Shown: in pieces, positions 1 through 64,000 of the stretch
Layout of the letters: each line of letters begins with the position of its first letter
Position numbering within the stretch: the first letter of the stretch is position 1
Source of the DNA: Odoribacter splanchnicus DSM 20712
Lineage (GTDB): Bacteria > Bacteroidota > Bacteroidia > Bacteroidales > Marinifilaceae
Direction of reading: 5' to 3'
DNA: 64,000 nucleotides
Assembly: GCF_000190535.1 (NCBI RefSeq)
Contig: NC_015160.1
Span: 2,232,001-2,296,000, forward strand
Translations under genes and position numbers: made by a program
Notes under the pieces: generated by a model
What the model saw: only the letters and a program-made list of their open reading frames with translations
What the model was told of the DNA's origin: nothing
Databases searched by the model: none

Positions 1-1587
1 ACGGGCAGCGATAACAGCTTTCAGGTAAGAAGCCAAAGCAGAATCATCTTTACCTTCATTCAGTTTTTTAGCAGCTTCGTTATTGTTACCTGCCAGGATA
101 TTAGCTAAAGCAGCATTGACACAGTTGCATTTTCCGAAATAGTCTACAGCAGCTTTATAGTCACCTTTCATGATAGCCACGATACCTTTGTTGTAGTTTA
201 CTTCGTTGCCAGCACCGGTAGCAGCACCGAACAGTACTTCAGCTTCTTTTACGTTACCGTTGATCAATTCAACAGCACCTAAGTTGTTCTTAATCGTTTT
301 ATTGTTTGCAGACAGAGCATTCGCTTTTTCGAAGTCAGCTTTAGCCTGAGCAACTTTACCCGTTTCGAACAGAATCATACCTGCGTCATTGAAACCTCTC
401 CAATCGTTCGGGAATTGTCTCATAGCAGCTTCGTAGATAGCTAATTTATCTCCATTATTATCGAACAGCGTAGCTGCATACAGTAATTCTTCAACATTCA
501 GAGCAGAAGGATTAGATTTTGCCAGGTTACGGATTTCTTCATCCGATTTACCGATGCGTTCTGCATTTACAACAAATTTAGAACGTCTCAGTTTCGGCAG
601 GATTTGTTCAGCCACTACAGAATAAGCAGAAGAAATATTTTTGATTTCTCTTTCTCTTACTTCAGGATCTGAATACATAGCCAGTACACGCAAGATCAAT
701 TCTTTGTCGCGGATATTAGATTCTTCCATCGCTTTTTTGAAACCTTCCCAGTCTTCAGCCACAACATATTTTTTGAAGAAATCCAAGTCTTTGTATTCTT
801 CTACTTTATTTTTCTTCATGTTGTTTTTAACGAACTTGTCAGCAGCACCTTCCCGGTTGTTAGCCAAATTCTCGTTAAAAGACATCGGACCATCAGGAGA
901 AGCATAAGACTGAATCTGGATATTTTTCAATTCCATATCTTCTGCAGCTTTCGCATCTTTGATGAATTTTTCCATTGCCTTGATTTCTTTTGAACTCATT
1001 TCTTTGGTACGGATCTGAGCAGAATTGATCAAATAATAGATAGCAGCTTCCTGTTCTTCCTTGGTGATTCTTTCGAACTGATCCGCACCGATAGCGATAG
1101 CCGGAGCATTATTCACCATAGTAGCGGTAGCAATCACACCATCAGCAATTTTACGGGATTCGTAATCAGCAGATTTTTTACCTTTAGATCCCTGAAATTT
1201 CACATACAAGCCGGAAACTCTCATTCCTTCTTCAAAAGGAACGGTTCCACTATAATTGACAGTCTTTTCGGTAGCATAAGGTACAACCTCGTTGTTTCCC
1301 TGCACTTTTTCGCCCTGGAAAGTTTTAGGTTCATAAGCTTTTTCTCCACCATTTTGGAATTTTAAAACCGGAGTAGCAACCAAAGTTACTTTCTTGTTAA
1401 AATATTTAGCAGGAATAGTAGCATCGATTTTAAGGTCTACTTGGCCACCTTTAGCTTCCAGCATTTCAGGAGTTACCTTATAAGCAATGTTCTTTTCTAA
1501 TCTTTTCATCTTATTCAGAGATGAACAAGAAGCAACAACAAACCCGGCTAACGCAACGGTAGCAACAGTTTTCAATGTTCTTTTCAT
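1..1587 (-). CDS. OmpA-like/TPR lipoprotein, 3' end cut by window edge
   Basis: The reading frame is open from an ATG at 1587 down to base 1, so the C-terminus is missing (529 codons visible). The N-terminus has a basic start, a hydrophobic stretch and a lipobox VASC with Cys21, so an outer-membrane or periplasmic lipoprotein is predicted. Around residue 229 a YASPDGP motif resembles the start of OmpA-type peptidoglycan-binding segments, and roughly residues 375-529 read as alanine-rich TPR-like helices. This architecture is common in Bacteroidales outer-membrane proteins. The exact function is unknown; a structural or cell-envelope role is inferred. It is monocistronic as far as visible, with a Bacteroidetes-type promoter upstream. 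Confidence 0.75.
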   Translation of the reverse strand, partial: MKRTLKTVATVALAGFVVASCSSLNKMKRLEKNIAYKVTPEMLEAKGGQVDLKIDATIPAKYFNKKVTLVATPVLKFQNGGEKAYEPKTFQGEKVQGNNEVVPYATEKTVNYSGTVPFEEGMRVSGLYVKFQGSKGKKSADYESRKIADGVIATATMVNNAPAIAIGADQFERITKEEQEAAIYYLINSAQIRTKEMSSKEIKAMEKFIKDAKAAEDMELKNIQIQSYASPDGPMSFNENLANNREGAADKFVKNNMKKNKVEEYKDLDFFKKYVVAEDWEGFKKAMEESNIRDKELILRVLAMYSDPEVREREIKNISSAYSVVAEQILPKLRRSKFVVNAERIGKSDEEIRNLAKSNPSALNVEELLYAATLFDNNGDKLAIYEAAMRQFPNDWRGFNDAGMILFETGKVAQAKADFEKANALSANNKTIKNNLGAVELINGNVKEAEVLFGAATGAGNEVNYNKGIVAIMKGDYKAAVDYFGKCNCVNAALANILAGNNNEAAKKLNEGKDDSALASYLKAVIAAR

Positions 1588-1640
1588 AATCACTTTCAAA
1601 TTTATTCTTAATATTCAAATTGGTTGCTCAATAAGCAAAG

Positions 1641-1648
1641 CAAATGTA
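1641..1648 (-). promoter_or_regulatory. Bacteroidetes -7 box for the lipoprotein gene
   Basis: Read on the minus strand the sequence is TACATTTG, an exact match to TAnnTTTG, about 53 bases before the ATG at 1587. A convincing -33 TTTG at the usual spacing is not seen; that region is T-rich. Confidence 0.5.
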
Positions 1649-1692
1649 TAAAAAAATATTAAAACATTCACTTATCTGGAAAAATATTGAAA

Positions 1693-4326
1693 CTAATCTA
1701 CATTAATTTTATGCATCACTAACTTTTCTGCTTTTTCGATGGCTTTTTCTATTCCTTCCGGATAGGCCCCTCCCGCAGTTGCGAAGAAAGGTTGTCCGCC
1801 TCCGCCACCTTTTATTTCCTGAGCAGCTTCACGCACGATCTGACCGGCATTCAACCCGTAGTCTTCTGCTATACTATTACTGATCATCACGGTCAGGTGA
1901 GGCTTCCCGGCATTTACACCTCCCGCAATGAAAATCACTTTTTCATATTCCCCTTTCAGTTGAAAAGCGATATCTTTCGCTTGAGCTGCGGGGATAGACA
2001 AATTCGTAATAATCAGATTGATATCCCGGTATACCTTTTTCTCGTTTTTCAACCGTTCTTTCAATAAACGTAAGCTTTCTTTAGCAAATTTTTCAGTTTC
2101 CTTTTTTAATCCTTCGTTCTCTTCCAAAACATTCTTTACGCATTCCATCAGATTTTTATTGGATTTGAACATCTTTTCCATTTCCCGGATGATAGCAAAG
2201 GAATTATTGATGTACTCTTCCGCTTTATCGGCTGTGATCGCTTCAATACGACGCACACCGGCAGAAACCGAACTCTCAGACAGAATCTTGAAAAAACCAA
2301 TTTGTCCGGTAGCCGGAACGTGTGTACCTCCACACAGTTCGACAGATTCCCCATACTTGATCACCCGGACCAGATCGCCATATTTTTCCCCGAAAATCGC
2401 TAAAGCTCCCATAGCTTGTGCCTTAGCCATAGGGACACTGCGATGTTCTTCCAAAGGAATATTCATACGGATCAACCGGTTTACAATGGCAGCAACCTCG
2501 GCCAGTTCTTCATCGGTCACTTTCTGGAAATGTGAAAAATCGAACCGTAAATGCTCGTCACTCACATAAGAACCTTTCTGTTCGACATGCTTTCCTAACA
2601 CTTTCCGCAAAGCATAATCCAGCAGGTGAGTAGCCGAGTGATTATTAGCGGTCAGCACCCGCTTATGTTCATCCACTTTCGCGATGAAAGTCTGGGTTAC
2701 ATCCTCCGGCATCTTCTCCGCCAAATGAATGGTCAGTCCATTTTCTTTCTTAGTATCGATAATCCGGATAGTCTCTTTCTCTCCGATCAGTACTCCGCTA
2801 TCACCTACCTGTCCTCCTCCCTCTCCATAGAAAGGAGTAATATTGAATACCAGGTGATAGAAGGTCTTGTTCTTGGTAACTACTTTCCGATAACGGGTGA
2901 TTTTTACCTCCACCTCGGTATAATCATATCCTACGAACTCCTGAACATCGTCGTCGATCAATTCGATCCAATCGTCCGTATCTACAGAAGATGCTGAACG
3001 GGAACGCTCTTTTTGAGCTTCCATTTCAGCTTTGAATTCCCGGCGGTTAACCACCAACCCTTTCTCCCGCAAGATCAATTCGGTCAAATCGAGTGGGAAT
3101 CCATAAGTATCGTATAATTCAAAAGCAACATTACCGGGAATCGTCAGAAAATCTTCTGCTTTAGTTTTCTCGATAATCCGATCCAGCAATTTGATACCTT
3201 TATCCAATGTCCTCAGGAAGGCATTTTCTTCTTCCCGTATCACTTTTTCAATCAATTCTTGCTGAGCGACCAATTCCGGATAATGTTTTCCCATCACTTC
3301 TATCAAAACAGGCACCAACCGGTACATGAAAGCTTCCTTCTGATCCAGGTAAGTATAAGCATATCTCACCGCTCTCCGCAAGATCCGGCGGATCACATAA
3401 CCTGCTTTCACATTCGAAGGCAATTGCCCGTCTGTAATAGAGAAAGAAATAGTACGCAAATGGTCTGCAATCACCCGCATAGCCACATCGGCATCGTGTG
3501 ACACCCCATACTTCAAACCGCTAAGCCGGGATATTTCATCGATGATTGGAGTAAAAACATCCGTATCATAATTAGAAGTTTTTCCTTGCACAGCCATACA
3601 AAGCCGTTCGAATCCCATTCCTGTATCCACGTGATGATTGGGCAAATTTTCCAGACTTCCGTCCGCTTTCCGGTTGTATTGCATAAATACAAGGTTCCAG
3701 ATTTCGATCACCAGTGGATTATCCTGATTCACCAGTTCACGACCGGATTTCAATTTTCTCTCCTCCTCGGGCCGGAGGTCGATATGGATTTCAGAACAAG
3801 GCCCACAAGGTCCCATATCCCCCATTTCCCAAAAATTATCTTTTTTATTGCCGAAGAGGATTCGATCCTCGGACAAATAATTCATCCAAATTTTACGGGC
3901 TTCTGCATCTCCTTCCAGTCCGTCCTCTTTGCTTCCTTCAAAGACAGTAGCGTACAACCGGTTTTTATCCAGCCCCATTACTCCGGTCAGGAATTCCCAG
4001 GCAAAAGCAATCGCATCTTCTTTGAAATAATCACCGAACGACCAGTTCCCCAGCATCTCGAACATCGTATGATGATATGTATCGTGTCCTACCTCTTCCA
4101 GGTCGTTGTGTTTTCCGGAAACCCGGAGACATTTCTGCGAGTCCGCGACACGCCGGTGTTTGGGATTGATATTCCCAAGAATAATATCTTTGAACTGATT
4201 CATTCCTGCGTTTGTAAACATCAACGTAGGATCGTCCTTAATCACCATGGGTGCCGAAGGGACGATAGTATGTCCCTTACTTTCAAAAAAATCCAGAAAC
4301 TTTTGTCTGATCTCTGCTGATTTCAT
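1693..4326 (-). CDS. alaS: Alanyl-tRNA synthetase
   Basis: Charges tRNA-Ala with alanine in the cytoplasm. The 877-residue length is normal for a bacterial AlaRS. The class II catalytic core occupies about residues 1-450 (start [18 protein letters not shown]). The editing domain carries HSATH near residue 562 and CGGTH near residue 664, the zinc ligands of the editing site. The C-Ala domain ends with the glycine-rich [10 protein letters not shown] near residue 840. The ATG at 4326 gives the canonical N-terminus. It is divergent from the M23 peptidase gene, with 186 bases between them. Confidence 0.97.
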
Positions 4327-4474
4327 ATCTTTTTAATGAACAAGTTGTAACTATCGTTTTTTGTACTCAGAAGTACAATTAAAAAACGGGATTGTGTTTC
4401 CACGTCCTGAACCTGCCCAAGACTGTCTCTCCCGTATCGACGCAAAATAGAATTGCAAAATTAGATTATTTCTT

Positions 4475-4482
4475 TAACTTTG
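4475..4482 (+). promoter_or_regulatory. -7 box for the M23 peptidase operon
   Basis: TAACTTTG fits TAnnTTTG and lies 30 bases before the ATG at 4513. An ATTG sits near the expected -33 position (4452-4455), a weak match. Confidence 0.45.
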
Positions 4483-4512
4483 CATCGAAAATTATCAATT
4501 TTATAATAAAAA

Positions 4513-5484
4513 ATGGCGAAAACAGGTTATCGTTTTAATCCCGAAACACTGTCTTATGATAGAATACATGTCTCCGTAAAAAAGAAACTATGGTCGCTGG
4601 TCGTAAAATTCTTTTCCAGTTTATCCCTGGCCCTGGTCATCTTTTTGATTGTTTCCGCTATCGTCGATTCTCCGAAAGAAAAGGCGCTGAAAAGAGAAAA
4701 AGAAGAAATACTGGCTCAATATCATATTCTGAACAACGAATTGGAGCGTATGGACGAGGTATTGAAAAATCTGGAAACCCGGGATGACAATATCTATCGG
4801 GTGATATTCGAGTCCGAACCGATCGACGCTTCTATCCGCCGGGCAGGTTCGGGAGGAGTAAACCGGTATGAGTCCTTGAAAGACATGGACAATGCCGAAT
4901 TGATCATCAATACCAGCAAAAAACTGGATGAATTATCGAAAGCGCTTTATATCCAAAGTAAATCGTACGATGAAATAGAAACATTGGCGAAAAATAAGAT
5001 CGAAATGCTGGCATCGATACCGGCCATCTTACCCGTATCACTTAAAGATCCGAGTACCCGTTTTTCTTCCTCCTACGGCTATCGGATGCACCCGATTTAT
5101 AAAACGGTAAAACTCCATGCCGGGATGGATTTTTCCGGAGCCGTCGGTACGCCGATCTATGCAACGGGAAACGGAAAAGTCGTATATGCAGAAATTCATC
5201 AAGGTTATGGAAAATGCGTATTGATCGACCACGGCTTCAATTATCAAACCCTTTACGCTCATATGAGCGCTTACAATGTTAAAGCAGGCCAAAAAGTCAA
5301 ACGTGGCGATATCATCGGATATATGGGTAATACAGGGATGTCTACCGGGCCTCATATTCATTATGAAGTAAAGAAAAACGGCATTCCTGTCGATCCGATT
5401 AACTATTATTTCAACGATTTAACAGCCGATGAATATGATAAACTCGTAACAGAAGCAAACAATAACGGGCAAACCATGGATTAA
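4513..5484 (+). CDS. Membrane-anchored M23 family metallopeptidase
   Basis: A 323-residue cell-wall hydrolase of the lysostaphin/M23 type. One transmembrane segment lies at about residues 33-50, followed by a coiled-coil stalk (about 55-100) and a C-terminal peptidase domain. Zinc-site motifs HxGxD (HAGMDF, near residue 201) and HIHYE (near 281) are present, so the domain is probably catalytically competent. The C-terminal tail after the domain is short. It probably cuts peptidoglycan cross-links in the periplasm. It is the first gene of a same-strand cluster with the MerR gene (23-base gap), the Nif3-like gene and the zinc-ribbon gene. Confidence 0.9.
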   Translation: MAKTGYRFNPETLSYDRIHVSVKKKLWSLVVKFFSSLSLALVIFLIVSAIVDSPKEKALKREKEEILAQYHILNNELERMDEVLKNLETRDDNIYRVIFESEPIDASIRRAGSGGVNRYESLKDMDNAELIINTSKKLDELSKALYIQSKSYDEIETLAKNKIEMLASIPAILPVSLKDPSTRFSSSYGYRMHPIYKTVKLHAGMDFSGAVGTPIYATGNGKVVYAEIHQGYGKCVLIDHGFNYQTLYAHMSAYNVKAGQKVKRGDIIGYMGNTGMSTGPHIHYEVKKNGIPVDPINYYFNDLTADEYDKLVTEANNNGQTMD

Positions 5485-5507
5485 GCGGCAACTTTATACC
5501 TCAGATT

Positions 5508-5843
5508 ATGGAACAGGAGAAACAACCATTAAAAGTATACTACTCAATCGGTGAAGTCGCCGATATGTTCGGAGTGAATACCTCACTGATTCGTTTTTGG
5601 GAAAAAGAATTCGACGTCATCAAACCACATAAAAACAAAAAAGGCAACCGCCAGTTTACCAAGGCAGATATCGACAATTTTCACCTGATCTATCATCTGG
5701 TCAAAGAAAAAGGCATGACACTCAAAGGTGCTCAGATGAAATTACGGGAAAACAAAGCGGAAACCGAAACCAACTTCGAAGTGGTAAAACGCCTGAAAGC
5801 AATCAAGGAAGAATTACTTCAGATTAAAGACCAATTACAATAA
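5508..5843 (+). CDS. MerR-family transcriptional regulator
   Basis: A 111-residue protein with an N-terminal MerR helix-turn-helix (YSIGEVADMFGVNTSLIRFWEKEF) starting near residue 12, followed by a short helical tail. It lacks the long metal- or drug-binding C-terminal domain of classical MerR proteins, which is usual for the Bacteroidetes members found next to M23 peptidase genes. Target genes are unknown; its place between the peptidase gene and the Nif3-like gene suggests co-transcription. Confidence 0.88.
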   Translation: MEQEKQPLKVYYSIGEVADMFGVNTSLIRFWEKEFDVIKPHKNKKGNRQFTKADIDNFHLIYHLVKEKGMTLKGAQMKLRENKAETETNFEVVKRLKAIKEELLQIKDQLQ

Positions 5844-5870
5844 TCAGGACTTACAGTCCCAAGTACAGAC

Positions 5871-6983
5871 ATGCAAAACCAGCAACGGCCCCTATATGTC
5901 AGAGACATCCTCTCTATTTTAGAGGACTTCGCTCCTTTGAGTTTACAGGAAAGTTACGATAATGCCGGACTCATCTGTGGCAATCCGGAAGCCGAAATAC
6001 ATTCGGTTCTGTTAAGCACGGATATTACCGAAGAAGTAATCGACGAAGCCGTACAGGGAGGACATGATCTGCTCATCTCCCACCATCCGCTCACGATACA
6101 GGGATTAAAAAATCTGCGTCCGGACAGCTATGTAAAACGTTGCCTCATCAAAGCCATTCGGCACAACCTCAATATCTACTCCGCACATACCAATCTGGAT
6201 GCCGTATTACACGGTGTCAGCGGCAGAATGGCCGACAAACTGGGATTACAAAACCGGAAAATCCTGCAACCGGGCGGTAAATTATTCAGCCTGTGCTTCT
6301 ACACGCCTGTTTCAAAGGCAGAAGAAGTAAGACAAGCCGTATTGGGAGTAGGCGGAGGCCACATCGGTAATTACAGTCACTGTTCATTCAACCAGAAAGG
6401 AGAAGGCACCTTTCACGCCGAGGCAGGCAGTCATCCCTATGTCGGAGTGATCGGGACCCTTCACCGGGAGGAAGAGATAAAAACCGAAATTACGGTCCCT
6501 GAATACCTCCTCTCCAAAAGCATAGAGACTTTACTGAAGGTACATCCTTATGAAGAACCGGTATGGAACATCGTTAACCTGGATAATACCAATCCTGTAA
6601 CGGGTTTCGGAATCATCGGCGAACTCGCCGAGCCAGCCGATAGTCTGCCTTTCCTGCAACAGGTAAAAAAGACTTTCCGTTGTAAAGTCGTCCGTCACAC
6701 TGCAATCTGTAAATCTCAGATCCGGAAAGTAGCCGTCTGCGGCGGTTCCGGTGCCTTCCTCACTTCGGCCGCAATAGCTCAGGGAGCCGATATATATATC
6801 ACCGGAGACTACAAATACCACGATTTCTTCCAGGCAGAAAATCGGTTGATCCTGACAGACATCGGGCATTATGAAAGCGAACAGTTCACAAAAGAGATTT
6901 TTTATGAGTTAGTTACAAAAAAAATATCTAACTTTGCAATTCAGTTTTCGAAGGTCGAAACAAATCCCATACATTATTTATAA
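5871..6983 (+). CDS. Nif3-like dinuclear metal centre protein
   Basis: A 370-residue member of the Nif3/YqfO (NIF3, GTP cyclohydrolase 1 type 2-like) family. Two Nif3 halves bracket a central inserted CutA/PII-like domain (roughly residues 125-230), the long form seen in Gram-positives and Bacteroidetes. Metal-ligand motifs visible are SHHPL (near residue 75), SAHTNLD (near 105) and the late GHYESE. Biochemical function is not settled for the family. The gene follows the MerR gene by 27 bases. Confidence 0.9.
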   Translation: MQNQQRPLYVRDILSILEDFAPLSLQESYDNAGLICGNPEAEIHSVLLSTDITEEVIDEAVQGGHDLLISHHPLTIQGLKNLRPDSYVKRCLIKAIRHNLNIYSAHTNLDAVLHGVSGRMADKLGLQNRKILQPGGKLFSLCFYTPVSKAEEVRQAVLGVGGGHIGNYSHCSFNQKGEGTFHAEAGSHPYVGVIGTLHREEEIKTEITVPEYLLSKSIETLLKVHPYEEPVWNIVNLDNTNPVTGFGIIGELAEPADSLPFLQQVKKTFRCKVVRHTAICKSQIRKVAVCGGSGAFLTSAAIAQGADIYITGDYKYHDFFQAENRLILTDIGHYESEQFTKEIFYELVTKKISNFAIQFSKVETNPIHYL

Positions 6984-7037
6984 TAGGGTGTTTCTTCCTC
7001 TGATGGTTCAAAAATAAATTAGAGTTACTTTATAAAT

Positions 7038-7877
7038 ATGGCAACAAACAACGAAAAACTGCAAGAACTTTCTGTCGAAGAAAAATTGCAGCATCTTTAC
7101 GAGCTACAACGCATTGATACCGAGATCGATAAAATCAAGACATTAAGAGGGGAATTGCCTCTTGAAGTTCAGGACTTGGAAGACGAAATCGCCGGTCTGG
7201 AAACCCGTCTTGAAAATTTGAAAAATGAAATCAGTGAAGCTGACAAAAGTGTAACAAACAAAAAACAGGAAATCACCAAGTCGGAAGAGCTGATAAAAAA
7301 ATATTCAGAGCAATTGGATAATGTCCGTAACAATCGGGAATACGATGCCCTGACCAAAGAAGTCGAATTTCAGAAACTGGAAATCGAATTACAGCAAAAA
7401 AGAATCCGGGAAGCTCAAAAACTGAAAGCCGAAAAAGAGGTAAATCTGGAAATTTCCAACAAACAATATACAGAAAAGAAAGCAGATTTAGAAGCGAAGA
7501 AAGCGGAACTGGACGACATCATCGCCGAAACCCACAAAGATGAAGAAGCATTGATCAAAAAATCCGAGGAATTATCTCAGAATATCGAAGAGCGTTTGTT
7601 GACAGCCTACCGGAAGATCCGTGACAATGCCCGCAACGGCCTGGCAGTCGTCACCGTCGACCGGGATGCTTGTGGAGGTTGTTTCAATAAAATTCCGCCA
7701 CAGCGGCAATTGGATATCCGCTCCCGGAAAAAAATCATCGTGTGTGAGTATTGCGGACGAATCCTGATCGACAAATATATCTGTGACTATGACGGCAGCA
7801 TGCAAAAAGCAGATCTCGAATCAGCGATGGAAGCTCAAAAGAAAAAAGGAAGACGAATCAAAAAATCAGAAGAATAA
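7038..7877 (+). CDS. C4-type zinc-ribbon coiled-coil protein
   Basis: A 279-residue protein with a long coiled coil (about residues 10-190, rich in E, K and L heptads) and a C-terminal zinc ribbon with two CxxC pairs, CGGC near residue 212 and CEYC near 235. This is the zf-RING_7/YbgI-adjacent family widely found beside nif3 genes, as here. A nucleic-acid-binding role is inferred in the literature, but the function is not established. The last residues are strongly basic. The gene ends just before a strong terminator. Confidence 0.87.
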
Positions 7878-7880
7878 GAA

Positions 7881-7905
7881 AAGGCTGCAAATGCAGCCTT
7901 TTTAT
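7881..7905 (+). terminator. Rho-independent terminator after the zinc-ribbon gene
   Basis: AAGGCTGC (7881-7888), loop AAAT, GCAGCCTT (7893-7900), then a T-run. It begins 3 bases after the stop codon and separates this cluster from valS, whose start lies 28 bases further on. Confidence 0.85.
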
Positions 7906-7932
7906 TATCATTTTAAATCTAAAATTTCAGGC

Positions 7933-10557
7933 ATGATTGCTACAAATTACAATCCGAAAGCAAGCGAAGAGAAATGGTACAAGTACTGGATGGATCATAA
8001 ACTATTCCATTCGGAAGTAGATAACAGCAGAGAACCTTACTGCATCGTCATCCCTCCTCCTAACGTCACCGGAGTTCTACACATGGGGCACATGCTGAAC
8101 AATACAATACAGGATGCTTTGGTACGCCGGGCCCGTCTGTTAGGGAAAAATGCTTGCTGGGTGCCTGGCACGGACCACGCTTCGATAGCCACAGAAGCCA
8201 AAGTAGTAGGCAAGCTTCAAAGTGAAGGAATAAAAAAAACCGATCTGACCCGGGATGAATTTTTAAAACACGCCTGGGATTGGACGCATACACACGGCGG
8301 AATCATCCTCAAGCAATTGAAACGCCTGGGAGCTTCCTGTGACTGGGACCGTACTGCTTTTACCATGGATAAAGAACGAAGTGAAAGTGTACTGAAAGTT
8401 TTTGTCGACCTTTACAACAAGGGACTGATTTACCGGGGAGTACGTATGGTCAACTGGGATCCGAAAGCACTGACCGCTCTTTCCGACGAGGAAGTGGTTT
8501 ACAAAGAAGAGCATAGTAAATTATACTATCTCCGTTATAAAATAGAAGGCGAAGACGGTTATGCCCTGGTAGCGACCACCCGTCCGGAGACCATCATGGG
8601 AGACACTGCTATGTGTATCAATCCCAAAGACCCTAAAAACCAGCATTTACGGGGAAAAAAGGTGATCGTTCCTTTGGTCGGGCGCACGATACCGGTTATC
8701 GAAGACGAATATGTCGATATTGAATTCGGTACAGGCTGTTTAAAAGTAACTCCAGCTCATGACGTCAACGACTATATGTTAGGTGAAAAATATCATTTGC
8801 CTTCTATCGATATTTTCAATGACAACGGTACGATCAGCGAGCAGGCCGGAATTTATGTCGGCATGGACCGTTTCGACGTACGGGAGCAGATAGAAAAAGA
8901 TCTGCAAGCAGCAGGGTTATTGGAGAAAGTGGAACCTTACACCAATAATGTCGGTTTTTCGGAACGGACCAATGTGCCCATCGAGCCGAAACTATCTATG
9001 CAATGGTTCCTGAAAATGGAACATCTGGCAGAGATCGCTTTATCGCCGGTAATGAACGACGATATCCGTTTCTTCCCTTCTAAGTTCAAAAATACCTACA
9101 GACACTGGATGGAAAACATCAAAGACTGGTGTATCAGCCGTCAACTTTGGTGGGGCCACCGGATTCCGGCCTGGTATCTGCCTGAAGGCGGGTATGTCGT
9201 CGCTTATAACGAAGAGGAAGCTTTACGCTTAGCCCGGGAGAAAAGTCATAATTCGAATCTGACCATTGCAGATCTACGACAAGATGAAGATTGCCTCGAC
9301 ACTTGGTTTTCTTCCTGGTTATGGCCTATTTCCTTATTCGACGGAATCAACCATCCCGGAAATCCGGAAATCAATTATTACTATCCCACGAACGATCTGG
9401 TGACCGGCCCGGACATCATTTTCTTCTGGGTGGCTCGTATGATCATGGCCGGTTATGAATACGAAGGGAAAATGCCGTTCAAAAATGTATATTTCACCGG
9501 TATCGTACGGGATAAATTAGGCCGTAAGATGTCTAAATCCCTGGGAAATTCTCCTGATCCGTTGGATTTGATCGACAAATACGGAGCAGATGGGGTACGG
9601 GTAGGGATGTTATTATGTGCTCCGGCAGGAGGTGATTTACTGTTCGATGAAAGTCTGCCCGAACAAGGCCGTAATTTCACTACCAAGATGTGGAATGCGT
9701 TCAAGTTGGTAAAATCCTGGGAGGTAGCCTCCATCGACCAACCGGCCCATTCCCGTTTGGCGTTGGAATGGTTCAACCACTTGTTGGGAAAAGTAAACGA
9801 AACGTTGAATACCCAATTCGACCAATACCGGATCTCCGAAGCACTGATGACGGTATACACCACGTTCCGGGACGAATTTTCATCCTGGTTACTGGAAATG
9901 ATCAAACCAGCGTACGGCCAGCCTATCGATCGGAAAACGTATGAGGAGACGCTGAATGTCTTCGAGCAACTGTTGCAATTACTGCATCCGTTTATGCCAT
10001 TTATAACAGAAGAGATCTGGCAAACCTTACGCGAACGGCAAGACGGTGAAAGTATCATGATTTCACGACTCCCGAAGGCGACAAGTTATGACGAGAGTTA
10101 TCTGTTACGCTTTGAAGCGGTAAAAAATATCATCGTAGGTATAAGAAATATCCGGAAACAAAATAATATCGCTTTCAAAGATGTCCTGGAGCTGAAGGTA
10201 AAAAAGAACGAACGTTATCCGGCTTCCTTCGATAGTATCATCCGTAAAATGGGAAATATCGGTCAGATCGGATTGGTTAACGAACCGGTCAAAGGAGCCT
10301 GGAGTTTTATCGTCGATACCGTCGAATATTTTATTCCGGCACAAGGTGAAGTAAACACAGCCGAAGTAAAAGCCAAACTGGAAGAAGAATTAAACTATAC
10401 CCGTGGTTTTCTGACTTCAGTGATGAAAAAACTCAGTAATGAAAAATTCGTCAACGGTGCTCCCGAACAGGTAGTGGCCAATGAACGTAAAAAACAAGCC
10501 GATGCAGAGGTTAAAATTGCCGCAATCGAAGCACAGTTAAAAGGGGATATTCAGTAA
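7933..10557 (+). CDS. valS: Valyl-tRNA synthetase, C-terminal end supplied by an IS repeat
   Basis: Charges tRNA-Val. It is an 874-residue class I synthetase from the ATG at 7933. A longer upstream frame exists, but it would run back through the terminator, and the protein homology begins [16 protein letters not shown]. The HIGH-type signature is in [10 protein letters not shown] (near residue 50) and KMSKS near residue 532. The CP1 editing domain lies between them and a C-terminal coiled-coil arm runs from about 810. The final codons GDIQ-stop fall inside the left terminal repeat of the IS at 10544, so the native last residues have been replaced. The arm is otherwise complete, so function is probably kept. 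Confidence 0.95.
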
Positions 10558-10559
10558 AT
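10544..10559 (+). repeat. Left terminal inverted repeat of the IS
   Basis: GGGATATTCAGTAAAT, identical to the complement of 12209-12224. It contains the valS stop codon TAA at 10555-10557. Confidence 0.85.
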
Positions 10560-10575
10560 GTCCCTAAAAAGTAAG

Positions 10576-10618
10576 ATGGCATATAAAGTTGATAGAGTAT
10601 AATCACTTTATATGCCAT
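10576..10618. terminator. Hairpin inside the IS left end
   Basis: A 14-base perfect inverted repeat (arms ATGGCATATAAAGT at 10576-10589 and its complement at 10605-10618) with a 15-base loop, downstream of the transposase stop. It could end transposase transcription or block read-through from valS. No long T-run follows on either strand. Confidence 0.4.
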
Positions 10619-10723
10619 TATTATTGCCCTTTTTCTGTGTTTTTTCACATAATCCTATCTTGTTAGACACGACGCTTCGGAAGAGGTCTGATGACCCCTT
10701 CTGGTTCTGTCGGTAAATTTATG

Positions 10724-12082
10724 TCATGCCGCTTTATCCGCCCGGTTCCTGATTTTATCTATCATCAGTATGGCATTTGCCGTATGTATTCCAAAGAAAA
10801 TCCATAGGATTTCCGTCTTCCTGTTCCGTGCCTTTATCCTTGAGAGTGAGTAATGCTGCTTCTGTGTGCCGAAGCTGCCTTCAAGTCGGGTGGCCCTTTC
10901 TTTTGACAGTTCACTTCTGAGAACCTTTCTCAAGGATTCATCCCTGGCCGCCCTTCCCTTGCGTACAAAGGATGTGGATATTCCATATTTTGTACAGAAC
11001 TTTCTGTTGGCATTATTGGCATATATGGAATCGGCAGCCACGCATCTTACCCTCACATTCATGAGCTTCTGCTGCATGCGGATACAGTCCTTCAGGCGTA
11101 TACCTTCGTTGAAAGCCTTGAACGAGAGGTGTTCGATGAACGATATGCCGTCTATCTGTATGTTGTTGACCTTCGCACCGAACTCGACGGACTTTGTTTC
11201 CTTGCCTCTTACAATGGGACGTACATAATGACGGTCAATGCTGACGATGCGGTCCCTGACCTTCCTGCCTTCAAACAACTCCTTTTCCTGTACAAGAACC
11301 TTTCTGATGATGGAAAGACGCTTCTGGTAATCCTGGGTATATCGGAGTGAGGTTCCATGTTCTCTATGGATTTCATCCCTCTGTATGAGGAGCTTTTCAA
11401 GGAGTCTGATCATACGACGCTTGAGCATCCTTGTCCTTGAAGCCTTCCTCTTTCTCTTCTTGCAGTAGGACAGATAGGACTTCGCCACATCCGCATACTT
11501 GTTGCGCGGACGCCTTATACCCAAATCTCTGCAATGAAGGCAGATTTGCCTGTAGAGCCATTCCAGACTTTCCCAAAGGAGTTTCATATCCGTAGGAAAA
11601 CGCATATGGCTCTCATAGCATGTGGCATCGGTCATACAGACGTGAAGGCTGTCAAGATAGGGTTTCCAGTGTGAAGCCAGCACTTCCTGGAGGGAATCAA
11701 CATCAAGACGGGACGCTATCTCATTGCGGATGGCACTGACTATCTTGTAGTTGGTTATGGGAAAGGACGGATTTATCATAATCCCGCAGAACATCTGGTA
11801 GTGTATGTTCCCGTTAAGATGTTCCACCAGCTGCCTGTCAGAGAATCCGGTGTACGCCTTCAGGACCATAAGGGCGATCTTCGCCGAAGGACTGAAGATG
11901 TTCCTGCGTCCCAGTCGCTGTTCCGACAGGCCCATGGTCTTTGCCATACGCTCAAACGGAAACACCGAATGAAGCCTGCCAAGCTCACTCTCATGAAAAC
12001 TCTTGCGATATTTTTCTATAATATCAAATTCTGTAAAGCCCAAAGTAGGGTGAATTTCCGAAATATTTTGTATCTTAGCCAT
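10724..12082 (-). CDS. IS5/IS1182-type DDE transposase
   Basis: A 452-residue transposase from the ATG at 12082 (MAKIQNISEIHPTLGF); the frame is open 31 codons further upstream but without family-like sequence. The N-terminal part resembles the DUF772 helix-turn-helix region (FSDRQLVEHLNGNIHYQMF). The first catalytic Asp probably lies in CMTDATCYE, the second in RCVAADSIYAN, and the last acidic residue in RLEGSFG near the C-terminus. A long basic insertion sits between the first and second acidic residues, as in IS1182-like enzymes. The frame is intact, so the element may be active. Confidence 0.85.
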   Translation of the reverse strand: MAKIQNISEIHPTLGFTEFDIIEKYRKSFHESELGRLHSVFPFERMAKTMGLSEQRLGRRNIFSPSAKIALMVLKAYTGFSDRQLVEHLNGNIHYQMFCGIMINPSFPITNYKIVSAIRNEIASRLDVDSLQEVLASHWKPYLDSLHVCMTDATCYESHMRFPTDMKLLWESLEWLYRQICLHCRDLGIRRPRNKYADVAKSYLSYCKKRKRKASRTRMLKRRMIRLLEKLLIQRDEIHREHGTSLRYTQDYQKRLSIIRKVLVQEKELFEGRKVRDRIVSIDRHYVRPIVRGKETKSVEFGAKVNNIQIDGISFIEHLSFKAFNEGIRLKDCIRMQQKLMNVRVRCVAADSIYANNANRKFCTKYGISTSFVRKGRAARDESLRKVLRSELSKERATRLEGSFGTQKQHYSLSRIKARNRKTEILWIFFGIHTANAILMIDKIRNRADKAA

Positions 12083-12208
12083 ATCTTTGTTGGGGAATTT
12101 CCCCCGTTTTGGATTCCAAACCTTATTTGCGGGGGAATACCTAAAGATACAAAAAAGCCAACTAATTCGCAACATTTTGTGTATGAATTAGTTGGCTAAT
12201 TTTATACT

Positions 12209-12224
12209 ATTTACTGAATATCCC
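12209..12224 (-). repeat. Right terminal inverted repeat of the IS
   Basis: Outside-in it reads GGGATATTCAGTAAAT, a 16/16 match to the left end. Confidence 0.85.
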
Positions 12225-12331
12225 TAATTAATCCCAAACTACTTTCTATTTCCATATTATGTATTCATCGCCTCTTGAAACAGCCCCAGGTGGGCCTGAC
12301 ACTCAGCTTTAGTCAAAATCATCTCTGCCAC
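12225..12331 (-). pseudogene. susD C-terminal scrap with an internal deletion
   Basis: This 107-base segment matches the minus-strand susD gene at 16903-18447 in two pieces. 12225-12265 matches about 16920-16960 (one mismatch) and 12266-12331 matches about 17257-17322. The 296 bases between those pieces in the intact gene are missing. Both ends of the missing piece carry GTATT in the intact copy, so a short-repeat deletion explains the joint. The result is out of frame and non-functional. It shows that a second, closely related susD once lay here. Confidence 0.85.
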
Positions 12332-12346
12332 TTAGTAAAAAATTCA

Positions 12347-12462
12347 TTACTCCAACAGCTTTTGCATTTTACCTCCGCCTGCAACTTCATACACTTTCAG
12401 CCGCTTAACGTCTGCACTCACATTATAATTACCTTTCTCCCCAAAAATAGATAAACGTAAAC
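12347..12462 (-). pseudogene. C-terminal fragment of an unidentified gene
   Basis: On the minus strand an open frame reads RLRLSIFGEKGNYNVSADVK and ends VAGGGKMQKLLE-stop (TAA at 12347-12349), about 38 codons. It begins directly after the hipA stop with no start codon, so it is a tail of a gene whose front was lost or displaced by the hipBA insertion. I do not recognise the family; the composition suits an extracellular or surface protein. It could also be chance, since the stretch is short. Confidence 0.4.
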
Positions 12463-12468
12463 GTGTAT

Positions 12469-13962
12469 TCAATACTTAAAATACTTCTCAACCATATTCT
12501 TAAGCTGATTCGATGACAGGTTTGCTGTACCCATTGATTCAATAAGTGAAAATTCTTCTCTATTCTTACCAATAACAAACTTACGTTCATGACCGTCTAT
12601 TTCAGCAAGCAAATGGAAATTCCCCTTATATGCCTGCTCCATACGGATATTCTTTATAATATGTCCGTTTATGACAAATTCGCATATTTCAGGGGCTATT
12701 TCCTCTAACTCTCCCCATGATTTCAGATGGTTAACTATAGTGTTTTCAATACGTCCTACCCATTGTTCCGCAACGCCATATTTAGTAGCAACCGTACGAA
12801 ATTGTTTTATGGCACTAACTATATCACGTATTATTGCATCAGGTCTACGTATTCCATTATCTTTAGCAAATTGAATAACATCATCACGTGTTATATCCCT
12901 AAGTTTTGCCCTAATATACATGCAATGATCTTCATTAGGTAAGAATCCTCCATTGTCAAATATATAAGTTACATCGTATGCAGGAGACAGACGCCAAATA
13001 CCATCCTCGCTCATAACGAATGAAAAATTCTTATTGTGATCATCTGTATTGTTTGCCAATACATTAAAGACCATCCTGCGAAATACCTCATAACAGTCTG
13101 TTTCTGGCAGGTGAAGCTTCCGACATACTGTAATCAATTGTTCATAACTGTCCGCATCGGGACTAATTGCGGCCAAAGTTTGTGTATGAATCTTTTTCCC
13201 ATTATTACGGTCAAAGCGTTTTGTCATAAAATGGTTATTCCCGTCTACCTGATAGAGTTTTGAAGGCATCATATTTATCCCTGCCATTGTAGCAAGTTCA
13301 TAGTAAGACATCTCCAATTCTGCCGAACTGTATTGAGAATTACCAAATTTAATCAGATAGTAATCAAATTCCTCTAATCCGGAAATCTGTCCGCTACGAA
13401 CCTCTCCATTCTTTCGATTGATGGCAACAATTGCCTTCGGTTGACGCCCGCCGGCTGAAGTACCAACCGTAAGTAATGATTGCATTGTTACCGACTCTTC
13501 GGGTAGGATTCTGGTATTTTCTCTCTCTGAAAATATACGCTCAGCTAAATTTGCCAATGATTTGATATCTATTTTTTCAGCCTTACGCTCTCTTGAAACA
13601 TCAGGCAAAAATTCCAAAGCTCCCATTCCGCGTTTTCCTATAAATGAGAGTTTGTCAAGGGGAGTAATATCTGCGTTTGACAAGTGGTTCTGTTGACGCC
13701 ATAATTCAAAAAGTTGATTACCCCATGCATCAGGCAACGAATCGGCTAAAAATGCCGGTAATTTTTGATAAATCTTGGCATCTTCTCCCCATATAGGTGT
13801 AAGTCCTCTCACTCCATCAACCGGTGCCGCCAATGGAGAAATGTTAAGACCTTTTTTCAAGAAAGCCGGATTATACATAAAATAGGATAACCTACGCCTG
13901 ACATCCCATGCCAATCGACCAATTTCCTCATCTCCAAGGATTACTTTTAACGACTGTACCAT
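12469..13962 (-). CDS. hipA: HipA-family serine/threonine kinase toxin
   Basis: A 497-residue HipA-like kinase, the toxin of a type II toxin-antitoxin pair; E. coli HipA phosphorylates glutamyl-tRNA synthetase, but this target is not shown here. The N-subdomain covers about residues 1-110. The phosphate loop is GTSAGGRQPKA (near residue 168), the catalytic motif NNTDDHNKNF is near 308, and the metal-binding LSPAYDV near 327. All key residues are present. About 60 residues after the usual end form an extra C-terminal domain, making it longer than E. coli HipA (440). The gene follows hipB by 8 bases in the same operon. Confidence 0.9.
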   Translation of the reverse strand: MVQSLKVILGDEEIGRLAWDVRRRLSYFMYNPAFLKKGLNISPLAAPVDGVRGLTPIWGEDAKIYQKLPAFLADSLPDAWGNQLFELWRQQNHLSNADITPLDKLSFIGKRGMGALEFLPDVSRERKAEKIDIKSLANLAERIFSERENTRILPEESVTMQSLLTVGTSAGGRQPKAIVAINRKNGEVRSGQISGLEEFDYYLIKFGNSQYSSAELEMSYYELATMAGINMMPSKLYQVDGNNHFMTKRFDRNNGKKIHTQTLAAISPDADSYEQLITVCRKLHLPETDCYEVFRRMVFNVLANNTDDHNKNFSFVMSEDGIWRLSPAYDVTYIFDNGGFLPNEDHCMYIRAKLRDITRDDVIQFAKDNGIRRPDAIIRDIVSAIKQFRTVATKYGVAEQWVGRIENTIVNHLKSWGELEEIAPEICEFVINGHIIKNIRMEQAYKGNFHLLAEIDGHERKFVIGKNREEFSLIESMGTANLSSNQLKNMVEKYFKY

Positions 13963-13970
13963 AATTTATG

Positions 13971-14279
13971 CTATTTAGAGTGTCTGACACGCTGTACCTT
14001 TTTATCATCCCTACGCATCAGGTAAGGAGATTCGGGCAATTCCGGAAGAAGATTGTCTATAGTGTTAATCTGCCCGACCACTTTCAACAACACAATAAAT
14101 GTTGACAATGAAATATTGCCAACTGTACCATTCTCGAATTTGTGGATGGTTGTAAGTCCAATACCGGATTGCTCAGAAACATCTTTCTGAGTAAGATTGC
14201 AACGAATTCTATATTCTTTAAATCTGTTACCTAATAGCCTTACAAGCTCTGGTGTGGAATATTCATAGAAATCTACCAT
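13971..14279 (-). CDS. hipB: HipB-like XRE antitoxin/repressor
   Basis: A 102-residue protein from the ATG at 14279 (MVDFYEYSTPELVRLLG). An upstream ATG at 14330 is in frame, but that start would put the nearer operator-like site inside the coding region. The XRE helix-turn-helix (RIRCNLTQKDVSEQSGIGLT) sits at about residues 23-55, and a basic tail (RRDDKKVQRVRHSK) closes it. By family knowledge it neutralises HipA and represses its own operon. Two operator-like palindromes lie just upstream. Confidence 0.87.
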   Translation of the reverse strand: MVDFYEYSTPELVRLLGNRFKEYRIRCNLTQKDVSEQSGIGLTTIHKFENGTVGNISLSTFIVLLKVVGQINTIDNLLPELPESPYLMRRDDKKVQRVRHSK

Positions 14280-14296
14280 ACAAACCGTTTTATATA

Positions 14297-14308
14297 TCAC
14301 TATAATGA
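14297..14308. promoter_or_regulatory. HipB operator-like site 1
   Basis: TCACTATAATGA, an imperfect palindrome sharing TCACTATnrTGA with the second site 40 bases away (about four helical turns), 18 bases upstream of the hipB start. Confidence 0.5.
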
Positions 14309-14336
14309 TAGTTACACAAATTATATGCATTAATCT

Positions 14337-14348
14337 TCACTATTGTGA
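14337..14348. promoter_or_regulatory. HipB operator-like site 2
   Basis: TCACTATTGTGA, extended to the perfect palindrome TTCACTATTGTGAA at 14336-14349. It matches site 1 at 11 of 12 positions by the shared pattern and precedes hipBA. Confidence 0.5.
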
Positions 14349-14560
14349 ATGTTACAAATGCAAAACTATATAAATTCTGAGAATAAAACTAATTTTTCAG
14401 AGAAAACTTATCGTCAAATTATCGTGATTGATTATAAATCATTCATATAAACCATTAATGACGAGCTCAAGAATATAGCACAAGTGGAACATTCAAAACA
14501 CAGATTATTTGATAACTTCATTGTCAACCTCTTGAGTGCAATCACTGCATACTGTTTCTA

Positions 14561-14607
14561 AAAAAAAGCTGTGTATCAATATGATTAGAACAATTGATAC
14601 ACAGCTT
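14561..14607 (-). terminator. Strong Rho-independent terminator
   Basis: Perfect 15-base arms (AAGCTGTGTATCAAT at 14566-14580 and its complement at 14593-14607) followed on the minus strand by a run of T. It ends minus-strand transcription coming from the susC/susD operon or from the nearby repeat copy, ahead of hipBA. Confidence 0.85.
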
Positions 14608-14640
14608 ACCTTATTTTGAATTCGTCGAACTCACGTTAAT
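14561..14640 (-). ncRNA. Candidate small RNA between repeat copy A and the terminator
   Basis: If the 56-base repeat (14637-14692) is a promoter, as its twin upstream of fecR suggests, transcription on the minus strand would start near 14635 and stop at the terminator 14561-14607, giving about 75 nt with no open frame of note. The segment also holds an ATTCGTCGAAC near-palindrome. This is inference from position; no RNA evidence exists here. Confidence 0.3.
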
Positions 14641-14692
14641 ATTACGACACCAAATTCTGAAAACAATGAGACAAAAAATTTGATTATTTCGC
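14637..14692 (-). repeat. 56-base repeat, copy A
   Basis: Direct repeat of 25830-25885, 55 of 56 bases identical (mismatch at 14669). Read on the minus strand it contains GTCTCATTG, then CAGAATTTGG, then GTCGTAATATTA, a layout compatible with an ECF-type promoter. It lies just beyond the end of the fecR-susC-susD operon. Confidence 0.85.
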
Positions 14693-14720
14693 AATTCGGA
14701 TACCGAACAACATGTTTCAA

Positions 14721-14734
14721 ACTTCCCGGGAAGT
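14721..14734. repeat. Perfect 14-base palindrome
   Basis: ACTTCCCGGGAAGT, between the operon end and repeat copy A. No loop, so a protein-binding site is likelier than a terminator. Role unknown. Confidence 0.3.
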
Positions 14735-14768
14735 ACAAAGTCAACTACAAAACTGGAAAAATGATTTT

Positions 14769-16697
14769 CTACTTATTCAAATCCAGCACTATTTTTTTCT
14801 CCATAGGCGGGAAACAAATATGATTATCACAGCATTGGTAGGTCATTATACAACTGACTTTTCCTGTACCTATTCCTTTTATCTCCTGTTTGAAAACCAC
14901 CTCATCCTCATAAATAGTGGTTCCGGCATCGTTCAATGCTTTAAACGAAGGCCGTTGCAATTCGCCCTCTTTCTGGTATCCTTGAGGCAACTCTATCTTC
15001 AACTCTGTAGGTATATAAGGGTCAATCGTTGCTACTTTAGCATATATGTGATAATTCGTATAAATTTTCACTCGCACTGCAATGCATTTATTCCCATTCG
15101 GCAAGTTTTCAACAGCAGCCTCTATTGCCACAGGATTCTTATCATCCGTTGTCAATTCTGATTTTTTCTCTTCTTCCTGTTGCTCTTTTACCTGATAATC
15201 ATTACCAGGGATATTCTTATCACGGGTATTGACCAGATAGAGCCATCCTCCAGCCTCTGTAAAAAATATTTTGTCACGATTGGCAGTCAACCAATCACGC
15301 CACTCTTGTGCTGTACTAAAACGACACAGAGTATAACGTTTCAGAATTCTCTTAGCCTTATCAACTTCCTCGCCATGCTCCAACATGGAAATCGTCTTAT
15401 CCAACAAACGAATATCATTGTTTGGGATACCCAGACTCTTCACATCTTCGTCCACCACCAGATTATACATACCTTCCCCTCCATAGAAATAATCATAATT
15501 ATCCTTATAGTATCGTGCATAAGCAACCTCATCCATACCTAATTTTTCAAAAAGTCTTTTTTGATAACGTTTCAAGAAATCTTCATAAGACATTGGTTTT
15601 TGGGGCTTAAATGCCAAAGCATCCTTCTCTATACCTGACAATATGTTCCCTTTTGCCAGCTTCTCCAAAGCTTTTTTCTGCTCCATTAACATGCCTGCCT
15701 CCCACTCTTTATCAGATTTTACACGTTCTTTCCATGCTGTAAGAGTAGAAAGGTAAGCCACCTCTTTTATATACTCTTTAGTTGCAATCCGATCATTGTA
15801 CTTGCGTGCAATGGGTGTCTCCCCGGCAAATTGCGAAATATAGACAATAGCATTTGCCAGCACAGTCTTTGCCTCCTCGGTCATATATTTCGGAGAGGCC
15901 GCGAAACCCCAATGCAGAAAATTTCCATGCCGACCAATCGCTACAGCATTCAATGTTTTGGCACACACACCACTAGATATATACTCTGCATCCGGAGAAT
16001 CTTCAAATCCCCAAGGGCGAGCCACCATGCCAATCCGGAAGCCTTCGTCCGTCTGATATCCTCTGGTCTGCACCCTCCACATCAAAATGGAGTCTGGGAT
16101 TGTACCATCATAATAATAAGCATAGTGATAAGCATCCGGAGGTGTCGGGCGCATTTCCGTAGTCATCTTCACTGGAAAAGGCTTATGGAATATGGGATGT
16201 TCTGTTCTAAAATGATGAGCGTGTGCATCCAAACACAAACAATACCAATCTGTCTTCAAACCAATGGAACGCCCCACAATATCCCCCAACTCTCCAATCA
16301 AAAGCATTGGCCTGTCAAAATCTGCAGGCAAATAACCTGCACGCACATATTTTACAACTTCTCCATTTTCATTCTTGATCCTCCGCTCAGGAGAAATGGC
16401 AGCGGGTCTTCCGTCCATTACAGTCACATCATAATCATCCGACATTTTTGCATAGTAGTCCTTGGCATCCACAGACGTCACAGATATAAAATACTGCTTC
16501 AGCATCTCTTCAAAAGCTGCCTTACGCTCATTTATGCTTTTCTGCAACACTGCAGCATCTACTTCTACGCCATAACCGCTTGCGATATCTGCCGAACCTC
16601 CTACATACAAAACCTTCAAATCACTTTTTTTCACATTACCCCATCCCCAGTAGTAAGAACAGAGAAATAACCCGATAAGCAACAAATTCTTTTTCAT
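14769..16697 (-). CDS. Secreted amidotransferase-like/DsbD-alpha-like fusion protein of the SusCD locus
   Basis: A 642-residue protein with a signal peptide (MKKNLLLIGLFLCSYYWGWG). Residues about 25-300 look like a class I glutamine-amidotransferase-like (ThuA-like) fold, starting LKVLYVGGSADIASG, but I see no clear Cys-His-Glu triad. Residues about 300-520 are helical and unrecognised. Residues about 530-642 resemble the DsbD N-terminal (alpha) domain and end with CCDNHICFPP, a cysteine arrangement like the reducible pair of that domain. It is the last gene of the fecR-susC-susD operon and probably acts in the periplasm or at the surface with thiol chemistry. Substrate unknown. Confidence 0.65.
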   Translation of the reverse strand: MKKNLLLIGLFLCSYYWGWGNVKKSDLKVLYVGGSADIASGYGVEVDAAVLQKSINERKAAFEEMLKQYFISVTSVDAKDYYAKMSDDYDVTVMDGRPAAISPERRIKNENGEVVKYVRAGYLPADFDRPMLLIGELGDIVGRSIGLKTDWYCLCLDAHAHHFRTEHPIFHKPFPVKMTTEMRPTPPDAYHYAYYYDGTIPDSILMWRVQTRGYQTDEGFRIGMVARPWGFEDSPDAEYISSGVCAKTLNAVAIGRHGNFLHWGFAASPKYMTEEAKTVLANAIVYISQFAGETPIARKYNDRIATKEYIKEVAYLSTLTAWKERVKSDKEWEAGMLMEQKKALEKLAKGNILSGIEKDALAFKPQKPMSYEDFLKRYQKRLFEKLGMDEVAYARYYKDNYDYFYGGEGMYNLVVDEDVKSLGIPNNDIRLLDKTISMLEHGEEVDKAKRILKRYTLCRFSTAQEWRDWLTANRDKIFFTEAGGWLYLVNTRDKNIPGNDYQVKEQQEEEKKSELTTDDKNPVAIEAAVENLPNGNKCIAVRVKIYTNYHIYAKVATIDPYIPTELKIELPQGYQKEGELQRPSFKALNDAGTTIYEDEVVFKQEIKGIGTGKVSCIMTYQCCDNHICFPPMEKKIVLDLNK

Positions 16698-16874
16698 ATT
16701 CCGTTATTCATTATTCTAATTCTTCATAAAAAAATCCTCTCCTTCACCTCCGATAACCTATTTCCCTGTCCACGCAGGCTTTGCCAAATACATTTTCCAA
16801 TTTCTCCGATTTGACTCTTGGGCAATTTCTGACAAATAAAGCTTATCTGCGTATTTTTCAATGTTAGGGAAGAG

Positions 16875-16894
16875 GGCAGTGTAACATCACTGCC
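16875..16894. other. Hairpin downstream of susD
   Basis: GGCAGTG, six-base loop, CACTGCC, 9 bases beyond the susD stop and within the 205-base gap before the next operon gene. No T-run; it may stabilise the susC-susD message or attenuate the last gene. Confidence 0.4.
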
Positions 16895-16902
16895 ACTCAA
16901 AA

Positions 16903-18447
16903 TCAATAGGTGTTCTGCTTAATTAATCCCAAACTACTTTCTATTTCCGTATTATGTATTGGAGCTGCATATCGGCGCGAATTCTTATCCAACGTATAAG
17001 TCTTTACTGCTTCTTTTCCTAAAATAGTCGCATTGTTATACGGATAAAACTCTCTTTTAATCACCACATCATCGCTTGCATCTTCATTATTATTAAGTCG
17101 CCGAAGATCATACCAACGCATATTAAAAGGCATTTCTCGACGACGCTCTTCCAAAATCTTACGGATAGCCTCTTCTTTAGAATGTGCTGTCAAATTAATC
17201 ACGTCAGCAGGAGCACTTACATCCATACGTTTGGCTCTTAAAATATTTACAGTATTCATCGCTTCTTGAAACAGCCCCTGTCGGGCCTGACACTCTGCTT
17301 TAGTCAAAATCATCTCGGCTACAGTCATTCCAGAAGGAACTCTATCTTTAAAAAAGAAGATATAACCAGGCCATTCATAAGCCGGTGTTGTCAATCCTCT
17401 ATCATAAGAATAATTTTCCACTATGTGATATTTATAACGCAAATCATAATCCTTATCATACAGTGCCAACAAATCCTTGCTCGGCAGATACCACCAAGAT
17501 TCATGATTCAACATTCTGAAATAATAAAACTCCTTCCACTCCAACATATCCGTCATATCAATTTGATTGTCGTGTGTATACGGATACATTATCTCTACCT
17601 TTTCCTGATTAGGCAATCCAACATTGATAGTCACCTCAGATTTGTTCGCACTATATCTCATGTCGGTATTGTAATTCATCAGGACATTGTGTTCCGCCAA
17701 AGCATTTTCTGCATACTTCAATGCTTCGCCATAATTATTAATCGACAAATAATATCGGGCAGCAAAAGCATTTGCTGCAGGCTTGCTACCACGCCAAGTA
17801 CGATATTTGTTATTCACCATTTCAAGCGAATTCTGCAACTTCAGTGCGCCGGTCAGTTCTGATTCAATAGCCTGATAAGTTTCCTCCAAAGTGACCCTGA
17901 TTGTTGGTTCGTCAAAACTGACTGAATTTTTCAATACTAACCCTAACTCTCCTTTATTAGCTTCAGTATAAGGCAAACAATAGGTATTTACCAAAATCCA
18001 ATAACTATATGCTTTAATCAGATGTGCTTCAGCCTCCAATATTTTTTTCTGTTCCTCATCTCCAGTTACCTTTCCCAAATACTCCAACACCATATTAGCA
18101 ATAAAAATCTTCTTATATTCGTTTGCCCAAAAATTTTCTCTTGTGTCATCCGGCAAAAATTCCGTATCCCATGTCGCAAATTCTACGCCAGCAATACCAT
18201 ATGCGTTGGATTTTGCATCATATATTTCTTTATAAAGGCCATAATCATCTGTACTATAAATTGCCGTACGATTTGCTTCTTGATAAAAACTACTATAATT
18301 GTTCAACAATGTTTCCAGATGTTCCAACGTTGTAGGTACCAATGAACTGGTCTTTGACGGCTTCATCTCTAGGAAATCATTGCAAGATATCATACCCAAC
18401 AAACAAAGCGACATGAACCACAATATATATTTATTTCCTTTTTTCAT
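16903..18447 (-). CDS. SusD/RagB-family nutrient-binding lipoprotein
   Basis: A 514-residue surface lipoprotein with lipobox MISC (Cys22) and the N-terminal segment NDFLEMKPSKTSS typical of SusD proteins. TPR-like helices and the C-terminal RagB/SusD motif (EERRREMPFNMRWYDLRRLN, near residue 435) are present, and the length is normal. It pairs with the SusC transporter as lid and captures the substrate at the cell surface. It starts 11 bases after the susC stop. No carbohydrate-active enzyme is adjacent, so the ligand could be a glycan, peptide or other molecule. Confidence 0.92.
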   Translation of the reverse strand: MKKGNKYILWFMSLCLLGMISCNDFLEMKPSKTSSLVPTTLEHLETLLNNYSSFYQEANRTAIYSTDDYGLYKEIYDAKSNAYGIAGVEFATWDTEFLPDDTRENFWANEYKKIFIANMVLEYLGKVTGDEEQKKILEAEAHLIKAYSYWILVNTYCLPYTEANKGELGLVLKNSVSFDEPTIRVTLEETYQAIESELTGALKLQNSLEMVNNKYRTWRGSKPAANAFAARYYLSINNYGEALKYAENALAEHNVLMNYNTDMRYSANKSEVTINVGLPNQEKVEIMYPYTHDNQIDMTDMLEWKEFYYFRMLNHESWWYLPSKDLLALYDKDYDLRYKYHIVENYSYDRGLTTPAYEWPGYIFFFKDRVPSGMTVAEMILTKAECQARQGLFQEAMNTVNILRAKRMDVSAPADVINLTAHSKEEAIRKILEERRREMPFNMRWYDLRRLNNNEDASDDVVIKREFYPYNNATILGKEAVKTYTLDKNSRRYAAPIHNTEIESSLGLIKQNTY

Positions 18448-18458
18448 AATCTTACATT

Positions 18459-21400
18459 TTAAAAATTAAATTTCAAACCCAATGTATAAGATGCTCTCGG
18501 ACGGATTGTTCCTCCATTCATATTAGTTGGATACTCTGGATCCTCATCATATTTATTCTTTACAAATGTATGCAGATTGTTCCCTTGTAGGCTCGGTAAA
18601 CAACGCCTTTCCGCTTTACAGCGGTAGGTTTTCGTTTATCTGCCCCCGAACCGTACTTACACGTCTCCATGTATACGGCTCTCCATCTGTAACATCATTT
18701 TACTTATCACAGCTCTGGATTTTTGCGTTACACTCCGCACATACGACCAAAGTCTTTCTGTGCATATAGAGCATTTTGCGTTCCCAGTCATTTTTACCTT
18801 TTAACTCTTTGAGAGTGCGGACATGGTGCATTACCACTTCTCCGTGCTTGCCACATAGTTCGCACGTTTTTGTTGTAAGCCTTTCTATCAAACTTAACGA
18901 TGGTGTTTTGAACATATACGGCAGATTGTCACTTGGGGCTGTTTCACAATCCGTTTTACGGGCGTAACCCTCATTGTAGAATACCCTGTACTTGGTTTCT
19001 CCTCCCTTGTTTACAAAAGGCACGGCAAAGAGATTGTCCTTGCGGTATGTTTCAATGACTTTTCTCACTGACATATTCAGCTTTTGAGCAAGAGTTTTGT
19101 ACATGGAGAACTTCATAATACAGCCGAAAGAGCGTCCCAAAGCCGATGCATTGTTTGCTATTGAGTAATAGTTGTAGAACCCTCGTATTTCGGTATTAAA
19201 CTGAGATACAATCTCGTGCGCTTCATTGTCAATCATATAAGTCCTGCCTTTTGACACCCATGTTTCCTTGCCGCGTTTGGTGACAACTTTCATGGCTTCG
19301 AGGCTGAGCAGTTTATTCTTGATTACTTCTCTTGAAACGTGCAATATCACGTTCCCGTTGAAGTATCTGCGCACTGTTCCGTTACTGTTTCTCTTTGTGG
19401 CATAGTCTTTACGGACATATATTTCGTAACCCAAAATTTTGCGCTGTCTTGTGCATTTGTAATCAAAGTCTTTTCCTGTGACATCTCCAGCCTTAACTTT
19501 TCCTGCATAAACTTGGTGATGTCAGCTTTGATTGTCTCACATTCGTTTTTCGTTCCGATAACCCCGATTAGAAAATCATCGGCGTAGCGCAGATATCTCA
19601 GTCTGCGAAAATTTCTGTCCATATCGTTGCCACTTGGCATTGTTAGTATCCGCTTCTGCTTTTCGTGCAGTTCTTCTACCATCCTTGTTCTTACGTTTAC
19701 ATCCTCTACTTCATTTATCCTACGTTTTAGGTAGTGTACTCTGCTGTTGAGTTTGCAAATATCCTTGTTGCGGCTTCTTACTGTCCCCTTTTAATTGAAT
19801 TTTGTTGGCATATTCATTCATGTACTTATCGAACTTGTCAAGGTATATATTTGCCAAAACAGGGCTTATGATACCACCTTGCGGTGTCCCTGAATAAGTC
19901 TTGTTGAATTGCCACTCTTCCATGTACCCTGCATTGAGGAATTTCCGTATCAGACGAAGAAATCTGTCATCTGCTATTCTGCCTTTCATTATTTCTATCA
20001 GCACATCATGGTCTATGTTGTCAAAGAAGCCTTTTATATCTCCCTCGATGAACCATTTTGCACCGTTGAAATTATTTTGTAGACTTTTCAGTGCTGTGTG
20101 GCAGCTTCTGTTTGGTCTGAAGCCGTGCGATGTCCACTCAAAGTGTCCCTCATATATAGCTTCAAGCACCATTCTTACTGCCTCTTGAACCAATTTGTCT
20201 TCAAAAGACGGTATTCCTAACGGACGCATCTTCCCATTCTTTTCGGAATGTAAATTCTCTTTGCAGGATTGGGACTATAAGTCTCATCCTTTATACTCTC
20301 TATGAGTTTGTTTATCCTATCAATGCTCATTTCATCCTCTGTTTTGCCATCAGTGCCGGGTGTCATGTTTCCCGGCTTTGCATACATACGTTGGTAGGCG
20401 GCAAAGAACATCTGTTCATTGAATAGAATACGGTAGAGCCTTTCGTATTTATACTCAGGCTCGTTGCTGTGTCCAGCTAAAATGTTTAATACTTGCTCTG
20501 GATTTCTCATACGTCTCTCACGTTTTCCGTTGTTCGTATTAAAGTTACAGACTACTTCCCTTCGCCATGTACAAGGCTTTCCCTTGCTCGGACTACTACG
20601 GAAGTTCCGTTACCATATCGGATATTCAAAAGCTTTCTTTATAGCTGTTTATTCCAGCGTTCCGACTTAGGTAATCCCCAGTTAGTTCTCTTAATAACTA
20701 TTAGCACGGCATACTGTCGGATGCGACTTTCGTTCTTGTCCGCTTATTGCGGCTGTGTCATAGTCGGTTCTTTATGCTCTGCACTAACGCACAAAATAGG
20801 CAGAGTACTATGAAACAACGTATGTATAATAGTCTTCCGTTGTTGCAAGATTTGGTACCACTGAACTATCGTTCAACCAATCAAGGCTTCATCCTTATGT
20901 ATGCCTTTTCGTCTTGCCCCTCAGTCGCCACTTGACTATTAGTGGACTTGGAGCTTTAATCAGTATGCTACACTCCCCATCGGGTTTCCCCTTTGGATAA
21001 ACTGATTGACGATAGGATTATATCGAACCCAATCCTAACTTCTTGCTAAAGAAGTATTTATTAAGCGACCATTCTGGGCGCACGTGCATAAATTTGGAAA
21101 GAGGCGATACCAATTTTTGACAACCAGCGAGATGGCATGTTATAAGTGATATTAACCTCCTGAATTCTGATATGCGATGCACTTTCCACCAGATAATCCA
21201 TATAAGGATAGAAACGATCCCAAAAATAGTAGCGTGGTTCCTCTTTGTCAAATGGAATTGGAATCATTTTCATAGGGTCGGCTTCCAATACCTCTTTATA
21301 CATTTTATTAGGTTTAGCAGAACCTCCTGACATACTCGGATAGTTGAAAGAACAACGTTTAAACTTATGACCAAATTTACCTGTAATAATAAATGAAAGA

Positions 21401-24400
21401 TCAAAATCGAAAATCTTAAATGTATTGGAGTATCCCAATGTATACGGAGCCACCTTCGTTCCCATATCCAACATATAATCCCGACCATCACCTGGTGTCC
21501 AAGTTGTAAAGTCATATAAATCTTCGCCAGCCCCCTGCACAACCGGCTGCCAATTAGGATTATCGTCCGTACCTTTATTCACAACACCGGCATATTTAAA
21601 CGTCCATAGACTATTAGAATTATGTCCTTCCACGTATGCCGAAGTTCCTCCTCCATAAAGATCGTATGCATTATACGTTGCTTTATACAAACTAATAATC
21701 TTATTTTTATTGTAAGAAAAATTCAAACTTCCTGTCCATGTGATATCCGCCCCCAAAATCGATAAAGTTGAACCGACCTCCAATTCAAGACCGCGATTTG
21801 CCATTTTTGCCGTATTCAGTTTCTGTGATTTTGTTCCATTAACAGCCGGAATTGTCATAGAAGTAATCAAATCTTTACCTTGTTTGTTATAAACGTCCAA
21901 TTTACCACACAATTTACCTCCCCAAAAAGAATAATCCACACCAACATCCCATGTCCCTGTTTTTTCCCACCTTAAAGAAGGATTACCAAAGCTACTTACA
22001 CTAGAGGTAATTTCATGCGTATAGGTATTCTGTGTAGCAGAAACGCTAATTAAAGGACGGAAAGAGGTTGATTTATCCACATTACCGTTGTATCCGTAAG
22101 TGACCCGTATATTCAAACGATCTAACCAAGCAAAATCCTTCATAAAATTCTCTTTTCCAATCTGCCAGCCCAAGCCGACAGACCAAAATGGAGCATACCG
22201 ATATTTCGGATCATCCGTAATCAAATTAGACGCATCAGTACGAATACTTCCAGATGCAGTATATTTGCCGTCAAAAGTATAGGATGCATTACCAAACAAT
22301 GAAAAATAACGGTCTGTTGTATAACTGAATGCATTTGTATAGTTGAATGTCTGACTCCACCCCATCCAATTCTTGGTTTTTGTCGGTCCATTAGGGAATA
22401 AACCAACTGTCAGACGGTCATCATCGTATCCGTAAGTGAGCGGATAAGAGGTTGTCTGTTTTACCCTTTGATTCACTTCTGTTCCCACAATTACACTTAC
22501 GTCGTGTTTATCGGCAAATGTATAATTGAAATTCAACTGATTTCTAAAGCTATAGGCTCTGATTTCCTCCTTTGACATCTCTTTGATTCCGCCAACTGGC
22601 AAATTCGCCGTAATCTTATCTATTTTATGGTCCCACGTAGATGCCTGATTCACAGTACTGCGTACATAAAAAGTCTTGTCATTATAGATATTCTCTATAT
22701 TTGTATTATACATTTCATATTGAATCTTAGAATCCAATGAAAGTCCCTTCCATAATGACACAACCAATCCTGTCTGAATTCTTGCATTCAATTGTTTTGT
22801 CATCAATTTCTGATTTTCAATTTCGGTAATCGGATTATAAGTCCAATCTGCATATGGAAATTTTTCCATTGGCACATGGCGTTCCAATATTGGCATATAA
22901 TAATTATGTGGAACAGAAATACGCTCTCCATTTTCACCTACTAACATATCGTATGGAAACAACCCCAAAATGCCGTTGCGGGATCCGCTATTGTCAATCT
23001 CGTTATATTGTAACATTCCTGAAAAATTGAAATCCAGCCATTTGAAAAGTTTTACATTAGTTCTGTAATTCACTAAAAAGCGGTCTGTATTGTTTTCCTT
23101 AAAATTATTCTTTTCGTTTTCATACATCAACGACAACATATTAGTCATTCGATCTGTTACTCCAGATATATTCACATTATATTGCTGAGTTACAGGAAGC
23201 TGTAGCAAATATTTTTTTATCTGACTCTTATTGTCTTGCATTTTCAGTTTTTCCAGCACTTTGTTCATGTCACTCTCGCTTATAAAGCCTAAGCGGTGTT
23301 CATTCATGGCAACTACAGCCTGAGAATATCCACTCTGTGCATTTGTATAACTATCATCAATTGGACTCCATGGGCCACCAAAAAAATTCGTTGAAAAACC
23401 TCTCTGTTCATAATCCACCACGTCGGCAGAAGAAGCAAATGGACGATAAGTATCTAAATCCAATTTACGAGAAATCTTTGCAAAAGCCGAAACATTCACA
23501 CGAGCCCCTTTAGTAGTTTCCTGTTTACCTTTCTTAGTTGTAACTACAATCACACCATTAGCTGAACGTGCCCCCCAAATAGAAGCGGCTGCTGCATCTT
23601 TCAAAATTGTAATACTCTCCACATCATTAGGGTTTATAGAGCTAAATTCATCTTCTACAGCAAATCCATCAACAACCACTAACGGACGTGCATTATCTGT
23701 GTTCAAACTGGTCTGGCCACGAATCTCGAACACCAACTTACCGTTGCTATCCAGACGATTCTGCACTCCAGCTGTTGTTCCAATCAAACGAGTCGCAATA
23801 TCCGAGGTCGGCTTAGTAATCTGGGCAACAGACACAATATCAAACGCTCCGGTCGCACGTTCGCGAGAAATCGTCTGATAACCGGTAACAATTACTTCTT
23901 CCAAAGCTTTGGTGTCACTCTCCAACACAACATTCAATACATTAGAAGTACCCAATTTCACTTCTTTGTTTTTCATTCCAACAAAAGAAATCTGAAAGAT
24001 TACTCCTGCAACGTCATCCACTCGAATTTCAAATTTACCATCGATATCCGTGGCTACACCGGTCTGGGTTCCTTTCACAATAATAGAAGCTCCAGGAATC
24101 GGTTCACCCTTGCTATCTTTTACCGTTCCGACTACCGTGCGTTTTTTCACCGACTGCGGAATTACTTGCACAAACTCGTCTGTACGATTACGCACGATAA
24201 TCACATCATCCTTAAACTCATATTCTAAATCTTTGCTTGATAATAGGTCTCTCAACAAAGTCTTTAATTGAACTGTTTTAGCGTTTACGCTCACATTCCC
24301 TTTATGCTGCACTACATCATAATTATACAAAAAATCATAACCTGTCTTTCGTGTAATTTCATTGAATACTTCCACAAGAGAAACATCCTTCATTTTCAAG

Positions 24401-24549
24401 CTAATCATACCCTCTTGGGAATAGACTTCAGCTGAGACTGAAAGTACTCCGAGCAATAAAAAACAAGCCAGATAATTCATACGCCAAAACATTTTTTTTA
24501 ACCATATCTTTTCCCACAATATGGTATTCTTTAACCATCTTTTTTTCAT
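18459..24549 (-). CDS. SusC-type TonB-dependent transporter, split by a group II intron
   Basis: Exon 1 is 24549-21084 and exon 2 is 18586-18459; joined across the intron they give 1,197 residues, a normal SusC length. In order: signal peptide (about 25-45), STN domain (about 48-115) used for sensing through FecR, carboxypeptidase-like repeat (about 140-215), plug (from EEVIVTGYQ near 220) and a beta barrel. Exon 2 encodes the last barrel strand, ending LGLKFNF with the terminal Phe. Without splicing the product ends after exon 1 plus seven intron-coded residues (RAPRMVA) and lacks that strand. It imports SusD-bound substrate across the outer membrane. Confidence 0.88.
18648..18681 (-). ncRNA. 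Group II intron domain V
   Basis: A 34-base hairpin beginning GAGCCGTATAC and ending GTACGGTTC with a GAGA-type tip, matching the catalytic domain V layout, including the AGC triad near its 5' side. Domain VI follows to the 3' splice site. Confidence 0.85.
18700..20510 (-). pseudogene. ltrA: Group II intron maturase/reverse transcriptase, three frameshifts
   Basis: Start at the ATG 20510 (MRNPEQVLNILAG); end at 18700. Four overlapping pieces together cover a full intron-encoded protein: RT domains 0-4 (TPGTDGKT, then RPNRSCHTAL and SGTPQGGIISP), RT-5 catalytic YADD, maturase domain X (IRGFYNYY), and a C-terminal HNH endonuclease (CELCGKHG, CAECNAK). The frame breaks at 20240-20243 (one A too few on the minus strand), 19789-19792 (one too many) and 19433-19436 (one too few in the AAAATTTT run). 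As read, no active maturase can be made; sequencing error at short homopolymers is the alternative. Confidence 0.88.
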
Positions 24550-24632
24550 ACTTTTGTAAAGTTTAAATTAAACGATAGCCTCTCTTGCTTGCCGGCATTC
24601 CAGAGGCTCAAGTTTCAACCGGAAATACCTCC

Positions 24633-25808
24633 CTATTTCCGGTTTTTGTTAACACCTACGATTATTGTCCGGTTTTCAATTGTAAAATCTACATCATTCG
24701 TCAGTTTTATCATTGTTAATAAATTTGTTATATCTTCATATCGTTTCACCCGTCCTGAGAAACGCAATTTTTCTGCATCATCAACAAAAACTACATGAAT
24801 GTCATACCAACGTTCCAAGGTTCGCATTATCTCACCTAAAGATTGCTTGTCAAAAGCATAATACCCGTCCTTCCAGGAAGTGTACAGTGCTGTATTAACT
24901 TTCTGCACACCAATATCCGACTCACCCTTTTTGCAAACGGCCTGCTCTTCCGGTCGTAAAATACAATTCTCTCCCTCTTCGTTCACCACTCGGACTGTTC
25001 CATTCACCAAGGTTGTGAATACTTCTCCGCTTTCCTGTATCGTTGAAATATTAAATTCAGTACCCAATGCCGTCACATCTGCTCCATCTGCACAAACAAT
25101 AAACGGACGTCCGGCGTCTTTTGCCACCTCAAAATAGGCTTCTCCCTTTAAAAATATTCTGCGCTCGTCTCCACCAAAGGCAACAGGGAAACGCAATTCC
25201 GTCTCTGCATTCAGCCACACATTACTGCCATCTTCCAACTTTAATTGATATTCTCCTCCACGAGGAATTGTCAAAATATTATATTCCAACTCATTATTAT
25301 TTTTCTTGACTCCGGCTTCATATTCAAGGACATTCCCAATATTCCGGATTTTGCTGCTATCCTTGCTTACAAAATGTCCCTCTTCCTGTAAGTCCAACTG
25401 CTCGCCTGATGCTAAAGTCAATACAGCTTTCGGAGAACCCGGTACAATTGGCGATTCTACAACTTCAACTTTTGCAATCTGTTCATCTTCTTTTTCAATC
25501 AGCAACAATACACCCATGCCAAGTGTCAATGCAACAACTGCCGCATATCCCCAACGTACAATTTGCCGACGAAGCTTTATCATTTTATGGTTTTTCACTC
25601 TACCACAATTTTCCTCCCAGGCTCGTTGTATATTTATGGAGTCTTTTAGACTACCTTTATTTCCTTCGTAGAAAGTCTGCAACCCTGCATATTCATCCCG
25701 GTTCTGCTTATTCTCGTCCAACCAATTATGCAAAATACTTACATCTTCCGGAGATAACTCTTCGCCATGAATTGAAGCTGCTATAATTTCCCAAATCCTA
25801 TTTTCCAT
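24633..25808 (-). CDS. FecR-family anti-sigma factor
   Basis: A 391-residue inner-membrane regulator: cytoplasmic anti-sigma part (about 1-80), one transmembrane helix (about 87-104), periplasmic FecR domain (about 180-280, with IPRGGEYQLKLEDGSNVWLN), and a C-terminal DUF4974 domain (about 310-388, FSGRVKRYEDITNLLTMIK) that contacts the STN domain of the transporter. It controls an ECF sigma factor, probably the one at 30272. It is the first gene of the operon, 83 bases before susC. The 56-base repeat copy B begins 21 bases upstream of its start. Confidence 0.93.
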   Translation of the reverse strand: MENRIWEIIAASIHGEELSPEDVSILHNWLDENKQNRDEYAGLQTFYEGNKGSLKDSINIQRAWEENCGRVKNHKMIKLRRQIVRWGYAAVVALTLGMGVLLLIEKEDEQIAKVEVVESPIVPGSPKAVLTLASGEQLDLQEEGHFVSKDSSKIRNIGNVLEYEAGVKKNNNELEYNILTIPRGGEYQLKLEDGSNVWLNAETELRFPVAFGGDERRIFLKGEAYFEVAKDAGRPFIVCADGADVTALGTEFNISTIQESGEVFTTLVNGTVRVVNEEGENCILRPEEQAVCKKGESDIGVQKVNTALYTSWKDGYYAFDKQSLGEIMRTLERWYDIHVVFVDDAEKLRFSGRVKRYEDITNLLTMIKLTNDVDFTIENRTIIVGVNKNRK

Positions 25809-25829
25809 GCTAACCTAATTTTGGTCTTC

Positions 25830-25885
25830 TAATATTACGACACCAAATTCTGAAAACAATGTGACAAAAAATTTGATTATTTCGC
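25830..25885 (-). repeat. 56-base repeat, copy B (candidate ECF promoter of the operon)
   Basis: Matches 14637-14692 at 55 of 56 bases. On the minus strand it contains GTCACATTG, then about 13 bases later TTTGGTGTCGTAATATTA, ending 21 bases before the fecR ATG. Spacing and position suit a sigma-factor-controlled promoter. This function is inferred. Confidence 0.6.
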
Positions 25886-26152
25886 TATAAACATTGGGCT
25901 TTGTGTAAATCAAAAGAATCTATTGTAACCATCAATGCAAAAAGCAATGCTGAAAAATGGACGGAAGGAATAGATAAATTCAGACAACAATTCTTTTGCT
26001 TAGTAGTATATCTCTATCTTTCAAAGATTTATAAATTCATTTTATGGCAATAGGTAATGGATTTGCAACGTGCTATCTTCTACATCTTGCTTCAAATAGA
26101 AGTGGAGTGATTAGCTGATGACAAAGGCAAGTAAAATAAACAATTTATCAGT

Positions 26153-26242
26153 CTATTTCACTTCAATTCTTTCTTTATCTTTCACTAAATCAAGAATTGT
26201 ATTACTTTCAATAATCTCATTCAGCAAGTTACCAGCAAGTTA
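26153..26242 (-). pseudogene. Possible gene tail in the fecR upstream gap
   Basis: A minus-strand frame reads LAGNLLNEIIESNTILDLVK and stops with TAG at 26153-26155, about 29 codons, preceded by a stop and lacking a start. It looks protein-like, but the family is not recognisable. The rest of 25886-26320 shows nothing else apart from two short direct repeats. Confidence 0.25.
26222..26242. repeat. 21-base direct repeat, copy 1
   Basis: Identical to 26298-26318. Each copy is itself a near-tandem of AGCAAGTTA separated by CC. Confidence 0.7.
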
Positions 26243-26297
26243 GAAATAATATTCCAACCTCTGTTAATCAGCTACATAAACATATATATTGTGAATG

Positions 26298-26318
26298 CAG
26301 CAAGTTACCAGCAAGTTA
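26298..26318. repeat. 21-base direct repeat, copy 2
   Basis: Exact copy of 26222-26242, starting 76 bases later and ending 2 bases from the stop of the AlbA_2 gene. Confidence 0.7.
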
Positions 26319-26320
26319 AA

Positions 26321-27769
26321 TCAGCCCCATATTGGAATGTATTTCATGTAGCGAGGGGCTGTATTGGGGTCTATGGGTTTTATTAGTTTGTTTTTTAGAA
26401 CCTCTTTGATTAATCGTGAGATACTGCCTGATGAAGATTCCGCAACCCCAAACCTTTCCCTCAAAGAACTATTTGTAAGAGCGTCTCCTTCTATATACTT
26501 TATGCAAGCATGTAAGTATGTTGCCCATATTTTATCTTCCATCGGGATATTGGTGAAATCTAAATGAGAAAACAAAGAAACCTTGGTTGATTCTTGATAT
26601 ATTTGAATTCGCGGAGCTGGCAACTTTTGCAATTCACAACTAATAACCATTCTATCCCATCCACGTCCCAATTCTTCACACATGTTCAACCGACGCATTA
26701 AAGATGCTAATTTTTCGTTTCTTGATTTTGGTGGATTATCCACAATTCTCATAATATCAACTAATGGCGTTCCTGAATTTGTAACCTCTACCCGATTCTC
26801 GAATACTTCGATAAGTGGTCCTGTTCCAGTAATGAAAAAATCCTGATGAATAAGACTATTGGCTATTGCCTCTCTAATAGCAGGTATAGGATATGTGCTT
26901 ATAGACTTTCTGCGAACAGAGTCAATATCTTCTTTTGAAGGCAACAGTGTATTTACATATTTTACTGCATTCTCGAAGCTAATGGCATACCCTTCTGTCG
27001 TTGTTTCTTCTTTTAATATTACAAGCCTATTAAGCCCATCGTATTGTACTATTCTTATTGCTTTCCGTCCTACACGTGGAAATTCAGAAAGTCTCTTTGC
27101 GAAGAGAATAGCCCCAAGGTTTGTTATGGCATACAAACCATTATCTTGTTTTGCAATAATGCCGTCTTCGACTAAATAATGCGCATATCTATCAATACTT
27201 GTTGGAACAGGCATATTCAGAATATCAAAATATGCCTCGCAATTTAAGTAACGAGGAATATCTTGCAATTGTATATCAGCTATTGCGTAAGCATCTTCAA
27301 ATTGCTGGTTTCTCAATCTATCCCATAATTGAGCTTGCAATGCAGGAAATTCAATAGCTTTCTTCGTATAACTGCCGACTCGTATATAGTCTATCTTTTC
27401 AAATGTAACAGGGTTTCCTACGGCTTTTGAAATAACCAGCATTTCAACATGCTTGCCGTCAATATCAACTGAATGCATCTCGAAATCGGCATTTTTGGAA
27501 AGTAGATAGCGTAACCAATTTTCAAGTTCCTGATTACCTTTCTTCTCTTTTTTCAAATTAACTTTCGTGCCAATTATCTCGTGTGTATTATCATCAACAC
27601 CCCATATCATATAGGCATAACTTCTATCTGCAATAACTGCACTATTGGCTAAAGCACTGATGTCTTCGCCAACCATTTTGGGATCGCAATTGTTATGTTT
27701 GAACTCTACCCAACCTGTTTCTTGTGGTAGTTTACACAATTCAAGTACCAACTTATCCAAATTTTCCAT
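26321..27769 (-). CDS. AlbA_2/Schlafen-type ATP-binding protein (RecG-like C-terminus)
   Basis: A 482-residue protein of the AlbA_2 family often labelled putative transcriptional regulator or ATP-binding protein. The AlbA_2 domain spans about residues 10-130 (ETGWVEFKHNNCDPK, then DISALANSA). A GHKL/RecG-like helicase C-terminal region spans about 250-400 (IPAIREAIANSLIHQDFFITG, VTNSGTP), and a winged helix closes it. Such genes are typical of mobile or defence-type islands in Bacteroidales; the function is not settled. The frame is intact. It lies upstream of fecR on the same strand but is separated by about 510 bases. Confidence 0.82.
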   Translation of the reverse strand: MENLDKLVLELCKLPQETGWVEFKHNNCDPKMVGEDISALANSAVIADRSYAYMIWGVDDNTHEIIGTKVNLKKEKKGNQELENWLRYLLSKNADFEMHSVDIDGKHVEMLVISKAVGNPVTFEKIDYIRVGSYTKKAIEFPALQAQLWDRLRNQQFEDAYAIADIQLQDIPRYLNCEAYFDILNMPVPTSIDRYAHYLVEDGIIAKQDNGLYAITNLGAILFAKRLSEFPRVGRKAIRIVQYDGLNRLVILKEETTTEGYAISFENAVKYVNTLLPSKEDIDSVRRKSISTYPIPAIREAIANSLIHQDFFITGTGPLIEVFENRVEVTNSGTPLVDIMRIVDNPPKSRNEKLASLMRRLNMCEELGRGWDRMVISCELQKLPAPRIQIYQESTKVSLFSHLDFTNIPMEDKIWATYLHACIKYIEGDALTNSSLRERFGVAESSSGSISRLIKEVLKNKLIKPIDPNTAPRYMKYIPIWG

Positions 27770-27849
27770 GTGCCTATAAAATCACTTAAAAATAATTCAA
27801 TCTTTAAAACAACTCATTTTCTTCCATACCCTGACCATCTGAGTCTGTA

Positions 27850-28746
27850 TTATTCACGATGCCTTGTTAATCCAAAAGTTAGGCATAGAAGTTTTGTGCC
27901 GATAAACGGAGCTACATATTTTTTACGCACCCATCTTCTATCGTTCACCCCAAGCATATTAGCTATTTCAACGACACTCTTAGGTGATTTACAAAAGTCA
28001 AAAACCTTTTCTTGGGGTGTAACGATATTCGACGGATTGTGTATCTTGTTGTGATTTGAGGTGAAATCCTCTCCACTTGGGGTGCGGATGTTTTTACACC
28101 ACCAGTCAATGAAAGCCTCCATTGTCCCACGGCGATAAAAAACATTCGCAATGGTTGGGTTGGCAGGAAGAGAACCGATTTGGTCATTCACGAAATCCAG
28201 CCATGTCATACCAAGCGGAAATGCTCCCGGATTTTGAAATACTATGCGGTCATCATATATGGCCAAACTCGGAGTTGTGTTTTCGGCATTCCAAGAACGA
28301 TGGCAAAGCATATTGATTGTAGCCTCTTTTATAGCTTCATATGGAACCGTCAACGTATCTTTTCTGTATTTACTATCCATCCGACCTGCCAAATTCAAGT
28401 GTTTCAAACAAAAACCCATAACGGCATCAGAATTGAGAAACGCACAGGCAGTCTCCATCCCTTTGTAGAGTTCTCCGGTTGTTTTCTTCAATTCCAAAGT
28501 TCTTGTTTCGTCTTTGGCTATCAGCTTTCTTACATCATCAAATGTTATCATAATCAAATTAAATTGGTTTGATTCTGCTTCTCTAATTTGTCTATTTCTC
28601 TTTCCTTCCGGAGTTTCTACAGGTTTATTATTTTCAAAACAGTGATTCACTAAAATGACCTCGTACCCTATGATTTTAACTTCTCCTTCAGCATTAACTT
28701 TCTTATGAGTGAGTAAATGACAATTTATTGATAAACCATTTTTAAG
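27850..28746 (-). pseudogene. AlbA_2-type gene remnant with internal deletion
   Basis: From a possible ATG at 28551 (MITFDDVRKLIAKDETRTLE) the frame gives about 233 residues: the first about 40 of an AlbA_2 domain (ending ACAFLNSD), then directly a RecG-like C-terminal region (LKHLNLAGRMDS, NPGAFPLGMTW) and a winged helix (SVVEIANMLGVNDRRWVRKK). In full-length relatives I know, roughly 200 residues lie between these parts, so an in-frame deletion is inferred. The frame stays open upstream to the IS1595 at 28756. Whether the short product is made is unknown. Confidence 0.65.
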
Positions 28747-28755
28747 ATAATTGAA
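28747..28755. repeat. Target-site duplication, left
   Basis: ATAATTGAA, repeated exactly at 29854-29862 on the other side of the IS1595 element. Confidence 0.8.
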
Positions 28756-29853
28756 ATGATTATCCGCATGATGTCCGTCTATAAATTTTCGACCTAAAGT
28801 CGGTGTTATAGTTGATAGCTGTGAAAGCGAGTCTATCAAATAGTTTTTCATCGAGATAGCGTCTGTTGAATTTATAGCAGAACTCATTCAGATAGTATTG
28901 TAAGTATTCGTTTTTAAGCTTATGATGAACGTCCAACAGAAGCCTTTTGGCATTGCTTATTGCAATATGCACCCAGGGCAGGAAGACTTTAACCGCTTCT
29001 TTGCCGGAAGTGACCGCCTTATGGCTCTTGACGAGTTTATCAAACTTGATATATGATGTGGAATCGTCTGTAGTCAGTTCTACTGACGGCTCCAGTTGCT
29101 CTTTGACAACCTTGGTAATTGTCTTCGACCCCAAATCTGATATGACCTGCATTTTGAGGTGTCCGACTGCTTTATTGGGTCTTCCTCTCTTGGGAGTTTT
29201 CGTAGAATAGGAGCTTTCAACCATGACCAGAATCCTGGCTTTCCTTTGACTGCCACGACCTCTTTTCAACGGTTTGTCCTTTTCTTCTTCTTGAAGCTCC
29301 ACAGTGAAGAAACCTTCGTCCAGTTCTACAGAACCGGTCAGGCGGTAGCGTTCATCACGCTTTCCCATGACATCCCGAAGCTTGCAGACCATCTCCCAGA
29401 TGGGTTGATAACGTTTGTGACCTAACTGGCGACGGATTTCCTCTGTTGAAAAGGATTTCTTAGTGCTTGTTAGCAGGAACATGGCTGCTATCCAGTAACG
29501 GAAAGGCAGCTTGCTATGTTCCATAACAGTTCCGGAGCGTAATGATTGCCTATGATGGCAGTGCTTGCACTCAAAAACAAGTTTATTGGCATCCCAGCGA
29601 TGTTCCGTACAGCCACAATGTTTGCAGACAATACCTGATTGTTCCCTCTGTTCCTTCAGATAAGCAATGCAAGATGCTTCATCGGGGAACCGTTGCATGA
29701 AATTTAGTATGTTCATAATGATATTTCGGATTAAAACAACATTATGAATATACTGAATTTCAGCAAAATACGCAAATATTTTTGTATAAATATTTATCAT
29801 TAAAACATTCGTATGATGTTAAATAAATTAACGGACATTATACGGATAATCAT
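28756..29853. mobile_element. IS1595-family insertion sequence
   Basis: A 1,098-base element. The ends are inverted repeats of about 23 bases (28756-28778 and 29831-29853), differing at two positions (outside-in ATGATTATCCG then c/t AT g/a ATGTCCGT). It is flanked by a 9-base duplication ATAATTGAA (an 8-base reading is also possible, the usual family size). It carries one intact transposase gene. The clean ends indicate a recent insertion. Confidence 0.88.
28760..29716 (-). CDS. IS1595-family transposase (ISXO2-like)
   Basis: A 318-residue transposase from the ATG at 29716 (MNILNFMQRFPDEASC). An N-terminal zinc ribbon (CKHCGC, then CKHC) covers about residues 28-55. The ISXO2-like DDE/N domain has Asp in VELDEGFF (near 135), Asp in TTDDSTSY (near 215) and the late SNAKRLLLDVHHKLK segment. 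The frame is intact, and the stop codon lies inside the terminal repeat. Confidence 0.9.
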   Translation of the reverse strand: MNILNFMQRFPDEASCIAYLKEQREQSGIVCKHCGCTEHRWDANKLVFECKHCHHRQSLRSGTVMEHSKLPFRYWIAAMFLLTSTKKSFSTEEIRRQLGHKRYQPIWEMVCKLRDVMGKRDERYRLTGSVELDEGFFTVELQEEEKDKPLKRGRGSQRKARILVMVESSYSTKTPKRGRPNKAVGHLKMQVISDLGSKTITKVVKEQLEPSVELTTDDSTSYIKFDKLVKSHKAVTSGKEAVKVFLPWVHIAISNAKRLLLDVHHKLKNEYLQYYLNEFCYKFNRRYLDEKLFDRLAFTAINYNTDFRSKIYRRTSCG

Positions 29854-29862
29854 ATAATTGAA
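29854..29862. repeat. Target-site duplication, right
   Basis: ATAATTGAA, identical to 28747-28755. Confidence 0.8.
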
Positions 29863-29995
29863 TTATATATGCAAAGGTAATGAATTAACTTCGTTTAATA
29901 ATAGAAGTAACTCATTTTTTATTTTGCACATATTTCTCGACTTTGAAAGGAAAGGTTTTAGCAAGGTGTTTGTATTTTCCCTTTCGCCTTTGCCG

Positions 29996-30088
29996 GATGT
30001 CCCACTGATGTCCCAGCACCCTCTTACTCCCCTTTTACATTAATCCGTTCCTAACCCGAAGCTCATCCGAAGCTCAACCGAATAACAT
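29996..30088. repeat. Repeat-rich leader upstream of the ECF sigma gene
   Basis: Two copies of GATGTCCCAsy (29996-30006, 30007-30017) are followed by three units starting CCGAA (CCGAAGCTCAT 30056-30066, CCGAAGCTCAA 30067-30077, CCGAATAACAT 30078-30088). Further on, GAAATGAATTA occurs twice (about 30148-30169). No gene is seen in 29863-30271. A regulatory or structured leader role is possible but unproven. Confidence 0.5.
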
Positions 30089-30271
30089 GCCTCGAGTTTC
30101 CCGGAAGGTATGGGACAACTATGAGGTAGGGAAAGAGAGATGTGAGAGAAATGAATTAGAAATGAATTAGAGAGGAGGATTATTTGCATATCTCTGTTTT
30201 TTTTACGATTATTGCTATCTGTTTGCATATTTCATAAACGAGATATAATAAATGCAACGACACACCAAGTA

Positions 30272-30844
30272 ATGGAAAAAGAACAGAACATTCTGAAAGA
30301 ATTGCAGGAAGGAGACGAACAAGCCTACAAAGACTTGTTTGCGACCTATTTCGCCGACTTGGTGCTATATGCCAACCACTTTTTGAAAAATCAGGCAGCA
30401 TCTGAAGATATTGTCCAAGATTTTTTCATCACATTCTGGTTTGAAAAGAAGTTCTCAGGTATAGAAAGCGACTTAAGAGGTTACCTCTATCGCTCCCTAC
30501 GCAACACCTGTCTGAATCATTTACGCAATGAACAGCGGAAACAAGAGAAGCTTTCACACATACCCGTTGAAAAGGAATCGGTCACTCTTATGACAGCGGA
30601 ATTAGAAGACAAAGAACGAGAGCATCAACAGCTTTACAAGGCTCTTCATCAACTGCCGGAACAGTGCAAGCAGGTGTTCACCCTCTGTTGTCTTCAAGAC
30701 ATGAAATATCGGGAAGCAGCCGATCTCCTTGGAATTTCAATCAATACTGTGCGAACACAAATGGGACGTGCTTACAAAATCCTACGCAATTCATTGGATA
30801 GCAAGTCATTTCTTAACCTGCTATTCCTACGTTTCTTAAAATAG
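30272..30844 (+). CDS. ECF (sigma-70 family) sigma factor
   Basis: A 190-residue sigma factor from the ATG at 30272 (MEKEQNILKELQEGDEQAYK). An in-frame frame extends 20 codons further upstream but is not family-like. Region 2 (about 20-90, ASEDIVQDFFITFWFEKK) and region 4 (about 125-175, YREAADLLGISINTVRTQMG) are clear. It is most likely the partner of the FecR at 24633-25808 and activates the susC/susD operon, but the two genes are opposite in strand and 4.5 kb apart, with an AlbA_2 gene, its relative and an IS between them. Confidence 0.92.
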   Translation: MEKEQNILKELQEGDEQAYKDLFATYFADLVLYANHFLKNQAASEDIVQDFFITFWFEKKFSGIESDLRGYLYRSLRNTCLNHLRNEQRKQEKLSHIPVEKESVTLMTAELEDKEREHQQLYKALHQLPEQCKQVFTLCCLQDMKYREAADLLGISINTVRTQMGRAYKILRNSLDSKSFLNLLFLRFLK

Positions 30845-30879
30845 ATATTTGCTCTATTACCATTTTCTCAAAAATAAAC

Positions 30880-30887
30880 TACCTTTG
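30880..30887 (+). promoter_or_regulatory. -7 box for the Sir2 gene
   Basis: TACCTTTG fits TAnnTTTG. Its expected start point near 30893 leaves almost no leader before the ATG at 30897 and about 12 bases before the ATG at 30906. Confidence 0.4.
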
Positions 30888-30905
30888 CACAAATAAATGA
30901 CAGAA

Positions 30906-31595
30906 ATGAAACTGGTTATATTAACAGGAGCCGGCATGAGTGCGGAAAGCGGCATCAAAACTTTCCGGGACAGCGACGGTTTATGGGAAAATTACCGGAT
31001 CGAAGATGTTTGTACCCCTGAAGCATTAGAACGTAATCCGGAATTAGTAAACCATTTTTACAATGAGCGCCGGAAACAGCTCTACGAAGCCCAACCCAAT
31101 GCCGGTCATAAGGGCTTAGCCGAGTTGGAAAATTATTTCGATGTCCGGATCATCACCCAAAATATCGACGATTTGCACGAACGTGCCGGTAGCAAACATG
31201 TTCTACACTTGCATGGAGAACTGAAGAAAGTGAGAAGCAGTAAAAATCCCGATTCGATTTACGACCTGAAAGGCTGGGAACTGAAACCAGGGACCCGTTG
31301 TGAAGACGGCTCACTGTTACGTCCTCATGTAGTTTTCTTCGGAGAAGCAGTACCCAATATCGAACCGGCAACCGATCTGGTTCGTCAGGCAGATATTTTC
31401 GTCATTATCGGTACTTCACTGGCCGTTTATCCGGCAGCCAGTCTGTTGCACTATGCCCCCGAAGGTATTCCGGTCTTCGTTATCGATCCTAAGATTCCTC
31501 AACAAGCACACCGGATGGGCTATCACCTGATTGAAAAAGGAGCTTCCGAAGGAGTACAAGAATTGAAAAATATCTTACTATCCGAAACTCGTTAA
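30906..31595 (+). CDS. Sir2-family NAD-dependent protein deacylase lacking the zinc cysteines
   Basis: About 229 residues from the ATG at 30906 (MKLVILTGAGMSAESG); an ATG at 30897 is also possible. NAD-binding motifs GAGMSAESGIKTFR and TQNIDDLHERAG and the catalytic His in HLHGEL are present, as is RPHVVFFGEAVP. Between them, where CobB and most sirtuins hold four zinc-binding Cys, only one Cys is seen. Deacylation of lysines is expected from the family. It follows the sigma gene by about 60 bases but has its own promoter. Confidence 0.88.
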   Translation: MKLVILTGAGMSAESGIKTFRDSDGLWENYRIEDVCTPEALERNPELVNHFYNERRKQLYEAQPNAGHKGLAELENYFDVRIITQNIDDLHERAGSKHVLHLHGELKKVRSSKNPDSIYDLKGWELKPGTRCEDGSLLRPHVVFFGEAVPNIEPATDLVRQADIFVIIGTSLAVYPAASLLHYAPEGIPVFVIDPKIPQQAHRMGYHLIEKGASEGVQELKNILLSETR

Positions 31596-31634
31596 AGCAT
31601 GAATAAAATAAACCATTATAAAAGCTGAATACAA

Positions 31635-33068
31635 GTGGGAAGAGGTAAAAAACCATTGTTAGAAAAAGTAGAAATACAAAAAATCGCAGCGGAAGGTAAA
31701 TCCATTGCTTATATCGACGAAAAAGTGTTATTTGTCCCGAATACGCTTCCGGGAGATATTGTTGATGTTCAAGTCACCCGAAAACGTAAAAATTTTATGG
31801 AAGGCATAGTCACCCATACCCATCGGTTCTCGGCCTTACGTATAGCCCCGGCTTGTACCCATTTCGGCATTTGCGGAGGATGCAAATGGCAAAATCTCCC
31901 TTACGAAAAACAACTGGAATTCAAACAGCAGGAAATCAACGACAATTTGCAACGCATCGGAAAAATAAAACTACAAAATGTTTATCCGATCATCGGATCT
32001 GCCCGCCAACTCTATTACCGCAACAAGCTAGAGTTTACATTTTCGAATAAGCGCTTTCTCACCCGGGAAGAAATCAGCAGGGAAGCGGATATAGAGCGTA
32101 CTCCGGCTTTAGGATTTCATGTGCCGGGACTGTTCGACAAAGTGGTAGATATCGATCATTGCTGCCTGCAAGGATCGTCTTCCAACGAAATCCGGAATTT
32201 CATCAAAACTTATGCCCTGAAAAAAGGTCTTTCGTTTTACGATATCCGGGCCCAGCAAGGTTTCCTGCGCACCCTGATCATCCGAACTGCCTCGACAGGG
32301 GAAATCATGGTTATCCTCGCCTTCGGACATGAAGATACTGGAGCACGCGAACAATTATTGGAAACGCTTGTCCGGCAATTCCCACAAATCACCTCCCTGA
32401 TGTACGTGATCAACGAAAAACTGAACGATAACCTAACCGATCAGGATATGTTCTGTTTTCATGGCCGGGATCATATCTTTGAAGAAATGGAAGGTCTGAA
32501 ATTCAAGATCGGTCCGAAATCTTTCTATCAGACTAATTCCGAACAAGCCTATAATCTGTACAGCAAAACACGCGAATTGGCAGGTTTAACCGGGCAGGAA
32601 ACTGTCTACGATCTCTACACAGGAACAGGAACGATCGCCAATTTTATCGCCCGTCAGGCCCGGAAAGTGATCGGTATAGAATATGTTCCCGAAGCAATCG
32701 AAGATGCTAAAGTCAATTCAGCAATCAACCACATAGATAACACTATTTTTTATGCCGGAGACATGAAAGACGTGCTGAATGCTTCATTCATAAGTAAACA
32801 TGGACAACCGGATATTATCATCACCGATCCTCCCCGCGCAGGCATGCATCCGGATGTAGTCCAAACGATCCTTCAAGCCTCTCCCGAACGTATTGTCTAT
32901 GTCAGCTGTAACTCAGCAACCCAGGCCAGAGACTTGCAAATGATGGATTCTGCCTACGAAGTTATAGCTGTTCAACCGGTCGACATGTTTCCACACACTC
33001 ATCACGTCGAAAACATCGTCCTGCTCAGGAAAAGAGAGTTCTCCCAAACTGATTCGTGTCAGCCCTAG
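31635..33068 (+). CDS. rlmD: 23S rRNA (uracil-C5)-methyltransferase, RlmD/RumA type
   Basis: A 477-residue enzyme that methylates a 23S rRNA uracil (U1939 in E. coli) using SAM. It starts at a GTG (31635). The TRAM domain spans about residues 1-65. An iron-sulfur-type cysteine set is visible in CTHFGICGGC (near 75), with a further Cys in DHCCLQ. The SAM site is YDLYTGTGTIANF (near 322), the TDPPRAG motif is near 397 and the catalytic Cys is in YVSCN (near 425). It ends with the usual His-rich HTHHVENIVLL. In Bacteroidetes several RlmD/RlmC paralogues occur, so the exact site is inferred. Confidence 0.88.
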   Translation: MGRGKKPLLEKVEIQKIAAEGKSIAYIDEKVLFVPNTLPGDIVDVQVTRKRKNFMEGIVTHTHRFSALRIAPACTHFGICGGCKWQNLPYEKQLEFKQQEINDNLQRIGKIKLQNVYPIIGSARQLYYRNKLEFTFSNKRFLTREEISREADIERTPALGFHVPGLFDKVVDIDHCCLQGSSSNEIRNFIKTYALKKGLSFYDIRAQQGFLRTLIIRTASTGEIMVILAFGHEDTGAREQLLETLVRQFPQITSLMYVINEKLNDNLTDQDMFCFHGRDHIFEEMEGLKFKIGPKSFYQTNSEQAYNLYSKTRELAGLTGQETVYDLYTGTGTIANFIARQARKVIGIEYVPEAIEDAKVNSAINHIDNTIFYAGDMKDVLNASFISKHGQPDIIITDPPRAGMHPDVVQTILQASPERIVYVSCNSATQARDLQMMDSAYEVIAVQPVDMFPHTHHVENIVLLRKREFSQTDSCQP

Positions 33069-33485
33069 AGCTTTCTAATCGACGGAATCGTTCCTTTTTT
33101 GATTAGCACACCTATGGTTCTGATTGAGATTTTTCATCGGCACCGTAGGTGCGCTTATGAATATCAATAATTCGTAAGGAACATCGGACCAAAAGCCTGC
33201 ATGCGGATAAGGGAAGTATCCAAGTTTCCGTCCGGAAGGCAGTTCCCGTACAAACTTGCCGATATAAAACTAATATCCGCTTCTTTGACAAACGTATAAA
33301 ACGGAGGGATGAAATAAAAAAAGCCAGGATTGGTCAGGACCAGGAGCCTGTACAATAGCCATGGTCAATCCGGGAGATGGCAATTTCACCGGAACTGTTG
33401 TCAATTCTTCCTTAAAAACAAAAAAGGTAAAAGCCCCCCGTACGGTAACTTCTACCTTTTTATATACAACAATACAATCAAACAA
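33069..33485. other. 417-base gap without a supported gene
   Basis: Around 33110-33152 CACCTATGG and CACCGTAGGTG can pair in alternative hairpins. On the minus strand, protein-like stretches (KLPSPGLTMAIVQAPGP, VRELPSGRKLGYF) appear in different frames between stops, perhaps a decayed gene, but no start or family is recognisable. The Dps terminator lies at the right end. Confidence 0.3.
33421..33461 (-). terminator. Terminator after dps
   Basis: Arms AAAAAGGTA (33421-33429) and TACCTTTTT (33453-33461), with T-rich sequence following on the minus strand. 25 bases downstream of the dps stop. Confidence 0.6.
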
Positions 33486-33974
33486 TTATTTTTCCAGATA
33501 TGCCCGGATCATCCAAGCCGTTTTTTCCTTTTTCTCGATCATATCTTCCAGGAAATTTGTCGTACCGGCATCATCGGTATCCTCTTCTTTCTCGAGTTGT
33601 TCGATGTCCTTACGGATTTCACGAATTAACGTATCATTGTCCTGACTCAGGATAGCCAACATCTGTTTAGCTTCAGGCAGAGGTTCCGATTCACAATGTT
33701 CTTTAATGCGGTTGTGCTCCAGATAACCGGCCAACGAACCGATGGGACGTTCGTCCAAAGAACGGATACGTTCTGCAATAGCATCAATATCTTCAATCAA
33801 CCCATTATACAAATCTTCCATGAAAACATGGTAAGAATGAAAACTTACCCCTTTGACATTCCAATGGTAATTCCACGTCTTTGCCAATAACACAAAATGG
33901 TCGGACAGCAAATTATTCAATACTGTTTTGCTGGCTCTCACCATACCTTCATTTAAACCAATATTAGCAGCCAT
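33486..33974 (-). CDS. dps: Dps ferritin-like DNA-protection protein
   Basis: A 162-residue member of the Dps family. The ferroxidase-site motif HFVLLAKTWNYHWNVKG (about residues 26-42) and the partner acidic helix MEDLYNGLIEDIDAIAERI (about 52-70) are intact. By family knowledge it forms a 12-mer that stores iron and consumes peroxide; in anaerobes it protects during oxygen exposure. Monocistronic, with a terminator downstream. Confidence 0.94.
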   Translation of the reverse strand: MAANIGLNEGMVRASKTVLNNLLSDHFVLLAKTWNYHWNVKGVSFHSYHVFMEDLYNGLIEDIDAIAERIRSLDERPIGSLAGYLEHNRIKEHCESEPLPEAKQMLAILSQDNDTLIREIRKDIEQLEKEEDTDDAGTTNFLEDMIEKKEKTAWMIRAYLEK

Positions 33975-34112
33975 AATAAATATTTTAACAATTAGACTTC
34001 ATTTATGTATGGCTATATAACGCAATAAATCAGTTTTTGTTACGTAATAAACGATTGAAATAAAAGCCAACGGGACTTTCTCCCCCAACCCGGCAGTTCA
34101 AAATTTCAGGGC

Positions 34113-35012
34113 TCAGATCTTTTTCAGCCAATTGGCCAACAAATTAGTCCACTGGTTATGGTATTCGAAATTATTCCGCATTCCCCAGCCATGCCCGCCT
34201 TTATCAAAAATATACAATACAGCAGGCACTTTATTCTTTTTCAAAGCCTGATAAAATACGACACTATTCATCGAAGGCACCACTGTATCGTCATCGCTAT
34301 GAAATAAAAGTGCAGGTGGGGTCTTGGCAGTAACATGTTGTTCGTTCGAGTATTGTGCAATAGCTTCGGCAGAAGGATTCTTACCCAACAGAGCTTCACG
34401 AGAACCGCTATGTGTCAACCCGGCAGTCATGGAGATCACTGGATAAAAAAGAATCTGAAAATCAGGCCGGGAACTATATTGCTCCAAACGGTCGGTAGTT
34501 CCGCTCTTTCCACTATCGAAATGCGTCGACACGGTAGAGGCCAAATGCCCGCCTGCAGAAAATCCGGCAATTCCAACTTTCGCCGGATCGATACCCCATT
34601 CCTCACTACGGCTCCTTACCCACTTCATCGCACGCAAAGCATCGGTCATCGGTATACGATCATGTTGGTTAGGCATCCGATATTTCAATACGATACCTGT
34701 AATCCCCTGCTTCACCAGCCACTGTGCAAATTCTTCACCTTCATATCCCATAGCCAGATAAGTATAACCACCTCCCGGACAAATCAAAACAGCCTTGCCC
34801 GTATTTTTAGCAGGATCAGGATGAAAAACCAACAGTTCTGCTGTACTATTGTTCGAAATTCCGCCCTGATCATCTACCGTACGGTCCACTTTAATGCCAT
34901 TATTCTCTTTTACTCCCTGGGGCCATAAAGGAAATACTTCCGGTGTCTGAGCTCCGGCAAGCATAGCACATCCCAAAACAAAACTCAGCAACAAGAACTT
35001 CAATCGTTTCAT
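34113..35012 (-). CDS. Secreted alpha/beta-hydrolase, acetyl-xylan-esterase-like
   Basis: A 299-residue enzyme from the ATG at 35012, chosen because it begins a signal peptide (MKRLKFLLLSFVLGCAMLAGAQ). The oxyanion motif CPGGGYTYLA is near residue 80. The nucleophile is in GFSAGGHLAS (near 153), the acid in HSDDDTVVP (near 240) and the His in GGHGWG (near 274). It resembles BD-FAE/Axe-type carbohydrate esterases, which remove acyl groups from plant polysaccharides, but no other carbohydrate gene is adjacent. Monocistronic. Confidence 0.85.
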   Translation of the reverse strand: MKRLKFLLLSFVLGCAMLAGAQTPEVFPLWPQGVKENNGIKVDRTVDDQGGISNNSTAELLVFHPDPAKNTGKAVLICPGGGYTYLAMGYEGEEFAQWLVKQGITGIVLKYRMPNQHDRIPMTDALRAMKWVRSRSEEWGIDPAKVGIAGFSAGGHLASTVSTHFDSGKSGTTDRLEQYSSRPDFQILFYPVISMTAGLTHSGSREALLGKNPSAEAIAQYSNEQHVTAKTPPALLFHSDDDTVVPSMNSVVFYQALKKNKVPAVLYIFDKGGHGWGMRNNFEYHNQWTNLLANWLKKI

Positions 35013-35136
35013 TTTCACAGCTTTAAACATTCTTATTCTACAATTTATAAGGCGAATAAATATAAACATTTTTTATTTTATCCGGTTTTATTTCAGAATC
35101 TTCTTTAATTTTTTTTACTTTGTAAAAAAAGAAATC

Positions 35137-35505
35137 ATGTGGCAAAACATAATTTTTGTAGGCCTGGGTTCTATCGTCGGAGGGGTTTCACGTTATTTTA
35201 TCTCTGAGTGGAGCCGGCACCTATTTCCCTCAAGCTTCCCTTGGGGAACTTTTATTGTAAATATCGCCGGTTGTTTCTTACTCGGTTTGTTAAGTGGTTT
35301 TTTCACTTCCCATCCTGCTCCGGTCTATCGTCTCTTTTTTACCGTAGGATTCTGTGGTAGTTTTACTACCTTTTCCACCTTCTCATTCGAAAATCTGCAA
35401 TTACTAAGCAATAAGGCATATGGTTTATTTTCATTAAATATCGGACTGAGCCTCATTTTAGGCATACTTTTTGCTGGACTGGGATATTTGATGACCAATA
35501 AGTGA
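35137..35505 (+). CDS. crcB: Fluoride channel Fluc/CrcB
   Basis: A 122-residue protein with four hydrophobic helices. Family signatures GGVSRYF (near residue 15), WGTFIVNIAGCFLLG (about 36-50) and GFCGSFTTFSTFSFE (about 71-85, with the conserved Phe and Thr residues) are present. By family knowledge it is a dual-topology dimer that exports fluoride. No fluoride riboswitch is recognisable in the short upstream region. The next gene follows by 16 bases. Confidence 0.93.
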   Translation: MWQNIIFVGLGSIVGGVSRYFISEWSRHLFPSSFPWGTFIVNIAGCFLLGLLSGFFTSHPAPVYRLFFTVGFCGSFTTFSTFSFENLQLLSNKAYGLFSLNIGLSLILGILFAGLGYLMTNK

Positions 35506-35521
35506 AAAAAGACAGTAAAAC

Positions 35522-36079
35522 ATGGATTTCAGTATTATAGACCCACATACGAACGCAGTTTTTCAGCAAATACTTTCACGTATCCGTCGTCTTCAAAGCG
35601 GAGGGACGATCGATAGCCTGCAAGACATCGGCGCTAATACCGATCATCAGATCGGTGCCAGTTACGTTTCCCTGAAAGAATTGTCAGCAGCTTATCCGCC
35701 CGATGAAAAATTGGCCCTTTTGTTATGGAATCAAGGACAAAGAGAAGAGCAAATCGTGGCCTGCCTGCTTTTCCCTCAAGATTTAAATAAAGAAAAAATT
35801 ACGCAATTAGCACCTCACTGTCTCCATTTTGAAATTGCCGGTTATTTAGGTTCGCTTTATTTATATAAACGCCCGGATTTACTTGAATTAGCGGAAGAAT
35901 GGCTCAATTCAGAAAACCCGTTCATGCAGCTGGCAATCATGACAGCCCTTGCCAGATACCTCATTTTAAATAAAGAGAGTGACAAAATATCTAAAGATTA
36001 CTTTCGTACTGTTGTCAACCGGAATTATAAAGACAAGTATGTTCAGTTAGCAGCCGAACGCTATCGTTTTAACATTTAA
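35522..36079 (+). CDS. AlkD-like HEAT-repeat protein (DNA alkylation repair family)
   Basis: A 185-residue all-helical protein related to the DNA alkylation repair (AlkD-like) family: SYVSLKELSAAYPPDEKLALLLWNQG, then FMQLAIMTALARY. It is shorter than typical AlkD glycosylases (about 220-240), so whether it removes alkylated bases is uncertain. It lies 16 bases after crcB and is probably co-transcribed. Confidence 0.65.
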   Translation: MDFSIIDPHTNAVFQQILSRIRRLQSGGTIDSLQDIGANTDHQIGASYVSLKELSAAYPPDEKLALLLWNQGQREEQIVACLLFPQDLNKEKITQLAPHCLHFEIAGYLGSLYLYKRPDLLELAEEWLNSENPFMQLAIMTALARYLILNKESDKISKDYFRTVVNRNYKDKYVQLAAERYRFNI

Positions 36080-36137
36080 TAAATGTTAAAGCTGGCATTT
36101 AATGAGTAGTAAGAGATTTTTAATAAGAAAACTTTCT

Positions 36138-36145
36138 TACTTTTG
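36138..36145 (+). promoter_or_regulatory. -7 box for pckA
   Basis: TACTTTTG fits TAnnTTTG, giving a leader of about 50 bases before the ATG at 36201. A T-rich stretch lies near the -33 position. Confidence 0.5.
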
Positions 36146-36200
36146 TGAAGTTATTACGGAAAAAAAGTATTAATAAATCGTTTAATATAAATTTACTACT

Positions 36201-37808
<1,608 letters not shown>

Positions 37809-37816
37809 ATTACAAG

Positions 37817-37841
37817 ACTCCCGGAAACGGGAGTTTTTTTT
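37817..37841 (+). terminator. Terminator after pckA
   Basis: ACTCCCG, loop GAAA, CGGGAGT followed by a T-run. Confidence 0.92.
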
Positions 37842-37866
37842 ATAGCTTCCCAAAACCTATCAAAAA

Positions 37867-37894
37867 GCATGTAATTTGAAATAAAATTGCATGC
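37867..37894. other. Inverted repeat in the pckA-lpxA gap
   Basis: Arms GCATGtAATTT and AAATTgCATGC with a six-base centre. Next to it TATTTTTG (37894-37901) resembles a -7 box on the plus strand, with no gene downstream. The rest of 37842-38193 shows nothing else. Confidence 0.3.
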
Positions 37895-38193
37895 TATTTT
37901 TGTGAGACATAATTCTGATCTCTGATTTGATCGATAACATCTCTGAAAATAGGAAAACAGTATTCCGGATTGTTTTGCTTCATATCTAAGAGGAAAATGT
38001 AGCTGATAAATTTACACTATCATAATTACCGGGAAACAGAAACTCACAATAATTCCCGATAATAAAAAATAATAGGGTAAAAATACATATTATCCGAATG
38101 CCTCCAGAAGACTTCAGACAACAAATACACTTTAGAAGCATTGTTCGGCTCGAACAATTCACTCCAATGTGTCCTAAAAGAAATTCTATTATG

Positions 38194-38223
38194 AAAAAAG
38201 AGGGTGACTTCACCCTCTTTTTC
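38194..38223 (-). terminator. Terminator of the lpx operon
   Basis: AAAGAGGGTG and CACCCTCTTT with a four-base loop, with A-rich sequence at the left (a T-run on the minus strand), just 3 bases after the lpxA stop. Confidence 0.85.
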
Positions 38224-38226
38224 CTA

Positions 38227-39006
38227 TTATCCCATATATCCCTTCATGATTCCCCGCTTACTGTTGCGGACAAACATGATAATTTCATCCCTTTCTCTGG
38301 AAGCAGGCATTTCAGCTTCTATTCTTTCGATAGCATCGGAGTTGTTAAGACCCGATTGATAAAGAATGCGGTAAATATCCTGGATTTCATTAATTTTCTC
38401 GTTTGAAAACTCCCGACGGCGCAAACCGATAGAATTTACTCCGACATATGAAAGCGGTAAACGGCCGGCTTTTACATAAGGAGGTACATCTTTTCCAATC
38501 AAAGAGCCTCCCTGGATCATCACATGTTTGCCGATATGCACAAACTGATGGACAGCGGTCATTCCTCCCAGAATCGCAAAATCGTCTACGACCACTTCAC
38601 CCGCCAACTGACAGGCATTGGTGATGATACAATTATTACCGATCTTACAGTCATGAGCGATATGGGCATAAGCCATAATCAAACAATTATCCCCGATTTC
38701 AGTAACTCCCTTAGCAGCAGTGCCCCGATTAACAGTCACACATTCGCGGATAGTCGTATTATCTCCGATTTTTACAATGGTCTTTTCACCTCTGAATTTC
38801 AAATCCTGGGGTACAGCAGCGATCACTGCTCCCGGAAAAATTTTACAATTCTTACCGATATGGGCACCTTCCAGAATAGTTACATTCGATCCGATCCGCG
38901 TACCTTCTTCTATCACCACATTTTTATCAATCGTCACAAAGGGTTCTATCACCACATTATCAGCAACCTGAGCTTCCGGATGAACATATGCTAACGGTTG
39001 TTTCAT
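38227..39006 (-). CDS. lpxA: UDP-N-acetylglucosamine acyltransferase LpxA
   Basis: First committed acyl transfer of lipid A synthesis: 3-hydroxyacyl-ACP to UDP-GlcNAc. It has 259 residues, with left-handed beta-helix hexapeptide repeats over about residues 5-190 and a helical C-terminus. The catalytic His lies in MAYAHIAHDCKIGNNC (near residue 120). Last gene of the lpxD-lpxC/fabZ-lpxA operon. Confidence 0.95.
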   Translation of the reverse strand: MKQPLAYVHPEAQVADNVVIEPFVTIDKNVVIEEGTRIGSNVTILEGAHIGKNCKIFPGAVIAAVPQDLKFRGEKTIVKIGDNTTIRECVTVNRGTAAKGVTEIGDNCLIMAYAHIAHDCKIGNNCIITNACQLAGEVVVDDFAILGGMTAVHQFVHIGKHVMIQGGSLIGKDVPPYVKAGRLPLSYVGVNSIGLRRREFSNEKINEIQDIYRILYQSGLNNSDAIERIEAEMPASRERDEIIMFVRNSKRGIMKGYMG

Positions 39007-39067
39007 TCGTTTATTATTTAATGAATACTATATTACCTGAATAAAAAATTTCAGCCTGCAAATATAA

Positions 39068-40471
39068 TTATAAGTTTTTGGTTTTTGCGACCTGAGCCAT
39101 AAATTCTCCTTCACAAACCAGTTTTTTTCCAACATAAGCATATCCCTTCATCTGCACGATACCTCTTTTTATAGGTGCTGTAGTGATTAATTTGAAGACC
39201 AGTGTGTCACCGGGCACTACTTTATTCCGGAATTTCACCCCGTCGATCTTCATAAAATAAGTCGAATAGTTTTCGGGATCAGGCACTCCACTCAGCACCA
39301 ATATACCACCACATTGCGACATCGCTTCCACAATCAACACGCCCGGCATCACCGGCTCATCAGGAAAATGTCCGACAAAATGAGGCTCGTTCATGGTCAC
39401 ATTCTTGCAACCGATCACCATGTTTTCAGTTACTTTATAAATCTTATCGACCAATAAAAACGGTGGGCGGTGAGGCAGTAAAGTACGGATCTTATTGATG
39501 TCCATCAGCGGAGTGGCATCTAAATCCAGATCTATAGGATAAGCATCGTCTTTCTCTTCAGCCAGAATTTCTTTATAGATCATCTTGGCCATAGAAGTAT
39601 TTGCTTTATGTCCGGGTCTCTCAGCAATCACCCGGCCTTTGATAAAACGGCCACATAAAGCCAGATCACCGATAACGTCCAATAATTTATGACGGGCAGG
39701 CTCATTATCGAAATAAAGTTCCAGATTATTGAGAACACCTTCTTTAATCTGAATATTCCCGTAACCGAACAATTTAGCCAAACGATCGATTTCGGGCTGA
39801 TCCATCTTACGGTCGACGATAACGATCGCATTACTCAAATCTCCTCCTTTAATCAGATTATTGGCCAGCAACATTTCCACTTCCCGCAGAAATACAAAAG
39901 TACGGCAAGGGGCGATCTCTTTCGCAAAATCAGTAGAAGCTTCCGAATAAGAAGCGAACTGCATCGCCAGATAAGGAGAATCGTAAGCTACCATGGTATT
40001 GATAGAATACGTATCATCCGGCAATAATGTAATGCGGGTATCCGAAGCTTCGCAATAAAATTCCATTTTTTTCTTTACTGAAAAATAACGGCGTTCTGCT
40101 TGTTGCTCTTCAATCCCAACTTTTTGAATCTCTTCCACATAATAACGGGCACTCCCATCCAAAATCGGAAATTCTTCTCCCGACAGTTCGATCACACAGT
40201 TATCTATACCGCAACCGTATAAAGCAGCCATAGCATGCTCTAAAGTATATACTTTGGCTCCGTCTTTTTGCAGACAACTGGCGCGATCTACCAATTCAAT
40301 ATATTTCGCCAGTGCCGGAATCTCGGTTTTCTCTTCGAGATCGACTCTGACAATTTTATATCCGGTATTTTCCGCTGCCGGCTTAAAGGTAGCACATACT
40401 TCTTTACCCGTATGCAAACCTTTGCCTTTTAATGAAAATTCTCCTTTTAATGTGTTTTGTTTCACTGACAT
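39068..40471 (-). CDS. lpxC: LpxC-FabZ bifunctional fusion
   Basis: A 467-residue fusion seen across Bacteroidetes. Residues about 1-300 are LpxC, the zinc deacetylase of lipid A synthesis (LEHAMAALYGCGIDNC with a zinc His, HKLLDVIGDL with the later zinc His and Asp). Residues about 320-467 are FabZ, the 3-hydroxyacyl-ACP dehydratase (GHFPDEPVMPGVLIVEAMSQ). One enzyme thus draws on hydroxyacyl-ACP for both fatty acid and lipid A synthesis. The start codon overlaps the lpxD stop as TAATG, implying translational coupling. Confidence 0.95.
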   Translation of the reverse strand: MSVKQNTLKGEFSLKGKGLHTGKEVCATFKPAAENTGYKIVRVDLEEKTEIPALAKYIELVDRASCLQKDGAKVYTLEHAMAALYGCGIDNCVIELSGEEFPILDGSARYYVEEIQKVGIEEQQAERRYFSVKKKMEFYCEASDTRITLLPDDTYSINTMVAYDSPYLAMQFASYSEASTDFAKEIAPCRTFVFLREVEMLLANNLIKGGDLSNAIVIVDRKMDQPEIDRLAKLFGYGNIQIKEGVLNNLELYFDNEPARHKLLDVIGDLALCGRFIKGRVIAERPGHKANTSMAKMIYKEILAEEKDDAYPIDLDLDATPLMDINKIRTLLPHRPPFLLVDKIYKVTENMVIGCKNVTMNEPHFVGHFPDEPVMPGVLIVEAMSQCGGILVLSGVPDPENYSTYFMKIDGVKFRNKVVPGDTLVFKLITTAPIKRGIVQMKGYAYVGKKLVCEGEFMAQVAKTKNL

Positions 40472-41505
40472 TATTGTTTTGACTTTAATGTTTGTATTTC
40501 TTTTTCCAAATCCCGGAGCTGCCCGTATAATTCAGGTAATTTTCTGAACAGCACATAACATTTCCGATATTTCGAAACATCGAAAGCAGGTGCTCCCATA
40601 AATACGGATCCTTCGGGGACATCGTTCGTAACCCCGGATTGAGCGGCAAGCATCGTCTTGTCTTCAATCCTGAGATGTCCGGCAATACCGACCTGTCCGC
40701 CGAACATACAATGCGCACCCACCTTAGTTGTTCCGGCAATGCCACACTGAGCCGCCATCACCGTATTTTCTCCCACCACCACATTGTGAGCGATCTGAAC
40801 CAGATTATCCAGTTTTACGCCTTTTTTTATACGGGTAGACCCCATAGTTGCCCGGTCAATACAAGCATTGGCACCAATCTCCACATTATCTTCAATAACG
40901 ACATTACCAATCTGTGGCACTTTATTATAATTATCCCCATTGGGAGCAAAACCAAAACCATCTGCGCCGATCACCGTTCCGGCATGGATCGTACATCCAC
41001 TACCGATCACACAGCCATAATAGATTTTTGCCCCGGCATAGATCGTCGTATGATCACCGATCACAACACCCTCACCGATATAAACCTGAGGATAGATTTT
41101 TACATCATTACCGATTTTCGCCCCTTTACCGATATAAGCAAAAGCTCCCACATAAGGAGCTTCACCGATAACCGCCCCTTCACCGATATAAGAAGGTTGT
41201 TCGATACCTGTCGGCCGGGAACGCATACTATCGTACATCTGCAACAAAGAAGCGATCGCTTCATAAGCCGAAGGCACCCGGATTAAGGTACAGGGTACCT
41301 GCTGTACAGGAGAAAAGTCATGATTCACCAAAACGACAGAAGCAGCTGTCGTATAAATATAGTGTTCATATTTGGGATTTGCCAGAAAGGCCAATGTATT
41401 GGGCTTTCCTTCTTCAATTTTAGATACATTATTAACCATCACTTCCCCATCCCCTTCAACTACACCTTTTAATAATGCAGCAATATCTTTCGCCTTGAAT
41501 TCCAT
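40471..41505 (-). CDS. lpxD: UDP-3-O-acylglucosamine N-acyltransferase LpxD
   Basis: Third step of lipid A synthesis: adds the N-linked hydroxyacyl chain. It has 344 residues: an N-terminal uridine-binding domain (about 1-100), hexapeptide beta-helix repeats (about 105-310) with the catalytic His in [10 protein letters not shown] (near 240), and a C-terminal coiled helix. First gene of the operon. Upstream, on the minus strand, TAAGTTTG at 41522-41529 fits a -7 box. Confidence 0.95.
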
Positions 41506-41521
41506 ATTTCAAAAATTTCGG

Positions 41522-41529
41522 CAAACTTA
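41522..41529 (-). promoter_or_regulatory. -7 box for the lpx operon
   Basis: On the minus strand TAAGTTTG fits TAnnTTTG, about 17 bases before the lpxD ATG. The remainder of 41530-41835 shows nothing recognisable. Confidence 0.45.
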
Positions 41530-41836
41530 CAAATTTTATTTGTAACTCATAAAAATATTACGAATATGTTTCAATTTTAAGAAAAATGAAACATATTCCC
41601 CATTGAATCAACCTCATAATTAACAACCACTTATCTCCTCTTCAAACTATAAAGATCAGCTATCCGGAGGATATAACAAAAACGAAGCGACACCGATCTA
41701 TTTAAAACTACGATTGAAATAGTTACAGGAGTTTCAACGATTACAAAGGTTTCAGCAGTCAAGTTTAACCGTTGTAACTAAAAACGGTAGTTTAAACCAG
41801 ATTTATAAACTTTTGCCCTATTTATCCCGCGATTAT

Positions 41837-41867
41837 TTTGTATTTTAATAATTAAGTCGTATATTTG
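41837..41867 (+). promoter_or_regulatory. Canonical Bacteroidetes promoter of rimP-nusA-infB
   Basis: TTTG (41837-41840), exactly 19 bases, then TATATTTG (41860-41867). This is the best match to the Bacteroidetes primary-sigma consensus in the window. Confidence 0.8.
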
Positions 41868-41883
41868 CAGAGGTTTAAAGCCA

Positions 41884-41913
41884 AAGAGAGGGGACGGATG
41901 TCCCCTCTCTTTT
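41884..41913 (+). terminator. Terminator hairpin in the rimP leader (possible attenuator)
   Basis: AAGAGAGGGGAC, loop GGAT, GTCCCCTCTCTT then TT: perfect 12-base arms, about 10 bases after the expected transcription start and 22 bases before the rimP ATG. It sits between promoter and operon, so it must be partly read through or regulated. Confidence 0.75.
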
Positions 41914-41935
41914 GTATCAATCGCAAAACAAAGAG

Positions 41936-42397
41936 ATGAAAACGGAAGAAATCAAACACCTCATAGAACCGGTTCTGACAGAACACCATTTATTTCTGGT
42001 CGAATTGAAGATTTCTAAAGACAATGTTATCGAAGTCTTTGTCGATGCTCTGGAAGGAGTCAACATACAGACTTGTATCGCCGTCAGCCGGGAGATCGAA
42101 TCTTCACTCAACCGGGATGAAGAGGATTTCGAATTGACCGTATCCAGTGCCGGACTAGGTTATCCTTTCAAAGTGGAGCAACAATATCAAAAAAATCTGG
42201 GTAAAAGTGTCGAAATAAAGCTGAACGACCATACCAAACTAAATGGTATATTACTTCGTTTCACCCCGGAAGAAATTGTCATCGAACAGGAAGAGAAAAA
42301 AATCATCGAAGGAAGCAAACGGAAACAATTGGTAAAAACAGAGCGGACAATTGTCCGAAACGACATCAAAGAAATCAAAGATATCGTGAAATTTTGA
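41936..42397 (+). CDS. rimP: Ribosome maturation factor RimP
   Basis: A 153-residue factor for 30S subunit maturation. The ATG at 41936 was chosen over an in-frame TTG at 41912 because the latter lies inside the terminator hairpin. The N-terminal domain contains SREIESSLNRDEEDFELTVSSAGLG, typical of RimP, and the C-terminal SH3-like domain follows. First gene of the rimP-nusA-infB operon. Confidence 0.93.
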   Translation: MKTEEIKHLIEPVLTEHHLFLVELKISKDNVIEVFVDALEGVNIQTCIAVSREIESSLNRDEEDFELTVSSAGLGYPFKVEQQYQKNLGKSVEIKLNDHTKLNGILLRFTPEEIVIEQEEKKIIEGSKRKQLVKTERTIVRNDIKEIKDIVKF

Positions 42398-42452
42398 ACC
42401 GGAAAAACAGATAAAATAAATAATCAATAAAAATAAAAGCTAAAAAGTCGAA

Positions 42453-43691
42453 ATGGAAAATATTAATCTGATAGATTCATTCGCTGAATTTAAAGAATTC
42501 AAAAACATAGACCGGGCCACATTGATGAGAGTATTGGAAGATATTTTCAGAAATATGCTGTTGAAAAGATATGGTACGGATGAAAATTTTGACATCATCA
42601 TCAACATCGACAAAGGTGACCTCGAAATCTGGCGGAATCGTACTGTTGTAGAAGATGACAAACTGGAAAATCCCAATAGCGAGATTACTTTAACCGAAGC
42701 GAAAAAAATCGATGAAGATTATGAACTCGGAGAAGAAGTTACGGATGAAGTAAAATTCAAAGACTTCGGCCGCCGTTCTGTATTAGCTTTACGGCAGAAT
42801 CTCTCCGCCCGTATTCTGGAATTGGAGAAAGACAATGTTTACAATAAATATAAGGATAAAGTCGGACAAATCATTTTGGGTGAAGTCTATCAGGTATGGA
42901 AAAAAGAAATGCTGGTCCTGGATGACGAAGGCAATGAATTGATTTTACCCAAACAGGAACAAATCCCGACAGACTTTTTCAAAAAAGGAGATTCCATCAA
43001 AGCCGTGGTCATTCGGGTAGAAATGCGGAATTCCAATCCTTACATTATCTTATCGAGAACTTCTCCGGTATTCCTGGAAAGATTATTTGAAAACGAAGTA
43101 CCTGAAATTTTCGACGGTCTGATCACGATCAAGAACGTAGTCCGGGTACCGGGAGAGAGAGCCAAAGTTGCCGTAGAATCCTACGACGACCGTATCGATC
43201 CGGTGGGTGCTTGTGTGGGTATGAAAGGTTCGAGAATACATGGTATTGTCAGAGAGTTGAGAAATGAAAATATCGATGTGATCAATTATACCAATAATTT
43301 ACAACTCTACATCACTCGTGCTTTAAATCCGGCTAAGATCAAAAATATCGAAATCGACGAAGCCCATAAAAAAGCAAATGTCTACCTCGATCCGGAAGAA
43401 GTATCACTGGCTATCGGTAAAGGTGGATTGAACATCAAATTGGCCAGTCAGCTGACCGGTTACGATATCGACGTATATCGCGAACTCGATCAAGCCCAGG
43501 AAGAAGATGTCAATCTGGATGAATTCGCCGATGAAATCGAAGGTTGGGTGATCGACGAACTGAAACGTGTCGGCTGTGACACTGCCAAGAGTGTATTAGA
43601 ACTCAGCGAGTCAGAACTGGAAAGCCGGACAGACCTTGAAATTGAGACCATACGTGAGGTTCTCAATATTTTAAAAGCAGAATTTGAATAA
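42453..43691 (+). CDS. nusA: Transcription elongation/termination factor NusA
   Basis: A 412-residue protein: N-terminal RNA-polymerase-binding domain (about 1-130), S1 domain (about 135-200), and two KH domains (about 205-345, GACVGMKGSRIHGIVREL and SLAIGKGGLNIKLASQLTG). A short acidic C-terminal helix-hairpin-helix region resembles one AR repeat. It modulates pausing and termination. It lies 55 bases after rimP and 35 before infB. Confidence 0.95.
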   Translation: MENINLIDSFAEFKEFKNIDRATLMRVLEDIFRNMLLKRYGTDENFDIIINIDKGDLEIWRNRTVVEDDKLENPNSEITLTEAKKIDEDYELGEEVTDEVKFKDFGRRSVLALRQNLSARILELEKDNVYNKYKDKVGQIILGEVYQVWKKEMLVLDDEGNELILPKQEQIPTDFFKKGDSIKAVVIRVEMRNSNPYIILSRTSPVFLERLFENEVPEIFDGLITIKNVVRVPGERAKVAVESYDDRIDPVGACVGMKGSRIHGIVRELRNENIDVINYTNNLQLYITRALNPAKIKNIEIDEAHKKANVYLDPEEVSLAIGKGGLNIKLASQLTGYDIDVYRELDQAQEEDVNLDEFADEIEGWVIDELKRVGCDTAKSVLELSESELESRTDLEIETIREVLNILKAEFE

Positions 43692-43726
43692 TTCTGTATT
43701 AACGCTTGTAAATTTGTAATCTCAAT

Positions 43727-46567
43727 ATGGCAGTAAGATTAAGTAAAATAGCCCGAGAATTTAACGTAGGTTTATCTACTATTGTAGAGTTCCTGCACAG
43801 TAAGGGGATCAAAATATCCTCAGATCCGAATGCAAAGTTAACGGATGAAGATTATGCTTTGGTTGCAAAAGAATTTTCATCTGACAGCCAGGTAAAAAAA
43901 GAGTCCTCTCTGGTTGATCTGAAAAATACCAGAAAGAAAAAAGAGACTGTCACAATAGACAACGCTGGCAACATCTCTTCAGGAAACGAAGATACAGAAG
44001 AAGAGGAAGAGGAATTCATTTCGATTAAAGATGAAGTGAGATTCGAAAATAAAATTAAGATTGTCGATCATATCGATCTGAATCCGGAGAAAAAAACACA
44101 ACCGGAACCGGTAGAAGCAAAGGTTGAACAACCGAAAAGAGAAACTCAGGAAGAAATAACCGAAAAAGTGGAAGAACCGAAAGTAACCCGGGTTGAAGTA
44201 GAAGAAACTCAGGAAGAAGAAAGAAAAGTAACACCAGAAGTGGAGCCCGAAATTTCCGTACAAATGGAAGAGTCTTCCGAATCCACTCCTTTCAAAGTAG
44301 CACAACCTGCGCTGAAAGATGTAAAAGTAGTGGGTACAATCGACCTGGACGCCATCAACCAACGTACCAGACCTCCGAAAAAAAGTAAACAGGAACGGGA
44401 ACGGGATCGCCGTGAACAGAAAAAAGCCAACAAGCCTTTCGTATCGGCCGCTAAAACCGAACAGCCGGTAGCAAGCCCATCGACAGATATCGTTAATAAG
44501 GGAGAAGAGGATGCAGATATCCGTAAAAAACGGAAAAGAATTCATCGTCAGGATGAAAAAATTCAGGTGGAAGCAGCTACCATTCCGGCCAAAAATGCCA
44601 AAATTGAAGAAAATAAGCGGAAACTGAAAAAGCTGAAGAAAAAGAAAAACGAAAAGACTGAAATCTCCGATGAAGATATCGACAAGCAAATCAAAGATAC
44701 TTTTGCCCGCTTAGGAAGCAAAGGAAAATCACAGACTGCAAAACACCGTCGGGATAAGCGGGATGCTGCACAGCAAAAGTTACAGGCCGAACTGGAACAA
44801 GAAGAAAAGGAAAAGAGCATTCTGAAACTAACGGAATTCGTGACGGTAGCCGAATTGGCAACCATGATGAATATTAGTGTGACAGAGGTTATCTCTGCTT
44901 GTATGTCGCTCGGACTTTTTGTATCTATCAACCAACGCTTGGATGCAGAAACGATCAATATTGTTGCCGATGAATTCGGCTATTCGGTTGAATTTGTAAG
45001 CATTGAAATTCAGGAAGCCATCGACGAAGAGGAAGAAGATTCCGAAGAGAACCTGTTGCCACGTCCGCCGATTGTCACTGTTATGGGGCACGTCGACCAT
45101 GGTAAAACCTCTTTATTGGATAGTATTCGTAAAACCAATGTCATCGCAGGTGAAGCCGGTGGTATCACACAGCATATCGGAGCTTACAACGTAAAATTGA
45201 GTGACGGCCGGACGATCACTTTCCTGGATACTCCGGGGCACGAAGCATTTACAGCGATGCGTGCCCGTGGTGCTCAAGTGACCGATATCGCTATCATCAT
45301 CGTCGCTGCCGACGATAACGTCATGCCTCAAACCATCGAGGCGATCAACCACGCCAGTGCTGCGGGAGTACCTATTGTGTTTGCCATCAACAAAATAGAT
45401 AAACCGGGAGCGAATCCGGACAAAATCCGGGAAGAACTGGCCAATATGAATTATCTGGTGGAAGAATGGGGAGGAAAATACCAATGTCAGGAAATCGCAG
45501 CTAAGAAAGGCTTAAATATCGAAGAGTTGCTGGAGAAGGTATTGTTAGAAGCCGAACTTCTGGATATGAAAGCCAATCCTCATAAGAAAGCTACCGGTTC
45601 TATCATCGAATCGTCTTTGGACAAAGGACGTGGATATGTAGCTACAGTGCTCGTACAATCCGGAACGCTTAAAGTAGGTGATATTGTGCTTGCCGGCCAG
45701 TATTTCGGACACGTCAAAGCCATGTTCAACGAACGGGGAGAAAAAATGGAGAAGGCAGGTCCTTCCGAACCGGCTTTAATATTAGGTTTGAACGGTGCTC
45801 CACAGGCAGGTGACAAATTCAATGTAATGGGGAACGAGAAAGAAGCGCGGCAACTTGCCAATAAACGGGAACAGCTCCAGCGTGAACAAGGTCTGCGTAC
45901 TCAGAAACACATCACTCTGGACGAAATCGGACGCCGTATCGCTATCGGTAATTTCCAGGAATTGAATGTGATTGTTAAAGGCGACGTCGACGGTTCTATC
46001 GAAGCGTTGTCCGATTCACTGATCAAGCTGTCTACAGATGAGATCCAGGTGAACATCATTCACAAAGCTGTCGGACAGATTACAGAAGGAGATGTACTAC
46101 TGGCTGCAGCCTCGAATGCAATCATCGTCGGGTTCCAGGTACGTCCGTCTATGGGCGCCCGTAAACTGGCTGAAAAAGAACAGATAGATATCCGGCTTTA
46201 TTCTGTCATCTACCAGGCGATCGAAGAATTGAAATCAGCTATGGAAGGAATGCTTTCTCCGGAAATCAAAGAAGAAATCATTGCAACGGTCGAAGTTCTG
46301 GAAACCTTCAAAATCTCCAAAGTGGGTACCATCGCCGGTTGTATCGTCCGTGACGGCAAGATCACCCGTACAGCGAAAATCCGGGTTATCCGCGAAGGTA
46401 TCGTTATTTACACCGGTGTTTTGGGTTCTTTGAAACGTTTTAAGGACGATGTAAAGGAAGTAACCAAAGGATTCGAATGTGGTCTGAATATCGAGAACTA
46501 CAACGACATCCGGGTCGGAGACATGATCGAAGGATACCAGGAAGTGGAAGTGAAAAAAACACTTTAA
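43727..46567 (+). CDS. infB: Translation initiation factor IF-2
   Basis: A 946-residue GTPase that brings fMet-tRNA to the 30S subunit. The N-terminal DNA-binding-like motif ([19 protein letters not shown]) is followed by a long charged linker (about 70-350) rich in Lys and Glu. The second IF2-N motif ([12 protein letters not shown]) precedes the G domain with [12 protein letters not shown] (near 452), DTPGHEAF (near 501) and NKID (near 555). Domains II-IV complete the C-terminus. Last gene of the operon. Confidence 0.97.
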
Positions 46568-46727
46568 ATATATCGGACGAGCGACAAACGATTTCCATAT
46601 TGCTTGCCGCTCTCTATTTTGTTAATCATTAATTAAGGAACATTTAACACCTGTCTAACACTGCTTATCAGGGATTATTTCTTTACTTTGTGATAGATAA
46701 AAAACAAAACAATTAATTTTTGAAAAA

Positions 46728-47189
46728 ATGAAGAAGATATTGGTTATAATGGTACTGTTCGCAGCATTTACAACAGGACTGACAGCTCAGGTTTTAAAAC
46801 CCGTAAAATGGCAAATCACCCAGAAAAAAGTGAGTGACGGAGTATATGATATCATCTGCAAAGCTACTGTAGACGGCGGATGGCATTTATACGACACGAA
46901 ACTTCCCGAAGGCGGACCTCTGCCAACCACCTTCAATATGGATGAAGATGAAACCAGCGGTATCGAACTGGTAGGTGAATTCAAAGCGACAGAGAAAGCT
47001 CTGACCGAACATAGCGAAGCGTTCGATATGGATCTGAAATATTTTATCAATGCCGCTACTTTTGTTCAACGGGTCAAGGTAACCAGCGCAAAAGCTAAAT
47101 TAGTGGGTTATGTAGAATATATGTCTTGCTCCGGCGGACAATGTACTCCTCCTGCAGAAGCAGATTTCAGTTTTGATTTAACAAAATAA
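46728..47189 (+). CDS. Secreted DsbD-alpha-like protein
   Basis: A 153-residue protein with a signal peptide (MKKILVIMVLFAAFTTGLTAQ) followed by a single DsbD N-terminal (alpha)-like domain. The cysteines SCSGGQC near residue 140 resemble the reactive pair of that domain. The TM and thioredoxin parts of DsbD are absent here. It may accept electrons in the periplasm from a DsbD elsewhere. It shares this domain type with the C-terminus of the locus protein at 14769-16697. A terminator follows. Confidence 0.8.
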   Translation: MKKILVIMVLFAAFTTGLTAQVLKPVKWQITQKKVSDGVYDIICKATVDGGWHLYDTKLPEGGPLPTTFNMDEDETSGIELVGEFKATEKALTEHSEAFDMDLKYFINAATFVQRVKVTSAKAKLVGYVEYMSCSGGQCTPPAEADFSFDLTK

Positions 47190-47213
47190 GTACAGGATTC
47201 CGATTCCTGCTAT

Positions 47214-47256
47214 AAAAAGAGACAAAGATCCAACCGATATTTTTGTCTCTTTTTTT
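47214..47256 (+). terminator. Terminator after the DsbD-alpha-like gene
   Basis: AAAAAGAGACAAA (47214-47226) pairs with TTTGTCTCTTTTT (47242-47254), ending in a T-run. Confidence 0.88.
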
Positions 47257-47277
47257 CATTTTATCCGCTTATATAGT

Positions 47278-48375
47278 ATGAAACATTTCCTGTTGGTTTT
47301 TCTGATTTCAGGATATATCCCGGCTTTAGCCCAACCCTGGTTATACCGGGATAATAGTCCGGAATTGGATAGCCTGAGCTTTTTTTTCTTCGGAGACGTC
47401 ATGCAACACGAACCTCAGATCAGCGGGGCCTGGAATGCAGAGACAGCTGATTACGACTATCTGCCCTGTTTTCAGTACATCACTCCTTATTGGCAAAAAG
47501 CCGATTATGTCATCGCCAATCTGGAAACGACTTTATCCGACAGGGGGTATAGTGGTTATCCTCAATTTTGTGCTCCCTGGCAACTTGCCCGTGATTTAAA
47601 AGCATGTGGAGTCGACATCCTGACCACCAATAACAATCATTCCTGCGACAAAGGACATCGCGGTATAGCTAAAACCATATACTATCTGGATTCCCTGCAA
47701 TTCCCCCATACCGGTACCTTTACCGATACAACGGCTTGGATTACCCGTTCTCCCCTTTATATTCGCCAGGGAAAATTCAAGATTGCCCTGATCAGTTATA
47801 CTTATGGGACTAACGGTATTCCGGTAACCCACGGCCAGGTCGTTTCCATGATCGATACCTTTCATATGGCCCGCCAAATCGAAAAGGCCCTTTTAGACAC
47901 GGTTACCAATATCATTGCAGTCATGCACTGGGGTGAAGAGTATTTTACAGCTCCGAATGCAACTCAAAAAAAACTTTCTTCCTGGTTGCACGAACGGGGA
48001 GCCGACATCGTCATCGGTTCACACCCACACGTCATCCAACCGATAAGCTATATTCAACACGAACAGGACACACTGGGTGTTACTGTCTTCTCTTTAGGAA
48101 ATTTTGTATCCAACCAAAGTAAACGATATACAAACGGAGGCTTGGGAGTTCACCTCACTCTTTACCGCCAAAACGGGAAAACCCGTTACCGGATGCAAAC
48201 CCTCAGTAACTATGTCTATCGTCCGCTGGAAGATGGGAAAAGACGTTATTATGTCATCCCCGAACCGGAAGCCCACCGAATCCTCGCCAGCCAGGACTCT
48301 TTGCTCTATACCCGATTTTTTCAGGATACCGATTCGATTATCGGTCATATAGCACCGAAATTCCAATTAGAATAG
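47278..48375 (+). CDS. CapA-family (PgsA-like) protein
   Basis: A 365-residue protein with a signal peptide and a calcineurin-like phosphoesterase fold of the CapA/PGA_cap type. Metal-site motifs FFGDVMQHEPQ (near residue 36), NLETTL (near 81), NNNHSCDKG (near 121), MHWGEEYF (near 216) and GSHPHVIQP (near 243) are visible. CapA proteins act in poly-gamma-glutamate or capsule metabolism in other bacteria; no capsule genes are adjacent here, so the role is open. Monocistronic. Confidence 0.85.
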   Translation: MKHFLLVFLISGYIPALAQPWLYRDNSPELDSLSFFFFGDVMQHEPQISGAWNAETADYDYLPCFQYITPYWQKADYVIANLETTLSDRGYSGYPQFCAPWQLARDLKACGVDILTTNNNHSCDKGHRGIAKTIYYLDSLQFPHTGTFTDTTAWITRSPLYIRQGKFKIALISYTYGTNGIPVTHGQVVSMIDTFHMARQIEKALLDTVTNIIAVMHWGEEYFTAPNATQKKLSSWLHERGADIVIGSHPHVIQPISYIQHEQDTLGVTVFSLGNFVSNQSKRYTNGGLGVHLTLYRQNGKTRYRMQTLSNYVYRPLEDGKRRYYVIPEPEAHRILASQDSLLYTRFFQDTDSIIGHIAPKFQLE

Positions 48376-48478
48376 GTGCTCACCGAAATCGACTCCGCAA
48401 ATATTTTTACCGGAAGGACTTATTTTATGTAATAAAATTTGTAATTTCGTAGAGTTAAAAAATAATAACTTTTAAATT

Positions 48479-48859
48479 ATGAAAATTGCAGTAATTGCAC
48501 ATGATGGAAAAAAAGCCGAAATGGTAGCTTTCCTGAACAGACACATGGACTTTCTGAAATCCGTAGGTACAGAAATCGTAGCTACCGGAACTACAGGGAA
48601 ACATGCACAGGATGCAGGTTTGGAAGTTGAACGCTTACTATCAGGGCCGTTGGGAGGTGATGCTCAGATTGCCGCATTGGTAGCTGAACACCAAATTGCG
48701 ATGGTAATTTTCTTTCGGGATCCGCTGGGTAAACACCCACACGAACCGGATGTACAAATGTTAATGCGGGTATGTGACGTTCACAACGTACCTATCGCGA
48801 CCAATCCAGCCAGCGCTGAAATGATGATTCGGGGATTCCTCGATATGCATCAGAAGTAA
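48479..48859 (+). CDS. mgsA: Methylglyoxal synthase
   Basis: A 126-residue enzyme converting dihydroxyacetone phosphate to methylglyoxal, a bypass of lower glycolysis. Motifs IAHDGKK (near residue 6), GTTGK (near 39), SGPLGGDAQI (near 57), FFRDPL (near 80) and the HPHEPDV segment (near 87) match the family and its phosphate and catalytic Asp/His residues. A hairpin with arms AGTAAAG and CTTTACT (48855-48881) overlaps the stop and may act as a terminator. Confidence 0.95.
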   Translation: MKIAVIAHDGKKAEMVAFLNRHMDFLKSVGTEIVATGTTGKHAQDAGLEVERLLSGPLGGDAQIAALVAEHQIAMVIFFRDPLGKHPHEPDVQMLMRVCDVHNVPIATNPASAEMMIRGFLDMHQK

Positions 48860-48993
48860 AGCCCGGACCCCGGACTTTACTAATGGAAACGTCTTTATCA
48901 ATCGGCAGATAAAGCCGTTATTCAGAGAAATCTATGAAAACCTTTGCACAAACCATTCTCATCTATTATATTTGTGCAAAATATAAGATTCGG

Positions 48994-49407
48994 ATGATCA
49001 GGAAATTTACAGCAATAACGCTTCTTTCTATGGCCAGCATAGTGATGCTTGCTTTTGTTGTATTTCCACATCATCATCACAACGAATATATCTGTTTCGC
49101 AACCGCTCACTGCCAGGATGAAGGAGAAAACGAAGAGCACAGTCATGACACAGGCAGTAGCAATCATCGGTGTGTAAAAAATCTTTTTCAAACCCAGATC
49201 AACCGGGGCCAAAATGTAGAACATCAGAGCGAAGAAGGAGCCTATCATCATTTTAGCCTCTCGTTGTTTCTTGTTTCCAATATTCTTGAATTCTTATCTT
49301 CTGAAGCAGAGCAACAATGTGATTCCGATAGTTATTATCAGGAAAAACTTCATACAGCCTGTTATATATCAGCCTTGGCCGGCCGAGCCTCTCCTTTTAC
49401 AGTATAG
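48994..49407 (+). CDS. Small membrane-anchored His-rich protein (DUF6769-like)
   Basis: About 137 residues from the ATG at 48994 (MIRKFTAITLLSMASIVM); an upstream in-frame ATG at 48934 adds sequence that does not look like a signal. One N-terminal membrane segment is followed by a His-rich loop (FPHHHH, then EEHSHDTGSSNH) with scattered Cys. Proteins like this commonly lie before metal-efflux RND operons in Bacteroidetes, as here, so metal sensing or binding is inferred. Family assignment is from memory and moderate. Confidence 0.6.
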   Translation: MIRKFTAITLLSMASIVMLAFVVFPHHHHNEYICFATAHCQDEGENEEHSHDTGSSNHRCVKNLFQTQINRGQNVEHQSEEGAYHHFSLSLFLVSNILEFLSSEAEQQCDSDSYYQEKLHTACYISALAGRASPFTV

Positions 49408-49453
49408 TTTTCTAAATATCAGGGAGATACCCTTCTGATAAACCGGACAGAAT

Positions 49454-49470
49454 TTTATCGTACCGATAAA
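49454..49470. promoter_or_regulatory. Operator-like palindrome upstream of the efflux operon
   Basis: TTTATCG, TAC, CGATAAA: perfect 7-base arms, 199 bases before the adaptor gene. No regulator gene is adjacent. Confidence 0.35.
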
Positions 49471-49503
49471 GCTTAGTTCATAAAATTTATAAAGTCGATA
49501 CCC

Positions 49504-49540
49504 CTGCGGGCGTTTTATTTACGGCCGCAGAACGATCGTT
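49504..49540. other. GC-rich hairpin plus AACGATCGTT palindrome before the efflux operon
   Basis: CTGCGGGCG and CGGCCGCAG (one mismatch) with a nine-base AT loop, followed directly by the 10-base palindrome AACGATCGTT. It resembles in composition the long hairpin after the operon (55248-55299). Confidence 0.4.
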
Positions 49541-49668
49541 AGAAATGAGGTTTGGTATAATCCTCCGAAGAATACGATCCACTTTATAAACTTCAGACAG
49601 TGAAAACACAACTTTATCAGCTTTACCAATAAGAATTAACCGAATTAAATATCCATAAATAAAACGAT

Positions 49669-50892
49669 ATGAGACTATTTATTATAGCCCTAACTATTTT
49701 ATCGATGTGTTTTTACGGATGTAAAAATACTCAAAAATCCTCTCATGAACACGAGACAGCCGAGGAGCATGCAGCTCATAACCACGACCATGAACACGAA
49801 AATCACGACCATGAACACGAAGGTCACAACCATGAAGAAGAGGAACATGAGAACGGCGAAGGACATAGTGATGAGATTATCTTCACAAAAGCACAGGCAG
49901 CCAAAACAGATTTTGAAGTGAAAGAAATACAGCCCGGAACCTTCCACCAGATTATCAAAACGACAGGTCAGGTGCTTCCGGCTCCCGGAGATGAATCGAT
50001 CATCGTAGCCACCAACAACGGGGTTATTTCCTATGCTAACAATAACCTGGCGGAAGGAAGTATGGTAAAACAAGGACAACCTCTTTTTTACATTACTTCG
50101 AAGCACATGGGCGAAGGAGATTATTATACCCGTATCCATGCCAATTACGAAAAAGCCAAAGCCGAATACGAACGAGCTGAAAAATTAGTAAAAGATCAGA
50201 TTGTTTCTCAAAAAGAATTTGAAAATGCCCGCTTAAATTATCAGAACGCCAAAACCGCTTATGAAGCTATTTCGGGTAAACAATCGGCCAAAGGTGTCGG
50301 GATCACCACTCCATTAACCGGTTATCTCAAAAACATCTCTGTCAAAGACGGCGAATATGTTACAGCAGGTCAGGCTATAGCCACTGTATCGCAAAATAAA
50401 AAACTGGTTTTACGTGCAGACGTATCTGAAAAATACTATAACTCGCTGAATTCCATCAATAATGCCAACTTTAAAACTCCTTACGATAATCGCGTATATG
50501 CTTTACCTGATTTATCCGGGAAATTACTATCCGTCGGTAAGGCTGCCGGAACAAATTCATTTTTTATCCCGGTAACCTTCGAATTCGACAACCGTGGTGA
50601 TATCATTCCGGGTTCATTCGTCGAAATATACCTGCTCTCTTATCCCATGGAGAATGTACTGAGCCTTCCGGTATCGGCCTTAACGAACGAAATGGGTAAT
50701 TTTTATGTATACCGCCAACTCGATGAAGAAGGTTACCAAAAGCAAGAAGTCACACTCGGAGCCAACAATGGCAAGGAAGTTCAGGTATTATCAGGCTTAA
50801 CTCCGGGAGACCGGATCGTTACCCGTGGAGCTTATCAGGTGAAAATGGCTTCAGCCTCTGCTGCTATTCCGGGTCATACCCACGAACATTAA
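49669..50892 (+). CDS. RND efflux periplasmic adaptor with His-rich N-terminus
   Basis: A 407-residue membrane-fusion protein anchored as a lipoprotein (lipobox FYGC, Cys18). Residues about 24-68 are strikingly rich in His and Glu (NHDHEHENHDHEHEGHNHEE), a likely metal-binding region. Then come the barrel-sandwich/lipoyl halves (about 85-220), an alpha-hairpin (about 145-195) and beta-barrel domains. It bridges the RND pump and the outer-membrane channel. First gene of a three-gene metal-type efflux operon; the pump starts 12 bases after its stop. Confidence 0.92.
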   Translation: MRLFIIALTILSMCFYGCKNTQKSSHEHETAEEHAAHNHDHEHENHDHEHEGHNHEEEEHENGEGHSDEIIFTKAQAAKTDFEVKEIQPGTFHQIIKTTGQVLPAPGDESIIVATNNGVISYANNNLAEGSMVKQGQPLFYITSKHMGEGDYYTRIHANYEKAKAEYERAEKLVKDQIVSQKEFENARLNYQNAKTAYEAISGKQSAKGVGITTPLTGYLKNISVKDGEYVTAGQAIATVSQNKKLVLRADVSEKYYNSLNSINNANFKTPYDNRVYALPDLSGKLLSVGKAAGTNSFFIPVTFEFDNRGDIIPGSFVEIYLLSYPMENVLSLPVSALTNEMGNFYVYRQLDEEGYQKQEVTLGANNGKEVQVLSGLTPGDRIVTRGAYQVKMASASAAIPGHTHEH

Positions 50893-50904
50893 AATGGAGT
50901 AACT

Positions 50905-53900
50905 ATGCTAAATAAAATCATACAATATTCATTACACAACCGTTTGTTGGTAATGATCGCAGCAGTAGCCCTGCTGATTTGGGGAAGCATTACAGCCCAC
51001 AACATGGAAGTGGATGTTTTTCCAGACCTGAATGCTCCGACCGTAGTGGTGATGACCGAAGCTCAAGGGATGGCACCGGAAGAAGTAGAACGGCTGGTGA
51101 CCTTCCCGGTGGAAACCGCTGTCAACGGAGCCACCGACGTCAGACGTGTACGTTCGTCTTCTACCACAGGTTTCTCGGTCGTATGGGTTGAATTCGAATG
51201 GGGTACGAATATTTATACAGCCCGGCAGATTGTATCGGAAAAGCTGGCAACCCTGGGAGAAGCACTTCCTGATAATGTCGGTACTCCCACCCTGGGCCCC
51301 CAATCTTCGATCCTGGGTGAAATGATGATTATCGGTCTGACTGCCGACAGTACTTCTTTACAGGATTTACGTACAATAGCCGATTGGACCATCCGACCGC
51401 GCTTACTCTCGACCGGAGGAGTTGCCCAAGTGGCCGTTATCGGAGGCGACATCAAAGAGTATCAGATATTGCTCGATCCGGCCCGTATGAAGTATTACAA
51501 TATCGGATTGGACGAGGTCCTGCCGGTAGTAGAAAATATGAACCAAAATGCCACCGGAGGTATCCTTTACGAATACGGAAATGAATATATCATACAGGGA
51601 GTTATGGCAACCACCCGGGTCGAGGAAATAGGTAAAGCCGTCATTAAAACCGTCGACGATTTTCCTATCACATTGGCTGATATTGCAAACGTTCAGATCG
51701 GAGCTAAAACACCTAAATTAGGAGTTGCTTCAGAAAAAGGTAAACCGGCAGTGCTGGTTACCGTCACCAAACAACCCGGCACCAACACCCTCGAACTAAC
51801 CGACAAACTGGATGCCTCTATCCAGGAACTTCGTAAAACTTTACCGGAAGACGTCGAGGTTTCGACAGACATTTTCAGGCAATCCCGTTTTATCAACAGT
51901 TCGATCCACAACATCCAGGAAGCTTTACTGGAAGGAGCTGTTTTTGTGATTGTGGTGTTGTTCTTTTTCCTGATGAATTTCCGGACCACGATCATTTCCC
52001 TCGTCGCTCTTCCTTTGTCTATGTTGATGGCAATCCTGGTGATGCATGCTTTGGGGTTGACAATCAATACTATGAGTTTAGGAGGTTTGGCTATTGCTAT
52101 CGGCTCGTTGGTCGACGATGCGATTGTGGATGTGGAAAATGTATATAAACGCTTACGCGAAAACCGATTCAAACCCGCCACAGAACGACGCCCGACCATC
52201 GAAATTGTTTTCGAAGGTTCGAAAGAAGTCCGGATGCCTATCCTGAACTCTACGTTGATCATCGTGGCTTGTTTTCTTCCTTTATTTTTCCTTTCGGGCA
52301 TGGAAGGCAGAATGCTGATACCGCTGGGTATTGCTTTCGTTGTCGCCCTGTTTGCTTCGACCGTCATCGCTTTGACACTGACTCCGGTATTATGTAGTTA
52401 TATGCTGACTACCGAAAAAGCATTGAAAAAAAGCGAAAAGGAGCCATTTATCTCCCGCAGCTTAAAAAAGGTATACCGAAAATCGTTAAACTGGGCACTG
52501 CATTACAAAAAAATAGTGATCGGTACAGCTGCCACCCTACTGGTTTTATCGCTGATCATCCTATTCAGTTTAGGACGTAGCTTCTTGCCTCCTTTCAACG
52601 AAGGTTCGCTGACCATCAATATCAGTACCATGCCGGGTATCTCACTTGAAGAGTCGGACCGTATGGGTGGATTAGCCGAAAAGATTCTCCTGGGGATTCC
52701 GGAAATTCAAACTGTGGCACGTAAGACAGGACGTGCCGAGCTAGATGAACATGCACTGGGAGTAAATACCTCCGAAATCGAAGCACCTTTCGAGTTACAA
52801 GACCGGGACAGAGATGAATTTCTGGCTGATGTACGAAAACAATTGGGTGAACTGAAAGGGGCCAATATCGAAATCGGTCAACCGATCTCCCACCGTATCG
52901 ACGCCATGCTTTCCGGAACGAAAGCCAACATTGCGATCAAACTATTCGGTAATGACCTGAATAAACTGTATAGCTTGGGAAGTGAAATCAAGAATTCTAT
53001 ACAAGGAATCGACGGTATTGCGGACCTGACTCTGGAACAACAGATCGAACGTCCTCAGTTACAGATTCTTCCTAAACGGGACATGTTGGCCAGGTATGGT
53101 ATTACTCTACCGGAATTTTCCGAATTTATCAATGTCGCTCTGGCCGGGAAAGTAGTTTCACAAGTGAATGAAGGTGGAAAAATCTTCGACCTGACCATTA
53201 AAGTAGCCGACCATGACCGGGATAGCATGGAAGAAATCGGTGAACTCATGCTGGATGCCGATGGACGTAAAGTGCCCCTGCATTATGTAGCGGAAGTACT
53301 TCCCCTATCCGGGCCCAACACCATCAGCCGGGAGAATGTACAACGTAAGATCGTCGTTTCTGCCAATGTTGCCGGCAGGGATTTGAAAGGCGTAGTCAAC
53401 GATATCCAAAAAACAGTAGACGAACAAATCTCTCTACCGGAAGGTTATCACATCGAGTATGGCGGACAGTTCGAAAGTGAAGCAGCTGCTTCCCGAACTT
53501 TATTCCTGACTTCCCTGATCTCCATCCTACTGATATTCTTGATTTTGTATCATGAATTCCGGAGTTTACCTTTATCCGGTATCATCATGTTGAATCTGCC
53601 CTTAGCCATCATCGGAGGAGTGATCAGTATCTGGTTTACCTCAGGGGTAATCAGTATCCCTTCTATCATCGGATTCATTTCCCTATTCGGTATCGCTACC
53701 CGTAACGGAATACTACTGGTATCCCACTACAATCATTTACGGGAAGAAGGTCTGAATCTGAGGGAAAGTATTATTCAAGGTTCTTTGGACCGGCTCAATC
53801 CGATTCTGATGACAGCCTTAACCTCTGCACTGGCTTTAATTCCGCTGGCTGTGGGTGGGGATCTTCCGGGAAATGAAATCCAAAGCCCTATGGCACAGGT

Positions 53901-54027
53901 GATATTAGGAGGATTATTAAGCTCCACTCTGCTAAACGGATTTGTAGTCCCTATCGTATATTTTCTGTTGAACCGGAAAAAAGAAGCATCAATAGTAACC
54001 CCTCAGGAGATACAAGCCGATTTATAA
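50905..54027 (+). CDS. Heavy-metal-type RND efflux pump (CusA/CzcA family)
   Basis: A 1,040-residue inner-membrane proton-driven pump with 12 predicted transmembrane helices and two large periplasmic loops. Features of the heavy-metal subfamily are NMEVDVFPDLNAPTVVV near the start and SLVDDAIVDVENVYKR in TM4 (near residue 400), with the charged residues used for proton relay. Together with the His-rich adaptor it points to Zn/Co/Cd/Cu efflux, but the metal cannot be decided from sequence alone. 17 bases separate it from the channel gene. Confidence 0.94.
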   Translation: MLNKIIQYSLHNRLLVMIAAVALLIWGSITAHNMEVDVFPDLNAPTVVVMTEAQGMAPEEVERLVTFPVETAVNGATDVRRVRSSSTTGFSVVWVEFEWGTNIYTARQIVSEKLATLGEALPDNVGTPTLGPQSSILGEMMIIGLTADSTSLQDLRTIADWTIRPRLLSTGGVAQVAVIGGDIKEYQILLDPARMKYYNIGLDEVLPVVENMNQNATGGILYEYGNEYIIQGVMATTRVEEIGKAVIKTVDDFPITLADIANVQIGAKTPKLGVASEKGKPAVLVTVTKQPGTNTLELTDKLDASIQELRKTLPEDVEVSTDIFRQSRFINSSIHNIQEALLEGAVFVIVVLFFFLMNFRTTIISLVALPLSMLMAILVMHALGLTINTMSLGGLAIAIGSLVDDAIVDVENVYKRLRENRFKPATERRPTIEIVFEGSKEVRMPILNSTLIIVACFLPLFFLSGMEGRMLIPLGIAFVVALFASTVIALTLTPVLCSYMLTTEKALKKSEKEPFISRSLKKVYRKSLNWALHYKKIVIGTAATLLVLSLIILFSLGRSFLPPFNEGSLTINISTMPGISLEESDRMGGLAEKILLGIPEIQTVARKTGRAELDEHALGVNTSEIEAPFELQDRDRDEFLADVRKQLGELKGANIEIGQPISHRIDAMLSGTKANIAIKLFGNDLNKLYSLGSEIKNSIQGIDGIADLTLEQQIERPQLQILPKRDMLARYGITLPEFSEFINVALAGKVVSQVNEGGKIFDLTIKVADHDRDSMEEIGELMLDADGRKVPLHYVAEVLPLSGPNTISRENVQRKIVVSANVAGRDLKGVVNDIQKTVDEQISLPEGYHIEYGGQFESEAAASRTLFLTSLISILLIFLILYHEFRSLPLSGIIMLNLPLAIIGGVISIWFTSGVISIPSIIGFISLFGIATRNGILLVSHYNHLREEGLNLRESIIQGSLDRLNPILMTALTSALALIPLAVGGDLPGNEIQSPMAQVILGGLLSSTLLNGFVVPIVYFLLNRKKEASIVTPQEIQADL

Positions 54028-54044
54028 ATTTACAATTCATCATT

Positions 54045-55226
54045 ATGAAAAAATACATATACATCCTTTGCCTGTCTCTGATCGTCACTCTCCCTGTATT
54101 TTCCCAATCGGGAATCAAGGAAGTGCTTAAAAATATCGAGGTAAACAATCCCACCTTACAAGCAGGCATGCAACTAAACCAAGCACAAAAGCTGGAAGCA
54201 CGGACGGGGATTTTTTTACCCAACCCGACAGTCGAATTAAATCAATTGTGGGCCGACCGTAGTGTAGGCGGAAATGCCAACGAATTAGCCGTCGTACAGA
54301 GTTTCGACTTCCCTACGGTCTATGCCAATAAAAACAAATTGGCCAAATTGAAATCTGCAACTTCCGATCTCCAATATGCAGCCACCCGTCAGGAGATCTT
54401 ACTGACAGCACAACAGACCTGCCAGGAGATCATATACTTACGCAAACAAAAACAGTTATTGGACCAACGGCTGAAAAATGCGGAAAAACTAGCAGAATTG
54501 TATCGTCAACGTTTTGCGAATGGTGATGCCAACCGATTAGAATACAACAAAATTCAATTAGAAAAGATTAATGCCAATAATGCCAGCCGACTCAATAACT
54601 CGGCTTTGCGGGCTCAATTGGAGAAATTACAGGCACTGAACGGTGGCCACCCCCTCGATTTCGAAACAACGGACTACCCACAGACTCAGGTTCTACCGGA
54701 CTATTCCAGTCTGGAATCGGAGTATCTGGCCGCTGATCCCACATTAAAAAGTCTACGCAGCGAATCCGAATCCGCCCAACGGGAGATCAAAGTAAACCGG
54801 GCCCTGACTTTACCTAAATTCGATCTGGGTTACCGTCGTAACGGGGGGAGTGAATCAAAGATGAACGGTTTCAAAATCGGCCTTTCGATTCCGCTTTGGG
54901 AAAATAGAAACACGGTTAAACAAGCAAAAGCACAAGCCGAATATACGGTTACCAATATCTTAGCCAATCAACAGACCCTGAAAGCTACCCTCCGGGAACT
55001 ATACCTGCAAGCCGAAGCTTTGGCAAACTCCCGGAATGAATATGCAGAGGCTCTTTCCAGCCAACGGACCGACGAATTACTCAATAAGGCTCTCGAAACC
55101 GGGCAGATATCCATGATCGATTATTTTGTAGAGATTACTCTGCTTTACGATAGTATGCAAAACTATTTGGATGTAGAAAAAGAATATCAGAATGCAGTGG
55201 CCCAACTATTACAATATCAATTGTAA
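54045..55226 (+). CDS. TolC/CzcC-type outer-membrane efflux channel
   Basis: A 393-residue protein with a signal peptide (MKKYIYILCLSLIVTLPVFS) and two OEP repeats of long helices plus strands (about 25-200 and 210-390). It completes the tripartite efflux complex with the two genes upstream. It is slightly shorter than E. coli TolC, usual for CzcC-type proteins. Confidence 0.9.
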   Translation: MKKYIYILCLSLIVTLPVFSQSGIKEVLKNIEVNNPTLQAGMQLNQAQKLEARTGIFLPNPTVELNQLWADRSVGGNANELAVVQSFDFPTVYANKNKLAKLKSATSDLQYAATRQEILLTAQQTCQEIIYLRKQKQLLDQRLKNAEKLAELYRQRFANGDANRLEYNKIQLEKINANNASRLNNSALRAQLEKLQALNGGHPLDFETTDYPQTQVLPDYSSLESEYLAADPTLKSLRSESESAQREIKVNRALTLPKFDLGYRRNGGSESKMNGFKIGLSIPLWENRNTVKQAKAQAEYTVTNILANQQTLKATLRELYLQAEALANSRNEYAEALSSQRTDELLNKALETGQISMIDYFVEITLLYDSMQNYLDVEKEYQNAVAQLLQYQL

Positions 55227-55247
55227 TAAGTTTTAAAGTCCCCCAAC

Positions 55248-55299
55248 CTGCCGGCGCGTTTTTACAGCCACGAGTGCTGCTGTAAAAACGCGCCGGCAG
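55248..55299. terminator. Long perfect hairpin after the efflux operon
   Basis: Perfect 21-base arms (55248-55268 and 55279-55299; core CCGGCGCGTTTTTACAGC) with a 10-base loop. No T-run follows on the plus strand, so it is either an atypical terminator or a repeat-like element. Confidence 0.6.
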
Positions 55300-55419
55300 A
55301 GTTCAAAAAACTTTAGGAAGCAATTACTCCAGATTTTAATAATTACAGGGGGCACAAAAGTTGCAAGAAATTCAGCATCAAGGCAATTACCGCTATACGG
55401 CTATCCCCCTAATAACTCA

Positions 55420-56052
55420 TCAAACACAGGTCAGCAATTCCCTCATCCGATGAATGACAGGAGCTTTTTTCTGCAGGCGTTCTTCATTGTTATGCCCTCC
55501 TGCAAATAAGATACAATCGAACCCCAAAGCGTCGGCCACCTCGGCATCGTGAATAGTATCTCCAACCATCAGGGTGTCTTCGGGTACAATCGGACAAGTC
55601 TGTAACATTTGCTGTCCCCGTTCGATCTTGCCGGCCGCATAAATATCATTCGCCCCACAAGCGCGGTCAAAACGGGAATCGATCTGAAAATGCCGGAGCA
55701 TCTGTTGCAACAAATCTTCCCGAAGAGCAGACAGGACATACTGTTTTACACCGGTTTGCTGTATGCCTGCCAGCACCTCTCTTACTCCTTCGTTCAATCC
55801 CACTTCGCCGGCATATTTATCATAGGTCTCGACAAAATCGACAGACAGTTCATGAAAAGATTCTTTCTCCATATCGAATCCGACCCGATCATAAAAGTCT
55901 ATGACCGGAAAACCGAATTTTTCTTTATAATCTTCTACAGAAAGCAATGGCAAACCTCTTCTCCCGAGCATATCGTTCAACGTATTCACACCGACTTTCA
56001 CATCATTCAATAAAGTACCGTTCCAATCCCACACGACATTTTTATACTTCAT
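55420..56052 (-). CDS. HAD-family hydrolase (phosphoglycolate-phosphatase-like)
   Basis: A 210-residue phosphatase of the HAD superfamily, subfamily with an alpha-helical cap. Motif I is DWNGTLLND (near residue 9; the usual second Asp is Asn here, as D-x-N), motif II SALRED (near 118), and motif IV GDTIHDAEVA (near 164). The DWNGT form is common in Bacteroidetes members. The substrate is not known. It lies 24 bases after the thioesterase gene. Confidence 0.87.
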   Translation of the reverse strand: MKYKNVVWDWNGTLLNDVKVGVNTLNDMLGRRGLPLLSVEDYKEKFGFPVIDFYDRVGFDMEKESFHELSVDFVETYDKYAGEVGLNEGVREVLAGIQQTGVKQYVLSALREDLLQQMLRHFQIDSRFDRACGANDIYAAGKIERGQQMLQTCPIVPEDTLMVGDTIHDAEVADALGFDCILFAGGHNNEERLQKKAPVIHRMRELLTCV

Positions 56053-56076
56053 AAATTTATCTTTAATCCCTATTAT

Positions 56077-56574
56077 TTATTCCTCTTCTTCTACAGGCTT
56101 ATAAAAAGCTTCCGCTCCAGGCCAATCCAATTTTTTCCGTGCCAGTTCTTCCGGATAAATCATATACACCACATCGGCCTCGGTCGCCAACTCATTTTTT
56201 TCATTGAAAAGCTCCACGTGAGCGGTCACCAACCGTCTTGCCACTTCGGTCACCTTGGCTCTCAACCAAATTTCTCCCTGATCTGTCCGGACAGGCCGTC
56301 GGTATTTCACCTGCATTTCTGTTGTCACACCAGCTGTTTTTTCATGAGAAAAGATTGCCCAACTGGCAATCTCATCGATCAGTGTCGCCTGTATCCCTCC
56401 ATGCAAAACATGAAAAAAGCCCTGATAATTCTCCGAGGGCACCCAATGGCAGGTGATATATTCACCTTCATCCACAAACTTACATTTCAGTCCATACGGA
56501 TTTGTCGGCGAACAACCGAAACAATTGTATCCCTCCAAATCCGCATAGGCATTATACATTTTCCGTTTTTCCAT
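56077..56574 (-). CDS. PaaI-type hot-dog thioesterase
   Basis: A 165-residue protein of the PaaI/DUF4442-like hot-dog thioesterase family. FFHVLHGGIQATLIDEIASW (about residues 53-72) contains the HGG motif and the acidic residue of the active site. Short acyl-CoA hydrolysis is expected. Its C-terminus is acidic (EEEE). Same strand as the GntR operon upstream, 41 bases away. Confidence 0.85.
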   Translation of the reverse strand: MEKRKMYNAYADLEGYNCFGCSPTNPYGLKCKFVDEGEYITCHWVPSENYQGFFHVLHGGIQATLIDEIASWAIFSHEKTAGVTTEMQVKYRRPVRTDQGEIWLRAKVTEVARRLVTAHVELFNEKNELATEADVVYMIYPEELARKKLDWPGAEAFYKPVEEEE

Positions 56575-56615
56575 TTTACGTTCCGATTATCGAACCGTAA
56601 AATTAACGCATTTTT

Positions 56616-56987
56616 CTAAGAATTGTTGCCTGCTTTATATTTTTCATACTCGACCACGACCAATTCGATCGGAATAGCCAATAAACTCATTCGCCGGAAG
56701 ATATCGGGCAGTTCCGTCCCGACAAACTCTTCACGTCTGGATTCAGTAATCTGCTTCGAAGCTCCTTCTGTCACAAAAAAGCCGACTCCCCGCTTGTTAC
56801 AAATGATCTCCCGGGCCTGCAAATAGTCGTAGGCACGCATCACAGTATTCGGATTTACCTCCAATTGTACCCCCAATTCACGAACAGACGGAATCCGTTC
56901 CTGAGCTTTCCATTTACCTGTGACAATGTGATCACAAACCAAATCCACAATCTGCAAATAAATCGCCTGCGTCTCCTTAAAGTCCAT
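56616..56987 (-). CDS. GntR-family regulator, YtrA subfamily
   Basis: A 123-residue repressor from the ATG at 56987 (MDFKETQAIYLQIVDLV); the longer frame to 57041 would run far back into the upstream gene. The winged helix-turn-helix ERIPSVRELGVQLEVNPNTVMRAYDYL lies at about residues 29-55, and a short C-terminal dimerisation tail follows. YtrA-type regulators control ABC transporter operons. This is the last gene of such an operon, overlapping the previous gene by 11 bases. The operator-like palindrome at 59237-59254 is a probable target. Confidence 0.9.
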   Translation of the reverse strand: MDFKETQAIYLQIVDLVCDHIVTGKWKAQERIPSVRELGVQLEVNPNTVMRAYDYLQAREIICNKRGVGFFVTEGASKQITESRREEFVGTELPDIFRRMSLLAIPIELVVVEYEKYKAGNNS

Positions 56988-57405
56988 AATCAGTAATATT
57001 GTCTTTAACCTTTGACTTTGAGATACACACCTTCGGTGCATTCAATGTATCCACTTTTACACCGGGAGATACCCATAACTGACATATCACACCCGAATAT
57101 TCCTCGGGGCCACTTACATATAAAGTGTCTCCGGCCACCCGAAAACCAGTAACCTGCCGGAACGGTATCACACCGGTTATTTTAAATCCCTGCTTTACCT
57201 TTTCCGGCGACTCAATCACCCTGACTGCCATATCTGTATTATAGATCACAACGTTACTTACCGGCTGTTTATACAATTTTTCGATATAAGCCCCGGCTTT
57301 TTCCATCTCCTGATCACTTGGATTTTTTAAGTTATAAAAAATGATAAATCCCAAAATCACCGGTAAAATATAAAGGACTGCTAAAATTAAATCATATTTT
57401 TTCAT
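56977..57405 (-). CDS. Membrane-anchored protein of the ABC operon, unknown family
   Basis: About 142 residues from the ATG at 57405 (MKKYDLILAVLYILPVILG); an in-frame ATG at 57450 would overlap the permease gene. One N-terminal transmembrane helix is followed by a beta-rich soluble domain (GFRVAGDTLYVSG) that is probably periplasmic. I do not recognise the family. It lies between permease and regulator. Confidence 0.6.
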   Translation of the reverse strand: MKKYDLILAVLYILPVILGFIIFYNLKNPSDQEMEKAGAYIEKLYKQPVSNVVIYNTDMAVRVIESPEKVKQGFKITGVIPFRQVTGFRVAGDTLYVSGPEEYSGVICQLWVSPGVKVDTLNAPKVCISKSKVKDNITDYGL

Positions 57406-57416
57406 TGTCTTTTCAA

Positions 57417-58373
57417 TTATTGAACTTGTTTCGTTTTCAATTTTATCCAAATTACTGCCTGATAGGTCAGTGGGAAAATATAGAACACCAGTAACCAGCG
57501 GAAAGAAGGTAAATCTGGCAAGACTTCTCCTCCGTAAAAACTCAACTCATCGGGTTTCATTTGTGGCTCTGCCCCGAACAACTTATTCCCCAACCAGACG
57601 GAAACGGCTACCAAGGCCAATAAAAATATCACATGAACCAAAAAAGTCAATATAAAAGGATGCTTCCGGAAAGTGACCGATCCCCACATGCCTACCGACA
57701 TTACATATAAAAACCAAATGACAACCATATTCACTACAATGCCATTGGTCAGCTTTCCATAGTTCAGTTCTTTCTGGTCATACGAAATATTCATCAGGTA
57801 CCCACCCTCCGAAAAGTCGAACACATTCCCGATTTCGGTATGAACCACTTCCTGTCCGGGAGTCATGGCAGGGACCTGATTCCCGAAACTCCCGCTTACA
57901 TACTCCAATCGATTGAGTCCTGTAAATTTATAACTATTCGTAACCGAAGCCAAAGCATAAAACATCAACAAATAAACGACAAGTAATACGACCGTGGAAT
58001 TCAGGAAAGCCAGCACATATTTTTCAAAGACAGAAGCCGGTAACAACAGCGTATTCAATATTTTATCTTTTACAACAAAATCACGCAAAGAATGCAGAGC
58101 GACAACCAAAGCAAACAATCCATATAGTCCCCAGAACAGCTGACGATATACCCCTTTGTAATATTGAATAAAATCAGATACCTCCGCCGGATTTTCTACT
58201 TGCGTGTATTCCCTCAGAAAAGGATTAAATTTACACAAACACAAAAAAGTGATTATTCCTATGATCCCTAGGAAAATAATTCCTAACCTCCTATTTTCCC
58301 GGTAATACTTCCGGGCCAATGCTCCCAAACGCCGGTATTCAAATACTTCATTCATAGCTATCATTTTATACAT
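57417..58373 (-). CDS. ABC transporter permease
   Basis: A 318-residue integral membrane protein with about six hydrophobic helices (for example LGIIFLGIIGIITFLCLC near residue 30 and VLLVVYLLMFYALASV near 115) and a large outside loop around 150-190. It probably works with the ATPase encoded just upstream (4-base gap). The first residues may start a little later; an ATG at 58358 (MNEVFEYRR) is also plausible. Confidence 0.8.
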   Translation of the reverse strand: MYKMIAMNEVFEYRRLGALARKYYRENRRLGIIFLGIIGIITFLCLCKFNPFLREYTQVENPAEVSDFIQYYKGVYRQLFWGLYGLFALVVALHSLRDFVVKDKILNTLLLPASVFEKYVLAFLNSTVVLLVVYLLMFYALASVTNSYKFTGLNRLEYVSGSFGNQVPAMTPGQEVVHTEIGNVFDFSEGGYLMNISYDQKELNYGKLTNGIVVNMVVIWFLYVMSVGMWGSVTFRKHPFILTFLVHVIFLLALVAVSVWLGNKLFGAEPQMKPDELSFYGGEVLPDLPSFRWLLVFYIFPLTYQAVIWIKLKTKQVQ

Positions 58374-58377
58374 TTTC

Positions 58378-59202
58378 CTATTTCAAAACTTTTTCAATCT
58401 CCGCCGGATGTTCCAAAACCGCATTAAAAAACAATTCCATATCCAGTTTGCTATCTTCCTGCTGTAAGTTGGGTACCATTCCCCAGCGGCCTCTTAAAGA
58501 TTCTTCGGCAAATAAAGCCGTTTCTCCCTCTCTCATCTGCCTGAACACAAAATGATCCGTAATCTGTTCTACCGTTGTATTGACCAAGATCCGGCTCTTT
58601 TCGATAATGACCAAAGCATCGATCAAATTTTCCAGATCCCGGACCTGATGAGTAGAAATCACAACACAACGTTCCTCTGAAGCCACCGACGCAATCAATC
58701 GCCTGAACTGACTTTTTGAAGGGATATCCAATCCATTGGTTGGTTCGTCCATCATCAACAACCGGGTATTACAAGCTATCCCCAGACTGATCAAAGCCTT
58801 CTTACGCTGTCCATAAGACATTTGTCCCATTTTATCCGATTCGGATACTTCAAAAATTTCCATGGCATGGAACAATAATTCTTCGTCAAACTTCGGATAA
58901 AACCGACAGATCAAAGGGAAATAATCTTTCATCTTCATATCCGGCAAACAGATTTCTTCAGGAATGAAAAAAATATCGGATAAAAAAGAAGGTTTCCTCA
59001 ACCGGGGAATAGCATCACACACCTCTATCCGGCCTCGCAAAGGAAACAATAAACCACCGATCAATTTTAATAAAGTAGTCTTACCGGCTCCATTCTTTCC
59101 AAGCAGGCCATAAATATGCCCCCCGGTCAATGAAAGATTCAATCCGGAAAAAACTTCCCGTTTTTTTTGATAACCAAAATCCAAGTTTTCAATATAAATC
59201 AT
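58378..59202 (-). CDS. ABC transporter ATPase
   Basis: A 274-residue ATP-binding protein: Walker A GLLGKNGAGKTTLL (near residue 33), signature MSYGQRKK (near 128), Walker B RLLMMDEPTNGLD (near 146), and switch His in STHQ (near 186). It powers the permease in the next gene. By resemblance to YtrB-type systems it may export or handle an antimicrobial or cell-wall-related compound, but this is inference. First gene of the operon. Confidence 0.92.
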   Translation of the reverse strand: MIYIENLDFGYQKKREVFSGLNLSLTGGHIYGLLGKNGAGKTTLLKLIGGLLFPLRGRIEVCDAIPRLRKPSFLSDIFFIPEEICLPDMKMKDYFPLICRFYPKFDEELLFHAMEIFEVSESDKMGQMSYGQRKKALISLGIACNTRLLMMDEPTNGLDIPSKSQFRRLIASVASEERCVVISTHQVRDLENLIDALVIIEKSRILVNTTVEQITDHFVFRQMREGETALFAEESLRGRWGMVPNLQQEDSKLDMELFFNAVLEHPAEIEKVLK

Positions 59203-59236
59203 CTTTTCAATATTAAGATTGATAAATTTTCATAGC

Positions 59237-59254
59237 GTATTAATATACTAATAC
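59237..59254. promoter_or_regulatory. Operator-like palindrome for the GntR regulator
   Basis: GTATTA, six bases, TAATAC; extended arms reach 59234-59257 with one mismatch. It lies between the -7 box and the ATPase start, 35-52 bases upstream of the ATG, a position suited to repression of the operon that ends with the GntR gene. Confidence 0.55.
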
Positions 59255-59258
59255 ACTA

Positions 59259-59266
59259 CAAAAGTA
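59259..59266 (-). promoter_or_regulatory. -7 box for the ABC-GntR operon
   Basis: On the minus strand TACTTTTG fits TAnnTTTG. The palindrome begins 5 bases downstream. Confidence 0.55.
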
Positions 59267-59292
59267 GATATAATAATCAGAAAAACAAATTC

Positions 59293-59338
59293 TGAAGAAA
59301 AAAAACGGTCAAAATAACTCTTCGTCACTTTGACCGTT
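59293..59338 (-). terminator. Terminator of the greA-HIT operon
   Basis: AAACGGTCAAA (59302-59312) pairs with TTTGACCGTTT (59328-59338); on the minus strand a T-run follows. 40 bases downstream of the HIT gene stop. Confidence 0.88.
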
Positions 59339-59378
59339 TCCTCTATCGTCAGTCAGCCTTCTCAGGCCGGATTCATAA

Positions 59379-59771
59379 TCACATATTCGTAGCGATCGAT
59401 TCGGCACAAGCTTTCATTTCCTCAGCCGGAAATTGCTTTTTAGGATTACAAAAATTCATATCGTCCCCTCCGTTGAGAGGCACCAGATGAACATGTGCAT
59501 GCGGGACATCCAAACCCAATACAGCCACACCGACCCGTTGGCAAGGAATGGTTTTACCAATAGCCCTGGCGACCTTCTTGGCAAACACCATTAGCCCGGC
59601 TAACTCTTCATCCGAAAGATCGAACAGGTAATCGGTTTCTTTTTTAGGAATCACAAGCGTATGTCCCTTTTGCAAAGGATTAATATCGAGAAAAGCATAA
59701 TAATACTCATCCTCAGCTACTTTATAAGAAGGAATTTCTCCTTTCACGATTTTAGAAAAAATTGAAGCCAT
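59379..59771 (-). CDS. HIT-family protein (histidine triad nucleotide hydrolase)
   Basis: A 130-residue protein from the ATG at 59771 (MASIFSKIVKGEIPSYK), which starts 13 bases after the greA stop; an upstream in-frame ATG would overlap greA. The catalytic HAHVHLVPL motif is near residue 95. Hydrolysis of AMP-lysine-type or dinucleotide substrates is known for the family. Co-transcribed with greA. Confidence 0.93.
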   Translation of the reverse strand: MASIFSKIVKGEIPSYKVAEDEYYYAFLDINPLQKGHTLVIPKKETDYLFDLSDEELAGLMVFAKKVARAIGKTIPCQRVGVAVLGLDVPHAHVHLVPLNGGDDMNFCNPKKQFPAEEMKACAESIATNM

Positions 59772-59784
59772 AACAAATCGCATT

Positions 59785-60261
59785 TTACAGACTGATATCC
59801 ATAATTTCGAATTCCATTTCACCGGCAGGTACCTTCACCATCACTTTATCTCCTAATTTCTTTCCGACCAAAGCCTGTGCAATCGGTGTATGGATAGATA
59901 ACTTCCCTTCCTTGAAATTTGCTTCAGTTTCAGAAACCAGAGTATAAGTCATTGTTGCTCCGGTTTTCGTATTTTTGATCGTCACCTTATTCAACATCTG
60001 TACTTTAGATGTATCGATCTGTGACTCATCGATCACCCGACAGGTCGCGATGGTATCTTTCAGTTGGGCTATTTTTGCTTCCAAAAGCCCCTGGGCATCT
60101 TTGGCTGCATCATATTCTGCATTTTCTGAAATATCGCCTTTTTCGATAGCTTCTCCAATAGCCTTGGAAATTTTCGGACGTTCTACATTCTGCAATCTTT
60201 CCAATTCCTCCTGTAGTTTCTTCAATCCCTCTTTTGTTACATAAGACACTTTGTTGCTCAT
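59785..60261 (-). CDS. greA: Transcription elongation factor GreA
   Basis: A 158-residue RNA-polymerase cleavage factor: N-terminal coiled coil (about 1-75) with the tip acidic residues in GDISENAEYDAAKD (near 43), and a C-terminal FKBP-like domain. It rescues backtracked polymerase. In the gap upstream (60262-60608) a small hairpin CACTTAT/ATAAGTG (60306-60325) is seen and nothing else. Confidence 0.95.
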   Translation of the reverse strand: MSNKVSYVTKEGLKKLQEELERLQNVERPKISKAIGEAIEKGDISENAEYDAAKDAQGLLEAKIAQLKDTIATCRVIDESQIDTSKVQMLNKVTIKNTKTGATMTYTLVSETEANFKEGKLSIHTPIAQALVGKKLGDKVMVKVPAGEMEFEIMDISL

Positions 60262-60608
60262 AACCGTTTATTTAACATTTATTTTATACATAAAAAAATA
60301 AATGACACTTATCCTCCAATAAGTGCCTTTATTAAAAAGAATTCCTGTTGATACTAGGAATCCTCACCTCCGATTACAAAGATATGACCTTTTTTCGGAA
60401 TAAAAAATTTTTTCAGCAAAATTATACAAACGTTTCCACTTCAGAATTTCTTCGTTTCGCCCCTAATCTCACTCTTTATCAATATTTTTCTCTTTCAATA
60501 CCCTTCAAAATACCGGCTTGTTTTCAGACCAGCCTTGTAAATAACCGGATAGATAGTTCCTCTTTTATACATAAACTTTTCAGAAGTTATAAAATAAAAA
60601 GGGAATCA

Positions 60609-60640
60609 TTTGCATATAAAAATAACTTTTCCTACATTTG
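60609..60640 (+). promoter_or_regulatory. Promoter of rplS
   Basis: TTTG (60609-60612), 20 bases, then TACATTTG (60633-60640), close to the Bacteroidetes consensus. Confidence 0.65.
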
Positions 60641-60657
60641 CACCTCGATAAAAACGT

Positions 60658-60699
60658 ACACAGTCTCTTATACGAAAGACTCCGTGATAATACTGTGTC
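60658..60699 (+). promoter_or_regulatory. Structured leader upstream of rplS
   Basis: ACACAGT (60658-60664) pairs with ACTGTGT (60693-60699); inside, AGTCT and AGACT can form a nested hairpin. It lies within the roughly 80-base leader of the L19 gene. Ribosomal-protein leaders often bind their own product, so an autoregulatory site is possible but unproven. Confidence 0.45.
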
Positions 60700-60728
60700 C
60701 GATAAATGGATTTTTAAAATTTGAAATA

Positions 60729-61082
60729 ATGGATTTAATTAAAGTTGCAGAACAGGCATTTGCCGCTGAGAACCCAGTAGAGCATCCTTCATTCAACACA
60801 GGTGACACAGTAAGCGTTCACTACAAAATTGTCGAAGGAAATAAAGAGCGTATCCAGGTATTCCGTGGTGTAGTTATCCAAGTCAAAGGAACCGGAAGCA
60901 CTAAAACTTTCACTGTTCGTAAAATGTCAGGAAATGTCGGTGTTGAAAGAATTTTCCCGATAGAATCACCGTTTATCAAAGAAATCGAAGTAAACAAAGT
61001 CGGAAAAGTAAGACGTGCCCGGATTTATTATTTCCGTAATCTTACCGGTAAGAAAGCCAAAATCAAAGAAAAGAGATCTTAA
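60729..61082 (+). CDS. rplS: Ribosomal protein L19
   Basis: A 117-residue 50S protein from the ATG at 60729 ([15 protein letters not shown]). A long in-frame extension upstream to 60348 runs through the promoter and leader and is not used. The conserved [20 protein letters not shown] and [22 protein letters not shown] stretches identify L19. Unlike E. coli it is not with rpsP-rimM-trmD; here it stands alone with its own promoter and terminator. Confidence 0.97.
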
Positions 61083-61099
61083 GATCAAGTTAAAAATAA

Positions 61100-61129
61100 A
61101 AAAAGCTCTGCGTTGCAGGGCTTTTTTTA
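61100..61129 (+). terminator. Terminator after rplS
   Basis: GCTCTGC, loop GTT, GCAGGGC (one wobble) flanked by A- and T-runs. Confidence 0.9.
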
Positions 61130-61210
61130 TTTCCTATCTTTGTCAAATCTTTAAGGAATATTTTATCGTATCAACAAAGACAGAATCATCACAACAATAA
61201 AAAATACATT

Positions 61211-62953
61211 ATGGAGAATACTGAAATTATTCAAAAAGCCAGAGCCAAAGCCGAAATGTGGCTGAACGATGCCTACGACAAAGCTACCCGTACAGAAGTA
61301 GAACGCCTGTTGAATGCCAGTGACCCGACCGAATTGATCGACTCATTTTACAACGATCTGGAATTCGGTACCGGTGGGTTACGCGGAATTATGGGTGTGG
61401 GGAGCAACCGGATGAATATTTATACGGTAGGTGCCGCTACCCAAGGTTTCGCCAATTATATTAACCGGCTGTTCCCGGGAGAAAATAATTCAGTATGTAT
61501 AGGCCACGATTGCCGCCATCATTCGCGGGAATATGCAGAAACGACTGCAGCGATCTTTTCAGCCAACGGCATTACAGCTTATCTTTTCGAATCGCTGCGT
61601 CCGACACCGGAAATGTCGTTTGCTATCCGTGAATTGGGATGTAAAGGAGGAGTCATCATTACCGCTTCACACAACCCGAAAGAATATAACGGTTATAAGG
61701 CTTACTGGAATGATGGTTCACAGTTAGTTCCCCCTCACGATAAAAATGTGATCGACGAAGTAAAAAAAGTGAAGGTCACCGATATTAAGTTCACGGCTGT
61801 CCCGGATAAAATCAAGACTCTTGGCGAAGATTTTGACCAGAAATTCCTGAATACAGTAAAAACCCTGAGTTTATCTCCGGAAGCCATTCAACATCAGCAC
61901 GACTTGAAAATTGTTTTTACTCCCTTACATGGTACCACTTATAAATTAGTGCCTGCTTCTTTACGTAATTGGGGGTTCACCAATATCACCACTATCCCGG
62001 AACAGATGATTACCGACGGTGATTTTCCAACCGTAGCTTCTGCAAATCCGGAAGAACCGGCAGCCTTCAAGATGGCATTGGATAAAGCCCGGGAGATCGA
62101 TGCCGACCTGGCTATGGCTTGTGATCCGGACGGTGACCGTATCGGTATCGCTGTTAAAGACGACCGGGGCGAGTGGATTCTACTCAACGGCAACCAGACC
62201 AACATTATTTTTACCTGGTATATCATCCAGCGCAGGAAAGCATTAGGCCTACTCAAAGGCAACGAGTATACTGGTAAAACGATCGTTACTTCCGAGCTGA
62301 TTAAAGATATCGCCGAGAAGAACGGGATTCCCTGTTACGATGTATACACCGGTTTCAAATGGATCGCCGATATGATCCGTAAAAAGGGAGCTGAAGGTTA
62401 CATCGGAGCCGGTGAAGAATCGTTCGGTTTCATGCCAGGTTCTTTTACCCGGGATAAAGATGCCGTATCTTCGACCTCTTTGATGGCAGAAATTGCTGCC
62501 TGGGCAAAAGATCAGGGGAAAACTTTGTTCGGTATTCTCGAATCGATCTATGCTGAATATGGTTTCTCACAAGAAAAAATGGTTTATATTGTACGCAAAG
62601 GCCTGACCGGAGCTCAGGAAATCAAAGATATGATGAACAACCTCCGGCACAACACCCCGAAAACGATCAATAACAGTGAAATCATCATCAAAAAAGATTA
62701 TGCAACATTACAGGAAATCAATCTGAAAACCGGAGAAACAAAAACCATGGATTTTCCAACCACCAGTGACGTACTTCAATTCTTCCTGGCCGACGGTTGC
62801 AAAATCTCCGTTCGTCCTTCCGGTACCGAACCCAAAATAAAATTCTATTTCGAAGCCCGTGCCACGATGAAAAATGTAAACGATTTTCATAAAGCCCAAG
62901 CTGAAGCTTTAGCTAAAATCGATGCAATGATGGCCGATCTGAAAATAAACTAA
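61211..62953 (+). CDS. Phospho-sugar mutase (phosphoglucomutase/phosphomannomutase)
   Basis: A 580-residue alpha-D-phosphohexomutase. Domain 1 holds the phosphoserine loop in TASHNPKEYNGYK (near residue 155), the metal site is DPDGDR (near 308), the sugar-binding loop GEESFGF (near 400), and the phosphate-binding RPSGTEPKIKFY near 537. It interconverts hexose-1-phosphate and hexose-6-phosphate. Its length and RGIMGVGSNRMN start resemble the PGM2-like group. The exact sugar is unresolved. Confidence 0.93.
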   Translation: MENTEIIQKARAKAEMWLNDAYDKATRTEVERLLNASDPTELIDSFYNDLEFGTGGLRGIMGVGSNRMNIYTVGAATQGFANYINRLFPGENNSVCIGHDCRHHSREYAETTAAIFSANGITAYLFESLRPTPEMSFAIRELGCKGGVIITASHNPKEYNGYKAYWNDGSQLVPPHDKNVIDEVKKVKVTDIKFTAVPDKIKTLGEDFDQKFLNTVKTLSLSPEAIQHQHDLKIVFTPLHGTTYKLVPASLRNWGFTNITTIPEQMITDGDFPTVASANPEEPAAFKMALDKAREIDADLAMACDPDGDRIGIAVKDDRGEWILLNGNQTNIIFTWYIIQRRKALGLLKGNEYTGKTIVTSELIKDIAEKNGIPCYDVYTGFKWIADMIRKKGAEGYIGAGEESFGFMPGSFTRDKDAVSSTSLMAEIAAWAKDQGKTLFGILESIYAEYGFSQEKMVYIVRKGLTGAQEIKDMMNNLRHNTPKTINNSEIIIKKDYATLQEINLKTGETKTMDFPTTSDVLQFFLADGCKISVRPSGTEPKIKFYFEARATMKNVNDFHKAQAEALAKIDAMMADLKIN

Positions 62954-62961
62954 TACCCGGC

Positions 62962-63005
62962 AGGCTAATGTACCGCACTGTGTATACAGACCGGTACATT
63001 AGCCT
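62962..63005. terminator. Terminator between the mutase and helicase genes
   Basis: AGGCTAATGTACCG (62962-62975) pairs with its complement at 62992-63005, followed by ATTTT on the plus strand. It may serve both converging genes. Confidence 0.75.
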
Positions 63006-63009
63006 ATTT

Positions 63010-64000
63010 TCAAACCGGTATTTCGAAGAACTCTTCTTTAAAATTGACGAAATATACCCTTTCCTGTGCCCGGGTAATCGCCGTATACAACCAACGCCAA
63101 TACTCATCATTCAGCATCTCCTCCGGCAACCACCCCTGATCGATAAACACGGCATCCCATTGTCCCCCCTGAGCTTTATGACAGGTAACGGCATAAGCGA
63201 ATTTCAGTTGTAAGGCATTGTAATATTCATTTTCCCGGATTTTTTCAAATCGTTTCTTTTTAGAAGGGATATCGGCATAATCGGCTTCTACAGCCTGATA
63301 AAATATACGGTTTTGTTCATACGTCATCGCCGGATAATCGGACATCAGGGTATCCAGCATAACCCAAGCCGTCACCTCTTCTTCATACCCATCTATCTTC
63401 AGTGTAGCATTTACAAAATGATGACCATAAAGCTCTACTCTTCTGCCGGCCCGTTGTACGGTAGCCATATCTCCATTGGCAATAAAATCGATTTTTTCAT
63501 AATCAGCTCCCCAGAAATAATTGTTTTTTACGATCATAATCCGGTCTCCACTACAAAAATCCTCTTCCCGGTATAAGATCGTGCGGCGTATTCCTTCATT
63601 AAACCGATTGGCCCGTTTATTCGAACGACAAACGACAATCGTTTCTTCTTCCCCGAACCGCCCGTAACAGGAATCTATTTCTTCCAGAAGTTCCCCACCA
63701 CCGATCTTAAAAACATCGGGAAATTTTCCGATCCTGAGCCGCAGATTTTCCGATCCGATTCCGATCAGACTCCGTACCTGTGTGGCATTGTATAAAATAC
63801 CCGACTGTTCTGCCTGCCGCATAATATCGGTCAAAGCCACCTCGGTCACCTTGAAATTATAAGCAGCTTCCAGTTCCCGTCTGTCCAAGGCCGGACTAAT
63901 ATCCAGGCCTACAGGGGGTAACTGAGCCACATCCCCGATCAGTATCAAACGGTTATTCCGTCCATTATATATATACTGTATCAAATCGTCCAACAAACAA
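63010..64000 (-). CDS. RecD/Pif1-like DNA helicase, 5' end beyond window
   Basis: The frame is open to the right edge, so the N-terminus with Walker A is not visible (330 codons seen). Helicase motif III-like LILIGDVAQLPPVG is near the edge, followed by an ALTDIMRQAEQSG region, VVCRSNKRAN (motif IV-like) and the C-terminal UvrD-like box AYAVTCHKAQGGQWDAVFID with LYTAITRAQERVYFV. This matches the ATP-dependent RecD-like exodeoxyribonuclease/helicase group common in Bacteroidetes. It acts on DNA in repair or recombination; the exact role is unknown. Confidence 0.88.
   Translation of the reverse strand, partial: CLLDDLIQYIYNGRNNRLILIGDVAQLPPVGLDISPALDRRELEAAYNFKVTEVALTDIMRQAEQSGILYNATQVRSLIGIGSENLRLRIGKFPDVFKIGGGELLEEIDSCYGRFGEEETIVVCRSNKRANRFNEGIRRTILYREEDFCSGDRIMIVKNNYFWGADYEKIDFIANGDMATVQRAGRRVELYGHHFVNATLKIDGYEEEVTAWVMLDTLMSDYPAMTYEQNRIFYQAVEADYADIPSKKKRFEKIRENEYYNALQLKFAYAVTCHKAQGGQWDAVFIDQGWLPEEMLNDEYWRWLYTAITRAQERVYFVNFKEEFFEIPV

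Follow-up and report, generated by a model that had tools for sequence, protein, structure and literature searches.

The susC gene of Odoribacter splanchnicus DSM 20712 is split by a group II intron, and two further copies of this intron split ssb and a tyrosine-recombinase gene in the same genome. We consider it probable, with good confidence, that a mobile intron at home in recombinase genes moved from there into secondary sites in ssb and susC, and that it splices itself out of its hosts and persists as a tolerated parasite rather than as a switch. The analysis was based on positions 2,232,001-2,296,000 of NC_015160.1, a stretch of 64,000 nt referred to here as the window, whose own numbering is used below unless a genome coordinate is given.

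The intron in susC

The gene lies on the minus strand and consists of exon 1 (21084..24549; 3,466 nt, or 1,155 codons and one base, defined by its open reading frame and a TIGR04056 match) and exon 2 (18459..18586; 128 nt including the stop codon), which completes the last 41 residues in frame. Between them, also read on the minus strand, is a group II intron of 2,497 nt (18587..21083), whose 5' end GTGCGCCC directly follows exon 1 (...CAAATTTATGCAC) and whose 3' end GAGCCTAC is followed by exon 2 from 18586. Group II introns share the boundary consensus GUGYG...AY, which is satisfied by the ends GTGCG...CCTAC in this copy and in the two other genome copies, where the ends are identical; the 5' boundary in susC is further backed by covariation between intron and exon (see below). 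The domain V/VI region (18587..18683, minus strand) matched all 77 model positions of the Rfam family RF00029, 'Group II catalytic intron', with 55.1 bits (gathering score, 40), the sole gathering-level Rfam match inside the window, and the fold of 18587-18700 gave z = -4.08. The presence and ends of the intron, as proposed in the initial annotation, were borne out base for base.

Joining the exons yields a protein of 1,197 residues with the C-terminus ...SYTLGLKFNF, identified as a SusC/RagA transporter by a TIGR04056 match that runs through the C-terminus. Five intron-free SusC homologues with 44-64% identity, from four other genomes of the genus (L050-L053) and a paralogue in the same genome (L057), align with the joined product across the junction, where L050 has the identical string IYAQGNNL; the L053 alignment starts at residue 728, and that of L052 ends three residues short of the terminus. 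Without splicing, the frame runs seven codons into the intron before a stop and ends at residue 1,162 with ...FQIYARAPRMVA, giving the tail RAPRMVA. The unspliced protein reaches position 943 of the 981 in TIGR04056, while the joined C-terminal piece reaches 981, so that splicing supplies the last 38 profile positions, the C-terminal strand among them. The joined frame and the homologues thus uphold two earlier claims, that the exons join in frame to a 1,197-residue SusC and that only the spliced form carries the last barrel strand; comparison with an intron-free homologue had been named as a possible refutation, and all five agree with the joined exons through the junction.

Directly downstream of susC is a susD-like gene (16903..18447, minus strand; Pfam SusD-like_3 and SusD_RagB), and upstream is a fecR-like anti-sigma gene (24633..25808, minus strand; Pfam FecR and FecR_C). 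A search with SusC exon 1 returned 133 matching stretches within the genome. Separately, two adjacent open frames at G000:C1:2004166-2007470 correspond to two SusC halves, representing either a frameshifted susC or an assembly error.

Further copies and the intron-encoded protein

A search of the genome revealed two further copies that share the ends of the window copy and are identical to it outside the protein frame. One splits ssb (G000:C1:257454-259948; L008, L014), whose joined exons form an open frame. The other lies in a tyrosine-recombinase gene (G000:C1:1421747-1424241; L009, L013), with a single base between the Ala codon of the sequence TTQIYA and the intron. These two copies differ at three bases over 2,508 aligned, all accounted for by the differing exon bases. 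All three copies in the genome are thus inside protein-coding genes, and in all three the unspliced frame stops within the intron with the common tail APRMVA.

The split ssb gives the one match to PF00436 in this one-contig genome (completeness, 99.99). Its joined exons end in DDNDDLPF; the unspliced frame ends in EIYAGAPRMVA, matching the SSB profile to position 99 of 104 and lacking the acidic C-terminal tip. The unspliced recombinase frame retains the Tyr of its motif and ends in SAPRMVA. E. coli depends on SSB, and on the acidic tip of the protein, for viability. If this essentiality holds in O. splanchnicus, the intron RNA must splice in these cells, which makes the ssb copy the best argument for splicing in vivo, albeit an indirect one.

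The reverse transcriptase/maturase frame of the window copy (18700..20510, minus strand) is frameshifted as assembled. The ssb and recombinase copies each encode an intact protein of 602 residues, with the same sequence in both; that of the ssb copy contains the Pfam domains RVT_1, Intron_maturas2 and HNH and scores 303.6 bits against TIGR04416, narrowly over the cut-off of 300. The window and ssb copies differ at six homopolymer runs alone, by one base each and all inside the protein frame: four adjacent runs (19788..19806, minus strand) each carry an extra base relative to the other copies, and two further runs, beginning at 20243 and 19436 (minus strand), are one base shorter. Once homopolymer runs are collapsed, the two copies are exactly the same, and the intron RNA outside the frame is identical as it stands. 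Because every one of the six differences adds or removes a single homopolymer base, a sequencing error in the window copy is possible, and four neighboring runs that have all grown by one base suggest faulty base calling or polishing more than decay. Another reverse transcriptase gene (RVT_1, 505 aa; L004:955-2472, near 939 kb of the genome) showed no intron match; together with an adjacent ORF (L004:2779-3567), it resembles a diversity-generating retroelement, judged by eye only.

Home site and target choice of the lineage

To place the susC site among those of its relatives, we compiled 15 copies from other genomes, drawn from 19 loci of a genome collection and from further genome searches; each could be read at its 5' flank and was 75% identical or more over the part that aligned. 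Ten are 96-100% identical (L015-L020, L028, L031, L101 and L106, with L101 and L106 compared over 126 bases only), and five are 75-88% identical (L021, L099, L105, L121 and L122, with L105 compared over 259 bases only). The intron sits in a tyrosine-recombinase frame, in sense orientation and phase 1, directly after [TI]TQ[IV]YA in 14/15, although these 14 are not all independent, some sharing targets (L018 and L106 have an identical 40-base target), and the frames of L101 and L106 were read by eye from the DNA. The remaining copy, L121, lies at this DNA motif outside any evident gene. Pfam analysis of nine exon-1 frames from this set detected Phage_integrase in 9/9, extending to profile position 166 of 172, and the recombinase copy of O. 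splanchnicus itself matches to position 167. The recombinases of the outside copies differ from one another upstream of the motif, whose Tyr we take to be the catalytic one. None of the 15 copies lies in a relaxase frame. The motif [TI]TQ[IV]YA is present at the recombinase copy of O. splanchnicus and absent at susC (ASFQIYA) and ssb (TTEIYA). Judged by sequence, the window copy is a member of this proposed recombinase-homing lineage and sits at a secondary site.

Copies readable only at the 3' flank, one without a flank (L032/L108) and introns of about 60-72% identity were kept outside the 15. Among the 3'-flank-only copies, three (L022/L107, L033/L096 and L110) lead into recombinase-like C-termini; the 3' flanks of L114-L120, which are 79% identical over about 120 bases at the intron 3' end (all that is visible), are not recombinase-like, and with these included the proportion in recombinases is 3/10. 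Since conservation is higher at the intron 3' end than over the full element, as in L035 (81% identity at the 3' end vs 70% over its longest stretch), we assigned L114-L120 to a more distant family. In L114-L120, all from G449 (Phocaeicola faecicola, the genome that also holds L033), the intron 3' ends lie at or near contig ends, and four of the seven 3' flanks run into one similar frame (e.g. VKYADEPLLLNVEM) that appears by eye to encode a conjugation protein. At about 60-72% identity, several introns are inserted elsewhere, in some cases in frames that resemble conjugation genes (named by eye). The 3' flank of L124 and L125 (72% over the longest stretch) encodes a tyrosine recombinase, entered well before the motif Tyr, which makes this another insertion site within that gene family. 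Near the intron-bearing recombinase of L020 is a MobV-family relaxase (L020:9679-10515; NF041497, over cut-off), as expected if the host is a mobile element.

The exon-binding sites were located by a blind scan of intron columns for pairing with the 5' exon across 14 diverged introns; the six best registers of the raw column scan corresponded to EBS2 (four) and EBS1 (two). In the window copy, EBS1 (20787..20792, minus strand; intron 292-297, GTGCGT) covaries with exon positions -1..-6, and EBS2 (20847..20853, minus strand; intron 231-237, AAATCTT) with -7..-13. The corresponding IBS1/IBS2 in exon 1 (21084..21096, minus strand) is CAAATTTATGCAC, which encodes Gln-Ile-Tyr-Ala plus one base. For EBS1, 62/84 pairs formed in the fixed register, whereas permutations averaged 41 and never exceeded 59 (0/2000 reached the observed value). 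This significance is overstated, given that targets recur among the introns and that the data used for the test had also served to choose the column. Predicted pairing at EBS1 and EBS2 is 6/6 (one pair being G-U) and 5/7 at susC, 4/6 and 6/7 at ssb, and 5/6 and 4/7 at the recombinase of the same genome.

The 5' exon of the lineage reads CAR-ATH-TAY-GCN-N, with two exceptions: G for the first C at ssb, and GTG for ATH in L105. The variation that remains is confined to third codon positions and the last base. A G of EBS1 faces the wobble base of TAY, where either C or U can pair. Pairing strength was rejected as a predictor of the insertion site: counting both strands and accepting G-U pairs, the window offers 102 positions that reach 11/13 or more and thus equal or beat susC. 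With pairing alone so unselective, something else must help choose the site, presumably the protein, as is the case in other group II introns. Genome-wide, the pattern SARATHTAYGC occurs 74 times, as against 28 for its reversed control; three of the 74 carry the intron. Thirty of them were inspected, and in 10 the longest open frame was read as [QE]IYA, the occupied ssb and recombinase sites being two of these. Two landings in an I-Y-A frame are suggestive, although not significant.

Origin, alternative readings and known systems

Searches of 7 other genomes of the genus gave no match to the intron, and in 55 other genomes of the family the long matches are all 67-70% identical. The closest relatives found, 95-97% identical over the full length, are in Bacteroides, Phocaeicola and Prevotella. 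An order-wide genome search returned, besides O. splanchnicus itself, 3/393 genomes with 70-72% identity, and 17/399 genomes in the family of G445 gave matches at E 1e-100 or better, contributing L121 and L122. Plasmid and phage records contained no near matches to the intron, and no relative of the encoded protein was confirmed in viral contigs. Mobility is indicated by comparison, with three near-identical copies at different sites and 97% identical relatives in other genera. The distribution fits a recent horizontal arrival followed by local spread.

We propose that a mobile group II intron arrived by horizontal transfer, its usual home being the stretch of tyrosine-recombinase genes that provides the Gln-Ile-Tyr-Ala codons plus one base, and that it moved into two secondary sites offering the same I-Y-A codons, in ssb and susC. 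In the susC transcript, the intron would fold, pair with the exon through EBS1 and EBS2 and splice, restoring the 1,197-residue transporter. The helper protein could be supplied in trans by the intact ssb and recombinase copies, or by the susC copy itself should the frameshifts there be artifacts of sequencing. The intron would be tolerated as a parasite because it removes itself, at the probable cost of less SusC. Splicing in vivo, help in trans, the direction of movement and lowered expression are what we infer from sequence comparison. Against this mechanism stand the frameshifted protein of the window copy and the incomplete pairing of EBS2 at susC and of EBS1 at ssb. For the cost there is precedent: in the accessible text of PMC6003770, Ll.LtrB re-opens exons once they are spliced, which strongly lowers the host mRNA, and expression is likewise lowered by EcI5 and BhI1. 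Most likely, SusC is made from spliced mRNA, probably in smaller amounts.

An alternative, which we regard as unlikely though deserving of some weight, is that the insertion is recent, splicing is poor or absent with the intron's own protein broken, and the susC locus is dead or strongly attenuated, a loss that would be tolerated because the cell has many other SusC proteins. The frameshifts as assembled, the 133 stretches matching SusC exon 1 and the lowered host expression caused by Ll.LtrB, EcI5 and BhI1 (in the accessible text of PMC6003770) would fit such a locus, and with a recent arrival the intact exons are no proof that it continues to function. However, the RNA outside the protein frame is the same as in the ssb copy, the EBS1 pairing at susC is better than at either ssb or the recombinase, and intact protein is encoded by two other copies. 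The initial annotation had also raised on/off control, in which condition-dependent splicing of susC, by determining whether the protein has 1,162 or 1,197 residues, would turn the uptake locus on and off. We found no support for this and consider it very improbable: site choice in the lineage follows a DNA motif, the copies are in unrelated genes, and absence from 7 other genomes of the genus leaves little time for control to evolve. Least probable of all is that the SusC ending in RAPRMVA functions without splicing; the frame does enter the intron and stop there in all three host genes with a shared APRMVA, but SusC would lose 38 TIGR04056 positions including its C-terminal strand, and SSB its acidic tip.

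Beyond a self-removing parasite, a bolder reading, which we put forward tentatively and hold to be somewhat less than an even bet, is that the intron has made itself indispensable: the sole detected ssb would need its removal, and one maturase would serve ssb, susC and the integrase, all by way of a codon-degenerate recombinase motif that spills over into core genes. If true, this would represent the bacterial start of a shared splicing apparatus, with one protein for several host genes. The strain would offer a natural system, a bacterium living with a group II intron in ssb, in which the service of one maturase to several genes is testable.

The earlier statement that bacterial group II introns mostly sit outside essential or housekeeping genes is broadly right, as far as the available portions of PMC4424553 and PMC6003770 go. 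Introns in bacterial housekeeping genes are nevertheless known, notably in cyanobacteria and from the CL and ML lineages (available portion of PMC4424553). In Thermosynechococcus elongatus, one copy pairs well at EBS/IBS and lies within a single-copy tRNA gene that is putatively essential (accessible part of PMC2882425). With such introns already known, the susC intron joins a known kind, and its distinctive features are the target motif and the ssb insertion. Neither the recombinase site nor the ssb insertion was found in searches of one open-access library, which most subscription journals lie outside. As described in the same part of PMC2882425, T. elongatus likewise has several related copies per genome, with proteins acting in trans; few of its copies are within genes, whereas here 3/3 are in protein-coding genes. 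RmInt1 of Sinorhizobium also recognizes its exon through EBS1 and EBS2, and the text available from PMC3123198 reports that its excision required EBS1-IBS1 pairing and that this pairing sufficed; the pairing decisive there is complete at susC. In contrast, RmInt1 is a IIB intron found in other host genes (same text).

The closest parallel is provided by Ll.LtrB and Ef.PcfG of Lactococcus and Enterococcus. According to the accessible sections of PMC5072309, these mobile introns with their own reverse transcriptase/maturase occupy relaxase catalytic histidine motifs of conjugative elements, the single exception being a retrotransposition into a chromosomal cell-surface protein gene. Like them, the lineage described here occupies a catalytic-motif site in a gene of mobile elements; unlike them, it has its home in the [TI]TQ[IV]YA motif of tyrosine recombinases and secondary sites in ssb and susC. 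The susC intron would thus repeat the Ll.LtrB logic with recombinases in place of relaxases and with a surface transporter and ssb as its secondary hosts, a second example in which the motif codons of a mobile-element enzyme serve as a landing site in many genomes.
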